Source: Candidatus Kapaibacterium sp. (GTDB lineage: Bacteria > Bacteroidota > Ignavibacteria > Kapaibacteriales > UBA4661). Taken from it: 36,062 nucleotides of DNA. The stretch lies in contig JANWZB010000016.1 of NCBI GenBank assembly GCA_025055035.1, forward strand, positions 1-36,062, read 5' to 3'. Shown here in pieces: positions 1 to 36,062 of this stretch. A program made the translations under genes and the position numbers. The notes below the pieces were generated by a model, which saw only the letters and a list, made by a program, of their open reading frames with translations, made no database searches and was not told the DNA's origin. Within the stretch, counting starts at the first letter, position 1; each line of letters begins with the position of its first letter.

Positions 1-355
1 TCATTGTTTCAAGCTGTGGAACGAAAGGATTCATAACAAATTCGCCCTGCATATTATTCATCCAAATGTACTCCTGCCCCTTATACCGAATAGAGCGTAG
101 CAACTCTTTGGCTTGATGCTGCGCGTCTTTAATACCTATTTCTCCGCGCTGCGCACGCCGCTCATACTCTCGCAACAAGGAAAAAGCTGACTGCACAACA
201 TGTTGTACAGCTTGCCTGCGTTCAGCCATAAGGCGCTGCTCGATGAACGGCAGGAAATATAGCACGGTAACAGCAGTCGGTGGAATACCAGTTAGCAAAA
301 TCACAACGATGATTTTCGTCAGAAGTTTCCAATCACGAAAGGGCTTGAGTATCAT
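1..355 (-). CDS. Cache-domain chemoreceptor/sensor, N-terminal part (cut by window edge)
   Basis: The reverse strand reads open from an ATG at 355 to the window edge, giving 118 residues beginning MILKPFRDWKLLTKIIVVIL. A basic start and one membrane segment (about residues 12-35) precede a helix-rich extracytoplasmic stretch. That stretch ends in RYKGQEYIWMNNMQGEFVMN, the signature of single Cache (sCache_2) ligand-binding domains. Such domains sit at the front of methyl-accepting chemotaxis proteins and sensor kinases. The signalling half lies outside the window, so chemoreceptor versus kinase cannot be decided. A complete NIT-type chemoreceptor at 29131 shows that this genome has such receptors. 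The gene follows the MFS gene on the same strand after 89 bp. Confidence 0.7.
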   Translation of the reverse strand, partial: MILKPFRDWKLLTKIIVVILLTGIPPTAVTVLYFLPFIEQRLMAERRQAVQHVVQSAFSLLREYERRAQRGEIGIKDAQHQAKELLRSIRYKGQEYIWMNNMQGEFVMNPFVPQLETM

Positions 356-444
356 CGCACATACTCCAAATCACACACACATCTACATAGTTATGGTTCA
401 GGCTTGAATATCAAGCACTTGCCTACTGTTCTTGATGGATTTAT

Positions 445-1779
445 TTACCGCATAGCCTCAGCAGTATGTTTTTTCATCTGCTGAAGACTATGTGCTCCGG
501 TATAGAGCAGCAATGCTGACCCTAAGCACGCAATAGGACATATCAGCAGTCCATAGTGCATATTCCATGGATTTGTTGCTACACCCAGCATATCGTTGAT
601 TTGTCCAATAATCGGCGGACCTAGACCATATCCAATGATATTCACGACAAAAAAGTATACACCAACACCCAGGCCCCGCAACTGTGGTCCTACAATGTCA
701 TGTACATCGGCTGCTCCGGGACCGAGCCACACCAAGCCAAAGCCTGTGAGTACAACGTAGCATACAATCATCACCGTTAGATTTCCGGACAGCAAAAACA
801 CAAGCCATAGCGGGGCACACACTGTCGCTGATAACGCTGTAAAGAGCATGCGTCCACCATGCAAGCGCTTCTTGAACCAGTCGGCAATATATCCACCAAA
901 GGCTGTTCCGAGCCCTCCAGCCACAAGCATCGACATACCAGTCATTGTTCCAATAGCAACAAGCGACACTTCATGAGCGCGGTTCAACAGTGTTGGCACC
1001 CAGATGCTCAGGCTGTTGGTTGCTACAGCGAAGAGCGCATAGCCTGTGTGGTGCAGTACCAGTGCTCGATTCGATAGCAGCGCTAAGAAAGCAGACTTAC
1101 TCGAACGACTGCATCCTGCTGCATTTGCTGCATTGCTCGAGGTAGCGTTATCACCAATACCACGCGGTGGCTCATGAATGAAGAGTACAAATGCTGTCAG
1201 TATAAGCCCCGGAAAACCAAGGAGGTAAAATGCCCAGCGCCAGCTCAACACCTCGGCTAAAGCACCACCCAGAAAGAATGCAGCAGCAGCACCCAACGGA
1301 ATACCTGCCGAATAAATTGATTGCACTGTTGCCCGAAGGCGCTTAGGGAAAAAATCTGAGAGAAGCGACATTGCTGCCGGACCGAGTGTTGCCTCACCTA
1401 CCCCCACCATCACTCGACAACCAAAAATTGTCCAAAAGTCTGTTGCAAATCCTGTTAATCCCGAAAACAAGCTCCACACAGCTAGCCCAATAGCAATCAT
1501 GGTTTTACGCACAACTCTATCCGCCAAATGCCCAAACGGAATCCCTAGCGCTGTGTAGAATATCACGAACGATGTTGTACCAAGCAGCGCAAGCTGTAGA
1601 TCTGAAAGAACCATTTCTCTCTTAATCGGCGGGAACAGAATGTATATGAGTGTCCTATCCAGAAAGTTCATCAGGTAGACAAGACATAGTAGTGCCAAAA
1701 CATACCACGAGTACGGGGGTATTTTTTCCTGCACTTCTTCCTCTATGCCTTGCTCGTCGTTTAGGGAAAATGTAGCCAT
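445..1779 (-). CDS. MFS transporter (Spinster-like)
   Basis: A 444-residue major facilitator superfamily permease of the inner membrane with about twelve hydrophobic segments. The loop between segments 2 and 3 reads GIPFGHLADRVVRKTMIAIG, the MFS motif A. VGVGEATLGPAAMSLLSDFFP and the early NFLDRTLIYILFPPIKRE resemble Spinster-type organic-anion/lipid permeases; the substrate cannot be read. The frame stays open to a GTG at 1839, but the ATG at 1779 is preferred because it gives the usual short hydrophilic N-terminus (MATFSLNDEQGIEEEVQ) before the first helix at about residue 25. No clear Shine-Dalgarno is visible. It lies 98 bp downstream of the KAS III-like gene and may be read with the PHA locus; export of a hydroxy acid would be speculation. 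Confidence 0.85.
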   Translation of the reverse strand: MATFSLNDEQGIEEEVQEKIPPYSWYVLALLCLVYLMNFLDRTLIYILFPPIKREMVLSDLQLALLGTTSFVIFYTALGIPFGHLADRVVRKTMIAIGLAVWSLFSGLTGFATDFWTIFGCRVMVGVGEATLGPAAMSLLSDFFPKRLRATVQSIYSAGIPLGAAAAFFLGGALAEVLSWRWAFYLLGFPGLILTAFVLFIHEPPRGIGDNATSSNAANAAGCSRSSKSAFLALLSNRALVLHHTGYALFAVATNSLSIWVPTLLNRAHEVSLVAIGTMTGMSMLVAGGLGTAFGGYIADWFKKRLHGGRMLFTALSATVCAPLWLVFLLSGNLTVMIVCYVVLTGFGLVWLGPGAADVHDIVGPQLRGLGVGVYFFVVNIIGYGLGPPIIGQINDMLGVATNPWNMHYGLLICPIACLGSALLLYTGAHSLQQMKKHTAEAMR

Positions 1780-1877
1780 AGCAGCCCAAAAAGCATAAAT
1801 GAACACACAAATACGAAACACACAGCACACACCTACCACAGCGAGGTAATTGCGGCATTATTCAGCAGTCCAGACTA

Positions 1878-2885
1878 CTAGAATCGTAGCGCCAGGCTTG
1901 CAAATGCTAAGCCTCCACCTGAACCCATAAACATGAGTACATCGCCAGGCTTGATTTTTTCTTGCTGCATTGCCTCGTCGAGTGCCATGCCAATACACGC
2001 CGAGCCAGTATATCCAAATCTCTCCATAATGTTATGCGAGCGTTCTATAGGAACGTCGAGCCGCTGCATTGTTTCGCGAATGGAGTTGATGTTGATTTGT
2101 GTGAAAAAGTAGTGCTGTATGTTCTCCGGGGCAACACTAGCACGCTTGCTCACCGCTCGAATCATATCAACCCATGTGTTGGGGTTGAGCTCACGAGGAA
2201 ATTTCTTCACAAATCTGAGTAGATGGTCTTTGCGATCCAGAACGTCTTGTGTCATTGGATAGCGCGCTGCACCACCGTAAATACCCATCCAATCATAGTA
2301 TTGTCCCTGCGTGCGCAATTCACTTGCTAGGTATCCTCTCATACCTTCCGCTGACTCCTTGTTACTATACTCTGCACTGAGCACAGCAGCAGCAGCACCA
2401 TCAGCAAAGAGTGTTACTGTCTTTTTATCCGCTTTGTTGAGATACTTGCTCATCGCATATGCTCCAATCACGAGAACATGCTTGTAGTGGTCATCAGCAC
2501 GAATAAACTTTGCAGCAACATCGAGACCTGTAACAAAACCGGCACAAGCGGTGTTGATATCGAATGTTCCAGCATTTCTTGCCCCAATCCGATACTGTAC
2601 AACCGATGCTGTCGAGGGAGACACGAACTCAGGGGTATCGGTAGCAACAATCAGTAGGTCGAGGTCTTGAGCAGCAATACCAGCATTGCGGAGCGCCTCT
2701 CGTGCTGCGCATTCAGCAAGATCGGCAGTGGATTCGTTCTCATCGCACCAGCGCCTCTCTCGAATCGTCAAATTCTCTACAAGCCATGTACTCACGTCCT
2801 CACCTAGCATTGCATCAAAGTAGCTATTCGGAATAATGTTTGCGGGTACATACGACCCTGTCGCTCGAAGTATAGCGTTCCTCAT
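1878..2885 (-). CDS. KAS III (FabH)-like thiolase-fold protein with altered active site
   Basis: A 335-residue thiolase-superfamily protein that lines up along its length with FabH. The cysteine motif is intact (FDINTACAGF, Cys114), and the C-terminus IKPGDVLMFMGSGGGLAF matches the family. The ordinary FabH pair His/Asn is not present. The PHQAN site reads FTQIN (Thr262) and the GNTSA site reads GYTGSA (Tyr292). Acyl transfer to Cys114 remains possible, but classical decarboxylative condensation with malonyl-ACP is doubtful. The ATG at 2885 is chosen because AGAGGA lies just upstream; the frame is open to 2903. It follows the fabG/phaB gene by 63 bp and probably shares its transcript. No phaA thiolase is present in the window, so a role in supplying or diverting acyl-CoA for PHA is possible but unproven. 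Confidence 0.85.
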   Translation of the reverse strand: MRNAILRATGSYVPANIIPNSYFDAMLGEDVSTWLVENLTIRERRWCDENESTADLAECAAREALRNAGIAAQDLDLLIVATDTPEFVSPSTASVVQYRIGARNAGTFDINTACAGFVTGLDVAAKFIRADDHYKHVLVIGAYAMSKYLNKADKKTVTLFADGAAAAVLSAEYSNKESAEGMRGYLASELRTQGQYYDWMGIYGGAARYPMTQDVLDRKDHLLRFVKKFPRELNPNTWVDMIRAVSKRASVAPENIQHYFFTQININSIRETMQRLDVPIERSHNIMERFGYTGSACIGMALDEAMQQEKIKPGDVLMFMGSGGGLAFASLALRF

Positions 2886-2948
2886 TGTATCCTCTTTGTA
2901 CACACTACCACATGGCGCTCGATACTAGAAAGCCTTGTCGTTTTGGAT

Positions 2949-3692
2949 TTAGAGCGTTACCCCGCCGTCAACACTGAGGACTGCTCCTGTAATGAAACTT
3001 GCTTCATCAGATGCAAGGAACAAGTATGCATGTGCAACGTCTTCGGGTGTTCCTAAGCGCTGCAGAGGTGTTTTCTCACGCATAGTGTCCAGAACCTTTT
3101 CAGGAATGGTGGAAAGCATATCTGTTGCAATAAAGCCGGGTGCAATAGCGTTGACCGTTATCCCTTTACGACCAAGCTCTTTCGCCCAAACTTTCGTCAT
3201 GCCAATAACTCCCGCTTTTGCCGCAGCGTAGTTTGTTTGACCAAAATTTCCATATAAACCAACAACAGACGATGCATTGATAATACGACCGTATCGTTGC
3301 TCAACCATGTATGGAACAATAGCATGAGCGCAGTTAAAAACGCCTGTTAGATTCACATCAATTACTTGCTGCCACTGTGCTGATGTTATTTTTAGCAGTG
3401 TTGCATCTCGAGTAATGCCAGCGTTATTCACTAAAATATCTATACGACCATATGCTTGAACAACATCTCGTGCTGCTACATAAACTTCTTCTACATTGAC
3501 AACGTCGACAGACTTGAACACCACCTGCTCGCCACGTGCTTGACATTCTTCTACAATATGCCTCCCTTTTTCTACGTGAATATCCCAGAGCACAACAGTC
3601 GCTCCGTGCTGCGCAAACAGCTGAGCAGTTGCAAGACCTATACCCTGAACGCCACCAGTAATTACTGCAATTTTACTTTCTAAGCGTCTCAT
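2949..3692 (-). CDS. fabG: 3-oxoacyl-ACP / acetoacetyl-CoA reductase (FabG/PhaB type SDR)
   Basis: A 247-residue classical short-chain dehydrogenase. It has the nucleotide-binding TGGVQGIG near residue 13, NNAG at 89-92, Asn114, Ser142, Tyr155 and Lys159 (NYAAAK), and a C-terminus ASFITGAVLSVDGGVTL typical of FabG. The reaction is NADPH-dependent reduction of a 3-oxoacyl thioester to the (R)-3-hydroxyacyl thioester in the cytoplasm. Sequence alone cannot separate FabG (ACP substrate) from PhaB (CoA substrate). Position beside phaEC, and the same operator as phaE, favour a PhaB role supplying (R)-3-hydroxyacyl-CoA. A GTG at 3695 immediately precedes the chosen ATG. The gene has its own promoter region behind a terminator. 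Confidence 0.9.
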   Translation of the reverse strand: MRRLESKIAVITGGVQGIGLATAQLFAQHGATVVLWDIHVEKGRHIVEECQARGEQVVFKSVDVVNVEEVYVAARDVVQAYGRIDILVNNAGITRDATLLKITSAQWQQVIDVNLTGVFNCAHAIVPYMVEQRYGRIINASSVVGLYGNFGQTNYAAAKAGVIGMTKVWAKELGRKGITVNAIAPGFIATDMLSTIPEKVLDTMREKTPLQRLGTPEDVAHAYLFLASDEASFITGAVLSVDGGVTL

Positions 3693-3729
3693 CACTTCAA
3701 TCGTTTTATTTGTTTATACCTTTTAGTTC

Positions 3730-3747
3730 ATTTGAAATTTTTCAAAT
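3730..3747 (-). promoter_or_regulatory. Palindromic operator in front of fabG/phaB
   Basis: Read toward the gene the site is ATTTGAAAAATTTCAAAT: two perfect 7-bp inverted arms (ATTTGAA/TTCAAAT) around 4 bp. It directly adjoins TATT, forming TATTATTTG, and ends 37 bp before the start codon. The same element in the same orientation occurs before phaE (7435-7452, also 37 bp from its ATG) and before the lipase (7572-7589). Placement fits a repressor site. The binding protein is inferred to be the GbsR-type regulator at 3933-4652. Confidence 0.65.
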
Positions 3748-3760
3748 AATATCCCGCAAT

Positions 3761-3785
3761 AAAAAGCCGCTGTGGTACTACGGCT
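3761..3785 (-). terminator. Intrinsic terminator after the regulator gene
   Basis: On the minus strand AGCCG (3785-3781) pairs with CGGCT (3769-3765), with a possible further GT/AC pair inside the loop, and TTTTT follows at once. It lies 147 bp past the regulator stop and upstream of the fabG operator. It therefore separates the phaE-phaC-regulator unit from fabG. Confidence 0.6.
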
Positions 3786-3932
3786 CTCTAGTATCAGGGA
3801 ATCAAGTACAAACTACAGAACTTTTTGTTTACTGTTTTTCTCTACTGTGCGAAATTAACAGAGTTTTACGATTATGCAACAGGATTTTGGTCTATCATAA
3901 AAATTTTTTCTGTACTGCAAATAGTTATCTAA

Positions 3933-4652
3933 CTAACTATCAAACACATGACCATTCTCTCCAGCAGGGCGAGATATGCCGTGTTCCTGCACACTTGGTA
4001 CATTCGCCGTCTCGGAATACAGCGTTGGACGGATTGTTGCCCACTCCTCTAGAAACCGCGCAAAATGCTGTTCCATCAGTGTGTAGAATGTTTGCATTTC
4101 CTTGAGCCGTTTCAGCAGCAAGCTCTTATCCGGAATAGTATGCTCGGCAGCCTCACTGACCTTCGCACGCAAATCTCGCGCAATTTCTGTGTTGTGATGA
4201 ATAAGCTGAGCAAAGTTTCGGAATGCATTTGCGAATACCTCTGGCTGAATTTCATAGTAGTCTTTCCGACTACCCGGATTCCACACTTTACGAATGATAT
4301 TCCGTTCATTGAGCCGCCGCGTTACCTGACTGATAGGACCTTTACTCATACCGAGCTGCTCAGTGATATCATCAAGTGATAAAGGTTGTGGTGAGTACAA
4401 TAGGAGTGCTACAATGTGTCCCATCTGCTTACTTAAGCCGAACCCTCTATACGCCTCACCAAATGCTTGGAGCATCTGGCGCTTTGTTTCATCCATCTGA
4501 ATTCCTTCCGACAGCGATTCTTCAGCTGCTGCTCTAGCCGAAGCCTCGGGAGAAATTACTTCATCCTCAGAGGTAGCATTATGCCTGCGCCCATGTCCTA
4601 TCGTTTCTTTTTCCATGTATTCTAAACCTACATCTTCAGAAAGCATGTTCAT
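3933..4652 (-). CDS. GbsR/MarR-type winged-helix regulator in the PHA locus
   Basis: Up to 239 residues. The recognisable part, MDETKRQMLQAFGEAYRGFG onward, has the GbsR-family layout: a helix with GLSKQMGHIVALLLYSPQPL, the helix-turn-helix LSLDDITEQLGMSKGPISQV, the wing RKVWNPGSRKDYYEI, and a long C-terminal helical region for dimerisation. The start is uncertain. The ATG at 4496 has a good GAAGGA site and gives 187 residues, the family's usual length. The frame stays open through an acidic Ser/Glu-rich extension to ATGs at 4616, 4646 and 4652 and a TTG at 4670. The TATAAT at 4703-4708 favours the longer form, so that is given. It lies between phaC and fabG, making it the best candidate for binding the operators at 3730, 7435 and 7572; this is inference. 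Confidence 0.8.
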   Translation of the reverse strand: MNMLSEDVGLEYMEKETIGHGRRHNATSEDEVISPEASARAAAEESLSEGIQMDETKRQMLQAFGEAYRGFGLSKQMGHIVALLLYSPQPLSLDDITEQLGMSKGPISQVTRRLNERNIIRKVWNPGSRKDYYEIQPEVFANAFRNFAQLIHHNTEIARDLRAKVSEAAEHTIPDKSLLLKRLKEMQTFYTLMEQHFARFLEEWATIRPTLYSETANVPSVQEHGISRPAGENGHVFDS

Positions 4653-4702
4653 ACTGTATTGGTGGAGCAAACGTGCTAAGCAACTTATTGATTTATCTAC
4701 GC

Positions 4703-4708
4703 ATTATA
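4703..4708 (-). promoter_or_regulatory. Possible -10 element (TATAAT) for the regulator gene
   Basis: The minus strand reads TATAAT here, 50 bp before the ATG at 4652, in the gap behind phaC. No convincing -35 hexamer lies 17 bp upstream. About 15 bp downstream is ATAAATCAA, which matches the right half of the phaE operator. Autoregulation is therefore possible, but the match is only a half-site. Read-through from phaEC is also possible because no terminator is visible after phaC. Confidence 0.35.
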
Positions 4709-4739
4709 CAAACTTACACAAAAAATACCATTTCTGCTA

Positions 4740-5849
4740 CTACCTTCTTGTAGAACGACGTTTTTTCCGACGCGCTATACTTCTACTCTCCCCATCGCGA
4801 CAGCTTAGCCATTCTATAACCTTCGGAGCAAGCTGCTGCTGCGCCTTTGAACCGACAAATATTCCAATATGTCCACCTTGGATTTCATAGATTTCTTTAT
4901 CTTCTGTTCCAACGTACTTATTGAGTGCTCTACTGCTACGTGGCGGAACAATGTGATCTTCGGTTGCAATAACATTCAGCACTGGCATACTAATGTTCGC
5001 TAGACGAACTACCCTCCCACCTAACCGCAGCATACCGCGCACTAAGGAGTTCTGCTGATACAAGTCGCTAATAAACTGCCGATAGCATTCCCCGGGCTGC
5101 CCGGGGCTATCAAAAATCCATTGTTCCATTCGCAGAAAGTTCATACGTTTTTCTCTGTCATGCATAATACTTAGCGCACTCATGTACTTCTGCAAACGAG
5201 CAAAGGGTTTGAGCATAATGAATCCGGCATTTAAAACTTCCGCAGGTATAATGCCAAATGCATCAACCATTGCATGAACGTCTATTTCTTTTGCCCATTC
5301 AAAGAGTAAGCCTTCATGCACTGAGAAATCAATAGGAGTAGCAATAGTTACAAGGTTCTGAACCTTGTGAGGGAAGAGCGCCGCATATATCACTGAGAAT
5401 GTCCCACCTTGACACACTCCTACAAGATTCACTGTCGAAATATTCCTATGCTGGCGAATTACTTCGACGGCGTCATCAATAAACCCTGAAATATAGTCGT
5501 CCAGCGTCACATACCGATCAAACCGCGATGGATATCCCCAGTCTATCATATAGACATCAGCACCCAAGCGCAGCAACTGCTGAACTAAACTACGGTCAGG
5601 CTGCAAATCAAGCATGTAAGGACGATTCACGAGCGCATACACAAGAAGTATGGGAATACGAACACGTTGCTCTTGCTTCCCATGAGCCTTATGCCAAAAA
5701 CGATACAAGCGAACATGTCCGTCTTCCCACACACACTCTTTTTCTGACAACCCTACAGGAACATCATGCACTTCTTGTAAGGCATTCAAGCTCTGTACAA
5801 GTTGATGGTGCACTGTGATGATATGCTCTGGAATTGATACAGCCTGCAT
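4740..5849 (-). CDS. phaC: Class III polyhydroxyalkanoate synthase catalytic subunit
   Basis: A 369-residue alpha/beta hydrolase-fold enzyme that polymerises (R)-3-hydroxyacyl-CoA into PHA on granules. The lipase-like box is GVCQGG with nucleophile Cys146; the other triad members are Asp298 (VIATEDHIVPP) and His327 (QGGHIGIFVG). The early VNRPYMLDLQPDRSL and MIDWGYPSRFDRYVTLDDYI are typical of the family. Length near 370 residues and the adjacent phaE mark it as class III (PhaC-PhaE heteromer). The ATG at 5849 has a strong AGGAG six bases upstream and starts 18 bp after the phaE stop, so the two are co-transcribed. The C-terminus carries an arginine/lysine-rich tail (RRKKRRSTRR), perhaps helping granule or DNA contact. 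Confidence 0.95.
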   Translation of the reverse strand: MQAVSIPEHIITVHHQLVQSLNALQEVHDVPVGLSEKECVWEDGHVRLYRFWHKAHGKQEQRVRIPILLVYALVNRPYMLDLQPDRSLVQQLLRLGADVYMIDWGYPSRFDRYVTLDDYISGFIDDAVEVIRQHRNISTVNLVGVCQGGTFSVIYAALFPHKVQNLVTIATPIDFSVHEGLLFEWAKEIDVHAMVDAFGIIPAEVLNAGFIMLKPFARLQKYMSALSIMHDREKRMNFLRMEQWIFDSPGQPGECYRQFISDLYQQNSLVRGMLRLGGRVVRLANISMPVLNVIATEDHIVPPRSSRALNKYVGTEDKEIYEIQGGHIGIFVGSKAQQQLAPKVIEWLSCRDGESRSIARRKKRRSTRR

Positions 5850-5867
5850 TGTTGCTCCTACTATACA

Positions 5868-7397
5868 CTATCTCACACTACTTTTTCTTTTTGTTGGAGA
5901 ACTCTGCGCTGCACCTTTCTGCCCCTTTGGCTGCACGGTTGCTGCATCCTCAATTGTGGTCGCTTCAGCGTCTTTCTGCTTTTCCATTTGACGTACTTTG
6001 TGTTTCAATTCTGCAACAGTTTTTGCTAGTTCATCAATGTGTGAGCGCGTTACGATGGGAAAGTCTTTCAGGGCTATTTCGAAAAGGTGCTCAAAGTCTT
6101 TATAGAGCGATGCATGTATGTGTGCAAGCTTGCCCTGTACAGCAGCATAGTCCTTTGTTTTGAAGAGTTGATGGAAGACATGCTCATTCGTTTCTACCCA
6201 TATCTTAAATAGCTCATCGAAGCTCGAGAGCGCTTTCTTACTGCGCCCCACTGCAAACGCAGATTCTGTTATCTTCTCCAGAGCTTTTTGACCATTCGTG
6301 TACAGCATGTGCTGATATGTAGCTACAGTTTTTGCATATTCACTTAGGTGTTCCAGCAAATGTTGGACTGTATGGAGCATTTCGCTTTGGCGCTGCGTCA
6401 TAGGAAGAGCACTCATCGAGGAAATTGCTTGCTGATATGCCGACATAAGCGTTGTATACACGTTGAGTGCAGCTTCAGGATTATGCGCCATCATAGCAAA
6501 TATCATTCTAGCATTCTGCTCCATCTGCATCAGCAAAACACGCACAGCTTGATTGCCTGCTATATTAAGCGACTGAGCAAATGTCTGCAATTGCCTATAT
6601 AAAGCGTGCATCTGTTCGGGTATCATAAACTCAAACACTGTATCAATTACTGGCTTATACTTGCTCGGATGCAGAGCCTCATAAATCTGTTCCTGCGTTG
6701 GAGCTTTGCCTTGTTTCATTACTTCTATAAGTGGTGCCCATAGTTCAAGGAGTTTCACATACACTGTTGTGCTCGAAAGCATGTTGCGAAATGTATCGCG
6801 TGCTGCTCCTGCAGGCAGCGCCTCTGCCACTGAGCTATACATCTTTTGTACTGATGCACTCCACGAATGAGCAACATATTGCCATTGTTCATAGAGCTTT
6901 GCTAGTTGTACCAGCATAGACAGCGATGACGTTCCAGTTTCCATCATCTGTATCCAAGGCTCGAAGATACCTCGTTGAGCTTGTGGCAGGTTTTGGTTGA
7001 GGATTTGCAACCACGGCTGTGCCATTTGCATTATCGAACTCGACCATTGCTGCATCATGTGCAAAGGATTGACAGCTGTTTGCGGGCTAGTACTCGTAGA
7101 ATCCCCACTTCCATTCTCCATACTTATCCAAGGATTGTTGCTCATAGAGCCTATCGTATTTTTTGCAACGGCTTCAATTTGCTCTGTTGCCTGACGCGTA
7201 AGCGCACTGTGTTGCTCTGCAGCAGCACTATAGGCATCCATATATGCTCCTACTCCTATTTTCAAGGCTTTCTTTATGTCCCCCTCGGCAAAGGCATGTG
7301 CAGCTTGTTGCACTGATTCATTCCACGACGCTATTGCAGCGTTCTGACGCTGAAGCCACTCCGTATAGAAATTTAATGGTGATGTTTGCTGGCTCAT
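5868..7397 (-). CDS. phaE: Class III PHA synthase subunit PhaE
   Basis: A 509-residue, helix-rich protein without membrane segments. The C-terminal third carries the PhaE signature: a FDELFKIWVETNEHVFHQLF segment, then AAVQGKLAHIHASLYKDFEH, LKDFPIVTRSHIDELAKTV and a coiled coil ELKHKVRQMEKQ, ending in a basic tail. PhaE binds PhaC and is needed for full synthase activity. Known PhaE proteins are usually about 350 residues, so this one is long. The extra length lies in an N-terminal, methionine/glutamine-rich helical region (residues 1 to about 150) that may act as a phasin-like granule contact. The ATG at 7397 has AGGAGT seven bases upstream; the open frame runs to 7550 but crosses the promoter and operator. 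It is first in the phaE-phaC transcript. Confidence 0.88.
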   Translation of the reverse strand: MSQQTSPLNFYTEWLQRQNAAIASWNESVQQAAHAFAEGDIKKALKIGVGAYMDAYSAAAEQHSALTRQATEQIEAVAKNTIGSMSNNPWISMENGSGDSTSTSPQTAVNPLHMMQQWSSSIMQMAQPWLQILNQNLPQAQRGIFEPWIQMMETGTSSLSMLVQLAKLYEQWQYVAHSWSASVQKMYSSVAEALPAGAARDTFRNMLSSTTVYVKLLELWAPLIEVMKQGKAPTQEQIYEALHPSKYKPVIDTVFEFMIPEQMHALYRQLQTFAQSLNIAGNQAVRVLLMQMEQNARMIFAMMAHNPEAALNVYTTLMSAYQQAISSMSALPMTQRQSEMLHTVQHLLEHLSEYAKTVATYQHMLYTNGQKALEKITESAFAVGRSKKALSSFDELFKIWVETNEHVFHQLFKTKDYAAVQGKLAHIHASLYKDFEHLFEIALKDFPIVTRSHIDELAKTVAELKHKVRQMEKQKDAEATTIEDAATVQPKGQKGAAQSSPTKRKSSVR

Positions 7398-7434
7398 AAC
7401 TATACTCCTTTCATCACAAAATTTAATTTGAATA

Positions 7435-7452
7435 ATTTGATTTATTTCAAAT
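7435..7452 (-). promoter_or_regulatory. Palindromic operator overlapping the phaE -10 element
   Basis: Read toward phaE the site is ATTTGAAATAAATCAAAT, arms ATTTGA/TCAAAT perfect and seven-base arms with one mismatch. It overlaps the last six bases of the TATATTTG promoter element and ends 37 bp before the phaE ATG, the same spacing as at fabG. An additional half-site in the plus-strand orientation, ATTTGAA, lies at 7426-7432. Position over the -10 and transcription start is that of a repressor site. Confidence 0.65.
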
Positions 7453-7478
7453 ATAACAAAAATTTTAACCAAAGTCAA
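7448..7478 (-). promoter_or_regulatory. phaE promoter, Bacteroidota type
   Basis: The minus strand has TTG (part of TTGACT) at 7478-7476, 20 bp, then TATATTTG at 7455-7448, matching TTG-N20-TAnnTTTG. It also satisfies a sigma-70 reading (TTGACT, 17 bp, TATATT). The -10 end overlaps the operator. Confidence 0.65.
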
Positions 7479-7534
7479 GAAAATATCCCTTTTCATTGAC
7501 TTCCTACATACATTCTCACTATTTAAGATTACTC

Positions 7535-7564
7535 TTGACAATAGAAACAAAAATCGTATATTGT
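7535..7564 (+). promoter_or_regulatory. Promoter of the lipase gene
   Basis: TTGACA at 7535-7540, a 16-bp spacer and TATATT at 7557-7562 (TTG-N19-TATATTGT in the Bacteroidota convention). Transcription would start about 7570, immediately before or at the operator at 7572-7589. The phaE promoter is divergent from it. Confidence 0.55.
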
Positions 7565-7571
7565 ACTTATT

Positions 7572-7589
7572 ATTTGAAATACATCAAAC
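7572..7589 (+). promoter_or_regulatory. Operator-like palindrome in front of the lipase
   Basis: Reads ATTTGAAATACATCAAAC toward the lipase. Compared with the phaE site ATTTGAAATAAATCAAAT it differs at two of eighteen positions. It is preceded by TATT as at fabG (TATTATTTGAAA is identical in both). It lies at the predicted transcription start, 72 bp before the lipase ATG. Confidence 0.55.
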
Positions 7590-7661
7590 ATATCTAACGT
7601 TTAACTTCATACTGCTTATTCAGTTTCTATTTCCCAATCTTATCTTTAGGAGTGTGTAGTT

Positions 7662-8720
7662 ATGCGTCCGCTCGTTCACCACATTGCGCTTACTCTTGTT
7701 CTCATACTAGCCTACACAGCACTTTCCTGTAATATAGTACAAGAACCAGTTTGTATCCCCACTGCCCCAGAGAAGGAAGATCAATTACACACGCACACAG
7801 AGTCAAGTATATATAGCAACAAGGATGCATCAAGCATTCAGTCTGTCCCTTCGGGCTTTACTCCGCATTTTGCAGCATGGCTGCAAAACAACAGCTATGG
7901 TGGAGATAACTTCAGTGCTATTGCGTGTTATGGTGGAAGAACAAGCGCTTCTGATTCCCCAAGTAACGAACCTGTCATATTCATTCATGGAAACTCCGAC
8001 CGTGCTCTAGGAACAACTCCTGGGCAAACAGGTTGGTCGAATTCGATTTCTTATTTTCTTTCACAAGGGTATAAGTCTTCTGAGCTCTACGCTATTACAT
8101 GGGGACCATCAAATCAAGCTCTTGCGTCGGAGCAATATCATTCTCGTTCCTACCTTACCGCATACGGCGGTTTATTGAAGCTGTTCTTGCTTATACAGGC
8201 GCACAAAAAGTTGATATTATTGCTCACTCTATGGGAGTAACTCTTGCTCGCAAGGTAATTAAAGGTGGTTTAGCAAGCGACTTAGCTCATGGTGGTTCGT
8301 ATACTCTTGGAAATTCCCTCACATCACGCATTGATGCATTTGTCGGTATTGCGGGGGCAAATTGGGGTCTTGTATCTTGCTATCAAACAGGCGGCTCAAC
8401 ACCAACCTGCGCAGCAACGAATGGCTTATATCCCGGATACGCTGCCGGACGGACCACTTGGACTTTCAGCGATTCTTCAGGACCTCAACTCCACATCAGG
8501 CTACGAAGGGAGCTATCGCTATTCTATTTGGTCTACAGTCGATCAAGTTATCGGCTATGCAAATCTCGTGTATGGACGATACACCTCGCGCATTCCCGGG
8601 CAAACGGGCGAGCGCGTTTATACAACAGCACCCTACGGACATTTTGGCTGCAAAGATTTAACAGCAGCTGTTCAGCTCAATATGGTGAAATTCCATACCA
8701 CGAATGAACAAGTACCGTAA
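7662..8720 (+). pseudogene. Exported class 2 lipase, interrupted by two compensating frameshifts
   Basis: A secreted alpha/beta-hydrolase of the class 2 lipase (Lipase_2, nematode/EstA-like) kind, about 352 residues once repaired. A Shine-Dalgarno AGGAG precedes the ATG; the N-terminus is a signal peptide with a possible lipobox (TALSC). Frame 0 carries the oxyanion region VIFIHGNSD up to YHSRSYLT. A one-base loss at the CC of 8158-8159 moves the sequence to another frame carrying RIRRFIEAVLAYTG and the nucleophile motif DIIAHSMGVT. An extra C in 8432-8434 restores frame 0, which carries PLGLSAILQDLN, VYGRYTSRIPGQTGE and the conserved ending YGHFGCKDLTAAVQLNMV. All three segments are conserved, so damage is recent or the two indels are sequencing errors. 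Promoter and operator are intact. Confidence 0.75.
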
Positions 8721-9053
8721 GACTATCGACATACACAACAAACATACCACGGCATCGGAAGCTGACAGCATCCCTCAATTGCTCTGTACTTGATACGCGG
8801 TACGCTGAAACTCAAGACACTTCAGCACACGATAAGCTCGTCGAACCTGCTCCACAGGTTATGCTTCACAGTGGAAAACATATCCCCTAGACAAAAAGCA
8901 GCTTACCAGTGCGCCACAAAGAGCACTCGCCATGGTAATCATCCATCGACTGCGCTGAAGAGCTATTTTCATCGTTTCATCGGCATCCTCCACTAGGAAT
9001 GTGTTTAACAGCTTGTGTTAAGTTTCACGTGATACATTACAGAGCATTGCGAA
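8721..9053. other. Gene-free stretch between convergent lipase and lipoprotein genes
   Basis: About 330 bp with no convincing gene on either strand. It holds a small inverted repeat at 9005-9021 (TTAACA, 5-bp loop, TGTTAA), 33 bp past the lipoprotein stop, without a T-run. No clear intrinsic terminator for the lipase was seen. A 37-codon frame on the minus strand was considered and rejected. Confidence 0.6.
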
Positions 9054-9665
9054 CTAATTTGCAAACTGTGCTTTTAGGATACTCCATGATGGCAGCGCCG
9101 CTGCAGTAGCAGAGTTACTTTTTTGATCGCTCCATCGGCTAATAGCCCAGAAGCCATTCGGAAACGAAAGAATCGTAAAGCGCAGTGTTCCAGCAAACTC
9201 TACTGGAGCACCAGGCATGTCATAGTTCGGTTGAAGCCGATAATCACTAACAAATATTGCCGAATCGGGCGAAAGAAATTCAAAGCGCTCATTTGTAAGA
9301 GTCAGCACGGGGAATGATTGAGAAGGAATTTTCGCCGTGAGTGCAATAAATGTTTGCCGTTCGCGCGCAACACTCCATGCTGCAAACACTCCACCAAAGC
9401 GTGCTGCTGCTTCTGCAGATGGCTCAAAGACAAAGCGTCGCGGTCCTGTTGTCGTAGAAGCAGTATCTCCAGCAACAAGACACTGAACATAGTTTTCTGG
9501 ATTCTTTTCACGCAACGCAGCTTGAAAGTTACTGAGAACAATCTGAGCCGAAGTTGGTGGCTGAAACGATGAGCGTCGCGTATCAGGTAGCTCCGGTGTC
9601 CGTGTAACAAAAATACAGCTCCACAGTGTTGTTATTATGAGCATTATCCATATACTGAAACGCAT
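9054..9665 (-). CDS. Putative NTF2-like lipoprotein of unknown function
   Basis: A 203-residue protein whose start at 9665 is set by AGAGGAAA just upstream. Residues 1-18 (MRFSIWIMLIITTLWSC) form a lipoprotein-type signal ending in a cysteine, so it is probably anchored to a membrane outside the cytoplasm. The mature part looks like a single NTF2/SnoaL-type alpha+beta domain: an initial helix (NFQAALREKNPENYVQCL), then strands including VEFAGTLRFTILSF and FWAISRWSD, ending SWSILKAQFAN. Those endings are common in uncharacterised lipoproteins of this phylum. It is 28 bp behind the DUF155 gene and appears to end the ABC-F-DUF155-lipoprotein unit. No enzymatic residue can be assigned. Confidence 0.75.
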   Translation of the reverse strand: MRFSIWIMLIITTLWSCIFVTRTPELPDTRRSSFQPPTSAQIVLSNFQAALREKNPENYVQCLVAGDTASTTTGPRRFVFEPSAEAAARFGGVFAAWSVARERQTFIALTAKIPSQSFPVLTLTNERFEFLSPDSAIFVSDYRLQPNYDMPGAPVEFAGTLRFTILSFPNGFWAISRWSDQKSNSATAAALPSWSILKAQFAN

Positions 9666-9693
9666 CACTTTCCTCTCTTGCATATTACATGTG

Positions 9694-10506
9694 TTAACGG
9701 CGCACGAAAATATCATATGCCGACAAGAGAATTTCAAGAGCAATAAGTATCACAATGTACCACTCCATACGCAGTGTACGCTTGTTTTGGAGCATGTCAA
9801 TCTCTGTTTCTACTGTGCGAGCGATGAGATTCAGCTTACGTTCGATGCTGTGATGCCGCTCAATAAGCTCGAATTCATCTTCGAGTTTCGCATACAAGCG
9901 TGTAAGTTCTGGCATATCCCACAATAGCTCAGGTTTCTCACTAATTTCAACACGTCCGACCATCTTGTGCTGAATCAGCAACATGTCTCCTACAAATTGC
10001 ATGAGCGTGGCATCACTTGTGCTACGCAAGCGCTGAGAGCTCTTAAGGTTATGTGCCATTGGCTCAATTGCATCGAACGCCGAAGCAATCGTCGTCTCGT
10101 AGTGCGCAAGAACAACAGTTTTTGCCAAAATATCTGCAACAACCTGCAAACGCTCTACAGAAAAGTCTATCAGCGTTGCTACTCCCTTTTCTACTTGCTC
10201 ACGTTCTCCAATGCGCAGCTCAAGACTTTCACTTTCTACTTTATCATGTGCTTCATGAACAAACGGAGCAAGATATTTTAGCAACGTAGCTTCCTGTAAG
10301 GGAAGGATGTTAAACATGACGACTACCCCATAGCGAAATATTGCCATATAGCCGTTTTCTCCTGCTGGAATGACAAGTGGCGATAGTGCTAGGCGATTTG
10401 TCTGCTCCAGCGAGCGAATGTCTATTCGCTCACCGAGGTAGAGTGCTCGTGCTTGAATCGCCTGTGTCTCACCGAAGACATTCGTGTTGTCGTGCATTAT
10501 TCCCAT
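9694..10506 (-). CDS. DUF155 (RMND1/Sif2-like) membrane protein
   Basis: About 270 residues with the layout of the DUF155 family (RMND1, Sif2, YagE): an N-terminal alpha+beta part with ARALYLGERIDIRSL and YMAIFRYGVVVMFNI, a long helical region rich in charged residues (ELRIGEREQVEKG; RLYAKLEDEFELIERH), and one C-terminal membrane helix WYIVILIALEILLSAYDIFV. Eukaryotic members are mitochondrial and linked to translation; the bacterial role is unknown. The frame is open to 10668 inside the ABC-F gene, but family proteins start close to the YLGERID segment, so 10506 (or the ATG at 10497) is preferred. It lies 55 bp behind the ABC-F gene. Coupling to an ABC-F ribosome factor would suit the family's translation link, but that is inference. 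Confidence 0.78.
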   Translation of the reverse strand: MGIMHDNTNVFGETQAIQARALYLGERIDIRSLEQTNRLALSPLVIPAGENGYMAIFRYGVVVMFNILPLQEATLLKYLAPFVHEAHDKVESESLELRIGEREQVEKGVATLIDFSVERLQVVADILAKTVVLAHYETTIASAFDAIEPMAHNLKSSQRLRSTSDATLMQFVGDMLLIQHKMVGRVEISEKPELLWDMPELTRLYAKLEDEFELIERHHSIERKLNLIARTVETEIDMLQNKRTLRMEWYIVILIALEILLSAYDIFVRR

Positions 10507-10561
10507 ATACCTTGAGACAATGTTTTCGGGTTGCAAGTACTGATACACCAACCTTCGATAT

Positions 10562-12523
10562 CTATGCTGTGCTGCAGAGTGCAGCGATTCTATTGTATTC
10601 TTCCGAGAGCATACTCCACTGTTCCATTTGTGCATCAAGCTCTTTACGCTTTGCTTCAAACTCTGCAATGATCTCCTGCATATTAGGCTTTGTGTAGAAC
10701 TCCGCTTCTGCCATTTGAGTCTCTAGAAGAGCAATAGCTTGCTCAAGTGTGGTAATTATTTCCTCACAGGCCTGAATCTGTCGGGCTAAGCGCCGCTCTT
10801 CTTTTTGCAGACGCTTGCGTTCCTCACGGTCGATGGCATTGGCTGACTTTTCCTGGATATTGGTAGTCTCTGCCGCATGTATGTTCGACCGATATTCCAA
10901 ATGCTGCAATGTATCAATGTCTTTGGAGCACAGAAATTCATGAATATCGCCGAAAAACTCTCGTATTTTCCCGCCACGCAATTCTACAACTTTCGTCGTT
11001 AAACCTTGCAGAAAGTCGCGATCGTGCGATACAACAATCATCGCACCTTGGTAGTTTATCAAAGCTTGTTTGAGCACATCTTTGGCACGCATGTCCAAAT
11101 GGTTTGTTGGCTCATCGAGAACAAGCATATTGACGGGCTCAACGAGCAGCTTCGCCAATGCTAGGCGCGATTTTTCACCTCCCGATAATATCTTAACTTT
11201 CTTATGCACCATATCGCCGCTGAAGAGAAATGCCCCAAGTATATCGCGTATTTTTGTTCGTATCTCGCCTGTAGCAGCTCGGTCGAGAATCTCAAGCACT
11301 GTTGCATGAGGGTCGAGTAATTCAGCTTGATGCTGAGCATAATAGCCAATTTTGACGTTGTACCCTACGTGTACTCTGCCAGCTGTTACAGGCTCATAGC
11401 CAGCGAGAATTTTTGAAAACGTTGTTTTGCCTTCACCATTTCTACCAACAAACGCAACTTTTTCTCCACGCTCTAGCACAAAATCAACACTATCCAGAAT
11501 ACGTTCCTGTCCGAACTCTTTAACCACTCCTTGTGCTTCGACAACAACACGTCCTGAACGAGGAGCCTCGGGGAATTGAACATGTATAGAAGATGTATCC
11601 TCTGGCTCAAGCTCGATGCGTTCAAGCTTTTGGAGATGCTTTATTCGAGACTGAACTTGTGCAGCTTTTGTCGCCTTATAGCGGAAGCGTTCAATAAAGC
11701 GCTCTGTATCAGTAATGTAGCGTTGCTGCTGCATATATGCAGCGCGCTGTTGCTCTTGTCGCTCCCGTCGCATTTCTACATACTGGGAGTATGGTACGGG
11801 ATAGTCATATACTTTGCCAAGCGAGAGTTCAAGCGTCCTTGTTGTAACAGTATCTAAAAAACGACGGTCGTGCGACACAAGCACAACTGCGCCATCATAG
11901 TTTTGCAGCATATGCTCAAGCCACAGCAGAGACTCTATATCAAGATGATTTGTTGGTTCATCAAGAAGGATACAGTGCGGCTTTTGGAGCAAGATTTTTG
12001 CAAGCTCGATGCGCATCTGCCAGCCACCACTCAGCTCATCGGTCATTCTTACCATATCTGCTTGGGAAAATCCCAGACCCTGAAGCACACGCTCAATCTC
12101 TCCGTGTATACTACTTGCACCTAGTCTATCAAGACGATCTTGAGTATCCGCTAGCTCACGAATACGTTCAAGATACTGAGCAGAATCGTAGTCATGCCGA
12201 TGCTCTAAGTCTGCTGCGATACGCTGTACACGTTCTTCTAGCTCTTGTATGTGTGAAAATGCTGTAGCAGTCTCATCATACACTGTGCGTCCGTGCGATG
12301 TACACCCTTCTTGTGGAAGATATCCAATCGTGTAGCCATGCGCAGTATGGACTTCACCCTGCTCGGGCTGTTGTATTCCAGCAAGAATCCGCAGAAGCGT
12401 TGATTTGCCTGCACCATTCTTCCCAATAACACCGACTCGGTCTCGGTTACCAATCATGAACGATACATTGTCCAACAAACACGTACCACCAAAGTGTACA
12501 GAAAGAGAGGAAACTCTGAGCAT
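10562..12523 (-). CDS. ABC-F family ATPase (ribosome-associated, Uup/YdiF-like)
   Basis: A 653-residue cytoplasmic protein with two ABC domains and no membrane segment. Domain 1 has Walker A GKNGAGKS (about residues 34-41), signature LSGGW and Walker B ILLDEPTNHLD. A linker of charged helices follows (the P-site tRNA-interaction motif region). Domain 2 has Walker A GRNGEGKT (about 359-366), signature LSGGEKSR and LVLDEPTNHLD. A C-terminal coiled coil of about 80 residues (EERKRLQKEERRLARQIQ and onward) is typical of Uup/YdiF-like members. ABC-F proteins act on the ribosome. The frame is open to 12580, but MLRVSSLSVHFGG is the family's start. A Bacteroidota-type promoter lies 55 bp upstream. 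Confidence 0.93.
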   Translation of the reverse strand: MLRVSSLSVHFGGTCLLDNVSFMIGNRDRVGVIGKNGAGKSTLLRILAGIQQPEQGEVHTAHGYTIGYLPQEGCTSHGRTVYDETATAFSHIQELEERVQRIAADLEHRHDYDSAQYLERIRELADTQDRLDRLGASSIHGEIERVLQGLGFSQADMVRMTDELSGGWQMRIELAKILLQKPHCILLDEPTNHLDIESLLWLEHMLQNYDGAVVLVSHDRRFLDTVTTRTLELSLGKVYDYPVPYSQYVEMRRERQEQQRAAYMQQQRYITDTERFIERFRYKATKAAQVQSRIKHLQKLERIELEPEDTSSIHVQFPEAPRSGRVVVEAQGVVKEFGQERILDSVDFVLERGEKVAFVGRNGEGKTTFSKILAGYEPVTAGRVHVGYNVKIGYYAQHQAELLDPHATVLEILDRAATGEIRTKIRDILGAFLFSGDMVHKKVKILSGGEKSRLALAKLLVEPVNMLVLDEPTNHLDMRAKDVLKQALINYQGAMIVVSHDRDFLQGLTTKVVELRGGKIREFFGDIHEFLCSKDIDTLQHLEYRSNIHAAETTNIQEKSANAIDREERKRLQKEERRLARQIQACEEIITTLEQAIALLETQMAEAEFYTKPNMQEIIAEFEAKRKELDAQMEQWSMLSEEYNRIAALCSTA

Positions 12524-12577
12524 AGTCTTGGTGCTGCCTAGTAGTAGATACAATTGAAACAGCTTGTGCCAGCTTTC

Positions 12578-12608
12578 CAAATATACGCCATAGCTCCCAA
12601 TGCTACAA
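12578..12608 (-). promoter_or_regulatory. Promoter of the ABC-F gene, Bacteroidota type
   Basis: The minus strand has TTG at 12608-12606, exactly 20 bp, then TATATTTG at 12585-12578. This is the same element and spacing as the phaE promoter. It lies between the msrB terminator and the ABC-F start at 12523. Confidence 0.6.
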
Positions 12609-12652
12609 TGACCTCAGCTATGCATTACATATTGCACGCAGATATTGTGCAG

Positions 12653-12690
12653 CAAAAAAGCCGCTCTATAGCATATTGCGAGAGCGGCTT
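12653..12690 (-). terminator. Strong intrinsic terminator after msrB
   Basis: A perfect 10-bp stem (AAGCCGCTCT at 12658-12667 against AGAGCGGCTT at 12681-12690) with a 13-base loop. On the minus strand the stem is followed by a run of six T (12658-12653). It ends the exported-protein/msrB unit and isolates the ABC-F promoter. Confidence 0.88.
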
Positions 12691-12713
12691 CGGTAGTCAG
12701 TCTACTATAGAAT

Positions 12714-13268
12714 TTACTTTCCTTCGACAAACTCCAGCGCTACAGAATTAATACAGTAGCGCAGTCCTGTTGGTTTCGGACCATCATCAAATACATGACC
12801 CAAATGCGCGTCGCAGCGTGCACACAGTACTTCTGTACGTATCATACCGTACGAGGGGTCAATCTCTGTTCGTATCACATCATTTGCAACAGGCTGCCAG
12901 AAACTTGGCCAACCCGTTCCTGAGTCATACTTTGCATCAGAATGAAACAGTTCTAGACCACAGCAAACACACTTATACACTCCTTTACGATGGTTGTTCC
13001 AGTATTTTCCTGTACACGCACGTTCTGTTCCTCGCTCGCGTGTTACACGGTATTGCTCTGGCGTGAGGATCTTGCGCCATTCAGCATCGGACTTGATAAC
13101 TTTTTCCATTCGTGGTACTTGTCGTGAAGATTGTAATTGAGCTTGTTGCGATATAATATTTGCGAACATTGCACGAGCACTATACGCATACGCTCCTATA
13201 CAGCAAAGCAGTATACTACTTAATGTCCAGCACAGTATTTGACATGTATGTTTACACTGAGGGCACAT
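12714..13268 (-). CDS. msrB: Membrane-anchored peptide methionine-(R)-S-oxide reductase
   Basis: A 184-residue protein. From about residue 55 it is a complete Msr[21 protein letters not shown], a zinc site formed by CVCC and CARC pairs, the family core [11 protein letters not shown], and catalytic Cys172 in [11 protein letters not shown]. It reduces methionine-R-sulfoxide, presumably with thioredoxin. The first 35 residues are unusual: MCPQCKHTC followed by one membrane helix, suggesting an N-terminal anchor with the catalytic domain outside the cytoplasm. An internal ATG at the start of [11 protein letters not shown] would give a soluble form. It lies 37 bp after the small exported protein gene and is followed by a strong terminator. 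Confidence 0.92.
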
Positions 13269-13305
13269 AATTTCAATAGATTACAGTGTGTTCGGCATAA
13301 AAGTT

Positions 13306-13794
13306 CTACTTCTTGTCAGCATTCTCTAGTTCTGCTTTTTTTCTCTTTTCAGCTTCTTCTTGTGCACGTTTATCGTTGATGATGATGAACTTATTGAACT
13401 CGTTAGGTATTCTCTTGGGATCTTCACTATAAATATCGCGACCATTCTTTTCCACAAGAGCACAGTGAATCTTATTAGTGAACAAGCCAATACCGACTAC
13501 AGCTTTTGGGTTGCCGGGCATATAGGGTTTTTCACCACGAAGTATGAGAACGTCACCAAACATTTCTATGGGTACACCATAGGCGAAACGCTCTTCTAAG
13601 CGTTGATAGTCTTTTCCAAGAAGTTTTTGCAGGCGCTCTTGAATTTTAGGCTCTTGTTTGAGTAAATCCGCAGGCATCTGACCGATATACTGCTTGAGAG
13701 AGGAAACCGATTGGTGAGAATCTTGTGCATAAAGCATGACATGGCATGATATTAGAGTAAGGATTACGACACGAACGAGAGGGCAAGGTGTCAT
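13306..13794 (-). CDS. Small exported protein of unknown function
   Basis: A 162-residue protein with a signal peptide (cleavage after about residue 23, MLYAQ). The mature domain, LLGKDYQRLEERFAYGVPIE onward, has a pattern of short strands (DVLILRGEKPYMPG, KAVVGIGLFTNKIHCALVEK) and ends in a lysine/glutamate-rich helix, probably unstructured. I do not recognise a characterised family; the layout faintly recalls small periplasmic inhibitor folds such as Ivy, but the evidence is too weak for a name. It precedes msrB by 37 bp and shares its transcript, so a link with envelope oxidative stress is possible. No clear Shine-Dalgarno is present before the ATG. Confidence 0.7.
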   Translation of the reverse strand: MTPCPLVRVVILTLISCHVMLYAQDSHQSVSSLKQYIGQMPADLLKQEPKIQERLQKLLGKDYQRLEERFAYGVPIEMFGDVLILRGEKPYMPGNPKAVVGIGLFTNKIHCALVEKNGRDIYSEDPKRIPNEFNKFIIINDKRAQEEAEKRKKAELENADKK

Positions 13795-13824
13795 AGCACA
13801 TTAATAAAGCAGAGTGAATAATTA

Positions 13825-13882
13825 CAGCACAATTTTTCCTAAGATACAACAAAACTCGCAAAAGTTTAACAAGATTGTGCTG
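13825..13882. repeat. Long-range 9-bp inverted repeat between OmpA and exported-protein genes
   Basis: CAGCACAAT at 13825-13833 and ATTGTGCTG at 13874-13882 are exact inverted copies separated by 40 bp. The gap is A/T-rich. It could fold at the 3' end of the OmpA transcript or in the leader of the exported-protein gene, which starts at 13794. It is not a standard terminator. Confidence 0.45.
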
Positions 13883-13967
13883 TTCCTCCGCAACATCGAT
13901 ATCTGAGATGAAGGCTAGAGTGCAACTCAAGAGTAAGTGCAACAAAGAGTAAACGGAGCAGCATTAT

Positions 13968-16025
13968 TTATTCCTCTATTGGGGTCTCAACACGCACCTC
14001 AACGGTACGGCTAAGAAAGCGTCCTTCGGGGATCTCATTAGGATAAATGATCATTCTTGCACCAAAGCCTTTCGCTGTTGTTTGTTGCGATGGTACAAGG
14101 TTTGCCACACTCCGCGCACGACCTTCTGATAAGCGCTGATTTACTTCCGCACTACCAAGCTTATCTGTAAAGCCTGTTACTTGTACAGTGGACTGCTTTG
14201 TAACGTTAGGTACAACCAACTCTTTGATGATACGTGCATTTTCAGGTCCAACCTCTGGGCTATCGAAATCAAAAAGAATAAGGCGGTACGTGTCTATTTC
14301 CTTATCCTTCATACGCAGACTTCGCTTCTTCCGAATTGTCACCTGTTCAACATCAACAGCACCTACCGGCATCGCAACACGCCCCTCTGTATCTATCACC
14401 TCGTAGCTAAACTGCATTTTCTCTTCTGTGCGAGGCACTGTTGATTGCTCACGTGCTGTATTCCATTCAACTACAGGGTCAAGTGCTCCCAAGCTTGTAA
14501 ACTGCTTCAAGGTTCTCCCACCTTGAAATGCACGCAGCGTTGATTTTGCAACACCGGCTTCGGCATATGCACTTGTTTTAAAACGAACAACAGGTGCAGA
14601 AGGAACGAGCATAGTATCATAGACGAGCACCGGCTGCATAATTTCCCATGAATCCGATGCAATTTCTACACGGCGATTTTCCTCTATTCCGATAGAGTCG
14701 CGCGAGTTTGTGGGCTTTTCTGGGAGATTCCGTTCACGAATTCTCATGCGTGCGGTGTCAATACCAAACGTTCGAACGATATACTGACGGACCTCTTCAG
14801 CTCTACTTCTAGAAAGATTGAGATTACCAAGTTCGCCCGGCGTCGAATTGTCGTTGCAACCTATTATCGTAATAGTCGTTTTGGGATATCGTTGCAGACG
14901 CTTACCAACAATGTTGAGCACATCGTAATATACCTGCATTGCATCAGCGTTGAAGAACTTAGTTTCCGAGAATGCTACCGCTTCCTCTGATGTTAGACGG
15001 TGATAGCGCGCAGGAATAACACTAGAATTGTAGTCAAAGAAAATGTAGGGGAGTAAGGGATACATCTGGCGTGATATAAACTCTTCAACCTTGATTTGTA
15101 CAAGAGGCACTTCTACACCAGAGGTATCTGTTGTAAAAGCGGCTACTGTTGCCTCAACAGCTGCAATTGGCTTTAGGGGCGGTGGTGGCGGAGGTGGGGG
15201 GGGGGGTGGGAATACATATCGCACACCAAGCCCTACTCGTGCTTGATGTACTCTCCATGTTATATTGTCGGCAACAGGTGTAAGACCTAGTGTGTACGAT
15301 GCTTCAGGTGACAGTACGAGTGCTCCAGCACGAATATCATACCCCACACCAGCAACTACACTAGTATGTAGTGCTTGAGCTTGAGGAATATGTTGCTCAG
15401 GTATTGGATTACGAATGCGTTGTAGTGTGTTAAATACCACATCGTTTGCTAGAGCATCAGCAGGGGTAAGGTGAGCAATGACTTCTTGCTGTGTAAATGT
15501 CGTCCGCATCATAGCCCCTACATGTGCACCAGCGTATAGACGCAATCCCTGTGCAGCATACGCACCAGCAAATGGATAGAAGCAAAGAATCGGTTCTACA
15601 TGTACCATAGCAAGACGAGCATTGATCTCGCGATGAAATACAGCATCATAGAAGTGTACTGCTGAACCGTCGCTTGTTAGAAAGCCAATGCGCTGGTGCT
15701 CCTGGGCACGCAATATCCCACTATTATCTGCGTAGCTTAGGCGTATGCCTAGATTCAGCACATCTAAGACTGGATACTCGAAGATAGCACTAGCTGACCA
15801 GCCAATACCCTGTCCGCCTGTAAACAGCACTCCGTCATTCGGACGCCCTGTTGGTATACCCGGCAAGGCAGCAAAGCTTGCTTTATGCTCATTCCACAAG
15901 CCGTTTGCTGCAATACCAAGTTGTGGTGTTCCAATAGTATCAGTAGTATCAGACTGTGCAAAAGCGCCATTCGTGCACCCTACCCCTAAAATTATCAGCC
16001 CTATGATTGTTATCGCCTTGCTCAT
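13968..16025 (-). CDS. Outer-membrane protein with N-terminal barrel-like domain and two OmpA-like domains
   Basis: A 685-residue exported protein. Residues 1-24 are a signal peptide ending AFA-Q. Residues 25-270 alternate beta-type strands ending in GVRYVF, like the membrane barrels before OmpA domains. Eleven prolines (about 273-283) form a linker. The first OmpA-like domain has IIGCNDN, NLNLSRSRAEEVRQYIV and ENRRVEI; a beta-rich segment follows. The second has LILFDFDSPEVG, VTGFTDKLGS and VNQRLSEGRARSV, and ends FLSRTVEVRVETP. OmpA-like domains bind peptidoglycan, so two per protein suggests a firm wall tether. It lies 74 bp after a paralogue and likely shares its transcript. The proline linker is encoded partly by an 11-base homopolymer. 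Confidence 0.85.
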   Translation of the reverse strand: MSKAITIIGLIILGVGCTNGAFAQSDTTDTIGTPQLGIAANGLWNEHKASFAALPGIPTGRPNDGVLFTGGQGIGWSASAIFEYPVLDVLNLGIRLSYADNSGILRAQEHQRIGFLTSDGSAVHFYDAVFHREINARLAMVHVEPILCFYPFAGAYAAQGLRLYAGAHVGAMMRTTFTQQEVIAHLTPADALANDVVFNTLQRIRNPIPEQHIPQAQALHTSVVAGVGYDIRAGALVLSPEASYTLGLTPVADNITWRVHQARVGLGVRYVFPPPPPPPPPPPLKPIAAVEATVAAFTTDTSGVEVPLVQIKVEEFISRQMYPLLPYIFFDYNSSVIPARYHRLTSEEAVAFSETKFFNADAMQVYYDVLNIVGKRLQRYPKTTITIIGCNDNSTPGELGNLNLSRSRAEEVRQYIVRTFGIDTARMRIRERNLPEKPTNSRDSIGIEENRRVEIASDSWEIMQPVLVYDTMLVPSAPVVRFKTSAYAEAGVAKSTLRAFQGGRTLKQFTSLGALDPVVEWNTAREQSTVPRTEEKMQFSYEVIDTEGRVAMPVGAVDVEQVTIRKKRSLRMKDKEIDTYRLILFDFDSPEVGPENARIIKELVVPNVTKQSTVQVTGFTDKLGSAEVNQRLSEGRARSVANLVPSQQTTAKGFGARMIIYPNEIPEGRFLSRTVEVRVETPIEE
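15196..15206. repeat. Homopolymer of 11 G inside the OmpA gene
   Basis: Eleven consecutive G on the plus strand (C on the coding strand) lie in the proline-linker codons. A gain or loss of one base would shift the reading frame before both OmpA-like domains. Such tracts are known sites of slipped-strand phase variation in other bacteria; here it is a possibility only. Confidence 0.85.
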
Positions 16026-16099
16026 AGCAATTTATATGGAAGTTTTGCTCCATTTTCCCCACGCGTGACACTGTTATTTCTGGAATCTGTTTGCTGTTT

Positions 16100-18343
16100 C
16101 TATTTCACAATCATTGGCGTTTCCACTCGAATCTCTACCGAGCGATTGTATAAACGTCCTTCAGGTGTTTCATTGGTATAGAGTGGGCGTGTTCCACCAA
16201 CTCCACGATACTGCGTATCACGCCACTTGAGATAATCTGCTACAGACTTTGCCCGACCAGCTGAAAGTTTCATATTCACATCTGGATTACCGAGCTTATC
16301 AGTAAACCCGGTGATATCAACTTTTGATCCTTCTTTGAGGTTATCCAAAATAAACGAGTTGATAATTCGCGAGTTGTTTGCTCCCACAGCTGGACTATTA
16401 AAGTCGAATAAAATAAGGCGATAGATAGCAAGCTGTTTGTCAACTGTTCCTATTTCTCGTTTTTTCTTGATTGTTATCAGCTCCACTGGAATTGAACCTG
16501 TTGGATGCACTTCTTCTCCTTTTTTATCCACAACATCAAGACTAAACTGCAATGGGTCGGGAGTGCTCGGTGTAGAGCTTTGGTCAGCTATGGTGTTCCA
16601 GTCAATGATAGGATTCCAGTCTAGTGTGGAATCTGGTTTACCGGGTAAAGAAAACAATCGCAATGAACGCTCACCTTGCTTCACGTTCAATGTTGAGGAG
16701 GCCACACCATCATCCGCTTTAATATTCATACGAAAGCGTATTGTTGGTGGCTCGGGAATATTGATAGTGTCATTCACAAGCACAGGTTTAAGGACATCCC
16801 ATACATCAGAGTAAATCTCTACGCGGCGGTTTTCCTCTATTCCCAATGAGTCTCGCGACTTTGTTGGCTTTTCAGGTAAGTTTCGCGCTTGTATCAACAC
16901 ACGCGAAGAGTCTACTCCCCAGATGTCAATCAGATATCGGCGGATTTCATCGGCTCGGCGATATGACAGCGTCAGATTTCCTGTCTCCAAGCCTACATTA
17001 TTATTGCATCCAACAAGCTGAAGCTTAGCATTCTTCAACTTTCTCATACGCGCACCAATGACATTCAGCACATCGTAGTATACTCTGAGCATATTAACAT
17101 TTTGAAAATCCTGCTCAGAAAAATTCTTTGTTTCCTCAGGAGACTTAAAGAGGCGATAGCGACTTGGCAGTTTGTAGGAATTTTGGTCGAAAAAAATGTA
17201 GTTCATCAGTGGATACATCTGCCAGGCATGGAACTGTTCAACTTTCAGTCGTACAAGAGGAACTTCAATCCCTGTACTGTCCACCATAAATGCCGATATC
17301 GAAGCATTGAGTGTGCCCCTAGGATTTTCATCAGCATGTTGAAAGGTAGGCTGTTTTTTAAATTCTTTGGGTGTTTTTTCGGTAGAAGTAGCTCGCTGAA
17401 CTTGTGATACTGTATCAACGTTCTGTACCACATATCCAGAGTCTCTTATCTGTGGTGTCGGTTCATCCTGCGGCAGTACCTGCTGCTCAGGCACATACCG
17501 TAGAGAAATTCCCACACGAATTGTGTTGGCAGACCACGGCAAACCATTGATGAATGGAGTCAGCGAGTATGAGTAAAACGCTTCAGGAGACAGCATTATT
17601 CTTCCTACGGATATATCATACCCCATACCAGCAATAACGGCAAGATTAATAAGCTGCAAGTCAGGTATTGCATTTCCCGTAATGTTGTTGCGCTCAATAC
17701 TCATATTATTCCACACCGCACCACTAGAAGGCTCGACTAATCGCTCTACCTGCGAGAAGGAACTATGAACCATTGCTCCTAAGCGTGTTCCGGCATATAC
17801 GTGCAAGTTTGGTACGGTAGAAACAGGCGAAAGTTTTAGTAGCGGTTCTATTCCTAAAGAACCCAAGCTCGGCGTAAGGACAAACTGAGCAGTTCCTGTA
17901 AAAAATAGGACGGAATCCATTGTTGTATTGAGAAATCCGACGCGTCGTAAGTCCTCGGTAGCTTGAAGGGTAGCACCGTGCGTAGCATAGCTAGCCCGCA
18001 ATGATATACTGAGTACGTCGGATAAAGGAATGTCGACTAATCCACCAATTGTCATACCTAGACCAAATGCATCGCTGAATCGTATCTGATTTTTCGCATT
18101 CAATGCATTTTGTGACGTTAGACCACTAAATAAAACTATTGGAATACCCGGAAGGCTGCTAAACGATGCGGCATGCTGGTTGAGATTAAGAGCAGCAAAG
18201 GCACCAAAGCTCAAAGATGGCTTTGGTGCTGGGCTTGATGGCTGTGCAATACCAACACATGGCATTAGCAGCACGTACAGGCATACGTGCACTACAAAAA
18301 CAAGACTATACAACGTTGCTCCTATATACCGTAGCTGCTGCAT
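16100..18343 (-). CDS. Outer-membrane protein, paralogue of the 13968 gene, two OmpA-like domains
   Basis: A 747-residue exported protein with the same order of parts as its downstream neighbour. A long signal sequence (MQQLRYIGATLYSLVFVVHV onward, ending GIAQ) precedes a barrel-like region up to about residue 300 (RVGISLRYVPEQQ), an unstructured Gln/Thr/Pro linker, and a first OmpA-like domain (LQLVGCNNN, NLTLSYRRADEIRRYLI, ENRRVEIYSD). An immunoglobulin-like segment and a second OmpA-like domain (LILFDFNSPAVG, ITGFTDKLGNPDVNMKLSAG) follow. The shared PEKPT-SRDS-GIEENRRVEI block shows the two are duplicates. The frame is open to 18421, but the ATG at 18343 gives a normal signal peptide. It lies 139 bp behind the large T9SS gene and follows a hairpin. 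Confidence 0.85.
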   Translation of the reverse strand: MQQLRYIGATLYSLVFVVHVCLYVLLMPCVGIAQPSSPAPKPSLSFGAFAALNLNQHAASFSSLPGIPIVLFSGLTSQNALNAKNQIRFSDAFGLGMTIGGLVDIPLSDVLSISLRASYATHGATLQATEDLRRVGFLNTTMDSVLFFTGTAQFVLTPSLGSLGIEPLLKLSPVSTVPNLHVYAGTRLGAMVHSSFSQVERLVEPSSGAVWNNMSIERNNITGNAIPDLQLINLAVIAGMGYDISVGRIMLSPEAFYSYSLTPFINGLPWSANTIRVGISLRYVPEQQVLPQDEPTPQIRDSGYVVQNVDTVSQVQRATSTEKTPKEFKKQPTFQHADENPRGTLNASISAFMVDSTGIEVPLVRLKVEQFHAWQMYPLMNYIFFDQNSYKLPSRYRLFKSPEETKNFSEQDFQNVNMLRVYYDVLNVIGARMRKLKNAKLQLVGCNNNVGLETGNLTLSYRRADEIRRYLIDIWGVDSSRVLIQARNLPEKPTKSRDSLGIEENRRVEIYSDVWDVLKPVLVNDTINIPEPPTIRFRMNIKADDGVASSTLNVKQGERSLRLFSLPGKPDSTLDWNPIIDWNTIADQSSTPSTPDPLQFSLDVVDKKGEEVHPTGSIPVELITIKKKREIGTVDKQLAIYRLILFDFNSPAVGANNSRIINSFILDNLKEGSKVDITGFTDKLGNPDVNMKLSAGRAKSVADYLKWRDTQYRGVGGTRPLYTNETPEGRLYNRSVEIRVETPMIVK

Positions 18344-18388
18344 ACAAGTTAATTCCAGTATCGGTACATCGCTTGCCAGCAAGAATGG

Positions 18389-18421
18389 CAAATCTATGTA
18401 CCTCTCAAGCGCTACTAGCAA
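18389..18421 (-). promoter_or_regulatory. Possible promoter of the OmpA paralogue pair
   Basis: TAGATTTG on the minus strand (18396-18389) matches TAnnTTTG, 45 bp before the ATG at 18343. The nearest upstream TTG is at 18421-18419, a spacing of 22 bp, slightly long. Confidence 0.3.
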
Positions 18422-18441
18422 GATACAAAAGAAATAGCATC

Positions 18442-18482
18442 GTGCAAGTACTAGCGTATAAGTTCACGTAGTATACTTGCAC
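18442..18482 (-). terminator. Hairpin directly after the T9SS protein gene
   Basis: GTGCAAGTA (18442-18450) pairs perfectly with TACTTGCAC (18474-18482). Beyond a 2-base bulge, CTA/TAG extends the stem. It starts next to the stop codon of the large gene. No immediate T-run follows on the minus strand (TTTCTTTTG comes about 10 bp later), so it may be a terminator, an mRNA stabiliser or a processing site. Confidence 0.4.
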
Positions 18483-21400
18483 TTATCGCATAATATGGAT
18501 GCATTGTACCTCTGTTATACCATGTTCAGAGCGCATCCTCACAAAATATACACCGGGAGTAAGATCGCTAGTACTTAATGGTATCTCACCATAGGCCCCC
18601 GATAAGCGATGGAGAGGCAGAGTTTTGACTACACGACCAAAAACATCGTGAATTGCTATATGCACGTACTCTACAACATCACTTGCTTGACCGCTGGACT
18701 CCAGAGTATAAGACAGTATTCCTTCATCGCTCATCGGATTTGGTCGTATGGGCATGAGACGAATACGAGGCGGTGGACCGATAAGGCGAGGTCCTCCAGC
18801 ATACGAAATCGTCGTGAGACGAAAATAACTTACTGCCAGTGGAAGGGGTGCACCTCCCGGTGAAAGGCGCGGAGTAATAACAAGCGCTGTGATGCTGTCG
18901 TTACCAAGTGCTGAACGAAATGGTAATGCAAACACTATTTGAGAGGTATCAGCAGGAAGTGTCAGTTGAATAGGGATGCAGCGTATGCCATTAGAAATCG
19001 TACCTCCACCCAGCGGAGGTAATGGCTCAAGAATTGTTGCATTAAAGCATACTGTTGCATCTACTCTTGTTCCGGGTCGTAGCGTTCCTAATGAAATCAG
19101 TCGGATTGCAAATACAACGGTATCGCCCGGTGCACCAAATGCTGAATCTCCACGCACAGTTACACGATTAACTGGCGCTAGCTGACCACATGTTTGTGTA
19201 GAAGGACACGGATCTACATCAACAACGGGTAAGTCAAAGCGTTGTGCACTAGATACCTGTGGACAGCCATTAATATCTATAATTCGCACGCTATACAAGC
19301 CCGAAGCCTGGGGCGCAAGGATTGAATCTGTTGCTCCAGGTATATTCATTCCGTTTAACAACCACTGGAATAGCCTTGCACGAGGCGTTGATGAAGCACG
19401 AAATCGTACACCACCATCAATTGTGTCTATCCGCACAACAACTTGCGTTTGATTGACAGTAATAGTGCTTGTTGTATTGACACAACCAAGAGAATCTGTA
19501 ACGCGCAGGCTAAATGTACCAGCACGATTAATACGAAATTGACGATTTGTTTCACCGGGTATCGGTTGTGCAGCGGCACCTGTACCTGTCAGCCACTGAT
19601 AAGCTAGAAATCCAGCTGGTGCTGTAAGAACAGTATCGGCTCCCGGACAAATTGTAATTGTCGCAGGGAATGACGGGGGGACAGGAAGTCGCCCCATCGT
19701 TACAGTCGCTGGAGCATTAGGACGAGCAACACACCCGTTATTACTTCGTGCCTCGACGACGTAGCGTCCAACAGCACTTACCACAAGTGAGGTACGTGTT
19801 GCGCCTGGTATAATTTGGTCATTAAAGAACCACTGGTATGTCAGGCTCGGATCAGGGTTTCGGACAAAAAGCTCAAGTGTTCCATTCGGGCACAACGACA
19901 GGCTTCCATTGCGCGACGCAATCTCTGGCGCAGGAGGCGTCGGGAGCTCCACAACTGTAAACGGAGCCGATGTTCCAGTACAGTTTTCCCCTGCGGTTAC
20001 TGTTACACGATATACACCAGGACTGCGCACAACAAGAGTTCTTTCTGTTGCTCCAGCAATTGCTGTCATAGTTGTGCCTTGTACTCTGAACCACTGATAG
20101 GTTGTAAAGGGACCACCTGCATCAAGAGTTAATGATTCCCCTTGACAGTATGTATTACCTCCTGTAGGCGTTACAACAACTGGCACGGGATTATCTTGGA
20201 CATTAACATTCACAGCAGCGCTTACCGGACAAGCAACATCATTCTCAAATTGAACAATGACTCGATACTCTCCAGCTTCCAAAACTACAATCGCTGTGTC
20301 GGTACCAATTACACCTGTGCGTCCAGCGCGCGTCCATTCAATCGTTGCTCGATTGCGTAGGTTGTTGGGAATTGTAATGCTCAAGCGTATGGAACTTCCA
20401 CGACAAATAGTAAAACTATTGGTGTTGGATCGAATTGTACCAGCAATTGTAGGACTACTCGTTATTGTAACAGGAGGACTTGATATAGGGCTAGGGCAGT
20501 TTTGGGGAGAGAATGCTTGTACCGCATAGTTTCCGGGCGTTCTTGCTACATATCGATTTCCTGTAGCACCAGGAATAGGCACGCCATTGAGATACCACTG
20601 ATATCGCGGAAAGGTGCTCGGAATAGCAGTCATTGGCAAGGAGTCTCCCGGACAAATAGCCTGTGTAATGCCACCAGCAACACCACCAATAAGCGGTCTC
20701 TGAGGAGCTTCTCCTAACCGAACGCGGAAGTCTGTTGTTCTCGCAGTACAACCGTTTGTTGCCTGCACAACCACATAGAATGTACCTGTTGTTACGGAAA
20801 GTGTCGTACCGGTAGCTCCGGGTATAGGACGATTCGTAAGAGCATCAAACCACTGATAAGACCGATACGTAGGATCGCTATTGACCGCAAGAATAATGGG
20901 ACGTACCGGCACGTTTGTTAGTGTATCGGCGCAATTTACTGTATCTCCTGAAATGCTTGGTGGAATAATGTCGCGCGGGTTGATAGAAACTCCTTGTGAT
21001 AAATTGCGACAGCCGTTTTCATCTTCTGTTTCCACAGCATACACGCCACCATCGCGCACAAATAGCGCCCTTGAACGCGATGTATCTATCAGGGTAAAGT
21101 TTGCATACCAGCGATATGAGCGAAATCCCGCTTCGGCAGTCAGTGTAATTCCTTCGTTACGACAAATATTAAGTTCTGTACCAGTCGCTGGAGCTTCCAA
21201 TATCCGTGCCTGCCTTCCCGGACTTACATTCACAAAAATAGGATTCGACATGCGCGTACAGCCATTTCCGTCAGTAACTCGTACACGAAAGGCTATCGTG
21301 CGTGTTACGATCACAACTGTTGAGCTATCTGTTTCAGGACGTTCAAGGAATGCATAGCTTCCCGTTATTGTTATTGAGTTGCTCGTGCCTCTCAGCACCG

Positions 21401-22502
21401 GAACTAGCGCTCCAGTACCGGTCTCTCGGAACCACTGATACTGTGAGCCTGCACCTTGTTCTGGTGTTGTCAGTGTTACACTTTGTCCCAAACAAAACGT
21501 TGTAGTATTCTGGCTATTTACTGGTCGCGATGATGAAATTGTCGGGGGCTGGCTCCCAATATTCACAATCAGCTGCCGAGATGGCATGGCGATTGGTGAG
21601 TTATCGATATTCCGCAGAACAACAGCATTCGGGTCGTCAGAAAGTGAGAGTGTATATATCCCCGACGCTGTAATTGACGGTGAGATAGTAAGCGTGTAAC
21701 TAACACCCCGCCGTGTATTGCTATCAGCATTTGGGGGCACAGGGCAATTTGCACAGGCAACACCAGTAATTGTAAAATTTTGGTTATTCGGACCGCGCAG
21801 ACGGAATGTAGTTGTTTGAACCGAACTGCGTAAAATCGGCTCAGAGAAAGTTACAGTAATTGAGCGCGCCTCGCCACAGTTTGTTACTTGGTTGGCACGT
21901 ACGCTTACTTCAGCAACAGGGAACGTTGTTGCCGTAGGAATGACACCCGGAGTTGTTCTACTCAAATCCAGTGTAAATCCCCCATTACCATTGCGATTGC
22001 ATATCACAATCACATACACCTGACCACTACGAACTTGCAGAGGCGTACCGAAAAGACTCGAAGAAATGCCACTTTCTAGTCCTGTAGCTCCTGTTCCAGA
22101 AGCAACATTGCAGGCAACAACATTTGAGCCATCTTGTAATGCTGTAATGCAGCCTAGCAGTTGTGTTGGGGCATTCTCGGGCAAGCGTAGGACAAGAAAA
22201 TCATAGTCATCATTTGCATGAAGTGGTGTGATACGAAACGATAATAAACCATCTCCGGCAACATTAAGACGATACCAGACACTATTGACTTCGGTTATAG
22301 CACATCCGCCAAAGCCGCTTGTTATATCTGGTTGAATGCCTCTTCCTACATACGGAAGCTGTTGCGTGATAATTGTACGATTGATTGGTAGAGCGGCAAA
22401 GCAGTCCTGTTCAGGTCCGGTAGCTGTTTGACCTTGCATCGCCATAGGAAGGCCATTCCATATGCAACCCATCAACAACCAAGTAATAGCTTTGTAATTC
22501 AT
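18483..22502 (-). CDS. Large secreted Ig-repeat protein with T9SS type A sorting domain
   Basis: A 1339-residue exported protein. A signal peptide (MNYKAITWLLMGCIWNGLPM) is followed by a CUB-like domain (DCFAALPIN, YRLNVAGDGLLSFRITP, YVIVICNRNGNGGFTLDL) and a domain with ARSITVTFSEPILRS. About nine immunoglobulin-like repeats of roughly 80-90 residues span about 330-1090, each marked by a YQWF/YQWY/FQWL strand, often IPGAT, and a closing GVY-V--T--GC. A further beta domain and the C-terminal domain follow: PNPMSDEGILSYTLES, IHDVFGRVVKTLPL, GVYFVRMRSE. The last is the type A signal for export by the type IX system. It is therefore probably attached to or released from the cell surface. No catalytic motif is visible; adhesion is inferred. 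The ATG at 22502 is chosen for the signal peptide. Confidence 0.88.
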   Translation of the reverse strand: MNYKAITWLLMGCIWNGLPMAMQGQTATGPEQDCFAALPINRTIITQQLPYVGRGIQPDITSGFGGCAITEVNSVWYRLNVAGDGLLSFRITPLHANDDYDFLVLRLPENAPTQLLGCITALQDGSNVVACNVASGTGATGLESGISSSLFGTPLQVRSGQVYVIVICNRNGNGGFTLDLSRTTPGVIPTATTFPVAEVSVRANQVTNCGEARSITVTFSEPILRSSVQTTTFRLRGPNNQNFTITGVACANCPVPPNADSNTRRGVSYTLTISPSITASGIYTLSLSDDPNAVVLRNIDNSPIAMPSRQLIVNIGSQPPTISSSRPVNSQNTTTFCLGQSVTLTTPEQGAGSQYQWFRETGTGALVPVLRGTSNSITITGSYAFLERPETDSSTVVIVTRTIAFRVRVTDGNGCTRMSNPIFVNVSPGRQARILEAPATGTELNICRNEGITLTAEAGFRSYRWYANFTLIDTSRSRALFVRDGGVYAVETEDENGCRNLSQGVSINPRDIIPPSISGDTVNCADTLTNVPVRPIILAVNSDPTYRSYQWFDALTNRPIPGATGTTLSVTTGTFYVVVQATNGCTARTTDFRVRLGEAPQRPLIGGVAGGITQAICPGDSLPMTAIPSTFPRYQWYLNGVPIPGATGNRYVARTPGNYAVQAFSPQNCPSPISSPPVTITSSPTIAGTIRSNTNSFTICRGSSIRLSITIPNNLRNRATIEWTRAGRTGVIGTDTAIVVLEAGEYRVIVQFENDVACPVSAAVNVNVQDNPVPVVVTPTGGNTYCQGESLTLDAGGPFTTYQWFRVQGTTMTAIAGATERTLVVRSPGVYRVTVTAGENCTGTSAPFTVVELPTPPAPEIASRNGSLSLCPNGTLELFVRNPDPSLTYQWFFNDQIIPGATRTSLVVSAVGRYVVEARSNNGCVARPNAPATVTMGRLPVPPSFPATITICPGADTVLTAPAGFLAYQWLTGTGAAAQPIPGETNRQFRINRAGTFSLRVTDSLGCVNTTSTITVNQTQVVVRIDTIDGGVRFRASSTPRARLFQWLLNGMNIPGATDSILAPQASGLYSVRIIDINGCPQVSSAQRFDLPVVDVDPCPSTQTCGQLAPVNRVTVRGDSAFGAPGDTVVFAIRLISLGTLRPGTRVDATVCFNATILEPLPPLGGGTISNGIRCIPIQLTLPADTSQIVFALPFRSALGNDSITALVITPRLSPGGAPLPLAVSYFRLTTISYAGGPRLIGPPPRIRLMPIRPNPMSDEGILSYTLESSGQASDVVEYVHIAIHDVFGRVVKTLPLHRLSGAYGEIPLSTSDLTPGVYFVRMRSEHGITEVQCIHIMR

Positions 22503-22656
22503 ACGCTCGTTCAGAATTCCTAGAAGTTCAGAATGACGCATAACTACTGTATAGCTTGTAGAGCAAATACTGCGCCAAAAATAGAAGCATTCTGCATAGT
22601 AAGCATTTAATCACGTCTTTGCTGGAACATGCTGTATAGCGTGCTATGTAGAATTT

Positions 22657-23448
22657 TTACAACCACTCTACAGTATCGCGCTGCCAGACTTTTGTTGCGG
22701 CTATTTGTGGTACATACTGCCAGTAATACAGTAGCTCAATTGTATGTTGCAGAGATTCTTCCACATCGTCGTTCCATATCATGGACACAATACCTGTCCT
22801 ATGAGCCGTTACACCATCATGGAGCTGCTCGGAAACTTCTTGAGTAAGTGGAATAGCTGGATCGCGGAAGGCAGCTAGTACTTCTACAATATTCTCTGGT
22901 ATCTCATCAACTCGGCAGACCCATAGCGCGAGAGGCAACATGATGCCAAAGTAGTCACTCCATTCATCGCTGATATCGAGCACGATGCGCTGGGAGCCGT
23001 CGAAGCCATAGTCAAGTACTACATCGTAGTGCGATAATAGCTTCTCAATACTTCCATCTACTTTCTCTACCGTTAATTCAAGGTCGAATTTCTCGCTCAA
23101 CACTGCCAAGCCCATTTGCATCAGAAAGTCCTGCGCGCGTGGACAGGCACAGCGAGAAAGGATTGCACCCTTTGCTTCTTCTCGCAGATAAATCGAGCCG
23201 CTATACGTTAAGGCATCAAGCGCTAGAGCGCCCGATGGCACAATCCGCAGATCTGTTGCTAATGCACTCCGTGCATATCCTAGAGGAGTTAGAAGAGCAA
23301 CATTTGCAATATTTCTATCGAGCCACAAACTGCACTCTTGTTCTGTTCCACGTATAATGCGGAAAGCATTTGCTTTTGCGACATGATCAGCATTCGCAAT
23401 AAGAGGGGCAAATAGCGAATTTGTTGGGACAGCAACAGTAATACTCAT
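22657..23448 (-). CDS. MqnA/MqnD-like protein (menaquinone, futalosine pathway family)
   Basis: A 263-residue protein resembling the MqnA/MqnD fold (periplasmic-binding-like, but cytoplasmic). It has the N-terminal VAVPTNSLFAPLI, a segment ATDLRIVPSGALALDALTYS in the position of the family's VGSV strand, ILSRCACPRAQDFLMQMGLA, then YDVVLDYGFDGSQ and VLDISDEWSDYFGIMLPLAL, the counterpart of the DLG-W-TGLPF segment. MqnA turns chorismate into 3-enolpyruvylbenzoate and MqnD acts later on dehypoxanthine futalosine. It is a divergent member and neither assignment is certain. No other menaquinone gene is near. The ATG at 23448 has no strong Shine-Dalgarno. Confidence 0.55.
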   Translation of the reverse strand: MSITVAVPTNSLFAPLIANADHVAKANAFRIIRGTEQECSLWLDRNIANVALLTPLGYARSALATDLRIVPSGALALDALTYSGSIYLREEAKGAILSRCACPRAQDFLMQMGLAVLSEKFDLELTVEKVDGSIEKLLSHYDVVLDYGFDGSQRIVLDISDEWSDYFGIMLPLALWVCRVDEIPENIVEVLAAFRDPAIPLTQEVSEQLHDGVTAHRTGIVSMIWNDDVEESLQHTIELLYYWQYVPQIAATKVWQRDTVEWL

Positions 23449-23563
23449 ACATAAGGATCGCCGAGTAGTAGTATTTGACTCTCATCTGTGCTTACACTAC
23501 ATGCGTAATATTACACCAAAGCGGTATACACAAAATACGCAAGTTTTTTGGTCATTTCAAACT

Positions 23564-24136
23564 CTAAATGCTTTTCACATCACTTCTTATCAAGTTTCGT
23601 ACAGAATGCCATCGGCGTACTGCTTCAAATACTGCAATCCCAGCAGCTACAGCGACATTCAGCGAGTGTTTTACTCCATACATCGGGATGGCAACTGCAC
23701 CGTTACATGCGCGTAGCACTGCGTCATCTACACCTGTTATCTCGTTTCCTACGACGAGACACATAGGAAAGTCATCACTCTCAAAATCATACACAGAGCG
23801 ACTCTGTGTTGTAAGCTCTAGCGCCCACACTTTGATATGCTCCTGTTGAAGCAAACGAATAACCGAGCAGGTATCATTCCCGTATTCCCACGGTACTGTG
23901 TGCACAGCGCCCAACGCAGTCTTTTCAATCTCCTTTCGTGGTGGCGTGGGCGTATATCCACATAAGTATATTTTCTCCACAAGAGCAGCATCGGCAGTTC
24001 GAAAGAGCGAACCGACATTGTAAAGACTTCGAATATTATGCAATAATAGCGATATAGGATGACGCTCAATGTTGAGTGCCTGCTCTTGGCTTAGGCGCTG
24101 CAATGCAAGTTCATCATACCGAAGTTTGCGTATCAT
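23564..24136 (-). CDS. SpoU/TrmH-family RNA 2'-O-methyltransferase
   Basis: A 190-residue protein of the SPOUT knot superfamily with all three SpoU motifs: motif 1 HNIRSLYNVGSLFRTADA, motif 2 MCLVVGNEITGVDD and motif 3 IPMYGVKHSLNVAVAAGIAV. It methylates a ribose 2'-OH in tRNA or rRNA using S-adenosylmethionine; the target nucleotide cannot be read. The length is short for TrmH and lacks an extra RNA-binding domain, giving a minimal member. The frame is open to 24193 inside the thymidylate kinase gene; the ATG at 24136 fits the family and leaves a 20-bp gap, so it is likely read with tmk. Confidence 0.88.
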   Translation of the reverse strand: MIRKLRYDELALQRLSQEQALNIERHPISLLLHNIRSLYNVGSLFRTADAALVEKIYLCGYTPTPPRKEIEKTALGAVHTVPWEYGNDTCSVIRLLQQEHIKVWALELTTQSRSVYDFESDDFPMCLVVGNEITGVDDAVLRACNGAVAIPMYGVKHSLNVAVAAGIAVFEAVRRWHSVRNLIRSDVKSI

Positions 24137-24156
24137 ACTACAACCAGAGAAATGCA

Positions 24157-24771
24157 CTAGCGGCACACAAGGTGTTGACACACTCTTAACCAAATTTCTT
24201 CGTGCAAAGTTTCGATAGGCTGCAGTCCATCCAGCCTTATCACACGGGACGGTTCACGATGGACAAGAAACTCATACCCCCCAACAACTCTCTGAAAGAA
24301 TGCTTCTCCACTACGCTCTATGCGGTCGGCATTTTTCCCCTTTAACCGTTCTTGTGCTACTACAAGCGGAATACTGAGAAAAAATGTAAGGCATGGCACT
24401 AGACCGCGTGTTGCTACGGCATTGACTTGTACAACGTCATCAATCGGAACTCCCCTACCAAATGCCTGATATGCTACTGTTGAATCAGCAAATCGGTCTG
24501 CAATAACGATATTTCCACTATCAAGGGCTGGACGAATAATAGTATCAACAAGCTCGGCACGCGCTGCTGCGAACAACAAGAGCTCCGTACGAGCACGTAT
24601 CGTGTATTTTTGGGACAGTATAATAGCGCGTATCGCTTCAGCAACACTTGTGTTGCCCGGGTCGCGTACAAGCACAACAGGATCCTTCGTTGCACTGCGA
24701 AGGCGCTCCGCCAGAAGCTCTGCTTGTGTAGACTTGCCGCAACCGTCTATGCCTTCGAACGTTATGAACAT
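24157..24771 (-). CDS. tmk: Thymidylate kinase
   Basis: A 204-residue cytoplasmic kinase phosphorylating dTMP to dTDP. It starts MFITFEGIDGCGKSTQAELL with the P-loop GIDGCGKS. The nucleoside-binding loop reads RDPGNTSVAEAIR, where REPGGT is more usual. DRFADSTVAYQAFGRG is the DRX segment with the TMP-binding residues, and SGEAFFQRVVGGYEFL closes the domain. The frame extends to 24936, but the ATG at 24771 is the family start. The 192 bp between rsmI and this start hold no other gene. It is probably followed by the SpoU gene on the same transcript. Confidence 0.93.
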   Translation of the reverse strand: MFITFEGIDGCGKSTQAELLAERLRSATKDPVVLVRDPGNTSVAEAIRAIILSQKYTIRARTELLLFAAARAELVDTIIRPALDSGNIVIADRFADSTVAYQAFGRGVPIDDVVQVNAVATRGLVPCLTFFLSIPLVVAQERLKGKNADRIERSGEAFFQRVVGGYEFLVHREPSRVIRLDGLQPIETLHEEIWLRVCQHLVCR

Positions 24772-24963
24772 ACACAGGAGTATGGTTGATGCAACATACC
24801 GTGTGTTGACTCGATCACAATATACGTTGGCGAATAAGCAAGTACGAACTACACTTGAGTTATAGTATGTTCGAATACTGCGATGCCCTGCTACAACAAC
24901 AGTGGGCAATCGTCTTACGGACATGACAACTAGCATCTCGCATAGTTCCTAATTTCTCATTCG

Positions 24964-25662
24964 CTAGCTTTCCCCTTTCCCTTCGAGAACAAGCACAAAC
25001 TCTCCTTTTTGAGACGGTCGTGCGGCAAGTCGGGACAAGCAATGTTCAAGATAGTCGCGAATGAATTCTTCGTGTACCTTTGTTATTTCACGTGCTACAC
25101 AGAGACGCCTCTTTCCTGCACCTAACGCTACAAGCTCTTCTAGCAAAGAACAAACCCGATGCGATGACTCATACATCACCACTGTTTCTTCGTGCAAAAG
25201 GACTTTTCGCAAGAACGCCTGACGCCCCTTACTCTGAGGTGGAAATCCAACAAACATAAATCTGTGTAGCGGCAAACCACTCGCAGTGAGTGCTGGCACA
25301 AACGCTGTTGCGCCCGGTAGAGGAACAACCTTAGTACTGCTCTCAATTGCCGCTCGTACAATCCGATATCCCGGATCAGAGATACACGGCGACCCCGCTT
25401 CGCTCACAATAGCAACGCTGAATCCCTGCTGTACTGCTGCAATGAGTTCGTGAGCGCGCTGCTCTTCGTTATAGTCGTAATAGCTTTGCAAGCGATGTGC
25501 TTTAATGCCGTATAGTGCAAGTAGATGCCCTGTTGTTCGTGTATCTTCCGATGCAATAATATCGGCAGCTTGTAGTGTTTTTAGCGCACGAAGTGTTATA
25601 TCGTCTCGATTGCCTATTGGCACTGGAACAAGATACACAGCAGGTTCTAAGCGTTCGCCCAT
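24964..25662 (-). CDS. rsmI: 16S rRNA (cytidine-1402 2'-O)-methyltransferase
   Basis: A 232-residue tetrapyrrole-methylase-fold enzyme that uses S-adenosylmethionine to methylate C1402 in the decoding centre of 16S rRNA. Family landmarks are LVPVPIGNRDDITLRALKTL at the start, SEDTRTTGHLL, VAIVSEAGSPCISDPGY, VVPLPGATAFVPALTASGLP, FVGFPPQSKGRQAFL, VMYESSHRV and CVAREITKVHEEF. The ATG at 25662 overlaps nothing: it begins one base past the tadA stop (TAG-T-ATG), so the pair is translationally coupled. The longer frame to 25734 would run inside tadA. Confidence 0.94.
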   Translation of the reverse strand: MGERLEPAVYLVPVPIGNRDDITLRALKTLQAADIIASEDTRTTGHLLALYGIKAHRLQSYYDYNEEQRAHELIAAVQQGFSVAIVSEAGSPCISDPGYRIVRAAIESSTKVVPLPGATAFVPALTASGLPLHRFMFVGFPPQSKGRQAFLRKVLLHEETVVMYESSHRVCSLLEELVALGAGKRRLCVAREITKVHEEFIRDYLEHCLSRLAARPSQKGEFVLVLEGKGES

Positions 25663-25663
25663 A

Positions 25664-26164
25664 CTATTTAGGTGCGGTACTAGCTTGAGAGGTTCGGCGC
25701 AATTGTACAAAGAACGAACGCAGCATCGCTGCACTGTCGTGCTCTAGTATACCTCTTGTTATGTAGCACCGATGATTGAGCCTTTTGTCCTGGGTAATAT
25801 TGTAGAGCGTTCCGCATGCCCCAGATTTTGGGTCGCTTGCAGCAAAGACAACACGAGAAATGCGGGCAAGCACAATCGCCCCAGCACACATTGAACATGG
25901 CTCAAGCGTTACATAGAGCGTACATCCAAGTAGGCGTCTGCTACTAAGGTACATCGAGGCTTGTTTAATTGCTAGTATTTCGGCATGTGCCGTTGGGTCT
26001 TGCAAACACTCAGTTTGATTGTAGCCACGCCCAATGACGTGATGCTCGTACACAATCACAGCACCAATAGGAACTTCTTGTATCTTCATCGCTTTCTCCG
26101 CCTCTTGCAAAGCCATACGCATATAGTGTTCATCTGTATGCTGATGTGGGAGCAGTGTATGCAT
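25664..26164 (-). CDS. tadA: tRNA-specific adenosine deaminase
   Basis: A 166-residue zinc deaminase that converts A34 of the tRNA-Arg(ACG) anticodon to inosine. The zinc site reads TAHAEILAI (His and the proton-shuttle Glu) and LEPCSMCAGAI (two Cys). VPIGAVIVYEHHVIGRGYNQ and the downstream DPKSGACGTLYNI are family hallmarks. The ATG at 26164 is preferred over the TTG at 26173. It heads the tadA-rsmI pair and a promoter lies about 60 bp upstream. The C-terminus is slightly extended (LRRTSQASTAPK). Confidence 0.94.
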   Translation of the reverse strand: MHTLLPHQHTDEHYMRMALQEAEKAMKIQEVPIGAVIVYEHHVIGRGYNQTECLQDPTAHAEILAIKQASMYLSSRRLLGCTLYVTLEPCSMCAGAIVLARISRVVFAASDPKSGACGTLYNITQDKRLNHRCYITRGILEHDSAAMLRSFFVQLRRTSQASTAPK

Positions 26165-26226
26165 AATCTTCAAGAGAGCTGCGAGGCAAAGCGTATCGCT
26201 GTGTGGCAGCAGAGTAGATCACGCCG

Positions 26227-26256
26227 CAAAGATAACAAAATTTTCTTGCTATCAAA
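26227..26256 (-). promoter_or_regulatory. Promoter of tadA-rsmI, Bacteroidota type
   Basis: On the minus strand TTTG (26256-26253), 18 bp, then TATCTTTG (26234-26227), followed by CGGC. This is close to the consensus TTTG-N19-TAnnTTTG and lies about 62 bp before the tadA ATG. Confidence 0.55.
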
Positions 26257-26289
26257 GAAAAAACCTCTACCCAGTCTACCCTGTAGCGT

Positions 26290-28815
26290 CTACTCTTGTA
26301 CGTTTCCCAGAGCATGTGCTTGCAGCACTACAAGCGTGATATCGTCGTGCTGATGAGCCCTACCAACAAACTTACGCACATCAGCTAAAACTGCTGAGAC
26401 AATTGCATCTGCACTACTTGATGAAGATTGTATTGCAGCTATCATACGTTGTTCGCCATACTCTTCATGTTCGGCATTCATCGCTTCTGTAACACCATCG
26501 GTATAAAGAACAACGCAATCACCTTGCAACAGCTTCGTGCTTACTGTCTTAACAGCATGTTCGAAACGTTGCCCCCTATCTAAGCCAATTGCCATACCTT
26601 TCGAAAAAAGCGGTGATACTTCACCATTAGTTCGGACAATCAGCAACGGGCTATGCCCGGCGTTCGCAAACGAAAACTCACCGCTCACCATATCGTAAAT
26701 TCCATATATCATTGAAACAAACTTTCCACGTTCCATCACACCATACAGCAGTGCATTCACACGATGGAGCACTTCTGATGGCGACCCACCTGAGTGTACT
26801 TGCGATACAATCACACCCTTCGTCAAGGTAATGTAGAATGCAGCAGAAATACCTTTGCCTGAAACATCACCGATTAACACTCCAAGCCGCTGCTCGTCAA
26901 GCAGAAAAAAATCGTAATAATCTCCACCAACTTCGTATGCGGGAATACAGGCAGCACTCAAGCGTACCCGCTCCAATTCAGGTAATTGTTGAGGAAGAAG
27001 CCTTTTCTGAACACTTTTAGCAGCGGCAATTTCTTCCTGCAATCGCTTCGTTTCTTCTATGAGCGATAAAAATTCTGGCTTGTAGTCTGCTTCCTCTACC
27101 TTTTCTGGAGCATTCCACCAGACAAGACCAATTCCAGCAATCCCGATGCTCACAAGGACTCCTATCGGCACTATCATTCCCCATGAAACACCTGCGAACG
27201 CGCCAAGACCACTAAGCACCATTGCAACCCCTGTATATATTAGCATCGCCATGACATCGTAGTAGTAAAACAGTAGCGACAACGGCACAGCAAACAAGAA
27301 TCCAAAAACAATACTATACCCTACCTGACGCGACTGCACAAAGGCAAACAATGTCCATATAACAGCAAGACCTATCACCATCGCCCCAAAAGCATACCGT
27401 CGTGGTGGAAGTACGCTATACGCTAGCGCGATAGGTGCTAGCGAAATGCTCATGCCAATAATTGTTGAAAAGCCCGACAGTGCTACTAGCGCCAGCCAAG
27501 GATTGCGCATGATGAATGGCAACGAGTGCATTGGCTCATACGCATATACATTCACAAGGGTGTTCCAGCCTAGAGTTTCTGCTAATGCTACGAGAGCAAC
27601 CGAGCACGCAACGTATATTGCACCAACACTTGCCCCAGTTGCTATCATTCTCCCCACATGAAATGATTGCCATGGTTTGTCGATACAACGCCTGAGCGTA
27701 TAGAATTTTTCAGGGAAACGCTCTTGTATGAGAGAAACTAACGCCGCAAATGGTATCGCCGACAAGAATAGCCCAAACCCTACACTATAGACAATCCATA
27801 AAAGCACATACAAATACCAAGGAAGATCGATTGACATAAGGCTAGCTGTCATCGTAAACCCTGTTATAGGTGCAAGCAGTAGAGACCACAACGGGATTGC
27901 TTTTAAGCGTACTCTCTGTAGAAACACAACGCATAAGTATAGCACAGCTACCACAACAGCTCCCCAAAATATCACAGTAACAATCATACCGATTTGCTGT
28001 TCTTGCGCATTGTCCCTGTATTCGTCGTTAGGGATCACACGATGCTGCCAGTCCAATATCCATAGGTTGTGATGTTCTAGTGCTGGCAATACATGCAGTT
28101 TCCACTCCCTACGCACAATCTTATCCTGTGAAATTGTTGCAATAAGCCCAACACCTTTTTGTACTGTTGTGTCTAATTTCCACTGCTCACCTATCGCATG
28201 TATCCCTTGTGCAAAACCATTCTGTGGAATATGCCGTAGCAGGGCTTGCCGTATACATACAAGCTCAATAGACAGCCCATTGGTGTCTGGTGCAGGAGCA
28301 CGAAGCATATGCATTACGCGATGAAGCTGTAACGCTGTATCCTCAAAACGCCGTTTCTCTCCCACGATATCACCATGATCATTGAGCCATATAACACGGC
28401 GCACAACGCTCTTTTCTTCACCCATTCTGTTATATCTTTTACTAGTTGTGCGCCCTAGATTAACATCTACAAACTCCATCCCTCGTTGTTGTATGGTAAT
28501 GCGATACAACCTGTGCTGAAGAGCTGCTGTATCTAGATATTCGCGTACACCCGCTCCAGCATACCGATACGCTGCAGATAGAATATGCTCATCAGTGTTT
28601 ACCTGAACATCGATACGAACCGTGTCGGGGTCTATTTTATTTCGCTGAAGAACACTGTCAATCACTGCTTCTATGCGCCCAGGCAGGGACGACTGTATTG
28701 GGCGATATACCCAATATTTCTTTGCGGTAAAACAGAGCACTGTTGCTATGCCCCCCAAACACCATAATACTATTTCAACGCGTGGTTTCCGCAAAGGAAA
28801 GATTGGATGCAGCAT
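26290..28815 (-). CDS. Membrane PP2C-type serine phosphatase (SpoIIE/RsbU family)
   Basis: An 841-residue protein in three parts. Residues 1-280: one membrane helix followed by an extracytoplasmic region. Residues 280-580: about eight membrane helices in a compact block. Residues 590-835: a short coiled coil (EETKRLQEEIAAAKSVQKRL) and a complete SpoIIE-type phosphatase with GGDYYDFFLL, LIGDVSGKGISAAF, FANAGHSPLL, LYTDGVTEAMNA and HQHDDITLVVL. The Asp residues of these motifs bind the two metals. Such enzymes dephosphorylate anti-sigma-factor antagonists of the STAS type and so set off partner switching. No STAS or anti-sigma gene is beside it. The sensed signal would come through the N-terminal part, which I do not recognise. 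It is divergent from the NIT-chemoreceptor gene. Confidence 0.88.
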   Translation of the reverse strand: MLHPIFPLRKPRVEIVLWCLGGIATVLCFTAKKYWVYRPIQSSLPGRIEAVIDSVLQRNKIDPDTVRIDVQVNTDEHILSAAYRYAGAGVREYLDTAALQHRLYRITIQQRGMEFVDVNLGRTTSKRYNRMGEEKSVVRRVIWLNDHGDIVGEKRRFEDTALQLHRVMHMLRAPAPDTNGLSIELVCIRQALLRHIPQNGFAQGIHAIGEQWKLDTTVQKGVGLIATISQDKIVRREWKLHVLPALEHHNLWILDWQHRVIPNDEYRDNAQEQQIGMIVTVIFWGAVVVAVLYLCVVFLQRVRLKAIPLWSLLLAPITGFTMTASLMSIDLPWYLYVLLWIVYSVGFGLFLSAIPFAALVSLIQERFPEKFYTLRRCIDKPWQSFHVGRMIATGASVGAIYVACSVALVALAETLGWNTLVNVYAYEPMHSLPFIMRNPWLALVALSGFSTIIGMSISLAPIALAYSVLPPRRYAFGAMVIGLAVIWTLFAFVQSRQVGYSIVFGFLFAVPLSLLFYYYDVMAMLIYTGVAMVLSGLGAFAGVSWGMIVPIGVLVSIGIAGIGLVWWNAPEKVEEADYKPEFLSLIEETKRLQEEIAAAKSVQKRLLPQQLPELERVRLSAACIPAYEVGGDYYDFFLLDEQRLGVLIGDVSGKGISAAFYITLTKGVIVSQVHSGGSPSEVLHRVNALLYGVMERGKFVSMIYGIYDMVSGEFSFANAGHSPLLIVRTNGEVSPLFSKGMAIGLDRGQRFEHAVKTVSTKLLQGDCVVLYTDGVTEAMNAEHEEYGEQRMIAAIQSSSSSADAIVSAVLADVRKFVGRAHQHDDITLVVLQAHALGNVQE

Positions 28816-29130
28816 GGTATTGCTGTGTATTGTTACAAATTTTAGAAGCTTCCGCGCAGCAACCAGAATGGAAATTGACGCTACTGGAAATCAAAGTACA
28901 GAAACTTGGGGAGTTGTCAAACAGCAATATTTTCTCAACAGCTCTTGTGAAGGTCAATGTTTATTTGAGCTCTGTTTCTTCTACACCGTGTGCGCAGCCA
29001 TATCCTTAGTGAGCAGCATTCTATCGGGATTTCTGACAGAAAGCTTTTTTATGTATCAGTTTTTATGTAGATTCTGCGTCACCCTAGCTTTATTCCTCAT
29101 TTCATCGTTCACTACTTGTGTGGAAGTGTC
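28816..29130. other. Intergenic stretch between divergent phosphatase and chemoreceptor genes
   Basis: A 315-bp gap that must hold both promoters. No match to TAnnTTTG at correct spacing, no clear sigma-70 pair and no long palindrome were found. Open frames crossing it are not gene-like. Confidence 0.5.
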
Positions 29131-31422
29131 ATGCTTAGCTCGGTTTCTCTTCGTGTCCGCTTTATCTTGCTTTCTGCTGTTCCGCTCACTGTGCTTATTG
29201 CTGGAATGAGTATTATTGCTTGGCTACGATTTCAACAGCTTCGTGAAACAAACACTGTTGATGAACTCACGCAGCTCAATCAAGTATCCGGGAACTTCAT
29301 TCACGAGCTTCAACTCGAGCGGGGTATCAGCACTTTACTTCTTGCTAATCACAGCAGTACTCTTCAAGAAGAGTTGCGGCAGCAACGCGCCAAGACCGAC
29401 GAGCACTATGCTGCATATCATCAAGCGATTCAGTCGTCTACCGTTACACGTATTCCAGCACTTGCAGAGTCCATTCGCAATACAGAAGTGTGGCTTGAAC
29501 GCTGGCAAAAGAAGCGTGATAGCATCGATGCAGGGATTCTCTCCAGCCCAGATATCACAGCATTCTACAACGATTTGATCGAAGAACTTATAGTAGATTT
29601 GGAACATGCCGCACGCGCAGCCACCTATGATGCAGAGATTTTGCGCGCTTCTCTTGCCTACGTTACCTTTATCAAGACAAAAGAACGCCTAGGACGTGAG
29701 CGTGCGTTGCTCATGGAGCTTTTTAGTCGTGACACTGCCACAAAGGATGAATTCATTAACGCAACACGCATAGCATCAGAGCAATTCTCGCTTGCAAGCA
29801 TATTCCGCACTATTGCCACACCAGAGCAAGTACAACGATTTAACGATGTTGCACGCAATGATTTGGGAATGCGTATTCGCCAAATGCGGCAAATACTAGC
29901 AGACAAGTTTCCTGAGGGGAAATTTAGTATTGCTCCATCGGAGTGGTTCGAGATCACTACACGCCAACTTGCTCTTGCGAAAGAGTACGAAAACAGCTTA
30001 ACAAACGATATCAACCAGCATAACCAAGCATTGCGTTCTCGCGCACAGATACAGCTTTGGTTTCTCCTTGTGGGGGTATGTGCTGTTATAGGGCTTGTTG
30101 CCTTTCTCAGCGCTTTGATAGTCCAGAGTATTCGGCAACCTATTCGCGCATTAGCTGAGGGTGCTGAGCGCGTAGAACAAGGCGATTTGTCGCACACTAT
30201 TCCAGTAACATCGCACGATGAAATTGGACGGCTTACCGTTACCTTCAATCGCATGATTGAGAATCTCAAGGCTCAGCGTTCAGCGCTTCAAGCAGAAAAG
30301 GCAAGTGTTGAAGCTAAAGTACAGGACGCTGTAGAAACAGTCAAAGCACAGCAGCGCCTCTTGGAATCAAGCGTACAGGAAATGCTGCAGGCAATGGAGC
30401 ACTTTGCTCAGGGAAACTTGACAAGCTATCTTCAGAGCTCGTCCGATGGAGAAATCGCTCGGCTCTTCGCAGGATACAATGAAGCAGTCGATAATATTCG
30501 GAGAATGGTTGCACAAGTCAAAATGGTTGTTGGAGCAACAATACACTCAACAGGCGAAATTACTACAAACATGCAGCAAGTAACCGATGATATATCTACT
30601 CAAAGCCAGCAAGTGAGCAGTATTGCCACAGCAATTGAGTCTATGAACAGCACCATCGCTCAAACTACTGACCAAACAACGCAAGCCTCCCAGGCAGCAT
30701 TAGACGCTGAACGTGAAGCGCAGTCTGGTGGTGCTGTTGTCAATGAGACGCTAAGTGCTGTGCGTGTTATCGGTGAACTTGTGCTCCATGCGGTGCAGTC
30801 TATTCAAGCGCTTGACCGCAGTAGCGAGCAAATCGGTATGGTTATTCAAGTTATCGACGAAATTGCTGACCAAACCAACCTGCTTGCGCTGAATGCAGCT
30901 ATCGAAGCAGCACGGGCAGGTGAGCACGGTCGAGGCTTTGCTGTCGTAGCAGATGAAGTACGCAAACTCGCCGAGCGCACACAAAAAGCCACGAAGGAAA
31001 TCAGCGCTACCATTCAGCAAATTCAGCATGAAACGCAAATCGTTGTACAGGAGATGACTACTGGCGTTCAAGAAGTTGAAAAAGGCAACAATGCTGCAGC
31101 AAAAGCAAAAGAGGCTCTCGAGCGTATTATTACCCGAAGCAAGGAAGTGTCGATGATTATCAGTCAAGTTGCTGCCGCCAGCGAAGAACAAGCACAGCGT
31201 GTCAAACATATTTCTGCAAGCATCGATTCAATTGTTCGTCTTACGCAGCACTCACAGCATGTCGTACACAATACCCACCAAACGACCAAAAATCTTGCAG
31301 AGCTGACAAGCGACCTAGAGTTCTTGATTGGCCAATTCCGCATTGGCGATGAGCAAAGCCCAATGAGCGCCGCGTATAGAATTGGCGGGCATACACAACA
31401 CAGTCCGTTAATGATAGGCTAA
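29131..31422 (+). CDS. NIT-domain methyl-accepting chemotaxis protein
   Basis: A 763-residue chemoreceptor. A first membrane helix (about 8-32) leads to a helical NIT-type sensor domain (about 45-290; [19 protein letters not shown] resembles the nitrate/nitrite-sensing family), a second membrane helix (about 305-327), a HAMP domain ([20 protein letters not shown]), a second HAMP-like helix pair (about 425-470), and the signalling domain. The CheA/CheW-binding hairpin tip ([20 protein letters not shown], from about residue 580) is canonical, followed by [20 protein letters not shown]. No C-terminal CheR-binding pentapeptide is present. Start at 29131 is set by GGAAG five bases upstream. NIT domains bind nitrate or nitrite in some proteins, but the ligand is not certain. 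Confidence 0.93.
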
Positions 31423-31435
31423 CACGCGCAATGCC

Positions 31436-32197
31436 TTACTCATACAGATTTGCTGCATCAGCGGCTGCAAATTCAACGAGAAACTGTGCTAGGTAGGAAA
31501 CGACTGCTTCAACAAATGCCTTTCCTTTTTCTGGCGACGCAGCGTGTGGACTGCCAACACCTGTATCGTGCGACACTATTCGCCACGGGCGTGGCATCCA
31601 CACCTTTCCTTCGCGCATAGCGCGGATACGGTGACGTTTTGTGTTACCTTCTCCTGCCTCTTCTAGCGGGCGTACAAGTGCCGGGGCAATATACATCATC
31701 ACACTTGTCTCTAATTCATCAGCGTGGTCGCCGGGTTCTGTAAAATACTCTGTGCGGTCAGCAAGTTGATACCAGTTTGCTGTGCACAGTAGTACCCGAG
31801 TCTTGGGTTGCAATTCACGGATTATCTGGCGAAAATCATTGCCACCGTGTCCATTCAGAATAAGGAGCTTGTGAATGCCCTGTACATCCAGTGATTCAGC
31901 AACATCTTGTAGTACAGCTGCTTGGGTACTAGGATTCATATTGATGCATAGCTGAATATCCCGCTGTCCTGTTTGTACTCCAAACGGCACACACGGAAGT
32001 ACAACAACGTAGGCACCTTGCTCATATGCACGCCGAGCAGCTTCAGTGGCAATGTACTCAACCTGCACATTGTCTGTGGAATACGGAAGATGATAACCAT
32101 GAGCCTCTGTTGCTCCCCACGGTAAAATGGCAACACCGTAAGGTATTTGTTGCACGGTTTTCCATGATGTTGCAGCAAGCAAGTACCGTCGAGACAT
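31436..32197 (-). CDS. Creatininase-family amidohydrolase
   Basis: A 253-residue metal-dependent hydrolase of the creatininase fold. The metal ligands appear in GATEAHGYHLPYSTD (Glu, His, Asp), LILNGHGGNDF (His) and PGDHADELETS (His and Glu). Family members include creatininase, the mycofactocin peptidase MftE and the formamide hydrolase ArfB. None of their usual neighbours are here, so the substrate is unknown. The frame is open to 32302 but overlaps the preceding gene; the ATG at 32197 (MSRRYLLAATSWKTVQQIPY) gives the family length. It lies 79 bp after the small membrane protein gene and is convergent with the chemoreceptor (13 bp apart). Confidence 0.87.
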   Translation of the reverse strand: MSRRYLLAATSWKTVQQIPYGVAILPWGATEAHGYHLPYSTDNVQVEYIATEAARRAYEQGAYVVVLPCVPFGVQTGQRDIQLCINMNPSTQAAVLQDVAESLDVQGIHKLLILNGHGGNDFRQIIRELQPKTRVLLCTANWYQLADRTEYFTEPGDHADELETSVMMYIAPALVRPLEEAGEGNTKRHRIRAMREGKVWMPRPWRIVSHDTGVGSPHAASPEKGKAFVEAVVSYLAQFLVEFAAADAANLYE

Positions 32198-32276
32198 AAA
32201 ACCAAAGAAAAGCTGTTGGTATAAAGATTCGTTCACGCGCGTTGCAGGAGTTAATGAATAACGCTCTTTCAGATTG

Positions 32277-32636
32277 CTAGTTCCATAGATTCCACACAGC
32301 ATAGGCGAGTGCTACTGCACCAAAAATAATCGCTGCAATTTGTATGTTATAAATACGAACAAGCGTCGATAATGCTTCCATCAAATGCTCAATATCTCGG
32401 GTTTGGGTCGTAGTAATTTTTTGGAAAGCACGACCGGCATATACTGCCAGTGCTCCAAATGATATAGCAAGCCCCGCTACAATAATTGCTACAAGGCTTG
32501 CTGTTCGCATAGCCATCATCAATAGTACAATAAGCCCAATGACGAAGCAGATGACACCGATAAGCCTCAAGCGCACGGCAAGTCGCTCAATCACAGCATT
32601 TTGCTCCTCATCAAATTCATAGCGCGGCTTGACCAT
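32277..32636 (-). CDS. Small multi-helix membrane protein of unknown function
   Basis: A 119-residue protein. A charged N-terminus (MVKPRYEFDEEQNAVIERLA) is followed by two membrane helices (RLIGVICFVIGLIVLLMMAM and ASLVAIIVAGLAISFGALAV), a polar stretch (AFQKITTTQTRDIEHLMEAL) and a third helix (IAAIIFGAVALAYAVWNLW). GAGGTG six bases before the ATG supports the start. I do not recognise a family. It precedes the creatininase-like gene and both may be on one transcript. Confidence 0.7.
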   Translation of the reverse strand: MVKPRYEFDEEQNAVIERLAVRLRLIGVICFVIGLIVLLMMAMRTASLVAIIVAGLAISFGALAVYAGRAFQKITTTQTRDIEHLMEALSTLVRIYNIQIAAIIFGAVALAYAVWNLWN

Positions 32637-32893
32637 AGAGACACCTCAGTACGAATGACATCACAACAATTTGGGTGTAGCAACTTACACAAGACGCAGG
32701 GTATTATCAAGAATTTTTCCGTTTCTTATAGCTCATCTCTGGTTTGTACCGCATATATCCAACAACGTTATTAGGCTTTTTCGTATTTTTGTGCGTTGCA
32801 CCATTATATGGGACTCTACCAGACTTGTATAACTCGCTACATTATCACTGCTGCTTTTGTTCCACTCAACGGCTTATTCTCAGCAAAAAGCTT

Positions 32894-33730
32894 ATGACAC
32901 TTGCTCCGATGCCATACCGTGTTCTCCTATACTACAAATACATTCCTATTCCCGACTTTGAAAGCTTTGCAGCCGAACATCTTACATTGTGCCAAGCAAT
33001 TGGACTATTAGGACGGATTATTGTTGCAGAGGAAGGTATCAACGGTACAGTTTGCGGCACACTAGAACAAACTGAGCTGTATATCAACGAAATGCGCATG
33101 GATTCACGGTTCGAAGACATGTGGTTCAAAGTGGATGAAACCCCTATACCCGCTTTCAGGAAACTGTATGTGCGGGCGAAACGAGAACTAGTAACATGGC
33201 GTTTTGATACCGATATAGACCCGAATACTCTTACTGGTACATACCTCTCTCCACAGGAATTTCGCCGCGCCATGCTTGATAAAGATGTGATTATCCTTGA
33301 CGGTCGCAACGGATATGAGTATGATCTTGGGCATTTTGAAGGTGCTCTGCGTCCTGATATTTCCTCATCGCGTGAGTTTCCTGTATGGATTCGTCAGCAC
33401 ATGGCGCAGTATAAAGACAGAAAAATTCTTACTTACTGCACTGGGGGCATTCGCTGCGAGAAGCTAACAGGATTTCTGCTCTCCGAAGGGTTTCGCGACG
33501 TTGCTCAACTACATGGTGGAATCGTTACCTATGCTAAAGACCCGGTTGTGCGAGGGGAAGGATTTATAGGGCGCTGTTATGTATTCGATGACCGTATCTC
33601 CATACCTGTACGCGATGATGATACCTATAAGCGAGAATACTGTGCAACATGTGGTAAACCTGCCGATAATCGCGTCCATTGTTCATGGCAGCCACACTGT
33701 CTATACACTCCTTCTCATGCATCGTTGTAG
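32894..33730 (+). CDS. trhO: tRNA uridine-34 hydroxylase (rhodanese-type TrhO)
   Basis: A 278-residue protein. The first domain has YKYIPIPDFESFAAEHLTLC and GRIIVAEEGINGTVCGTLEQ, typical of TrhO (UPF0176). The rhodanese domain has ILDGRNGYEYDLGHFEGALR and the active-site loop TYCTGGIRCEKLTGFLLSEG. TrhO helps hydroxylate uridine 34 of some tRNAs, starting the route to 5-carboxymethoxyuridine or methoxyuridine. The C-terminal zinc-binding tail is short: one CATC pair, then CSWQPHC, and it ends at residue 278, about 30-40 residues before many homologues, which have a second Cys pair. The long frame to 32744 has no family match, so the ATG at 32894 is used. Confidence 0.88.
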   Translation: MTLAPMPYRVLLYYKYIPIPDFESFAAEHLTLCQAIGLLGRIIVAEEGINGTVCGTLEQTELYINEMRMDSRFEDMWFKVDETPIPAFRKLYVRAKRELVTWRFDTDIDPNTLTGTYLSPQEFRRAMLDKDVIILDGRNGYEYDLGHFEGALRPDISSSREFPVWIRQHMAQYKDRKILTYCTGGIRCEKLTGFLLSEGFRDVAQLHGGIVTYAKDPVVRGEGFIGRCYVFDDRISIPVRDDDTYKREYCATCGKPADNRVHCSWQPHCLYTPSHASL

Positions 33731-33763
33731 CCTGTATCTACATCATTCTCACACATACTCGTT

Positions 33764-33916
33764 ATGCACACTTTCCCCGTCAAGACTTCTTCTCGCTCTG
33801 ACGACAATCGTCCTCCTATATTTCCTTCGTGGTATGTTTGGTACGGTGTTGTTCTAGGGATTTTTGTTATGGTTGTAGTGTTGTTGTGGTGGTTTTCTTG
33901 GGCATTTCTTCCATAA
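33764..33916 (+). CDS. 50-residue single-pass membrane protein before the symporter
   Basis: An ATG at 33764 opens a 50-codon frame ending TAA at 33914-33916. A short basic/polar N-terminus (SSRSDDNRPPIFPSW) is followed by one hydrophobic helix (GVVLGIFVMVVVLLWWF) rich in aromatic residues. It sits 43 bp before the symporter and in the same direction. Small one-helix proteins with RPP-F-SW before a membrane helix are found next to sodium:solute symporters in Bacteroidota. I take it as a likely companion subunit, not proven. It is too short for most gene callers. Confidence 0.6.
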   Translation: MHTFPVKTSSRSDDNRPPIFPSWYVWYGVVLGIFVMVVVLLWWFSWAFLP

Positions 33917-33958
33917 GCCTACATACGCTCACAGTGATTCGTATTAGCCCACACTCAT

Positions 33959-35662
33959 ATGCACATTGTTGACTGGCTTATTCTTAGCGGGATATTAGGA
34001 TTCGTCGTGGTATGGAGTATCTACAAAAGCTCTCGGCGCTCCAGAAGCTCAACGATGCATGATTTCGTCCTCTCAGGCAAAGAAGCGCGTTGGTACACCG
34101 TAGCGATTTCCATTATGGCAACGCAAGCTAGTGCTATTACCTTCATTTCTTTGCCTGGTCAAGCATACGTGGACGGTATGCGCTTTATACAGGCATACTT
34201 CGGCTTGCCCCTTGCAATGGTTCTTCTCTGTATCATTGCTCTCCCGCTATATCATCGCTTGGATGTCCTCACAGCCTACGAATTTTTGGAACGGCGTTTT
34301 GACACCAAGACACGCACTCTTGCAGCATTACTCTTTCTTCTTCAGCGTAGTTTAGCAGCTGCAATTTCACTTTATGCGCCGTCTATCGTACTCTCGCTTC
34401 TTCTTGGCTGGGATGTGCGCTCTGTTATCACGCTGATTGGTGTTCTTGTCATCCTCTATACAACATCTGGTGGAACACGTGCTGTCAGTTGGGCACAATC
34501 TTCACAGATGGCTATTATCGCATTTGGCATGATTTCCGTCGGAATTGTTGTTGTGTACTCGCTACCTAGCGACGTAAGCCTTCGTGACGCCTTGTGCGTC
34601 GCAGCAGTCTCAGGAAAGCTCAACACCATTGATTTTACTTTCGACCTCAACAATAAGTACACAGTATGGTCTGGATTGCTTGGTGGATTGTTCTTACAGC
34701 TATCCTACTTCGGAACCGACCAGTCGCAAGTTCAACGGTACTTGAGCGGCGAGTCTCTGACTCAAAGTCGGCTAGGATTGCTCTTCAATGGCATCATGAA
34801 GATTCCTATGCAGTTCGGGATACTACTCATTGGTGCACTGCTCTTCGTATTTTACCAGTTTACTCCACCACCTATCTTTTTCAATCATGCTGAAATTGCT
34901 AAACTGCAGCATACACACTACAAGGCTGAGTACCAGCATATTGCCGCAAAGTTTCAGCAAGTCTCAATAGAGCAGCAGAACACCCTGCGCCGATACCTTC
35001 ATGCTCTTCACACGGGGAATATTACCGAACAAGCAATGCTTACACAAGTCCTCCATACTCATGCAGAACACCTACATTCGCTCAAAGTGCAGGTTCGGTC
35101 GCTACTCAAGCGCAATGACCCACGCGCTGTAACCAACGACACGAACTATATTTTTTTGACTTTCGTTATCACCTATTTGCCCATTGGTCTTGTGGGCTTA
35201 CTGATAGCAGTCGTATTCTCGGCTTCGATGTCGTCAGCCTCATCAGAAATCAATGCTCTGGCTTCCACAACAGTTATTGATATTTATCGGCGTTTACTGC
35301 ATGGTTCTCTTTCTGAAGAACGCTCCGTGTGGGTAACACGTCTTGCAACTATCATGTGGGGTGCAATTGTTGTTGGTTTTGCGCAACTTATGGATAGCCT
35401 TGGTTCTCTTATTGAAGCAGTTAATGTAGTAGGTTCACTGTTCTATGGCGCGATACTTGGCATTTTCTTCACAGCATTCTTCCTTAAAAGAGCGAGCGGA
35501 ACAGCAGTGTTCTGCGCAACACTTCTCACAGAAGCTATCGTTCTGGCGCTATATGCATTCTCCCCGATTACATTCTTGTGGTATAACCTTATAGGATGCC
35601 TGCTTGTTGTGCTCTGTACATGGCTGCTATCGCGCTTGTTCCATATTTTCGAGATAGCATAA
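33959..35662 (+). CDS. Sodium:solute symporter (SSF family)
   Basis: A 567-residue inner-membrane transporter with about thirteen hydrophobic segments. SSF landmarks are MHDFVLSGKEARWYTVAISI, ASAITFISLPGQAYVDGM, FFGLPLAMV-like segment 3, SGGTRAVSWAQSSQM, the core YFGTDQSQVQRYLSGESLTQ and SASMSSASSEINALASTTVI. Residues about 310-395 form a hydrophilic, histidine/glutamine-rich helical insert between membrane segments (HTHYKAEYQHIAAKFQQVSI onward), common in SSF proteins of this phylum. The substrate cannot be read. A bidirectional terminator follows. Confidence 0.92.
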   Translation: MHIVDWLILSGILGFVVVWSIYKSSRRSRSSTMHDFVLSGKEARWYTVAISIMATQASAITFISLPGQAYVDGMRFIQAYFGLPLAMVLLCIIALPLYHRLDVLTAYEFLERRFDTKTRTLAALLFLLQRSLAAAISLYAPSIVLSLLLGWDVRSVITLIGVLVILYTTSGGTRAVSWAQSSQMAIIAFGMISVGIVVVYSLPSDVSLRDALCVAAVSGKLNTIDFTFDLNNKYTVWSGLLGGLFLQLSYFGTDQSQVQRYLSGESLTQSRLGLLFNGIMKIPMQFGILLIGALLFVFYQFTPPPIFFNHAEIAKLQHTHYKAEYQHIAAKFQQVSIEQQNTLRRYLHALHTGNITEQAMLTQVLHTHAEHLHSLKVQVRSLLKRNDPRAVTNDTNYIFLTFVITYLPIGLVGLLIAVVFSASMSSASSEINALASTTVIDIYRRLLHGSLSEERSVWVTRLATIMWGAIVVGFAQLMDSLGSLIEAVNVVGSLFYGAILGIFFTAFFLKRASGTAVFCATLLTEAIVLALYAFSPITFLWYNLIGCLLVVLCTWLLSRLFHIFEIA

Positions 35663-35665
35663 ATA

Positions 35666-35692
35666 AAGCCTCGCAGAGGGATCACGAGGCTT
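35666..35692. terminator. Bidirectional terminator between convergent genes
   Basis: A perfect 8-bp stem AAGCCTCG/CGAGGCTT with an 11-base loop. On the plus strand six T follow at 35701; on the minus strand TTTATTTAT follows directly. It serves the symporter and the 35743 gene. Confidence 0.8.
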
Positions 35693-35742
35693 GTTACAGC
35701 TTTTTTGTGTATTTGACCGATCAATTTAACCGCCTGATAAAC

Positions 35743-36024
35743 TTATCCGGGAAGTTTTGCGAACGTTTTCTCTAGAGTACTTTCAATTTGCCCTTTTGCC
35801 ATCTTGCCAAACATTGAAAGTGCAACAGTAACTTTGACTTCATTATCAAGAATTTCAAACTTTCCATCTGTTACCAGCCCTGAACTGAATTTGAGAGTAT
35901 TGCCCTCCCACGACGTATCGCCAAAAAACATTTGGACATCTGAACGGGGCAGAATAGTGTTGACGATAATATCTTTCATTTTGTCCGCCGGCGTGCCGGT
36001 TGTAAAGGTTTTTTCGATATCCAT
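35743..36024 (-). CDS. Small protein resembling the polyhydroxyalkanoic acid system family
   Basis: A 93-residue soluble protein, MDIEKTFTTGTPADKMKDII onward. It has the order of parts of the PHA_gran_rgn family: an N-terminal helix, then WEGNTLKFSSGLVTDGKFEI, the strand NEVKVTVALSMFG, and a last helix AKGQIESTLEKTFAKL. In pseudomonads such proteins accompany PHA genes; the role is unclear. The start at 36024 has AGGAG seven bases upstream; the frame runs on to 36054 near the window edge. It is far from the phaE-phaC cluster but in the same window. Confidence 0.5.
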   Translation of the reverse strand: MDIEKTFTTGTPADKMKDIIVNTILPRSDVQMFFGDTSWEGNTLKFSSGLVTDGKFEILDNEVKVTVALSMFGKMAKGQIESTLEKTFAKLPG

Positions 36025-36062
36025 GAGAAAGCTCCTAATGAGTACAGCAAACAAAGGAAATG

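What the first reader, a model, noticed from the sequence alone, without database searches (positions are those of the whole stretch)
3730..7589. One 18-bp palindrome controls three promoters: phaE, fabG/phaB and a lipase
Read toward each gene the sites are ATTTGAAAAATTTCAAAT (fabG), ATTTGAAATAAATCAAAT (phaE) and ATTTGAAATACATCAAAC (lipase). All have the same orientation and follow a TAT(T) element, overlapping or abutting the -10/start region. The sites at fabG and phaE each end exactly 37 bp before the ATG. This is a strong sign of a shared repressor site and a small PHA regulon not known to me in this phylum.
Basis: seen in the sequence. Interest (0 to 1): 0.8.

Follow-up and report, generated by a model that had tools for sequence, protein, structure and literature searches.

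The report
GbsR-type operator controlling PHA/ester regulon
A rare 18-bp DNA palindrome found at only three places in this bacterium's genome sits at the promoters of genes that make bioplastic granules, break down polyester outside the cell and process fatty-acid-like compounds; it is almost certainly the docking site of the regulator encoded among those genes, and the same site-regulator pair recurs across related groups that do not make bioplastic at all.

Summary
Confirmed and extended. RTTTGA-N6-TCAAAY occurs three times in the 3.16-Mb genome, exactly at the three reported places. In its family, the stricter RTTTGA-W6-TCAAAY gives 17 sites in all 7 genomes that carry the GbsR/MarR-like gene at 3933-4616(-), and 0 in the 3 congeners without it; the reversed-pattern control is 0. 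All 17 lie before the same gene set: depolymerase, phaE, fabG, relocated fabH (two sites each in two genomes), or a chemoreceptor-acyl-CoA-ligase unit. Across the phylum, regulator loci carry the palindrome before the regulator itself (15/28) and before the next gene, usually fabG (20/28); shuffles give 0.3 and 0.1. The operator overlaps the -10 element or start region. Best reading: it is the operator of this Mj223/GbsR-type regulator, probably a repressor. The "PHA regulon" label is right here but too narrow: Ignavibacteria with the regulator and its sites have no PHA synthase. PHA synthase was probably added to an older ester/acid-scavenging regulon. The "lipase" is a PhaZ7-like lipoprotein, frameshifted in this assembly. 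Effector unknown; no binding data.

The parts
3730..3747 (-). Operator before fabG: ATTTGAAAAATTTCAAAT, 37 bp before ATG 3692; controls fabG-fabH-like-MFS-chemoreceptor
   Evidence: conserved before fabG in L016, L017, G008, L021-L023, L025-L027
7435..7452 (-). Operator before phaE: ATTTGAAATAAATCAAAT, overlapping the -10 element; controls phaE-phaC(-regulator)
   Evidence: conserved in L016-L019 with TTGAC exactly 26 bp upstream of the site in all five genomes
7572..7589 (+). Operator before the depolymerase/lipase: ATTTGAAATACATCAAAC, just downstream of the -10 element, over the predicted start region
   Evidence: conserved in L016-L019
7450..7478 (-). phaE promoter TTGACT-17-TATATT (10 of 12); the -10 also reads TATATTTG and runs into the operator
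7535..7562 (+). Depolymerase promoter TTGACA-16-TATATT (11 of 12, the best promoter-like match in 3600-7700)
3933..4616 (-). GbsR/Mj223-type MarR-fold regulator, the proposed binder; ATG at 4616, TTG at 4670 possible; follows phaC
   Evidence: PF01047 E=1.5e-4, CudC model E=8.6e-18 but below its cut-off; PDB 1ku9 E=1.5e-17; model and fold search; co-occurrence with sites
5868..7397 (-). phaE, class III PHA synthase subunit
   Evidence: PF09712 E=1e-24
4740..5849 (-). phaC, class III PHA synthase
   Evidence: TIGR01836 447.8 bits, above cut-off 365.3
2949..3695 (-). fabG/phaB-like reductase (GTG 3695 or ATG 3692)
   Evidence: FabG model NF004198 above cut-off; acetoacetyl-CoA reductase TIGR01829 267.5 bits, below its cut-off 302.1
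1878..2888 (-). FabH-like (KAS III fold) protein; active-site Cys kept, His and Asn replaced
445..1839 (-). MFS transporter of the organic-anion type, in the fabG operon
   Evidence: same order in L017
2..355 (-). 5' part of a Cache-domain chemoreceptor gene, cut by the contig end
   Evidence: full-length homologue L017:9786-11822 with MCPsignal domain
7662..8720 (+). PhaZ7-like (Lipase_2) lipoprotein depolymerase; reading frame broken in two places in this assembly

Best explanation
The palindrome RTTTGA-W6-TCAAAY is the operator of the GbsR/Mj223-type regulator encoded at 3933-4616(-). A dimer of this winged-helix protein, inferred from the family, binds the two half-sites. At phaE the operator overlaps the -10 element. 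At the depolymerase, and at the regulator gene itself in relatives, it lies at or just after the transcription start, so the bound protein most simply blocks RNA polymerase: repression, relieved when a pathway-derived acid or acyl(-CoA) ligand binds. In this genome the regulator follows phaC, so it is probably also controlled through the phaE site. The regulon jointly controls an extracellular PhaZ7-like depolymerase, a chemoreceptor, an organic-acid-type transporter, FabG/FabH-like acyl-CoA enzymes and PHA synthase PhaEC. It would couple detection, hydrolysis and uptake of an external polyester or ester with its activation and storage as PHA. Shown here: sites, conservation, co-occurrence with the regulator, promoter overlap by consensus. 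Inferred: physical binding, direction of control, ligand, physiological role.
For: Only three genome-wide matches, all at these promoters. Regulator present in G000, G001, G003, G006, G007, G008, G009 and absent from congeners G002, G004, G005: W6-core sites 17 against 0, reversed control 0 in all ten; the FabH-like orthologue has the same distribution. When fabH moved to another locus (G006:C8, G001:C52) two operators lie before it; one in G009. The palindromes are among the most conserved blocks in the intergenic alignments. In distant Ignavibacteria the sites precede the regulator itself, an autoregulation signature, and fabG: 10 of 12 genome-wide sites in 7 such genomes are at these two positions (positions matched to L021-L023 and L025-L027); phylum-wide 15/28 and 20/28 loci against 0.29 and 0.14 expected. 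The recognition-helix segment SKGPxSQ is invariant in this clade, while distant homologues L035, L037 and L038 have another one and no site within two mismatches. Second phaC paralogues and the phaC of regulator-less congeners have no site. -35/operator spacing is fixed at phaE in five genomes. Fold: Mj223 1ku9.
Against: No binding or expression data. The left half-site TTTG can double as part of a promoter -7/-10 element, which may account for some of its conservation. Another regulator of the same spacing (CRP/FNR type, TTGA-N6-TCAA) was not excluded by surveying such proteins. In G009 the phaC locus lacks the site although the regulator is present. Eight of 28 phylum loci lack a good site downstream and 13 of 28 lack one upstream.
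Confidence: 0.82

Rival explanations
1. The palindrome is bound by a CRP/FNR-family regulator (FNR-like core TTGA-N6-TCAA, my own knowledge) encoded elsewhere, and the GbsR-like gene is a bystander.
For: The core has the half-site spacing of FNR boxes; the sites overlap promoters.
Against: Exact co-occurrence with the GbsR-like gene within one genus, including loss of all W6 sites where that gene is absent; sites directly before the regulator gene itself in distant lineages; the outer G/A..C/T and AAA/TTT positions are nearly as invariant as the core.
Confidence: 0.08
2. The element is a promoter motif (Bacteroidota-type -7 box TAnnTTTG or an extended -10) that happens to look palindromic, not a regulator site.
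For: TAnnTTTG or TAnnnTTTG runs into the left half-site in most of the family's sites.
Against: The right half TCAAAY is equally conserved and not needed by any promoter element; at the depolymerase the -10 element lies upstream of the site; a promoter element would occur hundreds of times, but this occurs 3 times in this genome.
Confidence: 0.05
3. The GbsR-like protein binds these sites as an activator, or as a dual regulator, rather than a simple repressor.
For: Not excluded by sequence; two tandem operators precede relocated fabH.
Against: Sites lie over the -10 element or downstream of the predicted start, a position typical of repression; B. subtilis GbsR represses from an operator downstream of the start site (PMC7396694).
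Confidence: 0.12
4. Conservation reflects only recent shared ancestry of a mobile PHA cassette, with the sites carried along neutrally.
For: The cluster is patchy within the genus.
Against: The surrounding intergenic DNA is poorly conserved while the palindrome is conserved; sites reappear at relocated fabH and in lineages with a different operon order.
Confidence: 0.02

Closest known systems
GbsR family of MarR-type regulators (B. subtilis GbsR, OpuAR, CudC, CydE; structure Mj223, PDB 1ku9)
   Same: Same fold by sequence and model; B. subtilis GbsR likewise uses an A/T-rich inverted repeat near the start site (PMC7396694).
   Different: Known members control osmoprotectant uptake/synthesis or cydAB oxidase genes; for the Bacteroidetes subgroup no consistent gene context had been seen (PMC6207618). 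Here the targets are acyl-CoA/PHA/esterase genes, with an operator sequence specific to this clade.
PhaR/AniA, PHB-binding regulator of phasin and depolymerase genes (Cupriavidus, Sinorhizobium)
   Same: Also a repressor-type control of PHA genes through palindromes at promoters, including PHB depolymerase genes.
   Different: Unrelated protein of no well-characterised factor family; operator is TGC-rich (YTKNTGCRNYGCANMAR, PMC12849132; WNWD2NYGCRNYGCRNH2WNW, PMC12542648), not GTTTGA-N6-TCAAAC.
PHB depolymerase PhaZ7 (Paucimonas lemoignei, PDB 4bvl/2vtv)
   Same: Closest solved relative of the co-regulated 'lipase'; NCBIfam PhaZ7 model hits it.
   Different: Score far below the PhaZ7 cut-off (90 bits or less against 450); the N-terminus looks like a lipoprotein signal (by eye); substrate untested.

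Membership tests
GbsR/Mj223 family (MarR superfamily) | Winged-helix DNA-binding domain with C-terminal helical dimerisation region like Mj223 | tested here: met
   PDB 1ku9 is best by sequence (E=1.5e-17) and by fold (E=4.2e-9); predicted wHTH plus two long C-terminal helices, core pLDDT about 90
GbsR/Mj223 family (MarR superfamily) | Operator is an A/T-rich inverted repeat at or after the transcription start | tested here: inconclusive
   An A/T-rich inverted repeat lies over or just after the predicted -10 in several genomes, but transcript starts are not mapped and binding is not shown
Choline-sensing GbsR/CudC/OpuAR subgroup | Choline regulator CudC model above its curated score | tested here: not met
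   NF047500 64.7 bits against cut-off 218
Choline-sensing GbsR/CudC/OpuAR subgroup | Gene next to osmoprotectant transporter or glycine-betaine synthesis genes | tested here: not met
   Neighbours are fabG, fabH-like, transporter, acyl-CoA ligase, PHA synthase
Choline-sensing GbsR/CudC/OpuAR subgroup | Aromatic cage of the effector site | not tested
   No alignment to B. subtilis GbsR residues was made
PhaR/AniA | TGC-rich palindromic operator | tested here: not met
   Sites are RTTTGA-W6-TCAAAY; PhaR motifs from PMC12849132 and PMC12542648
PhaR/AniA | PhaR-type DNA-binding protein encoded with the pha genes | tested here: not met
   The regulator encoded beside phaEC matches MarR/GbsR-type models only
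Class III PHA synthase | PhaC and PhaE subunits | tested here: met
   TIGR01836 above cut-off; PF09712 above cut-off, TIGR01834 below its cut-off
PhaZ7 depolymerase | NCBIfam PhaZ7 equivalog score | tested here: not met
   34.6, 52.9 and 90.2 bits against 450; homologous but not an assigned member

The most novel reading that the evidence does not exclude
A regulon, widespread in this phylum, of a previously unassigned GbsR subgroup whose repressor senses a hydroxyacid or acyl-CoA and controls scavenging of external esters/polyesters (chemoreceptor, depolymerase, porin-like protein, symporter, acyl-CoA ligase, a non-canonical FabH-like enzyme), and to which intracellular PHA synthesis was secondarily wired in the Kapabacteria, linking eating polyester to storing it.
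Probability: 0.4. Interest if true: 0.68.

Novelty: new member of a known kind. Interest (0 to 1): 0.58.

Why it matters
It gives a GbsR-type clade, whose role in the Bacteroidetes was described as having no consistent gene context (PMC6207618), a concrete operator, an autoregulatory circuit and a conserved target set that can be tested at the bench. It also shows how polymer storage can be attached to an older scavenging regulon: the regulator and operator appear to have come first, and PHA synthase promoters carry the operator in one family. The operator is so rare (0 to 5 W6-core sites per genome) that it can be used as a marker to find regulon members, including the substrate-specific genes that would reveal the natural ligand.

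Tried and rejected
A loose two-mismatch search of the genome gave 130 matches against 76 in the control and is too permissive to use. N6-core searches in AT-rich relatives give many unrelated hits with mixed cores; only W6 cores discriminate. The equal 37-bp spacing at fabG and phaE was considered as a functional constraint and rejected, because it is not kept in relatives. Two extra sites in Ignavibacteria (G067:C5, G068:C27) lie near unrelated genes and were not pursued. Literature searches found no paper linking GbsR to PHA regulation and none on PHA regulation in this group; the library is open-access only.
Full report
OBSERVATION. The three palindromes are in the sequence exactly as described. 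Within the window the statistical support is modest. In the whole 3.16-Mb genome the pattern RTTTGA-N6-TCAAAY occurs three times, and all three are these sites; the backwards control occurs zero times. Expected number by base composition is about 1.2 for the N6 form and 0.03 for the W6 form.

SURROUNDINGS. On the minus strand the order is phaE (5868-7397), phaC (4740-5849), a GbsR/MarR-type regulator (3933-4616), [operator], fabG (2949-3695), a FabH-like gene (1878-2888), an MFS transporter (445-1839) and the start of a Cache-domain chemoreceptor (2-355). The divergent gene at 7662 is a Lipase_2 protein whose closest solved relative is the extracellular PHB depolymerase PhaZ7 (run on the intact L017 homologue; model hits).

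CONSERVATION IN THE FAMILY. Named relatives are MAGs called Candidatus Kapaibacterium or Ignavibacteria. In L016-L019 the same sites occur before the depolymerase and phaE, and before fabG (L016 with one mismatch, L017) or before the chemoreceptor/acyl-CoA-ligase unit that follows the regulator (L018, L019), mostly as GTTTGA-N6-TCAAAC. In the intergenic alignments the palindromes stand out as conserved blocks, with TTGAC elements as the main other ones. In G006 and G001, fabH and MFS have moved elsewhere and carry two operators each; in G009 fabH has one.

CO-OCCURRENCE. Of ten genomes of the family, seven have the regulator. The strict pattern RTTTGA-W6-TCAAAY has 17 sites in those seven and none in the three congeners lacking it; the reversed control is zero in all ten. 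The FabH-like orthologue is in exactly the same seven. A second phaC paralogue, present in all eight members of the genus, and the only phaC of the regulator-less genomes, carry no site.

WIDER DISTRIBUTION. Regulator homologues (E<=1e-30) occur in 56 of 395 sampled genomes of the phylum. In the best 28 loci apart from the family's own, a site with at most one mismatch lies within 150 bp upstream of the regulator in 15 and within 150 bp downstream of it, normally before fabG, in 20; dinucleotide shuffles give 0.29 and 0.14. In seven genomes behind loci L021-L027, 10 of 12 genome-wide sites fall at the regulator or fabG (positions compared). Six of these genomes (L022-L027) have no PHA synthase match even at E<=1e-20, a level at which Caulobacter rings in the control set. 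Their operon reads regulator, fabG, fabH-like, sodium:solute symporter, AMP-forming acyl-CoA ligase, lipoprotein, outer-membrane protein, alpha/beta hydrolase, with variations. L021 joins both versions: phaE-phaC-regulator-[operator]-fabG-symporter-ligase-lipoprotein-OMP-PhaZ7-like lipase-hydrolase. So the ancestral regulon is probably an acyl/ester module, and PHA synthesis a later or lineage-specific addition. That order of events is inference from distribution; no tree was built.

MECHANISM. The two best promoter-like matches of 3600-7700 are at the divergent phaE/depolymerase region. At phaE, TTGAC lies exactly 26 bp before the operator in five genomes, which places the -10 across the operator's left edge; at the depolymerase TTGAC is 37-43 bp before it, and at the regulator gene 35 bp in the two genomes checked. 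The operator therefore covers the -10 or start region, the usual place for a repressor. The protein is of the Mj223/GbsR fold, and the recognition-helix segment SKGPxSQ is invariant in the clade but different in distant homologues that lack the site. Binding, repression and the ligand are inferred. A hydroxyacid or acyl-CoA ligand is the natural guess from the targets.

KNOWN RELATIVES. GbsR-type repressors are known for choline/glycine betaine and cydAB control; the review of the family found no consistent gene context for the Bacteroidetes subgroup (PMC6207618). B. subtilis GbsR also uses an A/T-rich inverted repeat downstream of the start site (PMC7396694). The known PHB regulator PhaR has a different protein type and a TGC-rich operator (PMC12849132, PMC12542648). 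The present case is thus a new regulon of a known regulator family.

LIMITS. All evidence is comparative. Relatives are mostly metagenome assemblies. CRP/FNR proteins were not surveyed. The literature library holds open-access papers only.

Noticed in passing
window 8159 and 8446 (depolymerase 7662-8720, +): Relative to the intact homologue in L018 the depolymerase gene carries two small length differences, near 8159 and near 8446, that each shift the frame; sequencing error or real pseudogene cannot be told. Homologues in L016-L019 and L021 are intact.
   Followed up: partly
window 1878-2888 (-), and L017, L022, L023, L025-L027, L078: The FabH-like enzyme keeps the catalytic Cys (ACAGF) but replaces the His of the HQAN motif by Thr (TQIN) and the Asn of GNTSAA by Tyr (YTGSA) in all eight orthologues aligned; probably not an ordinary decarboxylating ketosynthase.
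   Followed up: partly
G000:C228:7601-8638 (L100): A second class III phaC paralogue exists in this genome and in all sampled members of the genus, without the operator; its regulation must differ.
   Followed up: partly
L025:13373-14392: One Ignavibacteria operon carries a second KAS III-like gene after the acyl-CoA ligase.
   Followed up: no
L016, L018 and L019 intergenic phaE/depolymerase; window 7435-7589: The two divergent operators are 135 bp apart start-to-start in three relatives (137 in the window), but 185 in L017; possible looping was not tested.
   Followed up: no
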